Assembly: GCF_022340605.1 (NCBI RefSeq)
Contig: NZ_JAJDNQ010000078.1
Location: forward strand, 1 to 64,000
Origin: Thiohalocapsa sp.
Lineage (GTDB): Bacteria > Pseudomonadota > Gammaproteobacteria > Chromatiales > Chromatiaceae
DNA: 64,000 nt
Reading direction: 5' to 3'
Below the pieces are notes generated by a model, which saw nothing but the letters and a program-made list of their open reading frames with translations, was not told the origin of the DNA and did no database searches. This document shows, in pieces, positions 1-64,000 of this stretch. The translations under genes and the position numbers were made by a program. How positions within the stretch are numbered: position 1 is the first letter of the stretch; the number at the start of each line of letters is the position of its first letter.

Positions 1-37
1 GTGGCGGATGCGCTACGAGACTGTGTAAGTATTCGGT

Positions 38-122
38 GTAGTCGGGTTAGCGCAGCGTAACCCGACGTTCAGTGTCGGTAAGCCGTTGATTGTCGGCTTA
101 CGCCATCGCTAACCCGCCCTAC
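38..122. repeat. Palindromic intergenic repeat (two nested hairpins: CGGGTTAGCG/CAGCGTAACCCG and GTAAGCCG/CGGCTTAC)
   Basis: Self-complementary arms visible in 38..122; outer ends GTAGTCGGGTTAGCG and CGCTAACCCGCCCTAC are also near-complementary. Confidence 0.6.
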
Positions 123-207
123 GATTCACTCGTCGTCCGAGTTGCGAGCAATGCTTTCCCGGTCGCTACGCGTGCTCACCCGGCAAGCCTGCGAACCGTG
201 CGGCCGG

Positions 208-1683
208 CTATCGACGCCAGAACGCGGGCGTGAACAAGATCAATAGGGAAAAGACCTCCAGGCGGCCGAGCAGCATGGTGAAGGTCAGCACCCAGGTCTC
301 GTAGTCGCTGAGCCCCTGGTAGTTGGTCGCCGGCCCCACCAGGCCGAGCCCCGGGCCGGCATTGTTGATACAGGCGATGACGGCGGTGAATGCGGTAATG
401 AAGTCGAGTCCGCCGAAAATAAGCAGGAAGGTCAGTACGACGACACTCATGAAATAGAGAAAGATAAAGCCGAGGATGGCAAAAACGATGCTGTTCGGCA
501 CCTTGGCGCCGCCGATGGTGACGGGTGCCGCCATGGTGGGGTGGATCATGCGCTTGAGCTCGCGGGTGCTCTGGCGCATCAGGATCAAGGTGCGGACCAT
601 CTTGATCCCACCACCCGTGGATCCGGAGCTCACGGTGATGCAGGAGAGAAAGAGCATCCAGAAGGGGACGAAGATCGGCCACGTCGCATAGTCGGTGCTG
701 ACGAAGCCGCAGTCGGTGGCGATGGAGACCAGGTTGAAGCCTGCCTCCCGCAGGGCCATCAACGGCTCCGTGTAGGTGCCCCGCACCCAGAGATAGCCGG
801 CGCAGAAAAGCACGCTAAGTGCCAGCACCAAGAGCACCCCCCGCGCCTCGGCGTCGCGCAGATAGGCCCACGGTCTGCGGGTGCGCCAGGCGGTGTAGTG
901 GGTCGCGAAGTTGAGCGCCGCGATCACCATGAAAACGATGAGCACGCCCTCCACTGCCGGCGAATCGAAGGCGCCGACGCTTGCATCCCGGGTGGAGAAG
1001 CCGCCGAGCGACATGGCGGAGAAGGCATGACAGACCGCATCGATCCAGCGCATCCCAGCGAGCTTGAGGGCAAGGATGCAAGCGATGGTGATCCAGAGAT
1101 AGGCGGTCCACAGGATGGCCGCGGTATCGCCGATCCGCGCCGTGAGTCGGGTGTCCTTGACCGGCCCTGGCACCTCGGCGCGCAGCAGTTGCATGCCGCC
1201 GACGCCGAGCAGCGGCAGGATCGCCACGGCCAGTACGATGATGCCCATCCCGCCCAGCCAGTTGAGCGTATGCCGCCACAGATTGATCGAAGGGGCCAGA
1301 TGGTCGAGACCCACCATGACCGTCGCGCCCGTGGTGGTGAGCCCCGACATGGTCTCGAAGAAGGCGTCGGTGAAGGACATGGCGCCCGTTTCCGGGGTTG
1401 GCTCGTGCAGCAGCAAGGGCACGGTGGAGATGGCCGCCGTGAGGACCCAGGCCATGACCACCAGCGCGAACCCGTCCCGGGCCTTGAGCTCCTGTCGGCC
1501 GTGGTGACTGATCCACGCCAGCAGGGCACCGCTCACCAGACAGGCGAGCAGGCTCAACGAGAAGATGGCGAGGGTCCCATCCTGAAAATACAGCGCGCTG
1601 GTGATGGGCATCAGGTAGGTGAGACTGAACACCATCAGCAGCCGGCCCAGGGTGTTGGTGACGGACCAGAGCGCGCGCATCAA
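208..1683 (-). CDS. trkH: Trk-type K+ uptake membrane subunit TrkH
   Basis: 491-aa polytopic protein with TrkH signatures (MSGLTTTGATVM, SSGSTGGGIKMVR, NNAGPGLG). Confidence 0.93.
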   Translation of the reverse strand: MMRALWSVTNTLGRLLMVFSLTYLMPITSALYFQDGTLAIFSLSLLACLVSGALLAWISHHGRQELKARDGFALVVMAWVLTAAISTVPLLLHEPTPETGAMSFTDAFFETMSGLTTTGATVMVGLDHLAPSINLWRHTLNWLGGMGIIVLAVAILPLLGVGGMQLLRAEVPGPVKDTRLTARIGDTAAILWTAYLWITIACILALKLAGMRWIDAVCHAFSAMSLGGFSTRDASVGAFDSPAVEGVLIVFMVIAALNFATHYTAWRTRRPWAYLRDAEARGVLLVLALSVLFCAGYLWVRGTYTEPLMALREAGFNLVSIATDCGFVSTDYATWPIFVPFWMLFLSCITVSSGSTGGGIKMVRTLILMRQSTRELKRMIHPTMAAPVTIGGAKVPNSIVFAILGFIFLYFMSVVVLTFLLIFGGLDFITAFTAVIACINNAGPGLGLVGPATNYQGLSDYETWVLTFTMLLGRLEVFSLLILFTPAFWRR

Positions 1684-3083
1684 AAAAAGCCCAGGCCGAC
1701 CTGGAAATAACGCTCCACCTTCGCCACCAGCGCCTTGCTCACCAGAAACAGGATGAGGTGGTCCTCCGCCTCGATGAGGATGTCGTGATGGGCCATGAGC
1801 ACCCGCGGCCGGTCCGCGGACCCGCGCCCCGCCTCGCCTTGCCGTACGACGGCCCCGACCGTCACCCCGTGGGGCAGATCGAGTTCGCCGATGCGCCGCC
1901 CGACCGCCTTGGACGTGGTGATGTCGCCATGGACCACCAGTTCCAGTGCCTCGGCGGCACCCCGGCGCAGGCTGTGCACCGCGGCGACGTCCCCCCGGCG
2001 CACATGGGCCAGCAGCGAGCCGATCGAGACCTGGGCCGGTGAGATGGCGACATCGATGCGGTCCCGCTGGACCAGGTCGACGTAGATGCGCCGATTGATC
2101 AGCGCCAGCACCCGCCGCGCGCCCAGATCCTTCGCAAGCATGGCGGACAGAATGTTGTTCTCGTCGTCGGGGGTCAGCGCAAGGAAGAAATCGATATCCT
2201 CGATCCCCTCGGCCCAGAGCAGGTTCTCGTCGGACCCGTCGCCCACCAGCACCAGGGCGTCGGTGAGCCTGGCGCCGATCTCCTTGGCCCTGGCTTCGTC
2301 GCGCTCGATGACCTTGACGTGATAGCCGTGCTGGGTCGCCAAAGCCAGGCGCTCGCCGATGTTGCCGCCGCCGGCGATCAGGATGCGCCGGGTCGGGCGG
2401 TCGCGCCCCCTGAGCTCGCGCATCACCGCACGCAGATCCCGGGTGGCGGCGAGGCAGAAGACCTCATCCCCCGCCTCGATGCAGGTACCGCCCTCGGGGA
2501 CAATGGCCTGGTCTCGCCGATAGATGGCGGTGATGCGGGCATCGAGCTTCGGCAGATGGCGCCGCAGGTCCGCGATCGGGTGACCCACCAGCGGTCCACC
2601 CTCGACCGCGCACACACCCACCAGGCTAAGCAGGCCGTCGGCGAACTCCAGCACCTGGAGCGCCTCCGGCAGCTCGATCAGCTTGACGATGTAGTCAGTG
2701 ACGATCTGCTCCGGGCAGATGCTGAAGTCCACCGCGAAGTTCTCTGGCGCCAGCAGCTCCGGGAAACTGACGTAGTCCGCGGAGCGCAGCCGGGCGATGC
2801 ACTTGGGCGTGCGAAACAGGGTCCTGGCCGTGCGGCAGGCACAGAGGTTGGTCTCATCGCTCTGAGTCACCGCGATCAGGAGATCGGCATCCTCCGCCCC
2901 GGCCCGCGCCAGGACCGACGGCAAGGCGGCATTACCCACCACGGTGCGCAGGTCCAGGTGATCCTGAAGCCGCGCCAGCCGGACCGCATCGCTATCGACA
3001 AGGGTAATCTCGTCGTCCTCCGAGACCAATTGCTCGGCCACGGAACTACCGACCTGCCCGGCGCCCAGGATCACAATCTTCAT
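1680..3083 (-). CDS. trkA: Trk system NAD-binding subunit TrkA
   Basis: Two RCK/Rossmann repeats (MKIVILGAGQVGSSVAEQL; RILIAGGGNIGERLA); ATGA overlap with trkH. Confidence 0.95.
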   Translation of the reverse strand: MKIVILGAGQVGSSVAEQLVSEDDEITLVDSDAVRLARLQDHLDLRTVVGNAALPSVLARAGAEDADLLIAVTQSDETNLCACRTARTLFRTPKCIARLRSADYVSFPELLAPENFAVDFSICPEQIVTDYIVKLIELPEALQVLEFADGLLSLVGVCAVEGGPLVGHPIADLRRHLPKLDARITAIYRRDQAIVPEGGTCIEAGDEVFCLAATRDLRAVMRELRGRDRPTRRILIAGGGNIGERLALATQHGYHVKVIERDEARAKEIGARLTDALVLVGDGSDENLLWAEGIEDIDFFLALTPDDENNILSAMLAKDLGARRVLALINRRIYVDLVQRDRIDVAISPAQVSIGSLLAHVRRGDVAAVHSLRRGAAEALELVVHGDITTSKAVGRRIGELDLPHGVTVGAVVRQGEAGRGSADRPRVLMAHHDILIEAEDHLILFLVSKALVAKVERYFQVGLGFF

Positions 3084-3701
3084 GGAGATCGGCCTCCCTC
3101 AGCCTTCAGAGGGCACCCCTGTCACAGGAGGTGGTGCCAACCGACAAGCGACCAAACCCGCAGGAGACCAGCCGCGTACCCGTAAGATGCTACACCGGCG
3201 CCGCCCCGCTTGCCCGACGTCCACCGGCGGGCCGCCGGCGCCATTCAGAGCGGTGGTCAGCCATGCTTCGGCGCCTCGTTGACCCGCCTCGTCCCCTAGG
3301 GCTGGCGTCTCCCTTGCCGACCCGCGCGGGCGCTCGTAATCTGCGGCCACCAGGCAAGTGGCGTCCGACTGTTCGCGCAGCGATGTGACCTGCCGCTGTA
3401 ACCCCACCCCTCGCCCCGTCAGCGCCCGGTACCGACAGCCATGTCGGCGGGCGCCCCGGAACCGCAAGCGCTCAAGGTTTCGACAGCGACACCCGCGTCG
3501 GTGACTCCCGGCGCCGTCCGAGCGCTCCATCGACCTGGCAGGCGCCGCAATCGGTGCCGCCGATGCAACCACCCGCGCTGGCCGTCCGTCCGCGCGACGC
3601 GGGCGAATAGACACGCTTCGGCAGCCCGTGCCGTCGAGACCGAGGTTTGCATGCCCGGCCACGATGGGCGGCAGTGGTGCATTCACGTTTCGTGTTGAGA
3701 C

Positions 3702-4667
3702 GTGATCATCGGGGGCATGACCGTGGACCTGTTTCGCAAGCCGCTGCATATCGACTTTGTCTCCAAGCGCGTTCCCGCGTATGCGTTCTCCATTACCGCC
3801 ATCGTGCTGTCCCTGGTGTCGCTCGCGGTCCAGGGGCTCAACTTCGGCATCGACTTCACCGGTGGCAAGCTCGTGGATCTGGCCTTCCCGCAGGCCGTCG
3901 AGACCACCTATGTCACCCAACGCCTCGACAGCGCGGGCATCACCTACGCCACCGTTCAGCATTTCGGCACGGATCGCGACGTGCTGGTGCGTATCCCGCC
4001 GACGGCGGCCGTCGACAAGACCAACCTTCAGGACCAGGTGCTCGACGCCTTCCGGAAAGCCGGCGGGCCGGCGCCCGAGATCCGGCGGGTCGAGATCGTC
4101 GGCGCCCAGGTGGGGCAGGAACTGGTGGACAAGGGCGGCGTTGCGGTCATCATCGCCCTGGGCGGCATCGCGCTCTATATCTGGTTGCGCTTCGAGCGCC
4201 GCTTCGCCATCGGCGCGCTGGCCGCGACCCTGCACGACCCGATCCTGACCCTGGGCTGGTTCTCTTTGACCGGCACCGAATTCGACCTCACGGTGCTCGC
4301 CGCGATCCTGGCTGTAGTCGGCTATTCCGTGAACGACACCATCGTCATCTTCGACCGAATCCGGGAGAATTTCCGTAAGATGCGCCGGGCAGCGCCGCCA
4401 GACGTCATCAACGCCTCCATCAACCAGACCATGTCGCGCTCGGTGATCACCTCCGGCACGACCCTGGCGGTGGTGATCGCGATGCTGTTCTTCGGCGGCC
4501 CCTTGTTGTATGGCTTCTCGGTCGCGCTCGTCATCGGCATCGTGGTCGGGACCTACTCGTCCATCTATGTCGCCAGCGCGGTCGCGCTGGACCTGGGCGC
4601 GACGCGCACGGACTTCGCGACCATCGACAAGCAAACCGGCAAGCCGGTGGAGGAAGATGCCCGATGA
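3702..4667 (+). CDS. secF: SecF protein translocase subunit (no secD adjacent)
   Basis: GIDFTGGKLVDLAF, VGYSVNDTIVIFDRIREN, SecF topology. Confidence 0.9.
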   Translation: MIIGGMTVDLFRKPLHIDFVSKRVPAYAFSITAIVLSLVSLAVQGLNFGIDFTGGKLVDLAFPQAVETTYVTQRLDSAGITYATVQHFGTDRDVLVRIPPTAAVDKTNLQDQVLDAFRKAGGPAPEIRRVEIVGAQVGQELVDKGGVAVIIALGGIALYIWLRFERRFAIGALAATLHDPILTLGWFSLTGTEFDLTVLAAILAVVGYSVNDTIVIFDRIRENFRKMRRAAPPDVINASINQTMSRSVITSGTTLAVVIAMLFFGGPLLYGFSVALVIGIVVGTYSSIYVASAVALDLGATRTDFATIDKQTGKPVEEDAR

Positions 4668-6055
4668 ACGGCCTGTTGCGCACCAAGCCGATCAATGCCG
4701 ACCATCACCTCGCGAGCACGGGCCTGCGGCGCGTGCTCGGCCCCCTTGATCTGACCCTGCTCGGCATCGGCGCCATCGTCGGCGCCGGCATCTTCGTGCT
4801 GACCGGGGTCGCCGCGGCGACCAAGGCCGGTCCGGCCATCACCTTGTCCTACGCCATCGCCGGCATCGCCTGCGCCTTCAGCGCCCTGGCCTACGCGGAG
4901 CTGGCGGCGGCCGTCGGCGGTTGCGGCAGCGCCTACGGCTACAGCTACGCCGGGCTCGGCGAGTTGGTGGCCTGGGTGATCGGCTGGGACCTGATCCTGG
5001 AATACGGCGTCGCCACGGCCGCGGTTGCCATCGGCTGGTCCGGCTACATGGACAACGCCCTGACGGCCATGGGGCTGTCGTTGCCGCCGCCGTTGCTCGC
5101 GGCGCCGGCCGCCGGCGGGCTCGTCAACCTGCCGGCGGTGTTGATCGTGCTGATCCTGGCCGGGCTACTGGCCTTCGGGGTGCGCGCCAGCGCCCGCTTC
5201 AACGCGGCCATGGTGGTGGTCAAGCTGCTGGCCATCGCGGTGTTCATCGGCGTGGCCGCGAGCCGCGTGCAGCCGGAGCACTGGACGCCCTTCATGCCCT
5301 TCGGCTGGAGCGGCGTCATGGGCGGGGCAGCGCTGATCTTCTTCGCCTACATCGGCTTCGATGCGGTCTCCACCGCGGCCGAGGAGGCGCGACATCCGCA
5401 GCGCGACCTGCCCATCGGCATCCTCGCCTCGCTGGCCGTCTGCACCCTCATCTACATCGCCGTGGCCGGGCTGCTGACGGCGGTGGTGCCCTATCCGACG
5501 CTGAACGTCGGCTCGCCGGTGGCCGACGTGATGCTGCGCCTCGGCTACCCCTGGGCCGCGGGACTGGTGGCCGCCGGCGCCATTGCCGGCCTGACGACGG
5601 TCATGCTGGTGCTCTTCTATGGGCTCACGCGGGTGTTTCTGGCGATGTCCCGCGACGGCCTGCTGCCGCCCGTGTTCGCGCGCGTGAACGCACGCAGCCA
5701 GACCCCGGTGCGCATCATTATGGTGAGCGGCCTGCTCATCGCCACGGTGGCCGGGCTGACGCCCATCGGCGACGTCGCGGAGCTGGTGAACATCGGCACG
5801 CTGGCCGCGTTTCTGCTGGTCTGCGTTGGGGTCGTCAGCCTGCGCCGCACCCATCCGGACCTCCCGCGCCCCTTCAAGGCGCCGTGGAGCCCGCTGACCC
5901 CGGCGCTCGGTGCCATCGCCTGTCTGTACCTGATGCTGAGCCTGCCGGTCGTGACCTGGGTCCGCTTCGGCGTCTGGCTGGTGATCGGGTTGATCGTCTA
6001 CTTCATGTACTCCCGAAGCCACAGTCAGCTTGCGTTGGAGGCGGCCGGGTCCTGA
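4664..6055 (+). CDS. APC-family amino acid permease
   Basis: LLGIGAIVGAGIFVLTGVAA signature; 12-TM-like; ATGA overlap with secF. Confidence 0.9.
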   Translation: MNGLLRTKPINADHHLASTGLRRVLGPLDLTLLGIGAIVGAGIFVLTGVAAATKAGPAITLSYAIAGIACAFSALAYAELAAAVGGCGSAYGYSYAGLGELVAWVIGWDLILEYGVATAAVAIGWSGYMDNALTAMGLSLPPPLLAAPAAGGLVNLPAVLIVLILAGLLAFGVRASARFNAAMVVVKLLAIAVFIGVAASRVQPEHWTPFMPFGWSGVMGGAALIFFAYIGFDAVSTAAEEARHPQRDLPIGILASLAVCTLIYIAVAGLLTAVVPYPTLNVGSPVADVMLRLGYPWAAGLVAAGAIAGLTTVMLVLFYGLTRVFLAMSRDGLLPPVFARVNARSQTPVRIIMVSGLLIATVAGLTPIGDVAELVNIGTLAAFLLVCVGVVSLRRTHPDLPRPFKAPWSPLTPALGAIACLYLMLSLPVVTWVRFGVWLVIGLIVYFMYSRSHSQLALEAAGS

Positions 6056-6135
6056 GGGCTTAGGGCGCCTCTAAGTGTCGGGCTTGTGGACCGATGGGAA
6101 GGCTTGGAGACTGGTCTTGGGCTGAACCTTGGCCG

Positions 6136-6191
6136 TGTCGCCCTGGAGGGCGACACTCCGGCCGACACTTCGGCCGAAACTCCGGCCGACA
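6136..6191. repeat. Family-B palindrome TGTCGCCCT-GG-AGGGCGACA followed by three 12-bp tandem units (CTCCGGCCGACA)
   Basis: Direct inspection; related palindromes at 35599, 46461 and 46516. Confidence 0.75.
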
Positions 6192-6502
6192 TGGCGGAGC
6201 GGCCTCGGCATTGCCGCGCCAGTGCACGAGTTGCCGGTTGCGGTGCGTCCCCGGTTCGGGAAACTGACCGAAGTCAGGGCCAAAACCGGCCGGGCGCCGC
6301 AGGATGCGCCCCTGCCGCGCCATCGTTTGCAGTCATCCCGCTGCCGTGACCCAATGGCAACGGATGGGCACAAAAGGTGTCCGCACCCCGTGCCCCATCG
6401 GAAACACCCAGACATCGGCGTTTCCCTTACACTGCGCGGCATCCTCAGGCCCGTTGCCGTCACACCGCCCGCAAACTGGGCGTCTTGCCCCAGGAACTCC
6501 CC

Positions 6503-7849
6503 ATGCCGATGCTGTCCTTCGATATCGACATGTTCGTATCCGCCCTCATCCTCGCCGCGACCTTCGCCGGCATCTTTACCGAGGGCGTCCACCACATCCA
6601 CCGCACCAAGATCGCGATGGTCGGCGCCGCGGCCATGGTGTTCGCCGGCCAGATCTTCGGCTTCTACGGCCCGGAGCAGGCCATCGAGGCCATCGACTGG
6701 AACGTGGTCTTTCTGCTTGGCGCGATGATGCTGATCATCGCGGTCATGATCCCCACTGGCGGCTTCCAGGCCATCGCCTTCTACATCGCCCGGATCTCGG
6801 GCGGGCGGCAGTTCCTGCTGCTGGCCATGCTGGGCACCGCGGTGACGCTGTTGTCGCTGCTGCTGGACAACGTCACCACCGTCGTCATCTTCGGCCCGCT
6901 GATCGTGCTCATCTGCGAGGTGCTGAAGGTCTCGCCGATCCCTTATCTGCTGGCGGCCGCGCTGCTCACCGACACCGGCGGCGTGGCGACGCTGATCGGT
7001 GATCCGCCCAATCTGATGATCGGTTCGGCCGCCGACATCAGCTTCAACGCCTTCCTGCTGCGCATGGGCGGCGTCGTGCTGGCGGCCTGGCTCGCGACCC
7101 TGGTGGCGCTGCGCTTCCTGTTCTGGAAGGATCTGTCCGTCAAGCCGCAGGTGGTCAAGTTCGCGCCGGACGTCCGCATCGATGACCCCAAGACCTGGTG
7201 GTTGTCCGTCAAGATTCTCGGGCTGATGGTGGTGCTGTTCGTCATCCATCGCCAGCTGCACTGGGACGCCTGGGTAGTGGCCACCGTGGGCATGACGACA
7301 CTCTTCCTGGCGGGCCGGCATCTGCAGCTCGACCCCTACCTGGAAAAGGTCGAGTACACGCTGCTGCTGTTCTTCATTTCCCTGTTCGTCATGGTCGGCG
7401 GCGTCGAGCAGAGCCAGTTCCTGCAGTGGCTCGGCCAGCACATCATGCCCTTCGTGGAGCACGACCTGCTGGTGGCCTGCCTGACGCTGCTGTGGGTCTC
7501 CGCGATCCTGTCGGCGGCCATCGACAACATCCCCTTCACCGCGGCGATGATCCCGATCATCCTCAGCATGGAGAGCCAGGGGGTCAACGTGGCGCCGCTG
7601 TGGTGGTGCCTGGCCATGGGCGTCGGTATGGGCGGCAACGGCACCCATATCGGCTCCACGGCGAACGTCTTCATCGTCACCCTGTCCGAGCGCCTGGCAC
7701 AGAAGGAGCGCAACCCGGCGCTGGCCATCACGCCCGGGCTGTGGTTCCGCAAGGGCACCCCGGCCATGCTGACGACCCTGGTGGTCTGCAGCGTGTTCGT
7801 GATCATGTACTTCGACTTCTTCTCGATACCCATCCATGGCGGCCGGTGA
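6503..7849 (+). CDS. ArsB/NhaD ion-transporter superfamily permease (P-protein-like)
   Basis: LIGDPPNLMIGSA, NIPFTAAMIPI, GGNGTHIGSTANV motifs. Confidence 0.85.
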   Translation: MPMLSFDIDMFVSALILAATFAGIFTEGVHHIHRTKIAMVGAAAMVFAGQIFGFYGPEQAIEAIDWNVVFLLGAMMLIIAVMIPTGGFQAIAFYIARISGGRQFLLLAMLGTAVTLLSLLLDNVTTVVIFGPLIVLICEVLKVSPIPYLLAAALLTDTGGVATLIGDPPNLMIGSAADISFNAFLLRMGGVVLAAWLATLVALRFLFWKDLSVKPQVVKFAPDVRIDDPKTWWLSVKILGLMVVLFVIHRQLHWDAWVVATVGMTTLFLAGRHLQLDPYLEKVEYTLLLFFISLFVMVGGVEQSQFLQWLGQHIMPFVEHDLLVACLTLLWVSAILSAAIDNIPFTAAMIPIILSMESQGVNVAPLWWCLAMGVGMGGNGTHIGSTANVFIVTLSERLAQKERNPALAITPGLWFRKGTPAMLTTLVVCSVFVIMYFDFFSIPIHGGR

Positions 7850-7899
7850 CGGTCATCGGCGCCATCATTGCAAGGCACAATCCACTGAGGGCTAAGACG

Positions 7900-8391
7900 A
7901 TGTTCTGTCGAAATGCGCTGGTTCCCCAGGTCATCTCGGCGGGTCCCGACGAGACGATCGCGGATGCCCTCGCGCTGCTCCAGCAGCACGGCATCCGCTC
8001 CCTGCCTATCGTCGACGACAAGCAAGTCCTGGCGGGGTGTTTCAGCTTCGATGTCGTGCTCTCGCGACTCCTTCCCGGCGCGATCACGCTGGAGCACCAC
8101 GGCCTGGAAGACACGGACCTGCGCCTGGACTACCTGGTGGATGCCGAGGAGAAGGTCGCCAGGCATCTCGGCGAACTGCTTCCGGTCAAGCTCGCGGACG
8201 TGATGGACCCGCCGGCCAACGTCGTCCATCCCGAGACCCCGCTCTGGGAAGGCATCCGCCAGCTCTTCCGGCGCGGCAGCCCGATACCCGTCGTGGACGC
8301 CGCGAGCGGCGAGTTCCTCGGACTGCTCACGGTGCAGTCCGTCATGGGCGAGCTGGCCAAACTGGTCGGGGAAGACGGCACGCCAGCTTGA
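7900..8391 (+). CDS. CBS-domain pair protein
   Basis: MFCRNALVPQVISAGPDETIADALALLQQHGIRSLPIVDD and second CBS PIPVVDAASGEFLGLLT; starts just downstream of the permease. Confidence 0.85.
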   Translation: MFCRNALVPQVISAGPDETIADALALLQQHGIRSLPIVDDKQVLAGCFSFDVVLSRLLPGAITLEHHGLEDTDLRLDYLVDAEEKVARHLGELLPVKLADVMDPPANVVHPETPLWEGIRQLFRRGSPIPVVDAASGEFLGLLTVQSVMGELAKLVGEDGTPA

Positions 8392-8468
8392 GTGCCAGCT
8401 CATTGAGCACCCGCTTGACGCGGCATGCCCGGGCGACCTGCCAGCAAGCGCAGCCCGGGCACGCAGAC

Positions 8469-10208
<1,740 letters not shown>

Positions 10209-10324
10209 GGGGTTCTCCGGAAAGGGCTCCGATGGCCGACGGCTCGGCGCGCGGGCGCGCACAGCGAAGGCACATCGCCGGTTGCGACAGAGTGGGAATC
10301 GGGCGGGCTCGGATCGGCGCCGCG

Positions 10325-11350
10325 TCAGGCGGCCGGCGGCGCATCCGGATAGAACGCGCTACCGAGGAAGCGATCGCCCTCCGGTGCCAGGGTCCGATCC
10401 CAGAAACCGGGCTCGGCGCAACCGAGACAGCCGTGACCGGACAGCATCGGGAAGCTGGTCCCGAGGTTCCACTTGAGCGTCGCGCAGGCGTTGTGGGCCT
10501 TCGGCCCCTTGCAGCCGAGCTTGGCCAGGCAATAGCCGTTGCGGGCGCCCTCGTCGTCGAACGCGAGCGCGAAACGCTCGTTCCGGAAGTGCATCAGCCG
10601 CGGGCAACGCTGGTGCACGGTGTCGGCGAAATAGGCCACCGGCCGCCGCAGGTCGTCCAGCTCGGGCGGTGTCCCGAAGGCGAGGAAATGGGCGATGACG
10701 CCGGTCATCGCGCCCGGCACCGGCGGGCAGCCCGGCACGTTCACCAGGGGTCGCTCTGGCACCTCGCTCGCCGACATCAAGTCGCCGACGCCCTTGGCGC
10801 CAGACTGATTCGGCCGCTCCGCGGCAATGGCCGCCGCCGCCGGCACGCCGCCGAAGGTGGCGCAGGTGCCGACCGCGATCACCAGCGCGGCGCCGTCCAG
10901 GGTCTCCTTCAGCATGTCGAGGTTCGTCTGGCCCGCGATGGTGGACCAGGTGGCCTGCTCGCCAGTGGGCACCGCGCCATCGACGATCAACACGTAGCTG
11001 CCGAAGTTGTCGTCGATCGCGTTCTGCCGGGCCAGCTCCGCGGCCTCGCCGCTGGCGGCCTGCAGCGTGTGGTGATAGTCGAGGGACAACTGGTCCAGGA
11101 TCAACGACTCGATGGTTGGCTCTGCGGCCCGCGTCAGGGACTCGGTGCAGCCGGTGCACTCCTGGAACGACAGCCAGATCACACAGGGTCGTTGCGCCGC
11201 CGCCAGATTCGCCGCCATGGTCCTGGCCGCCCCCATCGGCAGGGCCAGTGCCGATGCGGTCACGGCACAGAAGCCGAGGAAGCCGCGCCGGCTGATGCCG
11301 CGCCGGCTCAGGTAGTCGATGAAGGACTCGCGCTCTGTCATGTTGCTCAC
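10325..11350 (-). CDS. [NiFe]-hydrogenase small subunit precursor
   Basis: Tat motif ISRRGFLGF; CTGC, GTCATFGG, VPGCPP, CKGP, GHGCLGCAEP Fe-S motifs. Confidence 0.93.
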   Translation of the reverse strand: MSNMTERESFIDYLSRRGISRRGFLGFCAVTASALALPMGAARTMAANLAAAQRPCVIWLSFQECTGCTESLTRAAEPTIESLILDQLSLDYHHTLQAASGEAAELARQNAIDDNFGSYVLIVDGAVPTGEQATWSTIAGQTNLDMLKETLDGAALVIAVGTCATFGGVPAAAAIAAERPNQSGAKGVGDLMSASEVPERPLVNVPGCPPVPGAMTGVIAHFLAFGTPPELDDLRRPVAYFADTVHQRCPRLMHFRNERFALAFDDEGARNGYCLAKLGCKGPKAHNACATLKWNLGTSFPMLSGHGCLGCAEPGFWDRTLAPEGDRFLGSAFYPDAPPAA

Positions 11351-11700
11351 CTTCGGGTCGGGCAGATCCGACTTCAGGACTAGACAGGTAATCTGAAACA
11401 GGGCTCAGGACCATCAGGGTTAGTCGGTCCCCCTGGGTTTGAGCTGCGCCAGGTCAAGAAGGTGCGCAGGCGAGCGGCCAATCCGGAGCAGCCGGGACGC
11501 AGGCGTGGCTGGCGCCGGCCTCGTCGTGTCCGAAGCGCCCGGCGGCGAGGCCAACCCGAGGCATTCCTCCGCCGCGGACGCTGTAGGATGCAGCCGGGTG
11601 CGCCACCTTGCAGCGGATCGACGGATTGCACGCGCGCCGGCCGTCCCGACGACAGGAGCGCGACCGCGCCCTGTTACACACCTTCCCGAGGCAGAAAGGC

Positions 11701-12417
11701 ATGTTTCTCGACCCCTATCTCAGCGGCGACGCCGATGCGCCGCGTATCTCCGCCGCGCAGGGTAATGCCTTCGCCAAGGACATCGCCGGCGATTTCAACC
11801 CGATCCACGACGCCGACAACCCGCGTTTCTGCGTTCCCGGCGACTTGCTCTTCGCGCTGGTGTTGACCCAATTCGGGCTGAGCAGCCGAATGGAATTCCA
11901 TTTCAGCGGCATGGTTGGCGCCGATGTGCCGCAGCGGATCGACAGCTCGGACGAACAGGTGCTGGTGCGCGACGAGTCCGGCAAGACCTGCCTCACCGTC
12001 ACCCGTGCCGGCGCCTCGACCCGGGACCCGGACCTGATCGAGTCGCTGGTGCGGCGCTACGTGGCCTTCTCCGGCCACAACTTCCCCCACTTCCTGGTCC
12101 CGCTGATGCAGCGCCACGGCGTCATGATCAACACCGAGCGGCCCCTGGTCATCTACGAGCGCATGGCCTTCGAACTGAGCAGCCTGGATCGCCCCCTGGA
12201 CGGGCTGGAGCTCGTCGACAGCACGCTGGACGTCGCCGGACGCCGCGGTGACGCGCGCCTGCGTTTCGACCTGACATCCAACAGCGAGCGCATCGGCGAA
12301 GGCACCAAGAAGCTGGTCCTGAGCAGCCTGCGTCCGCTGGACCAAGCCGCTCTGGACGGGCTCGTCGCGCGCTATCACGGCTGGGCCGCGGCGCACCGGG
12401 GCAAGGCGGGCGGGTGA
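11701..12417 (+). CDS. DUF3581-like protein
   Basis: MFLDPYLS...FNPIHDADNPRFCVPGDLLF. Confidence 0.75.
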   Translation: MFLDPYLSGDADAPRISAAQGNAFAKDIAGDFNPIHDADNPRFCVPGDLLFALVLTQFGLSSRMEFHFSGMVGADVPQRIDSSDEQVLVRDESGKTCLTVTRAGASTRDPDLIESLVRRYVAFSGHNFPHFLVPLMQRHGVMINTERPLVIYERMAFELSSLDRPLDGLELVDSTLDVAGRRGDARLRFDLTSNSERIGEGTKKLVLSSLRPLDQAALDGLVARYHGWAAAHRGKAGG

Positions 12418-12442
12418 AGCTGGATACCGATGCCCCATCACC

Positions 12443-12661
12443 ATCAAGAACGGCGCGCTCCTGATCCTCGCGCTCAAGCCCTCCGTGGACAAGGCCGCCA
12501 TGTACATCTTCGAGCGCAAGGCGCGCTACTACGAGAAGCGCCATGACCGCACCGCCGATCGACTGATCGTCGTCTCGCCGATGATCGAGCCGAAGGCCAT
12601 GGACATAGCCACGGCGCTGGGGATCGAAACCTACAGCGACTCGCTCGAAGTGCCAACCTGA
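12443..12661 (+). pseudogene. C-terminal remnant of a DUF3782-like/PD-(D/E)XK-like protein
   Basis: Open frame IKNGALLILALKPSVDKAAMYIFERKARYYEKRHDRTADRLIVVSPMIEPKAMDIATALGIETYSDSLEVPT*; no proper start or N-terminal domain. Confidence 0.5.
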
Positions 12662-12903
12662 GCGCTACCGCGCGAACCGCCCGGCTCCACCGCCAGAGCA
12701 TGAGTCCACTCCGCCGCTCACCTGGGTACGCCGACTGGCAGTCATGGGGCACCTGAGCACAGCCGCTCTGCTTTTGTTGGACATCCAGCGTCGTTACAAT
12801 ACCGTTATGCGCAGTTCTTACTTCCGGGTGACATCGCATCGGGGCTGATGACTGGAAACCATACAGTTGCTGGTTAGGGGCGAAAGAACAAGGAGAAACC
12901 ACT

Positions 12904-13452
12904 GTGCCATTGACGGTTGAAGACAGAAGACTGCAGCTTTCAAATAGCATCCGAGCGTAGAAAAAGGCGCATTTCGGCCAGTTTCTCACGCCGGCAAGAA
13001 CCGCCGCGTTTATGGCTGACCTCTTTCCAGATGACAAGGGGCACTGCCGCCTTTTAGACGCGGGAGCAGGGATCGGCTCGCTATCTGCAGCCTTTTTGGA
13101 TAGATGGAGGAATGGACCGTTTCACTTTCAGCGCGTGGAAGTCGATGCCTTCGAGCTTGACCATGACCTAATTGAACATTTGTCAGGAACACTCAACAAG
13201 TACGATGGCCAAGGCGACTTTTCCTCCATAATCCGAGCAGACGACTTTATTCACTGCGCGACTGAATCATTGACCGGCGACTTTCTTTCCAGCCCGCCGC
13301 AACCCTTTACCCACGCAGTCCTCAATCCACCTTACAAGAAGCTCCACAGTAATTCTGCGCACCGGTTGGCCCTGCGCCGCGCTGGCATCGAGACAGTGAA
13401 ACTCGCGGCCGTCGCGATGAGATCCGCATGCAAGAGGCCGCCATGCATCTAG
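12904..13452 (+). pseudogene. N6-adenine DNA methyltransferase (Eco57I/BsuBI-like) pseudogene
   Basis: GTG at 12904, in-frame TAG at 12958, then KKAHFGQFLTPARTAAFMADLFP...LLDAGAGIGSLSAAF...NPPYKKLHSNSAHRLALRRAGIET, after which similarity stops. Confidence 0.75.
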
Positions 13453-13663
13453 TACTCGTTGTGGTGGTCGTAGACGCCACCACCTTCCATCGGTCGAAGC
13501 ATCGACTCGCTCCTGCTCAAAGAGACAATCGGCAAGCCCGCGCGAACCATTGCCGTGGCCTGGCCGCGGGTCATGACGGGCACTTGGCCGCCAGCGAGGC
13601 ACCAGAAGCAACGCCGGTATCGCTACAACTGCCTCGCCCGCGGCGGCTTGCGACCTTCACTCG

Positions 13664-13996
13664 CTATTCGATGACGAAGGAAATACCAAAGCAGCATCGC
13701 TGGCCGTCGAGATCCCCGACCCACTTGCAGACGCTCAGTGCCGCATCACCGTGCGCAGATTGGCGGACATGCTCGTGGATGAAGGAAGTCTTTCCGGACT
13801 CCAAAACCCGTCGATCGTCTGCTTGCAGTGCGTCGGCGTCTTTGCGCCAAACCAGGTCGTGGTCGGTCTTTCCAACCACGTCTTCGCCGGCGAGATCGCA
13901 GATTACCTTGTTGCCGAACAGGTGCCGGCCTTCGGCGTTCTTCACCCAGAACAGGAACGGCATCTCGTTAAAGATTTCCAGGTCTTTGATTTGCAT
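13664..13996 (-). CDS. Short stand-alone PAS-domain protein or fragment
   Basis: FNEMPFLFWVKNAEGRHLFGNKVICDLAGEDVVGKTDHDL. Confidence 0.6.
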   Translation of the reverse strand: MQIKDLEIFNEMPFLFWVKNAEGRHLFGNKVICDLAGEDVVGKTDHDLVWRKDADALQADDRRVLESGKTSFIHEHVRQSAHGDAALSVCKWVGDLDGQRCCFGISFVIE

Positions 13997-14327
13997 TGCA
14001 TGCCTCCGCGTGTCTACATGGATTTGGGCTTCTCGTGCAGCGTGGCGATCGGCCCGCGAGCGCGCTGTCTAGGGAATCGCTCACCTATTCAGGTCTTCCC
14101 GTGCAGTGCAGGATGCCCCCAAATTCGAGACCGCAAGGGGCTGAAAATGGAGCGATTCGAAAGCCACGCTGTTCGAATCGCGTTCGCTGGAAATTCCGGG
14201 ATGGCATTTTTCAGCGTGTCCCTTCAGGTGCCCGGTGTCGGCGGCACCCTCAGCACCGCGAGGCCGCCCTGATCCTGCTCCAGGATCGGTAACGTCGGCG
14301 TACGGGCGCGCGCGACCTCTTGGTGGT

Positions 14328-14561
14328 TCAGAAGCGCGCCACCGATTGTTGCCGTGTGGACCAATAAGCTGCATTCGAGTCCGGAAATGCGATGTTGAAA
14401 GTCTGGTTATCGATGACAAACAGCCAGGCACAGTACGGCGGCTCGCCGGCCATCTTCAGCTTGATGATGCGGGCGGTGATGCACACGACGTCCCGGACGT
14501 CCAAATCCTCACTCGCGACCGCCCGCTCTGCCTGTCGGTGATCACGCAGCGACGCGGCGCG
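14328..14561 (-). pseudogene. Unidentified protein fragment
   Basis: Start-less open frame ...EDLDVRDVVCITARIIKLKMAGEPPYCAWLFVIDNQTFNIAFPDSNAAYWSTRQQSVARF*. Confidence 0.3.
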
Positions 14562-14979
14562 CTAGGGCATTCCGGCAGCGTCGTGCTCTGCCCGTCCTTC
14601 ACCACTGTAATTCGGCGCAAGCTGTACAGAACCGCGACCGCTTGCCGGCAGATAGAGGCGCAGCCATACGAAGCGAAAGCTCTCCGGCAGTGACTCAACG
14701 AAATTCCCTAAACACGCTTTGCGTGGCCCGGCATGCGCGCCTTGCGCGACGAGCGCGGGGATCAAGAAGGTCGCGAGGTGTGCGAGCGAAACCCTCAAGC
14801 GAAAGTCAGGTAGCGAGATGATTCGCTCTGTAACTCAGCTGACCCGGCTTGACCCGCTTTCTAGGTTTCTTGGCATGACGAAGCGTAGACGACCATCGTC
14901 GAAAGCGATACCTTTCGTCCACGATATGGTGCGCCCCAGCCTCGTGTGTCTCCGTCCGGGACCCGGCTAAGTTATGGCG

Positions 14980-15567
14980 CTAATCACCGCAGACCTGTAT
15001 GTCGCAGCCTATGTCCCCGGGGCAGCACGAAGCCACATCGTCCACAAAAACGTCAATCGATTCGTAGCTGCGATTCTCATCCAGTTGGCTAAAGGTCATC
15101 CCATTAGAGATGTTAGAAATGAGGTCGGGGGCATCGAATCCTTCGAGCAAACGACCTTTGAGAAAGACATACCCGCCGTTTGGCTCAACGTTGGCGTCCA
15201 GCGTCTCGATGATCAGTATCTCCACATTACCATCCGGCAAATGGCCGACAATCGCGAGATTGGCTGGATCGTTTGTCGCGACATCGGCTAGGAAGTCGAT
15301 GACGGTCTGCGTATCGATTGCGGCAACCAGGCGGCTGGGTCGATCACCAAACACGACACTCTGCCTGTCGGTGTCCGCGATCGTAATGCTGACATTGCTG
15401 CGGTCGTTAGGGGGCGCCGTTATGGTGCTGGCCCCAGCGTTGAAGACGAGCAGCACCTTGTCCTGGCCTGATTCGCAGGTTTTTTCTTGCGGGGCGGCAG
15501 ACGCGATGGCAATACATGCCAACAGACCGGCGAAAAGCGCGACAGTGGTGACCGAGGTTCGATGCAT
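14980..15567 (-). CDS. Secreted protein of unknown function
   Basis: N-terminal signal peptide MHRTSVTTVALFAGLLACIAIASA; Cys-rich C-terminus CCPGDIGCDIQVC. Confidence 0.65.
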   Translation of the reverse strand: MHRTSVTTVALFAGLLACIAIASAAPQEKTCESGQDKVLLVFNAGASTITAPPNDRSNVSITIADTDRQSVVFGDRPSRLVAAIDTQTVIDFLADVATNDPANLAIVGHLPDGNVEILIIETLDANVEPNGGYVFLKGRLLEGFDAPDLISNISNGMTFSQLDENRSYESIDVFVDDVASCCPGDIGCDIQVCGD

Positions 15568-15664
15568 TGTATTTTCTCCTTGATGCAGATCATTATGTTG
15601 CCGAACCACCAGTGAATATTCATCTGATTGTGTTGTTCGGCTATTTGTTTCGCGGGTTGACAGC

Positions 15665-17044
15665 TTGGAGAATTCTGGACATTGCGCGGAGCCAGGCGTG
15701 TTCGTATGGACTAGAACGCCGCCCGAATCAATCGAGTCAGCACACGAGGAATGCAGTCGCTCACCCTCAATCTTGAAAGACATGGGCCACCCCGTACAGG
15801 TTGTGCGCTCGCGTGATCCCACGAGGCGAGCGCCGACAGTCCGACTTACCGGCATCGATGAACCTAGCGTAGCGCTGGGCCAAATGGGTCTGTTAGGCTT
15901 GGAGTCTCAAAATTTGTTGACCTGGCGTCTCACCGCTCAGTGTTCTACGCTTATCGGCCCTTCCATCCGGCGTCGATTTGTGACCTGCGTGGGCAAAGCC
16001 GACGCCCACAAACAACCCTTGGACAAGGTCCCCTCAGCCCATTTCGACTCCGATCAGTTTCCGCCGGGTGCGGGCCTTGCCGCATGGCGGCAGATGACCG
16101 CTTCGCTCTATCAGACCTGGCCCAGGGGGGAGCCAGAGGGCTTCCGCGCCCAGGCCGCCGGGTACAAGGTGGGTGAGCTGGTCTTCAACCAGGCGGAGTT
16201 CACCCCGGCACGCTTTCTGCGTGGCCCGGAGCTGCTTGTCGGGGAGGGCCGGGACTTCTTGTCATTGCAGATGCAGCTCGCGGGCGAGGAGCGCCTGATC
16301 ATGTCCGACGGTCACGTGCGTCTGCTTACCGGGAACCTCTACCTACGCGACTGGGCCTACGCCTTCGACTCGGAGGCGTCGGCCATGCGCCTGAACGCCA
16401 TCATGATTCCGCGCCATCGGTTGCGCGCTGGCGCCGGCATACAGGCGCACACCCCGGTCCTGTCCTGGTCCATTGCCGACCCTGAAGGCCGGCTGTTGGC
16501 GATGCTGTGGCAGCAATTGCTCGCCGAGCTGGGGCAGGTGACCTTGCCGCACGCGCGCACCCTCTGCGACGCCTTTCTCGCCTTTCTGGATGCCCTGCTG
16601 GGCTATGGCCCCACCCAGACGACTCCCGCGAGCCTGGGCGCCATGCAGCAATTCCTGATGACGCGCCTGCAGGGCAGCGTCGGCGTCGAGGCGCTCTGCC
16701 GACACTTTCACGTCTCCCGCAGCAAAGTGTATCGGCTGTTCGAGCCGCTCGGAGGGGTTCGGCAATTCATCAACGGCGCCCGCCTGGAGCGTTGTTATGG
16801 CGAGTTGCGCGGGGCTGACCCGCGGCGCGTCAAGATCGCGGACATCGCCTCTTCCTGGGGATTCGTCGACGCCAGCGCCTTCAGCCGCCGCTTTCGAAGC
16901 CGGTTCGGCGTGTCTCCGTCCGAGGTCCTCGGCACGGCGCTCGATCACACCGAGGATGCGGCGGTCCGAGCCAATTCCGCCGGCGCCCGACTCAACCGGG
17001 ACTACACCGACTGGTTGCTGCAGGCGTCGGGACGCGAGACCTGA
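15665..17044 (+). CDS. AraC-family transcriptional regulator (true start probably near 15.98-16.1 kb)
   Basis: C-terminal HTH: GSVGVEALCRHFHVSRSKVYRLFEPLGGV...KIADIASSWGFVDASAFSRRFRSRFGVSPSEV. Confidence 0.85.
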   Translation: MENSGHCAEPGVFVWTRTPPESIESAHEECSRSPSILKDMGHPVQVVRSRDPTRRAPTVRLTGIDEPSVALGQMGLLGLESQNLLTWRLTAQCSTLIGPSIRRRFVTCVGKADAHKQPLDKVPSAHFDSDQFPPGAGLAAWRQMTASLYQTWPRGEPEGFRAQAAGYKVGELVFNQAEFTPARFLRGPELLVGEGRDFLSLQMQLAGEERLIMSDGHVRLLTGNLYLRDWAYAFDSEASAMRLNAIMIPRHRLRAGAGIQAHTPVLSWSIADPEGRLLAMLWQQLLAELGQVTLPHARTLCDAFLAFLDALLGYGPTQTTPASLGAMQQFLMTRLQGSVGVEALCRHFHVSRSKVYRLFEPLGGVRQFINGARLERCYGELRGADPRRVKIADIASSWGFVDASAFSRRFRSRFGVSPSEVLGTALDHTEDAAVRANSAGARLNRDYTDWLLQASGRET

Positions 17045-17052
17045 ACCGCACG

Positions 17053-17219
17053 CTAGTGCCCGTTTCAGCCAATTTTGCAGGCGTCAACCCGGTTGAGGGC
17101 GGAGCCGAGGAACCGGGTCGAAGTCTCTGCTCGTGGTCGTGGTCGTGGTCGTGGTCGGATACTCGACAACGACAACGACAACGACAACGAAAGCAAAGCT
17201 GGGAGAAACGCTGCACTAG
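17053..17219. repeat. Family-A hexamer-hairpin element with 7-bp terminal inverted repeat CTAGTGC...GCACTAG
   Basis: (GTGGTC)n arm, GGATACT spacer, (GACAAC)n arm; flanking blocks shared with 46592..46763 and, inverted, 40472..40626. Confidence 0.8.
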
Positions 17220-17544
17220 GCGCCAGGTACATATGGGATAGGTGACCCTAACGAACGGGCACGCTGGCTTGGTGTGGAGGTCCGCTATGCGGACGTAACC
17301 CGCCCCGTCCCGTTTGAATTGACCGGGATTCGCTCATCTTCGATGGGAGAGTGAGGCCACCCCTCATGGTGACCAACGACCTTCGGGCTAGGGGCTGTCA
17401 AGGAAGAGTCCCGAAGCACGAGGTAAGCTCCTTGATGGCCTTGAGTCCCCAGGTAACCTCCTCACCAGGAGGAGTGGCCTGGGCCAGACTTCGGCCTCGC
17501 TCGCGCCTTCCTCGGCCTGGACCTGGTGCACGAGTCGGTGCCGG

Positions 17545-18207
17545 ATGCCCACCACGGTGCTGAAGTTCCGCCGCCAGCTAGAGTACAACACGCTCCGTGA
17601 GCGGCTGTTCGAGCGGGTCAACGCGGTGCTGCGCGCGCACGGGCTGCTGCTGGACAAGGGCACGGTGGTCGATGACACCATCATTGCCGCGCCGTCCTCG
17701 ACCAAGAACCAGGAGAAGGCGCGTGATCCCGACATGCACCAGACGCGCAAGGACAACCAGTGGTACTTCGGGATGAAGGCGCATATCGGCGCCGACCTGC
17801 ACAGCGGGGCGGTGCACAGCCTCACCTGCACCGCCGCCAACGTCGCCGACATCACCGCGACGGCGAACCTGCTGCACGGGCGCGAAGCGACGGTTTGCGC
17901 CGACGCCGGCTACATCGGCGCGGACAAGCGTGAGGCATTGCAGGAGCGCGACGGGCGTTGGCACATCGCCGAGAAGCGCGGCAAGCTCGCGACCATGGAC
18001 GATGGGCCAGTGAAGTATCTCGCCAAGCAGGCCAAACGCCTCCAGGCGCAGATCCGCGCGCGCGTCGAACACCCGTTCCACGTCGTCAAGAACCTCTTCG
18101 GCCGTCGCAAGGCGCGCTACCGGGGGCTGAAGAAGAACACGACCCACCTGCACATCCTGTTCGCCCTGGCCAATCTCTACCTGCTGCGCAGGCCGCTGAT
18201 GGCCTGA
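17545..18207 (+). pseudogene. IS5-family transposase, N-terminally frameshifted
   Basis: DDE residues VVDDTIIAAPSSTKN, ADAGYIGADKR, RVEHPFHVVKNLFG; upstream FLGLDLVHESVPDA lies in another frame. Confidence 0.85.
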
Positions 18208-18529
18208 ATGCAGGTGAGGTGCGCCCGGCCACCGGGTGCGCCTCGAAAAAGCTGAAGGAATCAGGGCCAACTCGCCCCAAAACCCAACCCCACCGCCCAA
18301 ATCAAGCCCTTTTCGAACACGTTGCGTGAGTCGGAACTCGCAACAGTTAGAGGCGAAAGAGAAGCGGTTCGCAAGGGCAATGGAGTCGAACGGATGCAGA
18401 TAGCGCTATGGCTGGGCGGCGTTATGATCGATGATCGACACCATGCTGAACACCCGGCACACCCTGTGCCGCCGTCCCCGCGGCCCCACCGCCTTTCCCC
18501 CTGCGACGACTGATACCTGCTGAACCCCA

Positions 18530-19483
18530 ATGACGACGACGAAACAGAAGCCCGACTGGGCCGGCGAAGACTGGCAATCCCGTCTGGTCAACCTGCTGAT
18601 CAACACCAAGCCGATCTACGCGGTCATGAAGCGCCAGGCCCGGCGGGTCATGATCAAGACCGCGCAGAAGAAGGGCATCCCCTGGAGTGCGCAGGTGCAG
18701 GCATTGGATACGCCCGGGATCAGGGCCTTGGCTGATCGCCTCACCAACTCAACGGTGCGCTATCCCGACTACTACCAGGTGCCCTTTCATGCCTATGCCC
18801 AGGGCAACCTGTGCTGGCTCGCGGCCTTCGAAGCCGCGCCGGCGACCTATGCCGTGGCCGCACGGCTCTGGCCGCAGGAATCCCTGACTCCCGACGCGTC
18901 GCACGCCAGAATGCGCGGCGGCTTCCTTCGGATTCTGGATGAATACGGCCCAGGCGAGGTCCGGGACATACTCGACATCGGCTGCTCGGTCGGCATCTCG
19001 ACGCTGACCATTCACCGCCATTTCGCCGAGGGCCAGCACCAGCCGGTGAGGACCACCGGTCTCGATCTGTCGCCCTACATGCTGGCCGTGGCCAAGACCC
19101 GCGACACCAAAGACGAAATCACAGCCTGGCTGCACGCGCCGGCCGAGGACACGGGGCTCCCGCCCGAGTCCTTCGATCTCATCACGCTGCAATTCGTCGC
19201 TCACGAGCTCCCCCGCGACGCCGCGCTCGACATCTTCCACGAGGCCCACCGGATGTTGCGCCCGGGCGGCACCATCGCGCTGGTGGACAGCGATCCTAAG
19301 TCCCCCGCCCTCCAAAGCCTGCCGCCGGTGCTCTTCACGCTGATGAAGAGCACCGAGCCCTGGAGCGATGACTACTACACATTCGATGTCGCGCGGGGCC
19401 TCGAACAGGCCGGCTTCCAGGCACCGGTGACGGCGCCGAGCGATCCTCGACACCGGGCGATCGTGGCGCGCAAAGGCAGCTGA
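18530..19483 (+). CDS. Class I SAM-dependent methyltransferase
   Basis: ILDIGCSVGISTLTI...DLITLQFVAHELP...LRPGGTIALVD. Confidence 0.85.
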   Translation: MTTTKQKPDWAGEDWQSRLVNLLINTKPIYAVMKRQARRVMIKTAQKKGIPWSAQVQALDTPGIRALADRLTNSTVRYPDYYQVPFHAYAQGNLCWLAAFEAAPATYAVAARLWPQESLTPDASHARMRGGFLRILDEYGPGEVRDILDIGCSVGISTLTIHRHFAEGQHQPVRTTGLDLSPYMLAVAKTRDTKDEITAWLHAPAEDTGLPPESFDLITLQFVAHELPRDAALDIFHEAHRMLRPGGTIALVDSDPKSPALQSLPPVLFTLMKSTEPWSDDYYTFDVARGLEQAGFQAPVTAPSDPRHRAIVARKGS

Positions 19484-19749
19484 TCCGCACGCGCGGCGAG
19501 GACGGAAGCCGCGGCGGCAGTTTCGGAGACCAGTTCTTCAGTTCCGGTTTCGGCTTGCCGCCATCGCGCGACGGGGGCAAGATCGAAGGTTGGAGGGCAG
19601 ACGTTCCTACAAGCTGGATGCAGGCGATGGCTGATGGCCGCGTCCGATCCGCCACGCTGGCGAGACGCCGAATCTTTCCTTTCGCTGTACTGCTCCAAAC
19701 CCTGACTCGTCGCTTGGGTCGGGCTGCGTCGAAACACGACTCCAGGCCG

Positions 19750-19949
19750 CGCTCGCGGCAGCCCTGTTCCTGGCCATGCGCAAGACCCGCGTCGGCCCGT
19801 CCGTGCTTGCGCGACGGCTGGGAACCCACGAGAAGGAGGCGTCGCGCCTCCTCGATCCCCCCCGCCACGCCAGCAAAGCAGAGGCGCTGAAGCGGGCCTT
19901 GCTCGCCGTCGGACGACGTCTGGCGATCGAGGTCCAAAAGCCAGCGTGA
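19750..19949 (+). pseudogene. HicB C-terminal HTH remnant
   Basis: LQAALAAALFLAMRKTRVGPSVLARRLGTHEKEASRLLDPPRHASKAEALKRALLAVGRRLAIEVQKPA*, parallel to the C-terminus of the HicB at 24002..24433. Confidence 0.7.
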
Positions 19950-20248
19950 CCCTCACGCCGCGAACCCCCGCCAGGGCGATGCCGGCATAACCGATGAGCT
20001 GTCTGTAGCCGCCGGCGGTTGCGGGAATGGACGTGGCTTCTCGGCAGAAATCTGCAAATCGTGGTCTGCCCCACGATCGGCGCAACCCGGCACGCGGTCG
20101 ACATTCTTGTCGAGTCCGGAAAATGTTGTCGAGCTCGCCCCCGTCCCGATTGCCGCAACGCTCGATATCGACGGGGTTTTCTGGATGGCACAAGTCGTGC
20201 TTTGTGGTCAGAGCTTCCCTCACCACATCCACCGCGAGACAACCATCC

Positions 20249-20554
20249 ATGACGACACATCGCCTGATCCCGATGACTCTGAGCGTGCTGCTCTGCGCCC
20301 CGCTCACCCTGACCGCCGCCTCGCCGTCGACTGTCGGCACGCGAGCCATCGACATCGATCCCGCATCGACCCCGCGGCATGCCGATGCCGCGGCGCCGAG
20401 GCCTCGCGACACCCGCCAAGCGCTCGACCTGGTGCTGGCCGACACGCCAGCGCACGCACCGCTCGCGAAGCAGAAGCGTCAGGGCGGAGGCAATGGCAAC
20501 GGCAGCGGGTCCGGCCAGCGTGGGCGCAAGCGCAAAGGCGGCAGCGGCACGTAA
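20249..20554 (+). CDS. Small secreted basic Gly-rich protein
   Basis: Signal peptide MTTHRLIPMTLSVLLCAPLTLTAA and C-terminus KQKRQGGGNGNGSGSGQRGRKRKGGSGT. Confidence 0.5.
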   Translation: MTTHRLIPMTLSVLLCAPLTLTAASPSTVGTRAIDIDPASTPRHADAAAPRPRDTRQALDLVLADTPAHAPLAKQKRQGGGNGNGSGSGQRGRKRKGGSGT

Positions 20555-20643
20555 GCGGCAGTCCGCTTCGATCAATCCGCCCCCTGCATATCGACAACAA
20601 AAGAAACCGGCCGTCGCGGCCCTTTCCTGGAGCACAACACCCA

Positions 20644-22551
20644 ATGCATCCATCCAAACACCCGAATCTTTCCGCGAGGCGCCTGCCCATGTGGCTCATC
20701 GTTCTGGCGGCGCTCGCGATCACGGTTCCGGTGCAGGCCGGCGTGCCGGACCAGCATGCCGATGCCATCAAGGCTGCGGCGGACCGGGAGGCGCAGACCA
20801 ATGACCTGATGTCGCCGGCGCATTCCGGCCTGTCCCGAGAGGAGCGTCATGCGGCCCTGCTCGATCGCGCATCCACGAGCGACACGGTCCCGGTCATCGT
20901 CCGCTTCAGGGAATCGACCATGACAGAAGGGCTGACGCTCCCTGAGCGCCAATCCCTGTCGCGGGCGAAGCGGACACGAGCGCTCGCCGCGCTGGGCCTG
21001 CACGACGAGCGCGACCGCACCGGCGCGCGCGTGAAGTCCTTCGAGCGGCTGGACGGCTTTGCCATGCGGGCGAGCGCCCGCGACATCGCCCGCCTGATCA
21101 ATGATCCCGAGGTACTGGAGGTTGTGGAGGATGCCGCGTATTCGCCGGCCGTTCTGGACAGCATGCCCCTCATCGGCGCCGCCGCCGACGGCAGCATGGC
21201 AGGCTACACCGGCGCCGGCCAAACCATCGCCATCCTCGACACCGGGGTCGACAAGGATCATCCCATGCTGGTCGGCAAGGTCGTTTCCGAGGCCTGCTAT
21301 TCCACCAGCAGTCCGCGCTACGGGGTCTACTCCTTGTGTCCCGATGCGGTGACATCCTCCACCGCGGTCGACTCGGCACGGCCCTGCGACAGCGATCTCT
21401 GGGGCTCCGGGTGTGATCATGGCACCCACGTCGCCGGCATTGCGGCCGGGGACGACGGCCTTCACGTTGGCGCCGCCAAGGATGCCCAAGTGATTGCAAT
21501 CCAGGTCTACAGCGGCTTCAGCGCCAGCGCCTGCGGCGGCGCCCCCTGCGTGATGGCCTACACCTCCGACATCATCAAGGGCCTGGAGCGGGTCCAGGCA
21601 CTGCGCGAGTCGTACACCATCGCAGCCGCCAATCTCAGTCTCGGCGGTGGAAGCTATACCGAGCCCTGCGACGGCGACCCGAGCAAGCCGGCCATCGACA
21701 GCCTGCGCGCGGCCGGAATCGCGACTGTCGTGGCCAGCGGGAACAGTGGCTACGTCAACGCCCTCGCGGCGCCGGCCTGCGTCTCCAGCGCGATCAGTGT
21801 CGGTGCCACCTGCGACGATGCCGGCGTCTATTGCGCCGCCCAGGACGCGGTGGCCGACTATTCGAACAGCGCCGACTTCCTGAGCCTGCTGGCCCCGGGG
21901 AGCCTCATCACATCGTCCGTGCCGGGGGGCGACTACGCGAGCTGGCATGGCACCTCCATGGCCGCACCGCATGTCGCCGGGGCTTGGGCGGTGTTGAAAG
22001 AGGCCTATCCAACGGCCGGTGTCGACCCGCTCCTGGCGGCATTCAGGGACAGCGGCAAAGCGGTGACCGACAGCGACAACGGCTTCACGATTTCCAGGAT
22101 CCAGGCCGCCGAGGCAATCGCGGCATTGAGCGCCGGCGAGCTGCCCGGTGACGACGGGGACGAGCCAACCACGCCTCCCGCGCCGCCCGAAGCGCCGGTC
22201 CTGAGCGCCCCCACCAACGTCTCCACGAGCGGCTTTACCGCCAATTGGAATGCAGTCCCGGATGCCGCGGGCTACCGTCTCGACGTCTCGCTGCGCAGCG
22301 ATTTCCGCCGGCTGGTCCGAGGCTATGACGATCTGGACGTCGGCGCCGCCACCAGCCAAGCAGTCTCGGGTCTGCGACCTTACCGCACTTACTACGTTCG
22401 CGTACGGGCGTACAACGCCGCCGGCATCAGCGTGAGCTCCACGCCACAATCCGTGACGACGAGCTCTTTCACGTCTTTCGGTGTAGCAGCTCTGGTGGGA
22501 GCGGCACGCTCGGTGCCGCGACCAGCGGCAAGACAGCACACCACGCCCTGA
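20644..22551 (+). CDS. Subtilisin-like (S8) serine protease with FnIII domain
   Basis: ILDTGVDKDHPML, DHGTHVAGIAAG, GTSMAAPHVAGAWA triad motifs; FnIII APTNVSTSGFTANWNAVPDAAGYRLDVS. Confidence 0.93.
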   Translation: MHPSKHPNLSARRLPMWLIVLAALAITVPVQAGVPDQHADAIKAAADREAQTNDLMSPAHSGLSREERHAALLDRASTSDTVPVIVRFRESTMTEGLTLPERQSLSRAKRTRALAALGLHDERDRTGARVKSFERLDGFAMRASARDIARLINDPEVLEVVEDAAYSPAVLDSMPLIGAAADGSMAGYTGAGQTIAILDTGVDKDHPMLVGKVVSEACYSTSSPRYGVYSLCPDAVTSSTAVDSARPCDSDLWGSGCDHGTHVAGIAAGDDGLHVGAAKDAQVIAIQVYSGFSASACGGAPCVMAYTSDIIKGLERVQALRESYTIAAANLSLGGGSYTEPCDGDPSKPAIDSLRAAGIATVVASGNSGYVNALAAPACVSSAISVGATCDDAGVYCAAQDAVADYSNSADFLSLLAPGSLITSSVPGGDYASWHGTSMAAPHVAGAWAVLKEAYPTAGVDPLLAAFRDSGKAVTDSDNGFTISRIQAAEAIAALSAGELPGDDGDEPTTPPAPPEAPVLSAPTNVSTSGFTANWNAVPDAAGYRLDVSLRSDFRRLVRGYDDLDVGAATSQAVSGLRPYRTYYVRVRAYNAAGISVSSTPQSVTTSSFTSFGVAALVGAARSVPRPAARQHTTP

Positions 22552-22615
22552 GTAGCTTGCGGCGGCAGGCAACCTCCCAGCCGCCATCGCGCCACAAAAG
22601 ACAGTGGCGCTCCCA
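22495..22615. repeat. REP-like inverted pair (GTGGGAGCGGC...GGCGCTCCCAC)
   Basis: Direct inspection; same motif at 23092, 25169, 35394, 61811. Confidence 0.75.
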
Positions 22616-23003
22616 CGCCGGCTCGCCCGGAGGAGCCGCATCTCGAAGCGCATCCGCCCGCACAGGAAGGGCCAAGAGCCGCGCGCCGCCGGCCACGTAG
22701 TCCGGGCTCGATGCGAGCGTCACGGAATTCGATGCGTCCAGGCCGGCGAAGACATGCCCCAGATCGACGCGGGCACCGCCGAGCGCGACTACTTGGCTGT
22801 GGCGAATCTCGCACACCACCGCGGCCATGCCCGTCCAACTCGGCGACGCCGGAGTGCCCGCGGCGCCCGAAATCAGGAGGTTGCGAGCGCCGCCGGCAAT
22901 CACTGCTCCGGCGTAGGGACGGGCCGACCGCGAAGAGTCGTGCTGGAAGCGCCGGCTTTCAGCCGGCTCGCCGCGTGCCCGGCGCGACGCCGGGCACGCG
23001 GCG

Positions 23004-23396
23004 TCAGGGCATCGACACGTATGTAAGCCTCTGTCGAGGCGACAGATGTCTTGAGGACACCACGGCCTTGATCATAGGTCCATCCATCGTCGTGGGAGCG
23101 CGGTCCTCGGCGCGACGGGCGCCCAGTCGCGGCGGTGACGCCGCTCCCACAGGGCACGCGCTTGGTAGAAGTTGTGACCAAGACCGACCAGACGACAGGT
23201 CCGGGTCGCCCTCGGTGCAGCCGATCAACCCGGTGCGACACAGCACCTCCTCCGCTCGCACCGGCTTCGCCGTGACCTCGGCATCGTAGTGCTCCAACGC
23301 CTCCTTGATCAGTTCGGAGACCGTCCTGCCCGTCAGCGCGCGCAGGTGGTCGAGCTTGCGCGACTGCTCGTCATCGAGTCCGGTGTTGATGCGCAT
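23004..23396 (-). pseudogene. CopG/RHH-type antitoxin, C-terminus replaced by REP sequence
   Basis: MRINTGLDDEQSRKLDHLRALTGRTVSELIKEALEHYDAEV...GLIGCTEGDPDLS, then REP-derived residues. Confidence 0.65.
23092..23150. repeat. REP-like inverted pair
   Basis: GTGGGAGCGCGGTCCTCGGCGCGA...GTCGCGGCGGTGACGCCGCTCCCAC. Confidence 0.8.
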
Positions 23397-23775
23397 GGGG
23401 ATGACCCCGGCTTCAGGCTGTCTGTCAAACCGTTTGGCGAGCCGCACACGAACGCAACCGGACACCTGAAAACAGAAACAGAAGAGGCCGGCGGTCCGGG
23501 CGCTGCTGCACTGGTGCCGCGGCACTCCGGCTGGCGCCGGAGCTCCGCCTCGGCAACGCGCTTGACGGCTCTGCCGTCAGCGTCGCTCTCGGCGTGTGGC
23601 GGAGCCAGGCAGACGGCGTGCCGGGGCCAGCCTCGGCACGAGATCAAAGCTCAACCCCGGTATCGTATTAGCCACGAACTCCCGGTCGCCGGCGCTGGAC
23701 TTCCCGCCAACGCCTGCCGCTGGGGTCGCGTCGCGCCGATAGCCGAGCGGACAAAAATGTCCGATACTGTCACGC

Positions 23776-23989
23776 ATGAAAGGGACGGAATTCATCCAGC
23801 GGGTGCAACGCTATGCCAAGGCCCATGGGGTCGCCAGCCACGTGGACGAAAAGCGCGGCAAGGGGGAGCCATGTGACGCTTTATCTCGGCGCGCGGCTCA
23901 CCATCGTCCGCAACCCCAAGGATGAGCTGAAGACCGGAACTTTGCATGCAATGCTCAGGCAGCTTAGCTTGAGCCTCAGCGATCTCTGA
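23776..23989 (+). pseudogene. hicA: HicA toxin gene with +1 frameshift in a G5 run
   Basis: MKGTEFIQRVQRYAKAHGVASHVDEKRGKG / SHVTLYLGARLTIVRNPKDELKTGTLHAMLRQLSLSLSDL* joined by a frame change at 23862..23866. Confidence 0.8.
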
Positions 23990-24001
23990 GCGGAGCATCC
24001 G

Positions 24002-24433
24002 ATGCAATTCATCTATCCCGCGACCCTGACGCCCGACCCCACCGGTGGCTTCGTGGTCACTTTTCGCGACTGGCCGGAGGCCATCACCCAGGGCGAGAGC
24101 CCCGACGAGGCGCTTCTGGAGGCAGCCGACTGTCTGGAAGAGGCCGTCGCCGCGCGCATCGACGATCGAGACGAGATTCCGGCGGCCTCGGCCCCTCTGC
24201 CCGACGAGCATCCGGTGGCGGTCCCAATCCAAACCGCGCTCAAGGCAGCGCTGTTCTTGGCCATGCGCGAGACCGGCGTCGGCCCGACCGAGCTTGCGCG
24301 GCGCTTGGGCATCCACGAGAAGGCGGCGCGACGCCTGGTCGATCCCCGTCACGCAAGCAAGGCAGCGACGCTGGAGCAGGCATTGCTCACCGTCGGGCGA
24401 CGTCTGGCGATCGCGATCGAAAAGGCAGCGTGA
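24002..24433 (+). CDS. hicB: HicB-family antitoxin with HTH domain
   Basis: MQFIYPATLTPDPTGGFVVTFRDWPEAITQGESPDEALLEAADCLEEAV...; directly downstream of hicA. Confidence 0.88.
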   Translation: MQFIYPATLTPDPTGGFVVTFRDWPEAITQGESPDEALLEAADCLEEAVAARIDDRDEIPAASAPLPDEHPVAVPIQTALKAALFLAMRETGVGPTELARRLGIHEKAARRLVDPRHASKAATLEQALLTVGRRLAIAIEKAA

Positions 24434-24536
24434 CCGCCACCCGCGGCCAACCCCGCCAGGGAGATGCCGGCATGGACGATGCCGGTTTGGCCTTCACGAG
24501 CACTTTGGGCAGGGGGTTTCCTGCCGTGGGAGCGGA

Positions 24537-24643
24537 GAGAAAAGAGGGACAGACCACGTTTTTCTGCTAGATAGGGTCGCGAGGATGGTTCTGCTCATGG
24601 TTGGTCGGAGAAAAGAGGGACAGACCACGTTTTTCTGCTAGAT
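24537..24643. repeat. Two direct copies of a 36-bp sequence GAGAAAAGAGGGACAGACCACGTTTTTCTGCTAGAT/G, 71 bp apart
   Basis: 24537..24572 and 24608..24643 near-identical. Confidence 0.85.
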
Positions 24644-24653
24644 TCCGGCAGCC

Positions 24654-24800
24654 TCAACGATCTTCTCCCTGCCCAGCCCGATGCCCAGACGCACCGGTAT
24701 CGTCGCCGCGGGCTTTCCGATGCACGTGATTCTGCGCGGGATCGACCGGGCCGCCGTGTTCTTCGCGCAGGGTTTCTCCGGGATGGGGGGGACTGTGCAT
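24654..24800 (-). pseudogene. higA: HigA antitoxin N-terminal stub
   Basis: MHSPPHPGETLREE at 24800..24759, immediately downstream of higB; following residues are antisense to the RAYT fragment. Confidence 0.6.
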
Positions 24801-24848
24801 TTCGTGTTTCGAGGTGGGCTTAATGGTAGTCCTGATAGTCCACGATGA
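24681..24848 (+). pseudogene. REP-associated tyrosine transposase (RAYT) N-terminal fragment
   Basis: MPRRTGIVAAGFPMHVILRGIDRAAVFFAQ, then unrelated sequence after ~24770. Confidence 0.65.
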
Positions 24849-25104
24849 TGGCATCTTCGCCGTCGAAGGCAAACGTCAGGCGCCAATTGCCGCTGACCGA
24901 TACCGCCCAATGCCCGGCCAGATCGGCTGACAATGGGTGCAGCTTCCAACCGGGCAGGTTCATATCCTGCGGGGTTTTGGCGACGTCGAGGCGGGAAAGC
25001 TGGCGCGAAAGCCAACTTGCGTGTGGAGCCTGGATGCCGGCTTTCGGTCCGGTCTCGAAGAAGCGCTGCAGCCCTTTGTGCCGGAAGTGCTTGATCACGC
25101 GCAT
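24820..25104 (-). CDS. higB: HigB-type RelE-superfamily toxin
   Basis: MRVIKHFRHKGLQRFFETGPKAGIQ...LPGWKLHPLSADLAGHWAVSVSGNWRLTFAFDGEDAIIVDYQDYH*. Confidence 0.88.
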   Translation of the reverse strand: MRVIKHFRHKGLQRFFETGPKAGIQAPHASWLSRQLSRLDVAKTPQDMNLPGWKLHPLSADLAGHWAVSVSGNWRLTFAFDGEDAIIVDYQDYH

Positions 25105-25168
25105 AACTGGATATCAGTGCTATACGGCCGGCAAGCTTCGCAGCAGTGTAGGCGCGGCGGAACCTGCC

Positions 25169-25227
25169 GTGGGAACGGCGTCCTCGCCGCGACTCACGGC
25201 CGATCGCGCCGAGGACGGCGCTCCCAC
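25169..25227. repeat. REP-like inverted pair
   Basis: GTGGGAACGGCGTCCTCGCCGCGA...TCGCGCCGAGGACGGCGCTCCCAC. Confidence 0.85.
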
Positions 25228-25241
25228 GGTGGGGGACGGAC

Positions 25242-26294
25242 TTATGATCGAGGTTGCTCAGCGCGGCGTTCCCCCCCGCCCGCCCCCAACAACCGCTCCC
25301 GGTTGGCCAAGTCCTTGTTGCGCTGCTGCACCCGCCGCTCGTAGCTCGCTTGGTTCTTGGTGCAGACCAGGGTGTAGGGGCGGCCGGCCTTGTCGGTGTG
25401 GGTGTCGAGGTCGCAGCGGTGGGTGCGGATGCTGTCTTCCACATGCCGGCGCTTGGCCTCGGCGATGAAGGCCGCGGCGGCATCGACGCCCTTGAGCGCG
25501 GCGAAGCCCAGCTCCGCCTCGGTGTAGCTGTGCTCCAGCGGGCAGAGCAGCTTGTGCGGCAGGCCCGCCCCCGGCTCGGTGTCTCCCCAGCGGCGCAGCA
25601 GCTCGGCGAGCTGCCGGCGCTCACGGTCATGATCCGGCGCCTCGGGCAGCGGCCCGCCGTCGGGGCGCAGCAGGTTGTAGACCAACGCCCAGCGGTAGCC
25701 GCCTTTCACCGGCAGCACCTCGTGGCGGCAGTCGGCGTAGAAGGCAGCGTAGGCGACCTCGGACGGGTCGTCGCATTGCAGGCCGAGGCGGACCTCGTCG
25801 CCCTTGTGGCGGATCACCAGCTCGCCGCCGCTGAACTCGGACGGCAGAGCCAGCACTAGCGTAGCGAACATGCCGGGTGCCTTCTCGGTGTCGCGGTGGC
25901 TGACGAAAAAGCTGCCGGTGTCGTAAATCAGCAGCTTGTAAGGCTCTGCCTGCACCTGGCCCTGAACGCCGAGCCCCTCGGTGACCGCGCGCAGGATTCG
26001 CTCCAGGTCCTCCGACCAGCGCCGGCCGGTGATGCGAATGCTACCGGCATCGATCTGCCAGGTGCGGCGGACTTCCGTGTCGAGGATGGTTTCGGGGCCG
26101 CGGCCGTAAGGCGCTTGCTCGGCGACGGCGATCAGCTGCTCGGCCTGCGCCGGCAACAGCGGCAGCGCGAGGGTGCCGACGCCGTCGACGCTGAGGCCCG
26201 GCAGATGGATGTCGACGGTGCCGGACGCGCAGAAGCTTCCCGGGCGGTTCACGCGCGACAGGACTTCGGCGACGGCTTGCTGGAACTCGGGCAT
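25242..26294 (-). CDS. 2OG-Fe(II) oxygenase-like protein, possibly internally deleted
   Basis: YDTGSFFVSHRDTEKAPGMFATLVLALPSEFSGGELVIRHKG (HxD); C-terminal tail PYTLVCTKNQASYERRVQQRNKDLANRERLL. Confidence 0.65.
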   Translation of the reverse strand: MPEFQQAVAEVLSRVNRPGSFCASGTVDIHLPGLSVDGVGTLALPLLPAQAEQLIAVAEQAPYGRGPETILDTEVRRTWQIDAGSIRITGRRWSEDLERILRAVTEGLGVQGQVQAEPYKLLIYDTGSFFVSHRDTEKAPGMFATLVLALPSEFSGGELVIRHKGDEVRLGLQCDDPSEVAYAAFYADCRHEVLPVKGGYRWALVYNLLRPDGGPLPEAPDHDRERRQLAELLRRWGDTEPGAGLPHKLLCPLEHSYTEAELGFAALKGVDAAAAFIAEAKRRHVEDSIRTHRCDLDTHTDKAGRPYTLVCTKNQASYERRVQQRNKDLANRERLLGAGGGERRAEQPRS

Positions 26295-26432
26295 GGAGGG
26301 ACTCCGCTCGGGCATCGTTCGACGACGAAATACACGAACCAAGCGAAAAGGTCCAAAGCGCGGTGTCGGGCTTCGTTCCTCAGCCCGACCTGCGGAGCGC
26401 TGACGCCAGCCCCGCGTTGCCCCCGCCCCGCC

Positions 26433-26582
26433 CTATTCGGTCTCCTCCCGCACCGGCGGCGCCATGAGCTCCGGACCGGCCGAATCGGTGACGTGCTCGG
26501 CAATGACCTTGTCGATGGCTCGGGTGCCAGGCCCGATGCGGGAGACGGTGAGATCGGTGTCTGCGAGTTTCGCGTATTCCAT
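26433..26582 (-). pseudogene. Aldo/keto reductase with large in-frame internal deletion (49 aa)
   Basis: MEYAKLADTDLTVSRIGPGTRAIDKVIAEHVTDSAGPELMAPPVREETE*: AKR N-terminus joined to an AKR-like C-terminus. Confidence 0.65.
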
Positions 26583-26602
26583 CCTGTCCTCGTTCTCTTG
26601 CC

Positions 26603-28012
26603 CTAAGGCAGCAGCACTGCCCCGGCCAGGCCCCTGAGCAGCCCATCCACGCCGAACCCAAGCCCGACGGTTAACGCACCCGCGAGCAGCATCGCCGTCT
26701 GCGCCCAGGGCCCCAGCACGGCGACCCGGGGCGGTGGCGGCTCGAAGTACATCGGGCCGATGACGCGGGCGTAGTAGAACAGCGAGATCACCGAGTTCAG
26801 CACCACGGCCACCGCGAGCCAGCTCAGGCCGCCGTCCACCGCCGCCAGCATCAGCAAGAGCTTGCCCGCGAAGCCCACGAGCGGCGGAATCCCGAGCAGC
26901 GACAGGAGCGCGATGGTCAGCACCAGCATGCTCCAGGGCCGCGCGCGGGCGAGTCCGCGATAGTCCTGAAGATCAGCGCGCCCCCGCAGCCGCGCCACCA
27001 CGGCGAAGGCGGCCAGGTTGGCCGCCGCATAGCCGGCGAGGAAGACGATCAGCGCCGGCAGCGCCTGCCCGCTGCGGCCGATCATGGCCACGGCCACCAG
27101 CAGATACCCGGATTGGGACACCGACGACCAGCCGAGCAGCCGGCGCACGTCCGTCTGCCGCAGCGCTGCCAGGTTGCCCAGGGTCATGCTCAGGACGGCC
27201 AGCGTGGCAATGAGCCCGGACCAGCCTGCGAGCTCGCCGCCGAGCACCTGGCCGAGGCGGGCCAGCGCGACGGCCGCGCCCACCTTCGGCACCACGGTGA
27301 GATAGCCGGCCGCCGGCACCGGTGCGCCTTGGGCGGCGTCCGGCATCCAGGTGTGCGCCGGCACGGCGCCGAGCTTGAAGCAGAGCCCGATCACCACGAA
27401 GGTCGCCGCGACCAGCCAGGCCGTGTCCGGCTGCCCGCTCCCGACCGCCTCTTTGATGACGGCGTACTCCGTCGAGCCGGCCAGCCCGAACAGCCAGACG
27501 ACGCCGATCAGCAGCAGCGCATTCGCCAGCGCGCCCACCAGGAAGAACTTCATCCCGGCCTCGACGGACAGGTCATCGCCGCGGTGATAGGCGGCCAGGG
27601 TATAGCCGGTGGTCGAGCTGAGCAGGACGCCGATGACCAGCTCCATGGTGTCGGCGGCGCCCGCCATCATCAGCGCACCGACGGTCGCGAACAGCAGCAC
27701 CGCATAGTATTCGCCGTGCCTGGGGTCGCGGCGCAGCCATTCCGGCGACATCAAGAGCACCAGCAGCGTCCCGCCCAGAATGATGAGCTTGGCCCAGACG
27801 GTGACGCGATCGATCGCCCAGGTGCCGCTGAAGCCGAGCGCCGCGGGCCAGCCCAGTTGCAAGCCCGCGGCCGCCGCCGCCACGACGAGCCCGAGCGCCG
27901 CGAGCAGCGCGCAGAACCCCTGCTGCCGCCGCGGCAGCAGGCTCGCGGACAGGATCACCACGATGGCGGCCAGCAGCACGGCGAGCTCCGGGACGAGCCG
28001 TGCCAGCGGCAT
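26603..28012 (-). CDS. Complex-I-like subunit N
   Basis: 469-aa antiporter-like subunit; LSVEAGMKFFLVGALANALLLIGV, AHTWMPDAAQGAPVPAAGYLTVVPK. Confidence 0.88.
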   Translation of the reverse strand: MPLARLVPELAVLLAAIVVILSASLLPRRQQGFCALLAALGLVVAAAAAGLQLGWPAALGFSGTWAIDRVTVWAKLIILGGTLLVLLMSPEWLRRDPRHGEYYAVLLFATVGALMMAGAADTMELVIGVLLSSTTGYTLAAYHRGDDLSVEAGMKFFLVGALANALLLIGVVWLFGLAGSTEYAVIKEAVGSGQPDTAWLVAATFVVIGLCFKLGAVPAHTWMPDAAQGAPVPAAGYLTVVPKVGAAVALARLGQVLGGELAGWSGLIATLAVLSMTLGNLAALRQTDVRRLLGWSSVSQSGYLLVAVAMIGRSGQALPALIVFLAGYAAANLAAFAVVARLRGRADLQDYRGLARARPWSMLVLTIALLSLLGIPPLVGFAGKLLLMLAAVDGGLSWLAVAVVLNSVISLFYYARVIGPMYFEPPPPRVAVLGPWAQTAMLLAGALTVGLGFGVDGLLRGLAGAVLLP

Positions 28013-28013
28013 C

Positions 28014-29513
28014 TCAGCCCGCCACCAATCGCGTGGCCGTCGCGCCGATCACCGTGAGTGCCCAGCCCGGATAGACACCCAGTACGACGACGAGCAACAG
28101 CAGGCCGCAGAGCACCAGGGTCTCGGACCAACCGAGATCGGCAAAGCCCGACCAACGCGCCGGCAGCTCGCCGAAGAAGAGCAGTTGCAGCATTTGCAGG
28201 AACAGCGCCGCCGTGATCAGGATGCCGAGCAGGGCAATGGCCGCGAGCCAGGGGTAGACAGCGAAGGCCCCGGCGAAGACCTGGAATTCCGCGACGAAGC
28301 CCGCGAGCCCCGGCAGGCCCAGGCTCGCGAAGGCGGCGAGCACCGTGAGGCCGGTCAGCCGCGGCGCGCGCCGCGCCAGTCCGCCATAGGCGCGCAGCTC
28401 GTACTCGCCGCCGCGCTGCCAGAAGGCGCCCGCGATCAGAAACAGCGCGCCCGTGATCAGGGCGTGGGCCACCATCTCGAACGTTGCGCCCGTCAACGCC
28501 ACCGCCCGCGCGCTCGCCTGCCCGCTCAGCCCGGCGGCCGCCGCGATGCCGAGCACGACGTACCCCATGTGATTGACCGAGGTGTAGGCGATGCGCCGCT
28601 TCAGGTTGGTCTGCCCCCAGGCCACCAGGGCGCCGTAGACGATGGACACGACCGCGACGATCGCAAGCGGCAAGGCGTAGTGCGCAAAGGTCTCGCGCAG
28701 CATGGAAAACGGCAGACGCACCAGCCCGTAGGTGCCCATCTTCAGCAGCACGCCGGCCAGGATCGCCGAGGCCGGCCCGGGTGCGTCCACGTGCGCCGGC
28801 GGCAGCCAGGTGTGAAAGGGCACGATGGGCGTCTTGATCCCGAGCCCCAGGATCAGACCGAGCAGCACGAGCCCCGCGTAGGTCCCGCCCCCGGAGAGCG
28901 GCTGCGCGGCGATGAGGGTGCGCATGTCGAAGGTCAGCGGGTCCGTCGCCAGCACCAGGCCGATGATGCCGAGCAGCATCGCCAGCGACCCGCCAAGCGT
29001 ATAGATGAAGAACTTGAGCGCCGCCCGCCTGGCGTCCTCGCCGTGGCCAAAGCGGCCGATCAAGAAGTACATCCCCACCAGGCTGAGGTCGAAGAAGACA
29101 TAGAACAGCAGCAGGTCCAGCGCCAGGAAGACGCCGAGCGAGATGCCGTCGAGGAAAAGCAGCCAAGCGTAGTAGTGCCGCAGCCGGCCTTCGTCGGACG
29201 CGGAGTTGGGCGGCGGATAGGCGACCGCGGCGACGAAGACCAGGGCGCTGACGCTCGCCACCGCGAGCGCGATGCCGTCGACCCCGAGCCGCCAGGCGAC
29301 ACCCAGGGTCGAAATCCAGCGCAGCTCCTCCACCAGTTGGAACAGCGGCGCATCCGCCGCGGCGTCGAAGCGCACCCAGGCCACGACGAGCAGGACGAGC
29401 GGGATGGATGCGATGAGCACGGCGGCGATGCGCAGCCCCCGCGGGCTCGCATCGCGCCAGGCGGCGAGCAGCACGGCGCCGATCAATGGCACCCATATCG
29501 TGGCGCTCAGCAT
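28014..29513 (-). CDS. Complex-I-like subunit M
   Basis: PFHTWLPPAHVDAPGPASAILAGVLLKMGTYGLVR. Confidence 0.92.
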   Translation of the reverse strand: MLSATIWVPLIGAVLLAAWRDASPRGLRIAAVLIASIPLVLLVVAWVRFDAAADAPLFQLVEELRWISTLGVAWRLGVDGIALAVASVSALVFVAAVAYPPPNSASDEGRLRHYYAWLLFLDGISLGVFLALDLLLFYVFFDLSLVGMYFLIGRFGHGEDARRAALKFFIYTLGGSLAMLLGIIGLVLATDPLTFDMRTLIAAQPLSGGGTYAGLVLLGLILGLGIKTPIVPFHTWLPPAHVDAPGPASAILAGVLLKMGTYGLVRLPFSMLRETFAHYALPLAIVAVVSIVYGALVAWGQTNLKRRIAYTSVNHMGYVVLGIAAAAGLSGQASARAVALTGATFEMVAHALITGALFLIAGAFWQRGGEYELRAYGGLARRAPRLTGLTVLAAFASLGLPGLAGFVAEFQVFAGAFAVYPWLAAIALLGILITAALFLQMLQLLFFGELPARWSGFADLGWSETLVLCGLLLLVVVLGVYPGWALTVIGATATRLVAG

Positions 29514-29514
29514 C

Positions 29515-31365
29515 TCAGGCTCCGAGCAGGACGAAGGCCGCCATCCCGACCGCGCCGGCCGCGATCCAGAACAGGTAATGATGGGCGAGCCCCGTCTCCA
29601 GGTGTCGCAGGTCGCGGCCGGCACCATCCGTGAGCCAGGCAGCGCCCTCCGCGGCTCCGTCCATGACGCGCTCGATCCCCCGCGCCGTGACACCCACGGA
29701 CCAGCGGCCGAGCCGGGCAATGCCCGTGGGAATCGCATCCAGCACGGCGTCGTCGAACCGCGCCGCCGCCGTCGCCAGCCGCGCCAGCGGGCGCGAGACG
29801 GCAGTATCCACCAGGGTCGGCAGCCCGAGCCAATCCGCCAGCGCGCCATCGGCGTCGCGCTCGCCCAGGCGCGGCCGGCTCGCCACCAGCCAGCGCGCGG
29901 CGTAGAGGCCGACCCCCAGCGCCAGCAGTGTCGCCCGCGTCATCCACAAGGTCTCGCTGGGCAGCGCGGAAGCGAGGCCGGAACCGGCACTGGCATCCGG
30001 GCCGGCCGCCAGCCAATCCCTCACCGGCGGCGCCAACAGCAGCGACAGCGCAAGCGTCTCCACCGCCAGCAAGGTGACGGCGGCCATGGCGCCGCGGCCC
30101 GGCCGCGCGTGGAGCTCGCCGCCCTCCCCGCCCGAAGGTCCGAACACCTGCCACTGCCAGCGCGCCGCGTAGCAGCCCGACAGCGCCCCGACGAGCAGCA
30201 CGCCCGCAGCGAGCCAGGGGCTCCACTGCTCCGCTGCCGCCCCGATCAGCTCCTTGCTCCAGGCACCCGCGAGCGGCGGGACGCCCGCGAGCGCCAGGGT
30301 GCCGATGAGCGACAGCAGCGCCAGCCGCGGCAGGCGCCGGCCGAGCCCCAAATCGGCGAGCAGCGCGCTGCCCCCTGCCGACGCGGCGAGACCCGCGCTC
30401 AGGAACAACAGCGCCTTGAAGGAAGCGTGCACCACCAGGTGCAGCAGGGCGACCAGTGGGTAGCCAGCACCCACGGCCACCCACATGAGCCCGTAGTGGG
30501 CGGAGGTCGAGGCCGCGAGCAGCCGCTTGACGTGGGGCTGGAAGACCGCCACCAGACCACCGCCCACGGCCGTCGCGAGCCCGATGCCGATGACGGTCGG
30601 GGCGACCCAGCCAACACCGGCCAGCACCGGCTGCAGCCGCACCAGCAGGTAGGCCCCCGCGGCCACCATGGTCGCGGCATGCAGCAGCGCCGAGACCGAG
30701 CTCGGCCCGGCCATGGCGCGAAACAGCCAGAACGAGAACGGGAGCTGCGCCGACTTGGCGGCAGCAGCCAGCAGCAGCCCGGCCGCCACCAGGTGGAGCG
30801 GCCACCCGTGCAGCGTGCCGATCGCCTCGAACGCGAAGGAGCCGGTGGCCGCGAAGGTGGTCATCGCGGCCAGGAACAGGCCCAGGTCGCCGAAGCGCGT
30901 CACCAACAGCGCGAGTGTCGCGCTGCGCGGGTTCTCGAGCGCACGCCAGTCGTGCGCGATCAGCGCCCAGGAGCAGGCCCCCACCAGCTCCCAGCCGATG
31001 AGCAGGGTCAGCAGATCATCGGCCACCACCAGAAGCTGCATGGCGCCGGCGAAGAAGAGCAGCAGCGCGACCAGCCGCGTCAGCCCCGCGCGGGCCTCGT
31101 GCATGGCCGCGAAGAGCACCACGGGGAGCGCAACCGCCGGGACGAGGCAGACGAGCACGTCGCTCGCGGGCGCGAGCCGGGCATGGAGGGTGATTGCCGG
31201 CCCAAAGCCCCACTGCCCGCTCCAGTCACCGAGCACCGCCGCCGCGCTCTCGCCGAGCGCGGCGAGCATGGCTGCCGTGCCCCAGGCCGCGAGCGCGATA
31301 CGCCCGCGCAGGCCCAGCGCCAGTACGGCCGCGAGCATGGCGGTGAGCGGGAGCAGCCAGAGCAT
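29515..31365 (-). CDS. Complex-I-like subunit L
   Basis: LLIGWELVGACSWALIAHDW..., GPSSVSALLHAATMVAAGAYLLVRL. Confidence 0.92.
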   Translation of the reverse strand: MLWLLPLTAMLAAVLALGLRGRIALAAWGTAAMLAALGESAAAVLGDWSGQWGFGPAITLHARLAPASDVLVCLVPAVALPVVLFAAMHEARAGLTRLVALLLFFAGAMQLLVVADDLLTLLIGWELVGACSWALIAHDWRALENPRSATLALLVTRFGDLGLFLAAMTTFAATGSFAFEAIGTLHGWPLHLVAAGLLLAAAAKSAQLPFSFWLFRAMAGPSSVSALLHAATMVAAGAYLLVRLQPVLAGVGWVAPTVIGIGLATAVGGGLVAVFQPHVKRLLAASTSAHYGLMWVAVGAGYPLVALLHLVVHASFKALLFLSAGLAASAGGSALLADLGLGRRLPRLALLSLIGTLALAGVPPLAGAWSKELIGAAAEQWSPWLAAGVLLVGALSGCYAARWQWQVFGPSGGEGGELHARPGRGAMAAVTLLAVETLALSLLLAPPVRDWLAAGPDASAGSGLASALPSETLWMTRATLLALGVGLYAARWLVASRPRLGERDADGALADWLGLPTLVDTAVSRPLARLATAAARFDDAVLDAIPTGIARLGRWSVGVTARGIERVMDGAAEGAAWLTDGAGRDLRHLETGLAHHYLFWIAAGAVGMAAFVLLGA

Positions 31366-31670
31366 CAGTGCTTCATGCTCCCGAGCCGGTCGGTCATATC
31401 CACTTCCCGGCGTCGGAAAACGGCGACGACGAGCGCAAAGCCGATGGCCATCTCCACCGCCATCACCGCCATCGCGACGATGGCCAGCAACTGCCCCTCC
31501 GGCAAGCCCCCGGTGGTCAAGGACCAGAAGCCCACGGTGGCCAGCAGCACGCCGTTGATGATGAGCTCCAGACCCATCATCAGCATCACGATGGACTGCT
31601 GCGACAGCGTCCCGTACACGCCGAGCCCGATCAGGCCGGCCGCCACCACCCCGATGGCCTGCAGGGTCAT
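31365..31670 (-). CDS. Complex-I-like subunit K
   Basis: 101 aa, 3 TM; IVMLMMGLELIINGVLL. Confidence 0.9.
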   Translation of the reverse strand: MTLQAIGVVAAGLIGLGVYGTLSQQSIVMLMMGLELIINGVLLATVGFWSLTTGGLPEGQLLAIVAMAVMAVEMAIGFALVVAVFRRREVDMTDRLGSMKH

Positions 31671-32227
31671 GGATCTTCCTCGATGGCTGGATCGACGGCC
31701 GGTGGCACCGAGCCCAGGTCCGACGGGCCGAAGCGCCCCGAGCGGCTGGACAGGATGACCACGCAGAGCATGGTGGCGAGCAGCGTCACCCCCGCCGACT
31801 CGAACACCAGCATCGATGGGCCGAGCAGCTCGCGCCCGAGCGGGGCGATCACCTCGGCGCCGCCCGGCAGTGGCCGGTCCGGCAGGTCGAGGCTCAGCGC
31901 AAAGGCGCTGAGGCCGGCAAAGGTCACGAGTCCGGCGACGATGGCGAGGCCATGCTGATGGACCATGACCATCGGATTCAGCCCGGCCGGGTTCATCATG
32001 AACATCACCATGAACAGGGCCATGACCATCATCTCCACGGCCATCATGAAAATGGTCGCAAAGCCGAGATAGGCGGCGCCGAGCATCAGCATCATGGCGC
32101 CCACCGCGATGAAGGACGCGAGCAGCAAGAACGACGCGCGCACCATGGAGTCGGTACGGAACACGCGCCAGCCTGTCAGCAGCGCCACCGCGGCGAGCAG
32201 CCAGAAGACGCCGTCCGCCCAGCTCAT
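31667..32227 (-). CDS. Complex-I-like subunit J
   Basis: Polytopic, overlaps neighbours; gene order. Confidence 0.85.
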   Translation of the reverse strand: MSWADGVFWLLAAVALLTGWRVFRTDSMVRASFLLLASFIAVGAMMLMLGAAYLGFATIFMMAVEMMVMALFMVMFMMNPAGLNPMVMVHQHGLAIVAGLVTFAGLSAFALSLDLPDRPLPGGAEVIAPLGRELLGPSMLVFESAGVTLLATMLCVVILSSRSGRFGPSDLGSVPPAVDPAIEEDP

Positions 32228-33150
32228 CGCAACGCCTCCAGGCCGGCGATGGCGAGATCCAGAAACGACAGCGGCAGCAGCACCACCCAGATGAAGGTCA
32301 TCATGCGCGACGCGTCCGGCCGGGCGAGCAGGTGACCGAGCACGACCAGCACGGCCGCGACGAGCCCGGCCTTCAGCGCGAGCCAGACGGGCCCCGGCAG
32401 CACCGGCCCCAGCGGCCCGCCGAGGAAGACCGTCGCCGCCATCGCGGCGAAGGCCACCAGCATGGCCGCCCGCGCGAGCTGCCAGGCGAGCCGGAGCTGG
32501 GCGTTGTCCTCGGCGGAGGTGCCGCCCGCCAGATCCGGCGCATCGGCGTAATCCAGCGGCCCGCGCAGCGTGATGGCGAGCCCGAGCAGCAGAAACAGCG
32601 GCAGGCCCAGGGGCTGGCGGACCAGGTTCCAGAGCTCGCGCTGCGACTCGACGATGGCGGTCAGGCGCAGCGACCCGGCCGGCAGCGCCGCACCGATGAG
32701 CACGAACATGCTGACCAGCATGATGGAGAGCCCAATGGCGACGAAGCGATAGGCGCCCATCAGCGGCAACAGCGCGTTGCTGGACCAACCGTGCAGGAAG
32801 ACGGCGATCACCGTCAGCGCCTCCACCGCCCCCCAGACGACGATGCCGGCCTCGACGTCCACGGGCGCCCGACCCACCGCCACCGCCACCGGCACCAGCG
32901 CCAGCCCGGCCGCGGCGAGGCCAAAATACAGTGCCGGCGCGAGCCGCCAGGCGGCGAGATCCGGGCGCTCCGTGCTGATCGACTGGCGGCGGATCACGGC
33001 GCGCAGCCCGCCGAGCGTCAGGCGATCATCGTCATCGATGGGCACCCGTCCCAGCAGGCGCCAGGCGAGCGCGTCCAGCACACCCACCAGGATCATGCCG
33101 GCGAAGAGCACGCAGAGGGTGAGGGGCAGCGCGGTGAGCGGGCCCATCAT
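32224..33150 (-). CDS. Complex-I-like subunit H (divergent)
   Basis: Polytopic; position; degenerate ITLRGPLDYADAPDLAGG where NuoH has a conserved acidic loop. Confidence 0.8.
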   Translation of the reverse strand: MMGPLTALPLTLCVLFAGMILVGVLDALAWRLLGRVPIDDDDRLTLGGLRAVIRRQSISTERPDLAAWRLAPALYFGLAAAGLALVPVAVAVGRAPVDVEAGIVVWGAVEALTVIAVFLHGWSSNALLPLMGAYRFVAIGLSIMLVSMFVLIGAALPAGSLRLTAIVESQRELWNLVRQPLGLPLFLLLGLAITLRGPLDYADAPDLAGGTSAEDNAQLRLAWQLARAAMLVAFAAMAATVFLGGPLGPVLPGPVWLALKAGLVAAVLVVLGHLLARPDASRMMTFIWVVLLPLSFLDLAIAGLEALR

Positions 33151-34415
33151 CCTGCCGCCCCGAGCATCCGGCGCAGGGCATCGGGCGAGAAGCTGGCGAG
33201 CACGCTGACGGCCTGGCCCCATTCGAGACCGCGGAGCAGCGCATCCAGGTCCAGTGCCGGCCGGTCGCCCCGGTCGCCGCCCGCGGGCGCGCCGAGCGCA
33301 CCCGCCGGACCTTCCAGCCCCTCGGCGAAGGTCGTCGGCGGCAGCCCCTCCAGCCGCGCCGCGAGATCCAGCGCCTGCGCCGCCTCGGCGAGCCACTGAT
33401 CGATGCGGGCACGCACATCGCCGGCTTGCCGGGCGATGGGCGCAAAGCCGACCCCGGTGTATGGCTCCAGCCGCGTGCGCAGGTCGTCCGGCACCCCAGC
33501 CGCGCGCAGCGCCGGCCCACTCAGACAGCCCCGCTGCGCTGCACTCAGAGTGCCGAGCCCGGGCGCGATGCCCGGCCGCAACCCCGAGAGCCAAAGCCAC
33601 CGCCTGAGCGACCCGAGGTCGACCCTGCCGCCAATCGTTGCCCGATACGCCGACGCGTAGGCGCGGGCCGCCGGCGCTGCGGCACCCCGCAGGGCGCAGA
33701 AGCGCCCGAGGCAGCGCAGATGGTGCACCGCGCGGGCGCGCTCGAGACCGGCGGCCGACATGGGCCGGTCGATGGCCGCGGCGAAGGGTGCCTCCACCAT
33801 CGCATCGCGAAACGGCGGCTGCATCACCTCGACCCGCTGGATGACGTCGCCTTGCAGCCGCAAGTCCAGCGCCAGGCCCGGCGGCAGCATGGGCGCGAAC
33901 GGACCGAGGGTGACCGCGTGGGCGTCGAGCCTGAGACCGTCCCGCAGCTCGTCGCCACGCATGGTCATGGGGCGCCCGTAGGGCGTACCACCCATCATGC
34001 CCTCCCCGCCCTGACCGTGCGGCCCCTTGCCCAGCCAGGGTGCCGGCGGCTCGTTCGGGAGCAGGTCCGGCGACGAGCCCCTGGCGCCACGGTCCAGATC
34101 GCCCTGCAAAGCGCGCATTGCGACGGCGGGCGTGGCGGCCGGTGCGAGCGCCACCGCGTCCGGCACCGGCTGCGCCCCCTCGCCCCAATGGAGCACCGCC
34201 CGCGGATGTGGCATCTGGTCGTGCACCCGGCGCAGCGCGGGCCAGCTCCGCTCCGGCAGCCGTCCCGCGATCAACAGCAGGCTGGCGGCGCGCGGCGTGG
34301 GCACGCGCCGCAGCCCGGCGTCCCGCGCCAGACCCTCGACCCACGCCAGGGCGTCCTCGCCGATAGCGGCGAAGTAGCGAACTTGCCGGTGTCCGCGCGG
34401 GATCGCTTCGCTCAC
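33147..34415 (-). CDS. Divergent NuoB-like/NuoD-like fusion lacking Fe-S and quinone-site motifs
   Basis: GTG start overlapping the upstream TGA; PRAASLLLIAGRLPERSWPALRRVHDQMPHPRAVLHWGEGA (NuoB-like, no Cys) then GPFAPMLPPGLALDLRLQGDVIQRVEV...GCLSGPALRAAGVPDDLR (NuoD-like). Confidence 0.8.
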   Translation of the reverse strand: MSEAIPRGHRQVRYFAAIGEDALAWVEGLARDAGLRRVPTPRAASLLLIAGRLPERSWPALRRVHDQMPHPRAVLHWGEGAQPVPDAVALAPAATPAVAMRALQGDLDRGARGSSPDLLPNEPPAPWLGKGPHGQGGEGMMGGTPYGRPMTMRGDELRDGLRLDAHAVTLGPFAPMLPPGLALDLRLQGDVIQRVEVMQPPFRDAMVEAPFAAAIDRPMSAAGLERARAVHHLRCLGRFCALRGAAAPAARAYASAYRATIGGRVDLGSLRRWLWLSGLRPGIAPGLGTLSAAQRGCLSGPALRAAGVPDDLRTRLEPYTGVGFAPIARQAGDVRARIDQWLAEAAQALDLAARLEGLPPTTFAEGLEGPAGALGAPAGGDRGDRPALDLDALLRGLEWGQAVSVLASFSPDALRRMLGAAG

Positions 34416-34759
34416 TGCCACCGGAAGATCCCCTCCCGCCAGCCGTAGAAGATGCCAATGGACAGGATCAGCAGGAACATCCCCATCTCGGCCAGCGCCT
34501 TGGCGCCGATCTCGGCATAGACCACGGCCCAGGGGTACATGAACATCATCTCCATCTCGAAGGCGATGAAGAGCAGCGTCATGGGGTAGTAGCGCAGGTG
34601 GAAGCGCTGCCAGGCGTGCGTCGCAGGCTCGCTGCCGCCAAGAAAAGGCACCTTCTGCGGCTCGCTGCCCGGCATCGGTCCCACCTCGACCTGGGCAAGC
34701 AGCAGCATCAGCCCGCCGGACAACAGCAGGATGAGCGCGAGCGCGATCAGCGCTGTCAT
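34412..34759 (-). CDS. Complex-I-like subunit A
   Basis: RFHLRYYPMTLLFIAFEMEMMFMYPWAVVY. Confidence 0.92.
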   Translation of the reverse strand: MTALIALALILLLSGGLMLLLAQVEVGPMPGSEPQKVPFLGGSEPATHAWQRFHLRYYPMTLLFIAFEMEMMFMYPWAVVYAEIGAKALAEMGMFLLILSIGIFYGWREGIFRWQ

Positions 34760-34894
34760 ACACCACCCCCGAAGGTCTTGACGCCCGTCCGGCGCCGAAC
34801 CGGCCCCATTCGTGCCTTAAGGCATAGCCTGGACGCAGCGTCCGTCATCGCGGTCATCTCCCCCTAACCCGGGAGAGCCGGAACCAACCCCGTG

Positions 34895-34960
34895 GCCGAA
34901 GCATCTCCTCGTTGTCGTTGTCGTGCGAATACTCGATAACTTCAACGAAACCTCCTCGAC
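34895..34960. repeat. Partial family-A hexamer element
   Basis: CTCGTTGTCGTTGTCGTGCGAATACTCGATAACTTCAACGA. Confidence 0.5.
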
Positions 34961-35393
34961 ACTTTGTTCAAGACTTGCGCAGTCAGGGGCTAACTGCGGC
35001 ACAGCCTGATCTTGGGCCACACTGCGCCTCCCTGAGGCATACACAAGATTGATACCAAGGCGCCTATGAGCCCGACCGCCTCCGGCAGCAGTCGCACATT
35101 GCGCGGGCCAGGCAGGGCGCTTGGAGCTCGCTGACCCGCGCGGCGCGCCGGGTCCAGCCGAATTGCCGGTGCAAATGAGCCATCGGACGGGGCATATGCC
35201 GAGATTGCACAGAGCTGACCGGGTGCTGATGCACCCGCGCTGCGATGCGGCGAACACCAGCAGACGCCGCCCGGCCCGTGGACGGCCTGCATGGGATTTG
35301 CAGTGCAAAGCGGAGGCCGAATGTCTCGCGCAATGGGCGCTGCGCCACAATGATTGCGACGGGCGGCGCGTCGTTGCGCCGCTGCGCGCAACC

Positions 35394-35516
35394 GTGGGAG
35401 CGCCACTGCTGTTCGTGGCGCGATGAGGGATGCGCGGTGGCCTGCGCCTTGGTGAGCGCTCGGGCCCGCGCAAGCGGCCTGGCCGCGGGTCGCGGCACCG
35501 GGAGTGCCGCTCCCAC
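35394..35516. repeat. REP-like inverted pair
   Basis: GTGGGAGCGCCACTGC...GAGTGCCGCTCCCAC. Confidence 0.75.
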
Positions 35517-35598
35517 AAGACGGGGCTGGTCCGGCTAGTGCACGGCCTTGGAATTGTCGATACCGTTCGCTGTCCGGCGTGAGCGAGTGTCGGCCGGA

Positions 35599-35620
35599 GT
35601 GTCGCTCTGGAGGGCGACAC
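35599..35620. repeat. Family-B palindrome GTGTCGCTCTGGAGGGCGACAC
   Basis: Direct inspection. Confidence 0.75.
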
Positions 35621-35710
35621 GGATCAGCGCCGCGGGAGGCCTCGAGAGCGGCGGCCTCCATACTTCCGCCGCGACGGCGGTTCCAGTGGGCGATCGGCGG
35701 CATCGCGATC

Positions 35711-36475
35711 ATGCCCACGCAACGCGGCGGCGATTCCGACATGAGCAACGAATTCCTTCAGATTCTCGGCTTGGCGCTCCTCCCTGCCCTGGGCAATTTC
35801 GCGGGCGGCCTGCTCGCGGAAGGCTTGCGGCCGTCCGGGGCATTCCTGAACCGCGCGCTGCACGCCGCCACGGGCGTCATTCTCGCCATCATCTCCGTGG
35901 AAGTGATGCCGGAGGCGCTTGGAACGGCGCCGGCATGGCTCCTCGCGCTCGCGTTTTTCGGCGGCGGCTGCGCCTATCTGCTGCTGGAGACGGCCGTCGA
36001 CCGATGGCAGCAGAGTAAGCAGACCGGCGCGGGAACGGGCGCCTGGATGGTCTACGCGGCGGTGACCACGGACCTGCTCGGAGACGGCCTTTTGATCGGC
36101 GCCGGGGCCGCGGTGTCGACGCATCTCGCGCTGTTCCTGGCGCTGGGCCAGGTGTTGGCGGACGTGCCCGAAGGCTTCGCCGTGATCGCCAATTTCCGCG
36201 CCAAGGGTGTGAGCCGCGCGCGGCGGCTCCTGCTCGCGGCGTCCTTCGTCGTTCCCGTCATGGCCACGGCCGCGCTGGCCTACGTCGCGCTGCGCGGGCA
36301 GCAAGACGCCGTGCAGATGACGGCACTGGTGTTCGTCGCGGGCCTGTTCATCCTCGCCGCGGTGGAAGACATGCTGAGCGAGGCCCACGAGACGGCGGAA
36401 GACAGCCGCTGGTCCGCGCTCAGCCTCATCGCCGGCTTTGCGCTCTTCCTTGCGGTCTCCAACGGATTGGGGTAA
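35711..36475 (+). CDS. ZIP-family metal transporter
   Basis: ALLPALGNFAGGLLAE, LGQVLADVPEGFAVIANF. Confidence 0.88.
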   Translation: MPTQRGGDSDMSNEFLQILGLALLPALGNFAGGLLAEGLRPSGAFLNRALHAATGVILAIISVEVMPEALGTAPAWLLALAFFGGGCAYLLLETAVDRWQQSKQTGAGTGAWMVYAAVTTDLLGDGLLIGAGAAVSTHLALFLALGQVLADVPEGFAVIANFRAKGVSRARRLLLAASFVVPVMATAALAYVALRGQQDAVQMTALVFVAGLFILAAVEDMLSEAHETAEDSRWSALSLIAGFALFLAVSNGLG

Positions 36476-36551
36476 ATCCGCGGGCTTTCCTGGCCTCGAC
36501 CGACCGGAGCACACCCTGGACGCACTCGCTTCCGCATCGGCGCTCGGCGGC

Positions 36552-37112
36552 ATGACCGCCACCGCGATGACGTTCGGCCTTATCTTCGTGGCCGAGGTCG
36601 GCGACAAGAGTCAGCTCGTCTGCATGGCCCTGGCGGCCCGGTATCACCACCGGCCGGTCCTCTTGGGAGCACTGACCGCCTTCGTCGTGCTCAACAGTCT
36701 CGCCGTGGCCGTGGGTGCGGGACTGGCACACTGGGTTCCGGAGCGCCTCCTGGCGGCGGGCGTTGCCACCCTATTCGCGCTGTTTGGGGTGCTCTCGCTG
36801 CGCGCCGACGCGGCAGACGACACCGAGCAGATCGCGGAGCGACGCGGCTACGGCGTCTTTGCCACCACGTTCCTGATGCTGTTTCTCGCGGAGATGGGCG
36901 ATAAGACACAACTCGCCGTGGCCGGCATGACGGGGACACTGCCGGCCGCTTCGGTCTGGGTTGGCGCCACCCTGGCGCTCGGTGCGACATCGGCGCTCGC
37001 GGTGCTGGTCGGGCACCGACTGCTGCGGCGCATCCCGCTGCATCGGTTGCACCAAATCAGCGGCATCTTCTTTCTGAGCTTCGCGGCCTTAGCGCTGACC
37101 AAGGTGTTCTGA
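36552..37112 (+). CDS. GDT1/UPF0016-family cation transporter
   Basis: Two ExGDK[ST] motifs (FVAEVGDKSQL, LAEMGDKTQLA). Confidence 0.9.
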   Translation: MTATAMTFGLIFVAEVGDKSQLVCMALAARYHHRPVLLGALTAFVVLNSLAVAVGAGLAHWVPERLLAAGVATLFALFGVLSLRADAADDTEQIAERRGYGVFATTFLMLFLAEMGDKTQLAVAGMTGTLPAASVWVGATLALGATSALAVLVGHRLLRRIPLHRLHQISGIFFLSFAALALTKVF

Positions 37113-37642
37113 GAGCAGCGCGATGGCTCGCGCCCGCCGCGGCCAAGCTTGGGCGCACGAACCCAAGCACGCCCGCCTGATCCGAATCGGCGACGCGGAA
37201 CGCCTCAACCCCGGGGCACTGTCATGCGCGCGCCGGGGCGCGCTATCTCCCACGATCCAGGATCAACCTGGCCAGTCGATTGGCTTGCGCCCGACTGGCC
37301 TGACCGGGAGGCATTGGCCCGTAGCCGGACCAACGGCCGGAGACACCATTAGTGATCGCCCGGGCCATTCGGCAGGCAGGCACAGAGCGTCAGGCATCGG
37401 AGCTGTAGTGGGCACATCAGTTGCATTTTCCGCATGGTCATCCTCATGGGCTGGATAAAGGTCAGCCGCTGATCGACTCGCCACGATATTTGTAGCTTCA
37501 AGCAATAAATGCGCCAAATCTAACAGAGCATGCCGATTCCCGCGCCGTGGGCCAGGCGCCGCCGAACAAGCGCGACTTCTGGTGGATCGTCCCCACCATC
37601 GGGGGTCGGTTTCTCTCATCCGTGAGCTCACCGGAGGTCAGC

Positions 37643-37861
37643 ATGATCGAGCTGAAAGTCGAAGGCATGTCCTGCATGCACTGCGTCAAGGCGGTCACCG
37701 AGGCGCTGTCGCAGGTGCCGGGCGTGACGAAGGTCCAGGAGGTCAGCCTGGAGCAAGGCAGGGCCAGGGTGGAAGGCTCTCCGGACCCGGATGCCCTGGT
37801 CGCGGCGGTCAAGGAGGCCGGCTATCAGGCCGAGGTCCGTGAGGCGGGCGCAGCCGGTTGA
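37643..37861 (+). CDS. copZ: CopZ-like copper chaperone (HMA domain)
   Basis: [22 protein letters not shown]. Confidence 0.88.
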
Positions 37862-37949
37862 TGGCCATCGGCGGAGGCGCTTCGCCAGGAGGCGCTCTAT
37901 CCACGAGCCATCGGCTCAAGCATTGTCGTCCCGCCGGCAGGGGGTGGAC

Positions 37950-40475
37950 ATGACGAAAGAGGTGCGCATCGGCGTCGGCGGCATGACCTGTGCCTCCTGC
38001 GTGGCGCGGGTCGAGCGGGCCATCGCGCGCAAGCCCGGGGTCGAGTCCGCCAGCGTCAATCTGGCGGCGGAGACGGCGGTGGTCCGGTACGACGAGGTGG
38101 AACTCCCCGAGCTGCTGGAGGCGGTGCGCGGCGCCGGCTACGACGCCGTCGTCGAGCAGGTCAATATCGGCGTCTCGGGCATGACCTGTGCCTCCTGCGT
38201 CGCCCGCGTGGAGCGGGCAATCAAGGCGCTGCCGGGCGTGATCACGGCGACCGTGAACCTCACCACCGAGTCGGCGGCGGTCGAGTACCTGCCCGCCACG
38301 GTCAGCCGCGAGCGCATCGCCCAGGCGATCCGGGCGGCGGGCTACGAGCCGGCGGCGGCGGACGCGGCGCCGGACGCCGAGCACGCCCGTCACGAGCGCG
38401 AGCTGCGCGCCCTGCGGCGGGACCTGATCTTCGCCGCGGCGCTCACCGTCCCACTCTTGCTGATCAGCATGGCGCCCATGTTCCTGCCCGGCGTCCGGGC
38501 GCTGCTGTTGAAGCTGGCGCCTCTGCCGGCCTGGGACTGGATCGAGCTGGCGCTCGCCACGCCGGTCCTGCTGTGGTCAGGGCGGCGCTTCATCACCCGC
38601 GGCTGGGCGGAGCTGCGGCATCTCAGCCCCGGCATGGACACCCTGGTGCTGATGGGGAGCTGGTCGGCCTACCTCTACTCGCTCGCGGCGCTCACCATGC
38701 CGCAGGCGTTTCCGGAGGGGACGGCCCACCTGTATTTCGAGGCCACCGGGGTCATCATCACGCTGATCCTGCTCGGCCGCTACCTGGAGGCAGTCGCCAA
38801 GGGTCGGACCTCCCAGGCCATCCGCCGCCTGGTGGGCCTGCAGCCAAAGACGGCACGGGTGGTCAGCGCCGACGGCGAGACCGAAATGCCGGCGGATGCC
38901 GTGGTGCCGGGCGACCTGATCGCCGTGCGGCCGGGGGAGCGCATCCCGGTGGACGGCACCCTGACCGAGGGCCGGAGCCACGTCGACGAGTCCATGATCA
39001 GCGGCGAGCCCGAACCGGTGAGCAAACACCCCGGCGACGAGGTCATCGGCGGCACCGTGAACCAGACCGGCGCCTTTCGCTACCAAGCAACGCGGGTGGG
39101 CTCGGAGACGGTGCTGGCCCAGATCATCCGGCTGGTGGAGGATGCCCAGGCCGGCAAGCCGCCGATCCAGCGCGTCGCCGACCGGATCGCCGCGGTGTTC
39201 GTGCCGCTGGTCATCCTCGCCGCAGCGATCACCTTCATCACCTGGCTCTGGCTGGGACCGCAGCCGGCGCTGGAGCTCGCGTTCGTGGCGGCAGTCAGCG
39301 TGCTGCTCATCGCTTGCCCGTGCGCCATGGGTCTCGCCACGCCCACGGCCATCATGGTGGGCACCGGGCGCGGCGCGGCGCTGGGCATTCTGTTTCGCCG
39401 CGGGGCCGCGCTCGAGACCCTGGCGCGGGTGGACCGCATCGTGCTGGACAAGACCGGCACGCTCACCGTTGGGCGCCCGGCGCTCACCGACCTACAGTCC
39501 TACGGCGTTGCCGAGGACGAGGCACTGGCCCTGGCTGCCGCGGTGGAGCGCGACAGCGAGCATCCCATCGGCACCGCCATCGTGGCCGCGGCCCGGGAGC
39601 GCGGTCTGGCCCTGGCCGAGGCCACCGACGTGGACGCCGTCCCCGGCTACGGTATCCGCGCACGCATCGGTGAACGGCAGGTCGCCGTCGGTGCGCACCG
39701 CTTCATGGAGCAGCGCTCGGTCTCGGTGACGGCAGCCGCGGAGACGGCCAACCACCTCGCGAAGGACGGCAAGACGCCCATCTATGTCGCCGCCGACGAC
39801 GCGCTGATCGCCGTGCTCGCGGTGGCGGACCCGATCAAGCCCTCGAGCCGGGAGGCCGTGGCCCGATTGCAGGCGATGGGGCTCGAGGTCGCGATGCTGA
39901 CCGGCGACGGCTGGCGCACCGCCGAGGCCGTCGCCCGCCAGGTGGGCATCGAATCCGTGGTGGCCGAGGTGCTGCCGGCGGACAAGGCGGCGGAAGTCAA
40001 GCGGCTCCAGGAAAAACAGGGCGCAGAAGGCGGCAAGGTCGCCTTCGTCGGCGACGGCATCAACGACGCCCCGGCGCTCGCCCAGGCCGATGTCGGCATC
40101 GCCATCGGCACCGGCACGGACATCGCCGTGGAAGCCGGCGAGCTGATCCTGATGAACGGGGAGCTCACCGGCGCCGCGGATGCGGTAGCGCTGGCGCGGC
40201 GCACCCTGCGCACCATCCGGCTCAATTTCTTCTGGGCCTATGCCTACAACGTCGCACTCATTCCGCTCGCCGCCGGCGCCTTCTATCCGCTCAACGGCTG
40301 GCTGCTGAATCCAATGATCGCCGCCGGCGCCATGAGCATCTCCAGCCTGTTCGTCGTAACCAACAGCCTGCGCCTGCGCCGCTTCCGACCATCCCGGCCC
40401 GCGGCCAAGACCACGCCGTCCGATCAACCTCAAGGGTGGAACAACAGCTCCATGCAGACACAGGCGCCCAGCTAG
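37950..40475 (+). CDS. copA: P1B-type copper-translocating ATPase with two N-terminal HMA domains
   Basis: Two [36 protein letters not shown]. Confidence 0.95.
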
Positions 40476-40626
40476 TGCAGCGTTTCACCTAACTTTGCCT
40501 TCGTTGTCGTTGTCGTTGTCGTCGTCGTAATCCCGATCTCAACCGTCCGGGTATTCGATGACGACCACGACCACGACCGCGACAACGAGGGAGCCCGGTC
40601 TCGGAATGTCCGCAACGAAGCACTCG
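40472..40626. repeat. Family-A hexamer-hairpin element, inverted relative to the copy at 17053
   Basis: CTAGTGCAGCGTTTCACCTAACTTTGCCTTCGTTGTCGTTG... matches reverse complement of 17.2-kb copy. Confidence 0.75.
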
Positions 40627-40694
40627 TGCAACCACCCGAAATGCGGCTAACCTCCGGTGGCCGGTGGGAATAAGCGCCGAAGAGGAGGATCACG

Positions 40695-41501
<807 letters not shown>

Positions 41502-41507
41502 TGGACG

Positions 41508-41833
41508 CACATCAGGATTCCGAGCCTGTCCTGCAGCCTAGTCGGCGCCCTGCCCGGCGCCCTTTGCGCCCTCGCCTGCTCGCAGGACACGCCAGCCAGT
41601 ACGGACGACGCATGATGGCCCGCGCTGCCGCGCTGATCCTGGACCAGGGCCGCTGGTGGGTTCTCACCGAAACCCCCGGCGGCCTCGTGCGAAGAGCGGT
41701 CGAGCCGGGGCCGGCGAGGGGCGACCACACGCTGATTCTGAAGGGGCTCGCGGCAGGAGACGCGGTGGTGTCTCGCGACGCCTACCTGCGCTTTCATCGT
41801 GACTTTGGACAACACTACACGCCGCCCGATTGA
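41508..41833 (+). pseudogene. RND-efflux membrane-fusion (adaptor) protein remnant
   Basis: Frame 1: lipobox-like IRIPSLSCSLVGALPGALCALACSQ; frame 2: GRWWVLTETPGGLVRRAVEPGPARGDHTLILKGLAAGDAVVSRDAYLRFHRDF. Confidence 0.6.
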
Positions 41834-41924
41834 TCTGCCCGATTGAGCTGGGCTCGGCGCGGCGAGCAAATTCGGCCCCACGGACCGCGGCGCCGTGGCA
41901 TGCATCCCGCGAGGGCCAAACAGG

Positions 41925-43299
41925 ATGACCGCACTTCGGCTGCTCACCCGCCCGTCGCTCTGGACAATGGTCTACGCGGGCATGATCGCGTGGTCGGCCT
42001 ACGCCCTCTGGGCCATGCCGATGGAGGTGCTGCCGCGCTTCGCGTATCCCCAGGTCGGCATCGTCGCGCACTGGCCCGGCGCCTCGCCTAACGAGATGGA
42101 GGCACTGGTCCTGAGGCCGCTGGAGGGCGAGTTGCTGGGGCTGTCCGATCTCGCGAGCCTGCACGCGCTCGGGCAAACGCTAAACCTGCTGACCCTCGGC
42201 GCCCTCACCGTCGCGGTGGGCCTGCTCGCCGACGACGGCATCATCGTCCTGGAGGCGATCTTTCACCGCTGGGAACAAGGACAGCTCGGCAGCGACGGGG
42301 TTTGGCTGGGCCTCAAAGACATTGCCGCGCCCGACAACAGCGGCACCCTGACAACGGTCTCGACCTATCTGCCGTTGGTCGCCGTGACCGGGCTCGCCGG
42401 CCTCTTCTTCGTCCCTTTCGCCCTGGCCATGAGCCTGGCGCTGATTGGCTCGCTCGTGGTCTCGCTGACACCGATTCCGCTGCTTGCCGCGAGGCTCAGA
42501 TCGTCGCGCCAGCCGGCGCAGACGCGCGGTGGCAGGCTGCTCGCGACGCTCGGCCGACTGAACAGCCGACTGCTCGATATCACCATCGCACATCCGCGCG
42601 TCAGTCTGGCCATCAGCGCGCTGCTGCTGGCGGCGAGCGCGGGCGCACTGGCGCTCGCGCCGACCCACTTTCTTCCGCTCCCCAACGAGGGTGTGCTGCT
42701 CGACAGCTTCACCCTGCCCCCGGGGACCTCACTCGATCAGACGCGCGCCACGATGATCGACCTGGACATGCTGCGCAAGCTCTCCGCGCAGGCCGTGGCG
42801 CGACTGCGCACCGTCCCGGCCCTAACCGACCTATTCAACAACGACGCCTATCCGGTGACGCAACTGCGGATCAGCCCAAAACCGGAGGCGATGCGCGCCT
42901 TCGCGATCACTCCCGCGGCGCTGAGCCGGCAGCTGCGGCCCACCCTGCGTGGGGACGTCATCGCCCAGATGCCGGATGGGGACTATCGATTGGCGCTCTT
43001 CCTGCGCCTCACCCACGCCGAGCGGCTCTCCACCGAGGCGCTCGGAGGCATCCTGATCAAGACCGGGCAGGGCTGGACCCCGTTGGGCATGCTTGCCGAT
43101 GCGCATTCGCTTCCGCCCCATCGTGCTGACCACGCTCACCGCGGTGCTCGGCATGCTGCCCACTGCATTGGGCTGGGGGATCGGTGCCGCGCCCGAGCAA
43201 GGGCTCGCCCTGGTCATCGCGGGCGGCGTCCTGTGGAGCTCCATCCTGTCCACCAACCTGCTGCCGACGCTCTATCTGCATTGGCGGCGGCCAGACTGA
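41925..43299 (+). pseudogene. CzcA/AcrB-family RND pump remnant with internal deletions and a frameshift
   Basis: N-terminus MTALRLLTRPSLWTMVYAGMIAWSAYALWAMPMEVLPRFAYPQVGIVAHWPGASPNEME; mid-segments; C-terminus RFRPIVLTTLTAVLGMLPTALGWGIGAAPEQGLALVIAGG in another frame; far too short for a full pump. Confidence 0.8.
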
Positions 43300-43312
43300 A
43301 CCGGAGGTCGAG

Positions 43313-43969
43313 ATGACTTGCTGTGCCATGTCCAACGCCGACACCGGCCGAATCTTCTCCCGCTTCGCGGGCATGCACCGCTGGCGCCATCGACTGCTGG
43401 GCCTGGAGCGCACCCAGCGCCAGCTCGTCGCGGGGCTGCGGCGGGCAGGCATCGTCGATGCCTCGCTGCTGGAAGTCGGCTGCGGCGCCGGGGAGCTCCA
43501 GCGCGCCCTGCTGCGGGCGGGCGCCAGCCAGGCGACGGGGGTCGACCTGTCGGCGGGCATGCTCGCCATCGCCCGGGCGGAGGCCGCGGCGAGCGGGATG
43601 TCCAATCGGACCGAATACCGCCAGGGCGACTTCACAGCGATGGCGGAAGAACTGCCGGACGCCGACGCGGTCGTCCTGGACAAGGTGGTCTGCTGCTACC
43701 CCGACTGGGAGCGCATGCTAGACCGCTCGCTGGGCAAGGCGCGCCGCCTCTACGCGCTCACCTACCCGCGCGACCGCGGCCTGACCCGGCTGGTGCTGCG
43801 GGCAATGCGCTGGGGCCTGCACCGGGCGGGCTGCTGCTACCAGCCCTACCTGCACGATCCCGAGCGCATCGCCGCGCGCATCCGGGAGCACGGCTTTCAC
43901 CGGGTTGACGCCGCGCTCACCCCGGTCTGGCTGACGGAGGTCTACGCCCGCGCCCGAGACAGCCGCTGA
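43313..43969 (+). CDS. Class I SAM-dependent methyltransferase
   Basis: LLEVGCGAGELQRALLRAGASQATGVDLSAGMLAIAR. Confidence 0.85.
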   Translation: MTCCAMSNADTGRIFSRFAGMHRWRHRLLGLERTQRQLVAGLRRAGIVDASLLEVGCGAGELQRALLRAGASQATGVDLSAGMLAIARAEAAASGMSNRTEYRQGDFTAMAEELPDADAVVLDKVVCCYPDWERMLDRSLGKARRLYALTYPRDRGLTRLVLRAMRWGLHRAGCCYQPYLHDPERIAARIREHGFHRVDAALTPVWLTEVYARARDSR

Positions 43970-44176
43970 CCAGCGCGGACAGGACCGAACTGGCGCGGGG
44001 TGTGCTTCCAGGGAGTCGCCGTCCGGATGCTCGGTGCGTGCAACCAGCCGCTCGCCTAACGGGCGAGCGAGCCGCGCCCGCGTTCTTCCGGCGGTCGGTG
44101 GTGACTTTCGACCGTCGAGCGGTTTCCAAGAACCAACCCACTGCAAGAACCAACCCACAACTGGAGCAACCATCCG

Positions 44177-44737
44177 ATGCGTAGAACACACTTGGCACCT
44201 CTTGCCCTGTCGGCCTTGCTGCTGGCAAGCCCGTTCGCCATGGCCGCCGAAACCGGCCAATCGCAGTCAGGGACCGCAACGAACACCGAAAGCGCAACGG
44301 CCATAAAGCCCGCCGCGGGCACCTCGGAAACCTCCGCTGCCGGTGCCGGTGCCGGGATGACGACGGGGAGCTCAGCGGCAACAGGGGCCGGCATGAAAAG
44401 CAGCGAGGGCAGCCAGAGCGGCCAGAGTAACGAGGGCGGCCAGGAGGCCGAGGAAAGCACCCAACCGGGCTACATGGGACCGGGCATGATGATGGGTGGC
44501 CCGGGCATGGCTGGTTGCCCCTACATGATGGGCGGCGGCGCGGGCATGGGGCCTGGCTACGGCATGGGTGGTCCGGGCGCGGGTAGGAGCGGCTGCATGG
44601 GCATGATGCACCATCACCACCACCATGGGACGTGCGGCGGGCAGAAGACCTACAACGCGCTGATGAATCGTCTTGACCTGATGGACGCGAGAATGGCCAA
44701 GATCGAGACCCTGCTGGAGGGGCTCATGCAGCGATAG
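44177..44737 (+). CDS. Secreted Met/Gly/His-rich putative metal-binding protein
   Basis: Signal peptide; MGPGMMMGGPGMAGCPYMMGGGAGMGPGYGMGGPG...CMGMMHHHHHHGTCGG; C-terminal amphipathic helix. Confidence 0.8.
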   Translation: MRRTHLAPLALSALLLASPFAMAAETGQSQSGTATNTESATAIKPAAGTSETSAAGAGAGMTTGSSAATGAGMKSSEGSQSGQSNEGGQEAEESTQPGYMGPGMMMGGPGMAGCPYMMGGGAGMGPGYGMGGPGAGRSGCMGMMHHHHHHGTCGGQKTYNALMNRLDLMDARMAKIETLLEGLMQR

Positions 44738-45030
44738 GCGCTGCGCGGCCTGAACGCCCTGCAAGCCTGGCGTCTGGGCGGTCCGCACTCGGCGGATGGC
44801 CGGTTCCTATCTCGTGTCGGGAAGTGGCGATTGAGCAGCGCTTCCGGCGGGCAGGACCGCCCGCCAGGCTCTGCACCGGGCTCTGCGGCCGATTACCATG
44901 ACCAATGCCGCACCGGTGGCCGGTCCGCTCGCGGGGCGGTGCGCGCGAGCCCCCTCTGCGGCATGAGGAGAACCAGCGGAACGACGGCAGCGGCGAAGGG
45001 TCCACAGTATCAGCCCGGCAGGAGGAGGGA

Positions 45031-45681
45031 ATGAACCGCCAACGACTCAACTTCCTGGTAGACGCCGTCGCCTTCACCGCGTTTGCCTTTCTCACCACGA
45101 CGGGCGTCCTGAGCCGGTATGTGCTGCCGCCCGGGTCCGGCCGTTACGCCACCCTCTGGGGCCTCAACCGGCACGGCTGGGGCGACATCCACTTCTGGGT
45201 CGCGGTGGTGCTGCTGGGCGTCCTTGCGCTCCACGTTGCCCTGCACTGGAAGTGGATCCTGTACGCCGTGCAAGGCAAGCGCTCAAACGCATCCGGCGCG
45301 AGGCTCGCCCTGGGCGTGGTCGGGCTCGTCGGCCTCGTTGGGCTCGCGGCCGCGCCGCTGCTGGCTCCCGTGGAGCAGGCCGGTACCCCGCGGCAGGCGG
45401 CCGGTCTGCCACCGACGATAGCGCGGGACGCCTCGCCGGCGCCGGCCGGGCCGGCAGCACCGCCCGCGTCGACCGCCCCGGGCATCGAATCCATTCGCGG
45501 CTCGATGACTCTGCGACAGGTGCAGCAGGCCACGGGGGTTCCCGTGGATGCCCTGATCGCGCGGCTTGGACTACCGCACGACATCGATCCGGACGAGCGC
45601 ATCGGGCGCATCCGCAAGCGCTACGACATCTCGCCGGACGACGTGCGCCAGGCGGTGCAGAACTATAGCGCAGGGCATTAG
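45031..45681 (+). CDS. DUF4405-like membrane protein with C-terminal domain
   Basis: MNRQRLNFLVDAVAFTAFAFLTTTGVLSRYVLPP...DIHFWVAVVLLGVLALHVALHWKWI. Confidence 0.75.
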   Translation: MNRQRLNFLVDAVAFTAFAFLTTTGVLSRYVLPPGSGRYATLWGLNRHGWGDIHFWVAVVLLGVLALHVALHWKWILYAVQGKRSNASGARLALGVVGLVGLVGLAAAPLLAPVEQAGTPRQAAGLPPTIARDASPAPAGPAAPPASTAPGIESIRGSMTLRQVQQATGVPVDALIARLGLPHDIDPDERIGRIRKRYDISPDDVRQAVQNYSAGH

Positions 45682-45896
45682 ATCTCGCAGGCGCAACACG
45701 CAATCAGCCGACCCGGTCTGCTGGACGCGCTCGACGAGACCGTAATAGCGCACCACGCGTTGATCGGCGTTACCGGGACGGGGCAGAATATCCGACCTTT
45801 TCAGTCGGCCATGCAGGACTCATCGCCGAACAACCGACAGCACAAACCCCGCTGGTCCATCGACCTATGCCTGCAACGCCAGACCGGAGATTCCAG

Positions 45897-46271
45897 ATGA
45901 ATAAGGTCATTCCGTTCACCGCCCTCTTCGCGGCGCTTGCGACGGCGCCCGCGAGCGCCGCAGATCAATTCCCGGACTCTGGCAAGACGATAGAACATGG
46001 TGCCATCAGCGAGGCCGACATGATGCACGGCGAAACCGGCGCCGGTGCTACAGGCCAGGGCGTCATCAACAGCGTTGATACGGACAAACGTATCGTCAAT
46101 ATCACCCATGGCCCCATCCCGGCATTGAGCTGGCCCGGGATGACCATGGACCTGCCGGTGACCAAGGATGTTGACCTGAACGGCATGCAGCCGGGCGACA
46201 AGGTGCGTTTCCACATCGCGCTCGGTGCCGATCAGGTCTACCGGATCACCGCAATTGACCCGACACCCTGA
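45897..46271 (+). CDS. CusF-like periplasmic copper-binding protein
   Basis: GQGVINSVDTDKRIVNITHGPIPALSWPGMTMDLPV. Confidence 0.88.
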   Translation: MNKVIPFTALFAALATAPASAADQFPDSGKTIEHGAISEADMMHGETGAGATGQGVINSVDTDKRIVNITHGPIPALSWPGMTMDLPVTKDVDLNGMQPGDKVRFHIALGADQVYRITAIDPTP

Positions 46272-46302
46272 CTCGTCGCGCTGCCGCTATGGAGACGACG
46301 TC

Positions 46303-46548
46303 ATGCCCTACGACAAGACAAGGGAGTTGACCGACTCGACGCGCGACAATCTGCCGGGCGGGGCGCAGGAAATCGACCGTAAGGCGTTCAACAACGCCTG
46401 GGGTGAATACGCGGACCAGGACGATCGCTCCGAGACCGGCCTTGGACCGATCCTTGCCCGTGTCGCCCTGGAGGGCGACATGCCGGCCGACATTCGGGGC
46501 CGACGGCTCCGGGGAGTTCGCCCTGGAGGGCGACACGATAGGCGCTGA
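46303..46548 (+). pseudogene. ChaB-like protein truncated by family-B repeat sequence
   Basis: MPYDKTRELTDSTRDNLPGGAQEIDRKAFNNAWGEYADQDDR then repeat-encoded RVALEGDMPADIRG. Confidence 0.7.
46461..46535. repeat. Two family-B palindromes (46461..46480 and 46516..46535)
   Basis: TGTCGCCCTGGAGGGCGACA and GTTCGCCCTGGAGGGCGACA. Confidence 0.8.
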
Positions 46549-46591
46549 TGCCGACACGGCGAGTGGTCTCACCCTTTCCGCGCCGGCGCAC

Positions 46592-46763
46592 GAGTGCCCC
46601 GTTTCAGCCAATTTTGCAGGGCGCCAGCCCGGGTGGGGGCCCGCGTCGAGGAACCTGGTCGAAGTCTCTGCTCGTTGTCGTTGTCGTGGTCGTGGTCGGA
46701 TACTCGACAACGACAACGACAAGGACCTGAGACGGTCTCGGGACTTGTGCACTGGTGCACTAG
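46592..46763. repeat. Family-A hexamer-hairpin element
   Basis: GAGTGCCCCGTTTCAGCCAATTTTGCAGG...CTCTGCTCGTTGTCGTTGTCGTGG...GGATACTCGACAACGACAACGACAAGG...GTGCACTAG. Confidence 0.85.
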
Positions 46764-49700
46764 GTTGCAGCGCCGCGTGGCCCGGCCTCCGCCAGAATTG
46801 CCTGCAGGTCTTGCAGGCTCGGCGGCTTGGCCAGGTGGGCGTCAAACCCGGCCGCCAGCGCCCTGGCCACATCGTCGGGCGCGGCGTATCCGGACAGGGC
46901 GACAAGCTTGGGCACCCGCGGTCCGGGCTCCTTGCGCAGCGTCCGCGCGACCTCGTAGCCATCCATCCCGGGCAATCCGATATCGCACAGGACCACGTCG
47001 GGCACGAAGGCCCGCACCTGCTCGACGCCCTCCGGCCCGGACAGCGCGACCGCGACGATGTGGCCGGTGAGCCCGAGGAGCATCCGCAGGCTTTCGGCCG
47101 CATCGGTGTTGTCTTCGATGATCAGGACGCGCCGCCCGTCACCGCGGGGCCGGGACCGCGCCTGGGACAGTCTTGCCGGGCGCGGCGGCGGCACCATCGG
47201 CAGACGCACGGTGAGCTCGGCGCCCCGGCCCTCGCCGGCGCTCGCCGCGCTCGCGGTGCCCCCGTGCATCTCGACGAGCCCCTTGACCATGGCCAGCCCG
47301 AGGCCGAGCCCTCCCCGGGTGCGCGCGAGTGTCGTGTCGGCCTGTGCGAAAGGCTCGAAGACACGCGGCAGCATGTCGGGCGCAATGCCGATCCCGGTGT
47401 CGCGGACCGTCAGGATGGCCTGCCCGAGCGCCGTGTCGTGCACCGCCGAGACGACGACCCGCCCCCCGCCCGGCGTGAACTTCTCGGCGTTGTTGAGCAG
47501 GTTGTCGATCACCTGCGCAATGCGGATACGGTCGGCGTTGATCCACAGCGGCTGTTCCGGGAGCGCCACCTCGAGGCCGAGCCGGCTCTGGGCGATGGGC
47601 TCGCGATAGTCCTCGACGGCGCGCCGGATGAGGTCGCAGAGGTCCAGCCGCTCGCGCTGGAGCTGGATCTTGCCGCGCGCGATGCGGGTGACATCGAGGA
47701 GGTCGTCCACCAGCCGCGTCAGGTGGGTGACCTGGCGCTCGATGACCGCCTTCGCCTTCAGTGCTGTCGCGTCGCCCGGTGCCGCGTGGTCGATCACATG
47801 GAGGCTGTTGCGAATGGGGGCGAGCGGATTGCGCAGCTCGTGCCCGAGCATGGCCAGGAAGTGGTTCTTGCGCCGGTGGGATTCCTCCAGCGAGACGCGT
47901 GCCGCGACATGCTGGAGGGCCAGCGAGGCCACGGTGGCGAGTTGCCGCAGCAGGGCCTCGTCCTCCGCCGTGAAGTCCCCGTTCGCCTTGTCGGTGACCA
48001 GGATCATCCCGTTCGTGCCGCCACCGCGCGCGCGGATAGGCACGCCGAGCAGCCCGCGCACCCCCACGTGGCCATCCGGCAACCCCCACCACCTGGGGTG
48101 CGCGCGCAGTTGCGCGTCGGTGAGCCGTATGGCGTCGGTGCCGTCGGCCAGGTCCATGTGCACGCCGCCCTTGTCGACCTGGAACATCTCCTCGGGCGGG
48201 CGGGCCGACGCATGCGGCGCGTGCGGCGCGTGCGCGACACCGCCGACGATCGCCGTGCCGCTGACCAGCCCGTGCCCGCAGGTCGCGAGCCGCGCCCCGG
48301 TAAGCGGCAGTGCCGCCTCCGCGACGGCTTGCAGCATATCGTCGAGATCGGTCTTCGCCATGACCGAGAGCGAGGCATCGGCGAGCCGGCTCAGGCCCTC
48401 GCGGGAGCGCAGCAGCGCCTCCTCGGCGGCCTTCTTTTCGCTCACATCGCGCCAGGCCACGACGCCGCCGACGATGTTGCCAGCGCCATCTCGGATGGGG
48501 GCCGCATTGCACAGCAGCGAAAGCTTCTCGCCACGGGCACTGACCTGCACCAGTTCCGCGTCGAGCACGGTTTGGCCCTGGAGCGCGCGCACCAAAGGAA
48601 GCTCTGCTGGCGGCATTGGGGTTTCGCCGTCCGGCATAAAGACCTGCCAGTCGCAGGCGACCTCCTGGATCGACTTGCCGGCGTGGGGGCCGCCCAGGAG
48701 CTCTTGTCCGCGCCGGCTGATCAACCGCAGCTCGCCGCCGGCATCGCAGATGGTGATGCCCTCGGGCACATGCTCCATCAGCGCCGCCAACATCCGGTCG
48801 CCCGCCTCTGCCTTGTCCAAGGCCTGCCGCAGGGCCCGCTCGGCCTGCCGGCGCTCGGTGACGTCCAGGTTCATTCCGATCCACTCGACGACCTCACCGG
48901 CCTCATCGCGGATCGGCGCCGCATGAACGCTCATCCAGCGCCATGCGCCATCGCGCCGGCGGATGCGGTGCTCGTTCGAGAACGGCTCGCCGCGCCCGAC
49001 GGCCTCTGTCCAGCGCTCGGCCGCCGCCGCGAGGTCGTCGGGATGCACCGCCCGCGTCCAGCCGCTGCCCAGCATCTCCTCGGCGCTCTGGCCGGTGAAC
49101 ACCATCCATTCGGGCTGCGGGGCCACGTGCATGCCCGACGGCGGGCAGGACCAGGTCACCGCGCTGCTCGCGGCGACGAGTGTGCGATAGCGCAGCTCGC
49201 TCTCGCGCAGCGCCGCCTCGGCGCGCTTGAGCTCCGAGATGTCGACGAAGGTGACGACCACGCCCGCGATGGCGTTGTGAACGGTCCGGTACGGAATGGT
49301 CCGCAGGATGAACCAGGCGCCGCCGTCCGCGCTCTGCAGCTGGCGCTCGGCGGGCGTCAGGGTGCGCAGCACCGCCTGCACGGTGTCGACGAGCGCCGAG
49401 TCCTCGAAGCGCGGGGCGAAGTCGCCGATCGACCGGCCCACATCGCTGTCGACGAGATGGAACAGACGGGTGGCCGCGGGAGTGAATTTCGCGATGCGCA
49501 GACGGCGATCGAGGAACAGCGTGGCGATCTCCGTGCTCGCGAACAGGCTCTGCAGGTCGCTGTTGGCGCCGCCCAGCTCCTCGACGTTCTGGCGCAGCTC
49601 GGCGTTGATCGTCTCCAGCTCCTCGTTCAACGACTGCAGCTCTTCCTGGGAGGTCTGCAGCTCCTCGTTCGCTGACTGGAGCTCCTCGTTGGTGGAGATC

Positions 49701-51775
49701 AGCTCCTCATTGGCCGACTTGAGTTCCTCGTTGGCCGATTCGAGATCCTCGACGGTGGTCTTGAGCTCAGCGCGGGTGGCGCGCAGCTCGCTCTCCAGCC
49801 GATCGAGGGCCGGCTCGTCGCACAGCCCGGCGGCGGCGTCGGGCGCCTCGGGCGTATCCAGCGGCGCGTGGTCCTGCAGCGCCACGAACAGCAGCCCGGC
49901 ATCGGCCTCCAGGCCAGGCAAGGGCCGCAGCGTCAGCCGCAGGCGATGCATGCCGTCGTCGAGCTCGACGGGGATGTCGTCACGAATCACCCGCCGCCGC
50001 ACCGTCGCCGCCATCTTCAGCGCCCGCCGGAGCTCCACGCGCAAGGCCGCCGGGAGCAGATCGACGAGGTTCGTGGTGACGGCACCGGAGGGGAGCCGGA
50101 AGTACCGATCCAGCCGTCCGGCCACCAGGATCAGGTCGCCACGATCATTGACCACCGCGCAGGGGGTCGAGTACTCGTCGAGCACGATGCGCTCGAAGGC
50201 GGTGCCGAGACGCTGCTGCAGCGCCAGCGGGGACTGCTCCCGGCTCGGCGCGGCCGGTACCAGCGAGGCCTGGCTGCGGGCGGCCATCGGGAAGTCCACG
50301 GCAGGACGGATGACGGTCTCCTTGCGGCGGAAGATCCGGCTCGGCTTGTCGATGGTCTCGAACAGCTCGGAGCCGCCGGCGAGACCCTCGGAGGGCCCGA
50401 GGAACAGGAAGCCCCCGGGGCGCAGTGCGTAGTGCAACAGCGGCACCAGCTTCCGCTGCAACGCGCCGGAGAAATAGATCAGCACGTTGCGGCAGAGAAT
50501 CAGATCCAACTGCGAGAACGGCGGATCGCGGATGAGGCTGTGCTCGGAGAAGATGCACAGCTCCCGCAGCTCCTTGGCCGCCTGGTAGTGCTGGCCCTCG
50601 CAGACGAACCAGCGCGACAGGCGCTCGGCACTCAGCTGCTCGGCGATGGCCGGGGAGTAGCGCCCGGCGCGGGCTTCGGCCAGCATCTCCGTGTCCAGGT
50701 CGGTGGCGAAGATCTGGACGAAGCGCGCGGAGCGCAACCGTTCCAAGTGCTCCCGCACGAGGATGGCGATCGAATACGCCTCCTCTCCCGAAGCGCAGCC
50801 GGCCACCCAGATGCGCAGCGGCGCATCCGCCGGACGCCCCTGGATCAGCCGCGGAATGACCCGCTGCGCCAAGGTCTGGAAGGCATCCGGATCGCGGAAA
50901 AACTGGGTCACGCCGACGAGGAGGTCCTTGACGAGGGCTTCGGCCTCCGCCTTGTCCCGCCCGAGCAGCGCCAGATACCGACCGACCGCGGGCATATGCA
51001 TCACCTGCATGCGCCGGCGGATGCGCCGCAGCATTGTGCCCTCCTTGTAGGCCGAGAAATCGTGGCCGGTCTGCTGCTGGATGAGATCGCAGATCCGCTC
51101 CAGGTGGTCGGCGAGCTGCGCCTCTAGGGTCGCGCTCGCCGCGTTGTGCGCGCTGGCGAGATAGCCGGCGTGCTCCAGCAGCTTCGCGGCCAGCTCATCC
51201 GGCGGCAGGACATGGTCCGCGAGGCCCGCCTCGATCGCGCTCCGGGGCATGGACGCGTACCGGGCGGTCTCGGGGGCCTGTACGAGCGTCAGCCCCCCGC
51301 GCTCCTTGATCGCACGCAGCCCCGCAGTGCCATCGTGGCCGGCGCCGGAGAAGAGCAGCGCGACCGCCCGCTCCGCCGCCGCCGCGGCGAGGGAGCGAAA
51401 GCAATGGTCGATGGCACCGCCGGCAACCCCCACGGTTAACGCCGTCACCCGGAAGGCGCCATCTGCCAGCGCCAGCAACGTGCCGGGTGCGATGACATAG
51501 GCGTGATCAGGCTCGGGCCGCATGCCGTCGGCCGCCTCGAGCACCGGCATGGCGGTGTGGCGGCCCAGCAGATCCGTCAGGATACTCGGCTGACGGGGCT
51601 CCAGGTGCTGCACCACGACGACGGTCAGGCCGGCGTCGGGGGGCAGATGTGCCAACACCTGCTCCAGCGGCTCGAGCCCCCCGGACGAGGCGCCCAGCCC
51701 CACGATCATTTCGGGCCCGTGCCGTCCCTCGGGTGTGCTGATGCCAGCTCCTTGCTGGTGCGGCGTGCGATTCAT
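46760..51775 (-). CDS. CheB-CheR fusion hybrid with coiled coil, PAS/GAF domains, histidine kinase and receiver
   Basis: CheB (VGLGASSGGLEPLEQVL), CheR (WVAGCASGEEAYSIA), heptad coil, PAS, HK (FLAMLGHELRNPLAPI), REC (VVLCDIGLPGMDGYEV). Confidence 0.95.
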   Translation of the reverse strand: MNRTPHQQGAGISTPEGRHGPEMIVGLGASSGGLEPLEQVLAHLPPDAGLTVVVVQHLEPRQPSILTDLLGRHTAMPVLEAADGMRPEPDHAYVIAPGTLLALADGAFRVTALTVGVAGGAIDHCFRSLAAAAAERAVALLFSGAGHDGTAGLRAIKERGGLTLVQAPETARYASMPRSAIEAGLADHVLPPDELAAKLLEHAGYLASAHNAASATLEAQLADHLERICDLIQQQTGHDFSAYKEGTMLRRIRRRMQVMHMPAVGRYLALLGRDKAEAEALVKDLLVGVTQFFRDPDAFQTLAQRVIPRLIQGRPADAPLRIWVAGCASGEEAYSIAILVREHLERLRSARFVQIFATDLDTEMLAEARAGRYSPAIAEQLSAERLSRWFVCEGQHYQAAKELRELCIFSEHSLIRDPPFSQLDLILCRNVLIYFSGALQRKLVPLLHYALRPGGFLFLGPSEGLAGGSELFETIDKPSRIFRRKETVIRPAVDFPMAARSQASLVPAAPSREQSPLALQQRLGTAFERIVLDEYSTPCAVVNDRGDLILVAGRLDRYFRLPSGAVTTNLVDLLPAALRVELRRALKMAATVRRRVIRDDIPVELDDGMHRLRLTLRPLPGLEADAGLLFVALQDHAPLDTPEAPDAAAGLCDEPALDRLESELRATRAELKTTVEDLESANEELKSANEELISTNEELQSANEELQTSQEELQSLNEELETINAELRQNVEELGGANSDLQSLFASTEIATLFLDRRLRIAKFTPAATRLFHLVDSDVGRSIGDFAPRFEDSALVDTVQAVLRTLTPAERQLQSADGGAWFILRTIPYRTVHNAIAGVVVTFVDISELKRAEAALRESELRYRTLVAASSAVTWSCPPSGMHVAPQPEWMVFTGQSAEEMLGSGWTRAVHPDDLAAAAERWTEAVGRGEPFSNEHRIRRRDGAWRWMSVHAAPIRDEAGEVVEWIGMNLDVTERRQAERALRQALDKAEAGDRMLAALMEHVPEGITICDAGGELRLISRRGQELLGGPHAGKSIQEVACDWQVFMPDGETPMPPAELPLVRALQGQTVLDAELVQVSARGEKLSLLCNAAPIRDGAGNIVGGVVAWRDVSEKKAAEEALLRSREGLSRLADASLSVMAKTDLDDMLQAVAEAALPLTGARLATCGHGLVSGTAIVGGVAHAPHAPHASARPPEEMFQVDKGGVHMDLADGTDAIRLTDAQLRAHPRWWGLPDGHVGVRGLLGVPIRARGGGTNGMILVTDKANGDFTAEDEALLRQLATVASLALQHVAARVSLEESHRRKNHFLAMLGHELRNPLAPIRNSLHVIDHAAPGDATALKAKAVIERQVTHLTRLVDDLLDVTRIARGKIQLQRERLDLCDLIRRAVEDYREPIAQSRLGLEVALPEQPLWINADRIRIAQVIDNLLNNAEKFTPGGGRVVVSAVHDTALGQAILTVRDTGIGIAPDMLPRVFEPFAQADTTLARTRGGLGLGLAMVKGLVEMHGGTASAASAGEGRGAELTVRLPMVPPPRPARLSQARSRPRGDGRRVLIIEDNTDAAESLRMLLGLTGHIVAVALSGPEGVEQVRAFVPDVVLCDIGLPGMDGYEVARTLRKEPGPRVPKLVALSGYAAPDDVARALAAGFDAHLAKPPSLQDLQAILAEAGPRGAAT

Positions 51776-52322
51776 CAGGTTTCGTATCGCGAACGCGAGG
51801 GACTGCGGTTGTGCGGTGGTAAGCCGTCCGCGCGGTCTGGGGCACGCTCCACCGTAGTTAGGCGGCGAGTGGCTGGAAAGAAACGGCCTGCCAGGTCAGC
51901 GCTTGCGGCCGCCCACCGATAAGCCGGGCGCATCCCAAGGATTCTTGGTCAAAGCGCCAACATCCGCAACAGCGCCGAGGCCGGATCTGACAACAATGGC
52001 GCCATCGCTGCCTACGAGAAGCCCGGAGCGGTACCCGGCGGGACGTGGTGGCGCGCGTCGAGGGCACCTCGAAAAATTCGAGGTCCCCTCGCGAGTTCTT
52101 CTGGCCGAAACCGGCTCACGGCTAGCGACATGCTGTCCGAGTAACAATCCCGCATCCTAGAGGGCCCGCTGCCGCGGGAATGCTGGATTGCAAGACCTGA
52201 CCCCGAAGATGTGACCCCGAGGATTTACGAGGATGGAAGAGCGGCCTGCCGCAGCCGGGATCAGCCGGCGCCCGCGCGGGCGCAACTGTCGCGCGCGGGA
52301 CCGTGGTAGCGATGCAGCGAGC

Positions 52323-53498
52323 TCATCCGTCCATCCATACCGCCGCCAGCTCGCGCAGCAGCGCCGTGGCATAGCTACCCACGGGGAGCGAGAACTGAAG
52401 CCGTACCTGGTCTTCCGCGGCTCGGGACAACCGCAGGTCTTCCGGATAGAGCGCCAGCGGCCGGCGCTCCTGCTTGAGCCCGGCAGCCGCGAGGCCCTGC
52501 TGCCACTGCGCGAAGGGCGCGGCGATCTGTGCTTCGAGGCGCGCGACCTCGCCGGCGGTGAGCGGCTCGCCGGCGCCGAAGAGTGGGCCGGTGGGCTGGG
52601 TGTCGCCGCTGGCGACGCGCTCGCGGATGCGCTCGTCGATGGTCTCGGCCAGAAAGTGAGAATGGCTGCCGCGCAGTTGCAGCCGCTCTCCGGGCAGGGC
52701 GCTGTGCCAGTCGCCGCGCTCCACGCGGGCCGCCAGCACCTCATTGAAGAGCTGGGAGCGCGCCGCGGAGAGATAGAGCCCACGCAGGTGGCGGTCGGCG
52801 CGGCGGCCGCGGTCGTCGGCGGCGGGGGCACCGCGGAACATGGCCGCGGCACGGTGCAGGTTGTTCTGCTCGCGGCCGAAGCGCTGGGGGCCGTAGTAGT
52901 TGGGCACGCCGAGACTGGCGATGGCAACGACACGTGCCGCGAGCGCATCGACATCGCCCTCGACGTCGCGCAGCAGCAGGTCGAAGCGGTTGCCGGCGAG
53001 CACGCCGCGGCGCAGCTTGCGCTTGTGCGCATGAGACTCCAGCACCTCGATGCCGTCGGTGGCCAGCAGCGACCAGTCCGGCTCCGGCCTCGCGCCCAGG
53101 TGCACCGAAAACCACTGGGTGGTCACGGCACGGCGGTCCTTGAGCCCGGCGTAACCGACCATTTTGTGGGGCACGCCGGCCAGCGCCGCGAGGCGCCGCG
53201 CCGCCCAGTCGGTGTTGCAGTTGGTCTTGCGCACCCGCAGCATGCGGTGCTCGCCGTCGCCGTCGGGGCCGAAGGCGAGGATCTCATCGACCACGAAGTC
53301 CTCGGGCTGGCTGCGCAGCCGACAGCGGATCAGCGGCTCGCTGTGGGCGTATGGCAAGGTGTCGAACGGCCGCCACCAGGGCACGGGGACGGACATCTCG
53401 TCGGACTGCCGCGGCGCGCTCGCCGTTGCTGTTGCGGGCGTGGGTGCTGGCATTGACCGGTCGGCGTCCTGCAGGAGGCGGGGGTGTAGCCTGATCAC
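52323..53498 (-). CDS. truD: tRNA pseudouridine synthase TruD
   Basis: [34 protein letters not shown]. Confidence 0.92.
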
Positions 53499-53968
53499 GA
53501 TGCGTCGAGCAGGACGACCGCGAAAGCGGCAATCCCCTCACCCCGGCCGGTGAAACCCATGCGCTCCGTCGTCGTGGCCTTGACGTTGACGCGCGCGGAC
53601 GGACACCGCAGATCGGACGCCAGCGTCTCGCGCATGGCGGCGATGTGCGGCGCGAGCTTCGGCGCTTGGGCGGCGATGGTGAGGTCCGCGTTGTGCACGC
53701 TGAGCCCGCGCTCGGCGAGCGCGTCCATCACCCGCCGCAGCAGGATGCGGCTGTCGATGCCGGCGTAAGCGGCATCGTTGTCGGGAAAGTGGTGGCCGAT
53801 GTCGCCCAGTCCGGCAGCGCCCAGCAACGCATCGCAGAGGGCATGAATGACGACGTCGCCGTCCGAGTGGGCGGCGAGCCCCTGGTCGTAAGGGATCTCG
53901 ACGCCACCCAGCACCAGCCTGCGGCCGGTCTCGAACCGATGTGCGTCGATGCCTTGTCCAATCAGCAT
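53495..53968 (-). CDS. ispF: 2-C-methyl-D-erythritol 2,4-cyclodiphosphate synthase
   Basis: [28 protein letters not shown]. Confidence 0.95.
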
Positions 53969-53976
53969 GGCTAGTA

Positions 53977-54708
53977 CTACTCCTTCACCCGTCGGCACCC
54001 GTCGGCTGCCTGCTGTTGCCCGAGGAAGAAGACCGCAAGCGGCAGATCCTCGGGCCGGGTGATCTTGATATTGTCGGTATGTCCGTCGATGAGCCGCGGG
54101 CGCATGCCGAGGAGCTCGACAGCGCTGGCGTCGTCGGTGACGATCAGGTCCTGCGCCTCGGCATGGTCCAGGGCGCGGCGCAGCAGACCGAGCCGGAACG
54201 CCTGCGGCGTGTAGGCACGCCAGAGGTCACTGCGCGGCACCGTGGCGGCCACGCGATCGGCGTCGGCACGCTTGACGGTGTCGGCGATGGGCACGGCCAG
54301 CAGCGCGCCAACGGGCTCGTCCGCCAGCGTCGCCAGCAGGGCGTCGAGATCGGCGCGCCGCAGACAGGGGCGCGCGGCATCGTGCACCAGCACCCAGTCG
54401 TCGTCGGCGGCGTGCCGTGCGAGCACGTCCAGCCCATTGCGTACCGAGTGGCAGCGCTCGGCACCGCCCGGCGCGCGATGCACCCGCGGGTGCCCGGCAT
54501 AGCCACTGGTATCGGCCCACCAGCCGTCCTCGCTGCCCAGCACGACGACGCAGCCGGCGATGCTGGGGTGGTCCACGAAGGCGCCGATGGCGTGGTCGAT
54601 GACGGGCCGCCCGGCAAGGTCCAGGTATTGCTTGGGCACCTCTGCGCCGAAGCGCCGGCCGACGCCCGCGGCGGGGATCAGCACCCAGTGGCGTGCATGG
54701 GCGCTCAC
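53977..54708 (-). CDS. ispD: 2-C-methyl-D-erythritol 4-phosphate cytidylyltransferase
   Basis: [44 protein letters not shown]. Confidence 0.95.
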
Positions 54709-54730
54709 CGGAGGCCCAGTCCGATACCGG

Positions 54731-55027
54731 TCACTTGCCCGCCTCCGGCCTGTCCTTCTCGATCACCTGCAGGAAAACCTCTCCACGTTGGATCATGCCG
54801 AGCTCGCTGCGGGCGCGGTCCTCGATGGCCTCCAGTCCAGTGCGCAGGTCCTCCACCTCCGCCGTCAGCGCGAGGTTGCGCGCCTCCAGCCGGTCCAGCT
54901 CGGCGTGGTAGTCGTCGATCTGGGCGCGCAGGGCTTGCAGCTCCTCGAGGCTGCCCCCGCCCACCCAGAGCCGGTACTGGAGCAGACCCAACAGCAGCAG
55001 GAGGCCGAGGATAACCCAGCGTGTCAC
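54731..55027 (-). CDS. ftsB: Cell division protein FtsB
   Basis: Short TM + coiled coil, adjacent to eno and ispD. Confidence 0.88.
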   Translation of the reverse strand: MTRWVILGLLLLLGLLQYRLWVGGGSLEELQALRAQIDDYHAELDRLEARNLALTAEVEDLRTGLEAIEDRARSELGMIQRGEVFLQVIEKDRPEAGK

Positions 55028-55075
55028 GGCTTTGCCCCCTGCTGCATTGACAAATTCCCCTATGGGGGTCGTTAC

Positions 55076-56383
<1,308 letters not shown>

Positions 56384-56540
56384 CTACAGAGCGATGGGCA
56401 GGGGGATGTGCATGTTCGGCAACAGAGGCGCGTCAATGACCGGCGCAAGGCGGCGGAGCCAGCCGGACGGCATGGCCCGGACCACATGGGTCGGGCGGCG
56501 CGGATCAGACAACCGGGGGCCGGGCGGCATGGCATGCCGC

Positions 56541-58304
<1,764 letters not shown>

Positions 58305-58560
58305 TCACCCGGCAAGTCCGGGACGTTAGCAAAATACCCGGCCTGTCTCAATTCAGCGCCGGACGGCCGCAAAGGCGCGCGAGCATAAGCGAAAAGCTCT
58401 GAGAAACGGGCTTTTAGCGCACTTCACAAGCCGAAACCGGACACGTATACTCGGCCGCGTTCGTAGTCCTACGGACCGCCGGACCCGCCCGCCGCGGCAG
58501 CAGCCGCCACCCGCATCCGGCGCGACGAGTCAAACAGAATCCCTTAAGGAGCGTCAGATC

Positions 58561-58968
58561 ATGCAAAAGCTTGCCAAGATCTTCGGCATCGCCGCCATCG
58601 CCGGTGCGGCCACCTTCTCGATGAGCGCCGCGCAAGCCTGGTGGGGTCCGGGCGGCTGGGGCGGCCCCGGCTACGGCAGCGGCTGGGGCGACGGCATGGG
58701 CGATTGGTTCAACGACATGTTTGGCGACGGTTACGGCGACTTCAACATGAGCATGTCCGGCGGCGGCCGTGGCTATGGCCGCGGTCGCGGCTACGGCTAT
58801 GGCCGCGGCTACGGCTCTGGCTACGGCTACCCGTACGGCGGCTATGGCTGGGGCGGCTATCCGGGGGGCTGGGGCGGCTATCCGGGCTGGGGTGGCTACG
58901 GCATGCCGTACGCTGCGCCTTACGCCGCACCGGCAGCCCCCGCTGCCCCGGCTGAAGAGGCCAAGTAA
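58561..58968 (+). CDS. Sulfur globule protein (Gly/Tyr/Trp-rich envelope protein)
   Basis: Signal peptide + [19 protein letters not shown]...[27 protein letters not shown]. Confidence 0.85.
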
Positions 58969-59020
58969 GGGCTCGCCATCTGCGTCCCTGCGGCCGATGC
59001 CGTCCGGCATCGGCCACGGA

Positions 59021-59050
59021 GGCCGCGCCCTCCCCGGCGCGGCCTTTTAG
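59021..59050 (+). terminator. Rho-independent terminator
   Basis: GGCCGCGCC-ctcccc-GGCGCGGCC-TTTTAG. Confidence 0.85.
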
Positions 59051-59242
59051 TTTCTGCACACATCGGCTCGACAGATCGCCAGGGCGATCCTGCCGCACGG
59101 GCGCACCACACCGTCGGACAGTCCTGCAAACCGAAGGGCACGCGCCGAAATCGCGCTACGGAAAGCCCCTATATAGGCGGCTTCGCCGAGAAAAATCAGT
59201 AATTACACCAACACCGACGCGTGAAAGCGACAGCAATCGGCC

Positions 59243-59256
59243 TTGATGCATGTCAA
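59243..59256. promoter_or_regulatory. FNR-box-like dyad TTGATGCATGTCAA
   Basis: One mismatch to TTGATNNNNATCAA, 45 bp upstream of the fnr-like start. Confidence 0.55.
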
Positions 59257-59300
59257 CTTGAGTTGCAGAATAGGGCTGTCAACCAGCCGGGGACACCGCC

Positions 59301-60059
59301 TTGACTCAACGCAAAGTTATTTCCTTCGACACCATCCGGGTCGCCTGCAAGAACTGTACGCTGTCGCAGCTGTGCCTGCCGATGGGCTTGTCGCCGGAGG
59401 ACGTCGACCGGCTCGATAGCATCGTGAAGCGCTCCCGCCCCCTGCACCGCGGGGATCACCTCTTCCGCAGCGGCGAGCGCTTTCGCTCCCTGTATGTCGT
59501 GAAGACCGGCTCGGTGAAGACCTACACGCCGAGCGAAGAAGGCGGCGAGCAGGTGCTGGGCTTCCATCTGCCCGGCGAGATCATCGGCCTCGACGCCATC
59601 GACCAGGACTCTCATGCCTGTTCCGCCAAGGTGCTGGAGACCTCCGCCATCTGCGAGGTGCCATTCCAGCGCTTCGAGGAACTGTCCTCCTCCATCCCGA
59701 GCTTGCAGCACGCCATGTTCCGGCTGCTGAGCAAGGAGATCGGCCACGACGCCGAGATGCTGCTGCTGCTCGGCAAGAAGAACGCCGAAGAACGGCTCGC
59801 GGCGTTCCTGGTGAGCATGTCGCAGCGCCTCAGCAAGCGCGGCCTGTCACCCACCGACTTTTACCTGAGCATGTCCCGCCACGAGATCGGCAACTATTTG
59901 GGGCTCGCCGTGGAGACCGTCAGCCGGCTGTTCACCCGCTTCCAGGACGAGGGCCTCGTGAAGGTGGACCGCAAGCACGTCGAAATACTGGACCTCCCCA
60001 CCATCGAGGGCCTCGCCGGCGCCACGCAGACCGCCGGGAGCCGGCGCCACTCGCACTGA
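59301..60059 (+). CDS. fnr: FNR-type CRP-family regulator
   Basis: CKNCTLSQLC N-terminal cysteines plus SHACSAK; HTH LSMSRHEIGNYLGLAVETVSRLFTRF. Confidence 0.92.
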   Translation: MTQRKVISFDTIRVACKNCTLSQLCLPMGLSPEDVDRLDSIVKRSRPLHRGDHLFRSGERFRSLYVVKTGSVKTYTPSEEGGEQVLGFHLPGEIIGLDAIDQDSHACSAKVLETSAICEVPFQRFEELSSSIPSLQHAMFRLLSKEIGHDAEMLLLLGKKNAEERLAAFLVSMSQRLSKRGLSPTDFYLSMSRHEIGNYLGLAVETVSRLFTRFQDEGLVKVDRKHVEILDLPTIEGLAGATQTAGSRRHSH

Positions 60060-60309
60060 CGCCTCCCGCAGAACCGACATCCAGGGCAACCAGAACGCGG
60101 GCTCCCCGCGGCCTGGCTGCCTCTCCAATCCCCCGGCGCGGATAGGTCCCCATCCCCCTCGGCGCCATCCGGGAAAACCAATACAATGGCGCCCTCGCGC
60201 GGGCGCCCCCAGCCATTGGGGTACCTCGCGCCGGCCGCGCCGCTGCGCCATGAAGGCCGCCTGGCCTGCTGACACCCCGATCCCAGACGACGATCCTCAA
60301 GGAGCTTCC

Positions 60310-61737
60310 ATGCATCAACCGGCGGTAAAGACGACGCTGGCCCTGCTGCTATTTCTGTTGGCGCCCACGCTGGCGTTCGCGTCGGAGGGCGGCGCGCCGC
60401 TCGATCTGACCTCGGCATGGGTGGGCTACGCCGCGCTCGCGATCTTTATCACCGCCTACGGCCTTGTGATGGCCGAGGAGTACACGGACCTGCGCAAGTC
60501 CAAGCCGGTGGTGCTGGCGGCGGGTCTCATCTGGTTTCTGATCGCCTACTACTACGCGTTCGAGCACGGCGACACGCACACCGTCGAAGGCGCGGTGCGG
60601 CACACCATCATGGAGTTCGCCGAGCTGTTCCTGTTCCTGCTCGCGGCCATGACCTACATCAACGCCATGGAGGAGCGGCGGGTGTTCGAGTGGCTGCGCG
60701 CCTGGCTGGTGGGCAGCGGCTGGAGCTATGGCAGGCTGTTCTGGACAACCGGCTTTCTCGCCTTTTTCATCTCGCCGGTGGCGGACAACCTGACCACGGC
60801 ACTGCTGATGTGCGCGGTGGTGATGGCCGTCGGCGCGGACAGCCCGCGCTTCGTCGTGCTCAGCTGCATCAACATCGTCGTCGCCGCCAACGCCGGCGGC
60901 GCCTTCAGCCCCTTCGGCGACATCACGACGCTGATGGTCTGGCAGAAGGGCGTCATCGAGTTCCGCGACTTCTTCCTACTGTTCCTGCCCGCGCTGGTGA
61001 ACTACGTGGTGCCGGCGTGGTTCATGAGCCGAGCGATCCCGGCTGGCACACCGCCGCCGAGCGATGAGCAGGTGCAGATGAAGCGGGGCGCCAAGCGCAT
61101 CGTGCTCCTGTTCCTGTTGACCATCGCGACGGCCGTCAGCGCGCACAGCGTCCTGCACGTGCCGCCGGTGCTCGGCATGATGACCGGACTCGCGTACCTG
61201 AAGTTCTTCGGCTACTACCTGGAGCTGACGCGGAAGAAATCCACTGCAAAGGCGGGCCGCATCGAGGACAGCATGCCCTTCGACGTCTTCGACAAGGTGG
61301 CCCGCGCGGAGTGGGACACGCTGCTGTTCTTCTACGGCGTGATTCTCTGCGTCGGCGGCCTGGGCTTCATCGGCTACCTGGAGCTGGTGTCGCACTTCGC
61401 TTACGGCGATATGGGTCCAGGCGTTGCCAACGTCTTGGTGGGCCTGCTCTCGGCCATCGTCGACAACATCCCGGTGATGTTCGCCGTGCTCACAATGAAC
61501 CCGGACATGTCCCAAGGGCAGTGGCTCCTGGTGACGCTGACCGCCGGCGTCGGCGGCAGCCTGCTCTCCATCGGCTCCGCCGCGGGCGTGGCGCTGATGG
61601 GCCAGGCGAAGGGCGTCTACACCTTTGTTGAGCACCTGAAGTGGAGCCACTACATCGCGCTGGGCTACATTGCGAGCATCGCAACGCACTTCCTCGTGAA
61701 CTTCTGGATGTTCTCGAAGCCGGCGGGAGTCGGCTGA
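60310..61737 (+). CDS. nhaD: NhaD-type Na+/H+ antiporter
   Basis: FISPVADNLTTALLM, NAGGAFSPFGDITTLMVW. Confidence 0.92.
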   Translation: MHQPAVKTTLALLLFLLAPTLAFASEGGAPLDLTSAWVGYAALAIFITAYGLVMAEEYTDLRKSKPVVLAAGLIWFLIAYYYAFEHGDTHTVEGAVRHTIMEFAELFLFLLAAMTYINAMEERRVFEWLRAWLVGSGWSYGRLFWTTGFLAFFISPVADNLTTALLMCAVVMAVGADSPRFVVLSCINIVVAANAGGAFSPFGDITTLMVWQKGVIEFRDFFLLFLPALVNYVVPAWFMSRAIPAGTPPPSDEQVQMKRGAKRIVLLFLLTIATAVSAHSVLHVPPVLGMMTGLAYLKFFGYYLELTRKKSTAKAGRIEDSMPFDVFDKVARAEWDTLLFFYGVILCVGGLGFIGYLELVSHFAYGDMGPGVANVLVGLLSAIVDNIPVMFAVLTMNPDMSQGQWLLVTLTAGVGGSLLSIGSAAGVALMGQAKGVYTFVEHLKWSHYIALGYIASIATHFLVNFWMFSKPAGVG

Positions 61738-61810
61738 GCGCGCACTCGGGCTTCGCTGTCGCTCGGCCCGATCGGCGCCTAGAGATATTCCCGAAGCCCG
61801 CGAGGGGACT

Positions 61811-61834
61811 GTGGGAGCGGCGTCCCCGCCGCGA
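61811..61834. repeat. Single REP-like unit GTGGGAGCGGCGTCCCCGCCGCGA
   Basis: Matches REP family. Confidence 0.7.
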
Positions 61835-61939
61835 TGATCAGCGCGGCATTGCGGCGTGGCGCCCCGCCCACGGCAGTCTGCGGCGGCGTTCCGGCTTACG
61901 CGATCGCTCGCGGGCGCCTCGGCAAGGGCGACTGCCAAG

Positions 61940-62686
61940 TCACCCGGTGGCCACCGCCACCCCGGCATCGTCCGCCGTCTCTTCGGCGAGCCAGACACAG
62001 CCGCCGCTGGCCTTGTGGATGGCGGCGAGCCGGGTCTCGTGGGCTGCCAGCTCTTCGGCGCTAGCGCGCACGACCCGGAGCTTGCCGCGCGGCACGGACA
62101 GGTGACGCACCTCCTCGCGCCGCAGCCCCGTCTCGGCATTGTCCTCGCCGCCGAGGTGCAGGCTCACCTGGCCGCCGGTCATGGCCAAATAGACATCGGC
62201 CAGGATCTGCGCGTCCAGCAGCGCGCCGTGCAGCTCACGGTGGGCGTTGTCGATGCCGTAGCGCTTGCACAGCGCATCCAGGCTGTTGCGTTGCCCTGGG
62301 TGCATGCGCCGCGCGAGGGCCAGGCTGTCCGATACCGTGCAGAGCTGGTCGATGGCCGGCGCGTCGGACCGCCACAGCTTGAGCTCGTGGTTCAGGAAGC
62401 CCACGTCGAAGGGCGCGTTGTGGATCACCAACTCCGCGCCCCGGCAGTAGTCCAGGAATTCCCCGACGATCTCGGCAAAGCGAGGCTTGTCGGCGAGGAA
62501 CTCGTTGGTGATGCCGTGCACCGCCTCCGCGCCCGCGTCGATCTCACGGTCCGGCTGGATGTAGCGGTGGAAGTCGTTGCCGGTGAGCCGCCGCTCGATG
62601 ACCTCCACGCAGCCGATCTCGATGATCCGATGCCCTTCCGACGGCTCCAGGCCGGTGGTTTCCGTATCCAGGACGATCTGACGCAT
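61940..62686 (-). CDS. dnaQ: DNA polymerase III epsilon subunit
   Basis: RQIVLDTETTGLEPSEGHRIIEIGCVE; VIHNAPFDVGFLNHEL. Confidence 0.95.
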   Translation of the reverse strand: MRQIVLDTETTGLEPSEGHRIIEIGCVEVIERRLTGNDFHRYIQPDREIDAGAEAVHGITNEFLADKPRFAEIVGEFLDYCRGAELVIHNAPFDVGFLNHELKLWRSDAPAIDQLCTVSDSLALARRMHPGQRNSLDALCKRYGIDNAHRELHGALLDAQILADVYLAMTGGQVSLHLGGEDNAETGLRREEVRHLSVPRGKLRVVRASAEELAAHETRLAAIHKASGGCVWLAEETADDAGVAVATG

Positions 62687-62812
62687 AACGATTCTTGTCC
62701 CCTAAGGTTCCAAGCTCAAGATTCAGCACGTGCCGAGCGCCAAGCACCGGGCGCCAAGCGCCGCAGGCTGCCGTGAGGCCGGCGCTTGGGGTTCGGCGCG
62801 GCGTTTGCCAAG

Positions 62813-62961
62813 GTCGTTGTCGTTCGTTGTCGTTGTCGCTGTCGCTGTCGCTGTCGCTGTCGCCGCGATCATTAACGCATTTGCGAAGAATTCAGCGCGC
62901 TGAAGACTGCACGGTCTTGGCAGTCGGCAGTCGGCAGTCGGCAGTCGGTAGTCTGTAGTCG
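62813..62961. repeat. Tandem repeats: (GTCGTT/GTCGCT)n at 62813..62863 and (GGCAGTC)n at 62920..62961
   Basis: Direct inspection. Confidence 0.85.
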
Positions 62962-63014
62962 GCCGCGCAGCTTACTCAATTCCCCACCCTCACCACAAAG
63001 GCTAACCCGAGCCC

Positions 63015-64000
63015 ATGTCAGACACCGCCCCCAGCATCGACCTCCAGCTCCCGCCCTTAGGCGATCACGGCCCGCGCCGCGCCCGCGCGCTGATGATCCA
63101 GGGTACGGCCTCCGACGTGGGCAAAAGCCTGCTCGTCGCCGGGCTGTGCCGGGCCTACACCCGGCGCGGGCTCGTGGTGCGGCCGTTCAAGGCGCAGAAC
63201 ATGAGCAACAACGCCGCCGTCACCGCCGACAGCGACGCCCCGCCCGGCCCCGACGGCGAGCGGCCCCGCGGCGAGATTGGCCGTGCGCAGGCATTGCAGG
63301 CGCGCGCCTGCGGCGTGCCGCCGTCCATCCACATGAACCCGGTGCTGCTCAAGCCCCAGACCAACGTCGGCTCGCAGGTGGTGCTGCGCGGGCGCGCGCT
63401 GGGCAATTGCCCGGCGCGGGTCTACCACGAGATGCGCCAGGGCATGATGCCGGCGATCCTCGACAGCTTCGAGCGCCTCTGCGCCGAGGCCGACCTGGTG
63501 CTGGTGGAGGGCGCCGGCAGCGGCGCGGAGATCTATCTGCGCAACAGCGACATCACCAACATGTACTTCGCCGAGCGCGCCGACTTGCCGGTGGTGTTTC
63601 TGGGCGATCTGGACAAGGGCGGCACCATGTCGCACCTGGTGGGCACCTGGCTGCTGCTGGACCAGCCGGACCGGGACCGTGTCGTCGGCTACCTGGTGAA
63701 CAAGTTCCGCGGCGACTTCTCGCTGTTCGAGCCCGCCTGCGAGACCATCACCGCGCACACCGGCTGGCCCTTCCTGGGCGTCGTGCGCTGGTTCGAGGGC
63801 GCATCCCGCCTGCCCGCCGAGGACTCGCTCGCGCTGGAGCGCCCCGCGGAGCAGGACTGGACCGGCGGCGGCACGCTCAACATCGCCGTCCCCCGGCTGT
63901 CGCGCGTCGCCAACTTCGACGACATGGACCCGCTCGCCGCCGAGCCCGCGGTGAACCTGCGCTGGCTGATGCCCGGCCAGGCCCTGCCGGCGGACACCGA
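63015..64000 (+). CDS. cobQ: Cobyric acid synthase, partial (runs off window)
   Basis: [48 protein letters not shown]; frame open to the window end. Confidence 0.95.

Follow-up and report, generated by a model that had tools for sequence, protein, structure and literature searches.

A cofactor-less complex I-like operon as a candidate proton-coupled copper(I) transporter

The operon described here lies at 26603-34759 on the minus strand of a 64,000-nucleotide stretch of Thiohalocapsa sp. DNA (positions 1 to 64,000 of contig NZ_JAJDNQ010000078.1, assembly GCF_022340605.1; hereafter the window). The reading towards which we lean, with slightly more confidence than doubt, is that its products form a member of the complex I superfamily which lacks cofactors and carries out proton-coupled transport, probably export, of Cu(I) (or Ag(I)). 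The identity of the metal, its crossing of the membrane, the direction of transport and the stoichiometry are what we infer. The broader proposal is evenly balanced between acceptance and doubt: such operons would encode multi-subunit Cu(I)/H+ antiporters, a class not previously recognised and derived from respiratory complex I, in which the redox cofactors were lost, the E-channel became a methionine-lined metal path, and the genes spread on plasmids within copper-resistance islands.

Open reading frames and profile matches identify eight intact genes in the order A-BD-H-J-K-L-M-N, the gene set and order that had been assigned in the initial annotation of this DNA. Adjacent genes abut or overlap by at most 10 nt, which suggests a single transcript and translational coupling. 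Seven of the eight products are complex I membrane subunits of ordinary size, all encoded on the minus strand: a NuoA-like subunit (34412..34759, 115 aa; PF00507, 3.7e-25), a NuoH-like subunit (32224..33150, 308 aa; PF00146, 6.6e-37), a methionine-rich NuoJ-like subunit (31667..32227, 186 aa; PF00499, 4.9e-15), a NuoK-like subunit (31365..31670, 101 aa; PF00420, 2.5e-15), and three antiporter-like subunits related to NuoL (29515..31365, 616 aa; PF00361, 2.7e-49), NuoM (28014..29513, 499 aa; TIGR01972, 461 bits, cut-off 263.8) and NuoN (26603..28012, 469 aa; TIGR01770, 329.7 bits, cut-off 332.6). PF00361 is matched at 2.7e-49 or better in all three of the latter.

The remaining product, BD (33147..34421, minus strand, 424 aa), is identified from fragmentary profile matches and structure prediction as a degenerate NuoB-NuoD fusion and the presumed cofactor-less peripheral subunit. 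Its gene probably starts with the GTG at 34421 rather than at 34415, since homologous BD genes begin approximately 10 nt inside nuoA. Profile similarity is low and restricted to fragments corresponding to NuoB residues ~36-80 and NuoD residues ~291-352. The AlphaFold2 model (59 homologs) is confident (pLDDT 89.3, pTM 0.88), and its top Foldseek matches in the PDB are NuoD/49-kDa folds (best 1.6e-8). No alignment column of the 85 BD homologs contains a conserved cysteine, and seven homologs lack cysteine altogether; intact ligands of cluster N2 were thus not found, and the view of BD as a NuoB/NuoD-like fusion devoid of Fe-S cysteines is borne out. NuoD His38 and Tyr87, which on the basis of alignment and general knowledge we take to be quinone-site residues, fare no better: the His38 position is Pro in 84/85 homologs and the Tyr87 segment is missing. 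Judged from its sequence, BD appears to have neither cluster N2 nor a working quinone site.

Conservation within BD peaks in the stretch PPAPW.G.G..GQGG.GMMGG.PYGR.M.M (33960..34046, minus strand; homolog alignment), located between the NuoB-like and NuoD-like parts. Four of its methionines are nearly invariant among the 85 homologs (M140 in 83, M141 in 84, M150 in 82 and M152 in 81; residues counted from 34415, to which two are added for the 424-aa protein), and the stretch is a probable, although putative, metal loop. It is disordered in the model of isolated BD and probably folds against partner subunits or metal. A match to the Met-loop query in G147/L053 was discarded as a spurious antisense frame.

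Genes for C, E, F, G and I are found neither in the operon nor in its flanks, in the window as well as in the examined loci and plasmids, so that their reported absence holds. A complete nuoA-N operon is present separately in the genome to which the window belongs, on a different contig, and canonical NuoD is present in 28 of the 32 carrier genomes searched. Canonical NuoB, NuoD and NuoI all remained below the cut-offs in four of the 32 (Halomonas gemina, H. korlensis, Billgrantia antri and Vreelandella maris). The complex therefore does not depend on a borrowed standard redox arm, recruitment of canonical NuoCEFGI is ruled out as a requirement, and the refuting case named in the initial annotation, nuoCEFGI-type genes elsewhere that complete the complex, is not borne out. 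The A-BD-H-J-K-L-M-N case also cautions that an incomplete nuo operon can easily receive a false NADH dehydrogenase annotation.

Scanning genome contigs yielded 116 stretches encoding relatives of the operon, the best 80 of which were kept for comparison. The eight genes follow one another in this way in nearly all complete loci of that set, and in most complete ones of the approximately 100 loci examined overall, which excludes a chance origin of the arrangement. More than a hundred bacterial species have such an operon. Carriers include Halomonas and its kin (Halomonadaceae), Salinisphaera, Marinobacter, Bowmanella and Rhodanobacter, as well as Aurantimonas, Fulvimarina, roseobacters, Novosphingobium and one Gemmatimonadales MAG. 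Ergothioneine genes are found downstream of the operon in halomonads. Two subfamilies can be distinguished, type I and type II; the latter (L037, L054 and L241-L255) shows an identical gene arrangement wherever its operon is complete and forms one clade in a NuoM tree in which neither the root nor the position of the window sequence is settled. The operon is absent from same-genus relatives of the window's genome, and a sample of 368 other gammaproteobacterial genomes contained 16 with a methionine-type NuoJ. BD-like matches are present on five plasmid records, and in the NuoM tree the copy of the alphaproteobacterium Maritimibacter groups with Marinobacter (support 99/97). Together with the patchy occurrence and the plasmids, this grouping points to horizontal transfer.

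Residues of the proton path were compared with E. coli and with the complex I of the window's own genome. The key Lys, His and acidic residues are kept in L and M (M E144 being Asp in type I), and K158, K217, K247 and K395 are kept in the NuoN-like subunit. Both E-channel glutamates are preserved in the NuoK-like subunit (E36 and E72, with few Asp), as are both E-channel acids in the NuoA-like subunit. In both subfamilies, L, M, N, K and A thus retain their proton-path Lys and Glu. Three residues linked to coupling are replaced in both: NuoN E133 is Leu or Val (Leu in the window), NuoH E157 (E. coli numbering) is a hydrophobic or small residue (K274 is retained), and NuoJ Tyr59 is Met in 99/99 sequences (M62 in the window). 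The statement that the antiporter-like subunits keep normal motifs is therefore correct for most Lys, His and Glu residues and fails for NuoN E133; beyond the antiporters, replacements extend to NuoH E157 and NuoJ Y59, and A, J and K are Met-rich. Since the redox module and the Fe-S cysteines are absent and the antiporter motifs are mostly kept, the product is predicted to be an ion-translocating complex with a driver other than NADH/quinone chemistry, as had been proposed. The accompanying idea of inorganic carbon or Na+ as the substrate finds no support in the gene neighbourhoods.

Invariant methionines are abundant in A, J and K and not in H, L, M and N. Among columns with at least 95% conservation, Met occupies 22/100 in A/J/K vs 9/297 in H/L/M/N (Fisher p=2.7e-8), and E. 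coli has Met at three of the 100 A/J/K columns. In the NuoA-like subunit the E-channel carboxylates are surrounded by the segment FEMEMMFMYPW, and H54, M69, M71 and M74 are invariant in both subfamilies. M29, M32, M67 and M70 are invariant in the NuoK-like subunit and M31 and M74 nearly so; M29 and M32 are placed near E35, and M67, M70 and M74 around the second Glu. A further series is in helix 3 of NuoJ and the loop that follows (31958..32047, minus strand), where M61, M62, M66, M69, M73, M77, M78, M86, M88 and H90 are invariant in the alignment. In an AlphaFold2 model of moderate confidence helix 3 is continuous (residues 51-78), with M62, M66, M69, M73 and M77 within approximately 80 degrees of one helix face, forming a single stripe. 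Placement of the A/J/K methionines in the E-channel is by alignment and to that extent predicted. In the structure of Mrp the residue at the position of NuoJ Y59 is E706, which lies on the path proposed for Na+ (PMC7419157). A thioether where Mrp has a carboxylate would, by analogy, fit a soft cation, Cu(I) or Ag(I); the methionines could alternatively serve in oxidant scavenging or helix packing.

The window itself carries copper genes on the plus strand between 37.5 and 46.3 kb, which the initial annotation did not mention: a CopZ-like heavy-metal-associated domain protein (37547..37861; PF00403, 2.9e-16), a heavy-metal P1B-type ATPase with two HMA domains (37791..40475; PF00122, 3.2e-60; PF00403 twice), a CusA-like remnant of an RND efflux pump (41895..43316; PF00873, 1.7e-53; CusA tblastn, 4.7e-9), a Met/His-rich protein that is a possible metal binder (44177..44737; GYMGPGMMMGG...MMHHHHHH, without Pfam match) and a CusF-like periplasmic copper-binding protein (45867..46271; PF11604, 1.5e-26). 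Sequence inspection of type I loci gives recurrent neighbours whose products are read as, among others, CopA multicopper oxidase, CusA, CusB, P-type ATPase, DUF411, MerR/CueR, cytochromes c and Csp-like proteins. By a conservative test, copper genes are located within 10 kb of 43/73 operons and of 1/20 canonical nuo operons taken from carrier genomes (p=8.7e-6, an indicative value because the loci are not independent), with 30/73 operons having none within that distance; the paired comparison gave 13/20 vs 1/20. On annotated plasmids of Halomonas sp. KO116, Roseivivax marinus and Acuticoccus the operon is found inside copper clusters. CueR-like boxes upstream of nuoA were not enriched over shuffled sequences. 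A link of the type I family to copper is very probable.

In type II, BD is 579-851 aa long where complete and contains two to five HMBD heavy-metal-binding domains (PF19335, down to 2.5e-70), or a single one in L037. These domains and His/Met repeats lie between the NuoB-like and NuoD-like parts, where type I has its Met loop. The methionines of A, J and K are the same as in type I, with few exceptions, in A. Unlike in type I, the tested copper genes are rare in the flanks. A Pyr_redox_2 flavoprotein gene is located directly upstream of A in three of ten type II loci (L245, L247 and L250).

The proposed mechanism can be outlined as follows. BD would be a cytoplasmic docking subunit binding Cu(I), via the Met loop in type I and via the heavy-metal-binding domains in type II. 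From there Cu(I) would move along the methionines of the former E-channel (A, K and NuoJ helix 3) to the periplasm, and the energy for this transport would come from protons flowing inward through L, M and N, by analogy with Na+/H+ coupling in Mrp.

Several other functions would account for part of the data. In a proton or cation channel, or an antiporter, gated by copper, the metal would open or regulate ion flow, for pH or ion homeostasis under copper stress, and would not itself cross the membrane. The same conserved residues would serve such a device, its proton path would be retained as observed, and BD may be a metal sensor; this explanation is nevertheless unlikely, as the invariant Met stripe along NuoJ helix 3, together with the methionines of K and A, resembles a path and not a single sensor site. 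Somewhat less probable again is a copper-redox-driven ion pump, where electrons of Cu(I)/Cu(II) at the peripheral subunit would drive pumping by the membrane arm, a role consistent with the metal-binding domains of BD, the retained proton-path residues and the copper co-expression and authors' suggestion for Marinobacter atlanticus (PMC8233155). No redox ligand is conserved in BD, however, and with the quinone-site residues, NuoH E157 and NuoN E133 lost, neither an electron acceptor nor a coupling path is visible; moreover, a peripheral redox reaction needs no long Met lining.

The initial annotation also considered that the complex might recruit a different electron-input partner. The four carriers show that the standard redox arm is not required, and the flavoprotein upstream of A in the three type II loci leaves room for a partner of another kind, which would make the product a complex I-like enzyme with an unrecognised source of electrons. 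Such an enzyme is improbable, given that no gene of this type recurs in type I flanks, that BD has no cluster ligands and that carriers exist without canonical NuoB, NuoD or NuoI. The last alternative, and the one given least credence, is a Cu(I) importer feeding cytoplasmic cuproprotein assembly by the same path in reverse. Met lining and proton coupling could run inward, but the operon shares resistance clusters with genes for exporters and detoxification enzymes, and the metal-binding subunit would, by analogy with complex I, be on the cytoplasmic side. If proton-coupled Cu(I) export is the correct reading, the complex I scaffold can exchange electron-driven proton pumping for metal transport, a redox-free system with a transported ion becomes available for studying the disputed E-channel and antiporter coupling, and a proton-driven route of copper resistance exists beside P1B-type ATPases and CusA.

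The closest published case is in Marinobacter atlanticus CP1, where a complex I-like cassette together with a hypothetical protein was reported inside a copper-resistance cluster, co-expressed with that cluster on an electrode at 160 mV, and copper redox was suggested as an energy source (PMC8233155). The cassette is described as nuoADHJKL, without M and N, and in one species; the passages on the cassette do not mention a BD fusion, Met lining, an HMBD subfamily or a wide distribution. Going by this description, it probably belongs to the same family or to a close relative. A search of open-access journal papers on complex I-like genes and copper returned nothing beyond this report, and a paper on copper in Alteromonas (PMC8478169) makes no mention of NADH, quinone or complex I.

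Among the closest known systems is respiratory complex I (NDH-1, NuoA-N), with which the operon shares A, H, J, K, L, M and N in nuo order, remnants of B and D, and the proton-path residues. The operon differs in having no C, E, F, G or I, no conserved Cys and no quinone-site residues, in the Met-rich A, J and K, and in the replacement of NuoN E133, NuoH E157 and NuoJ Y59. Ehr complexes are likewise complex I relatives without a NiFe site; they are described with Fe-S small subunits, whereas BD has no conserved cluster ligands. Mrp cation/proton antiporters are redox-free members of the same superfamily with antiporter subunits, and their proposed cation path through the NuoJ and NuoK homologs passes the position of Met62 in the J subunit of the operon. 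In contrast to Mrp, the operon keeps A, H and what remains of B and D, has a third antiporter subunit, lacks MrpE, F and G, and has Met in 99/99 sequences at the position of the MrpA carboxylate E706. CusCBA (RND) and P1B-type ATPases resemble the operon in the proposed task, in Met-based Cu(I) handling, in HMA/HMBD-type modules and in sharing the same gene clusters, but their folds and energy coupling are unrelated to its multi-subunit complex I chassis.

Several of the homologous operons of other genomes have features of note. At locus L079, the genes for BD (the degenerate NuoB-NuoD fusion) and NuoH are separated by a gap of about 750 nt (11296-12047), and the other loci seen differ in this respect. 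A Salinisphaera MAG (G256) has two operon copies, L050 and L052, which are divergent from each other. About 31 BD proteins (L094-L134, mainly of alphaproteobacteria) are shorter and devoid of the NuoD motif around residues 295-330, and the Met loop is retained in them.

In many Halomonadaceae, egtB and egtD of ergothioneine biosynthesis are found directly 3' of nuoN (L096, L140, and other halomonad loci). In type II, the subfamily with HMBD domains in BD, nuoA is directly preceded by a Pyr_redox_2 flavoprotein gene at L245, L247, and L250, and a fatty acid cis/trans isomerase (CTI) gene adjoins the operons L243 and L244.

In the window, genes for a HigB-like toxin (24820-25104, minus strand; PF05015, 5.2e-20) and a HicB-like antitoxin (24002-24433, plus strand; PF15970, 1.6e-9) lie downstream of the operon. 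Dispersed inverted repeats of 47-85 nt, of the type GTGGGAGCGGC...GCCGCTCCCAC, are paired at 23066-23150/25169-25253, 22565-22626/35384-35445, and 22491-22537/35474-35520; one of them is located in the region upstream of nuoA, and they are possibly REP-like elements.

The same genome has further complex I-related genes. A short contig (C56, L137) carries a second nuoA, nuoB, fused nuoCD, and nuoE-like gene set, and contig C120 (L138) carries genes resembling NuoB, NuoD, NuoH, and antiporter subunits, which together suggest a group 4 hydrogenase or a complex related to it.
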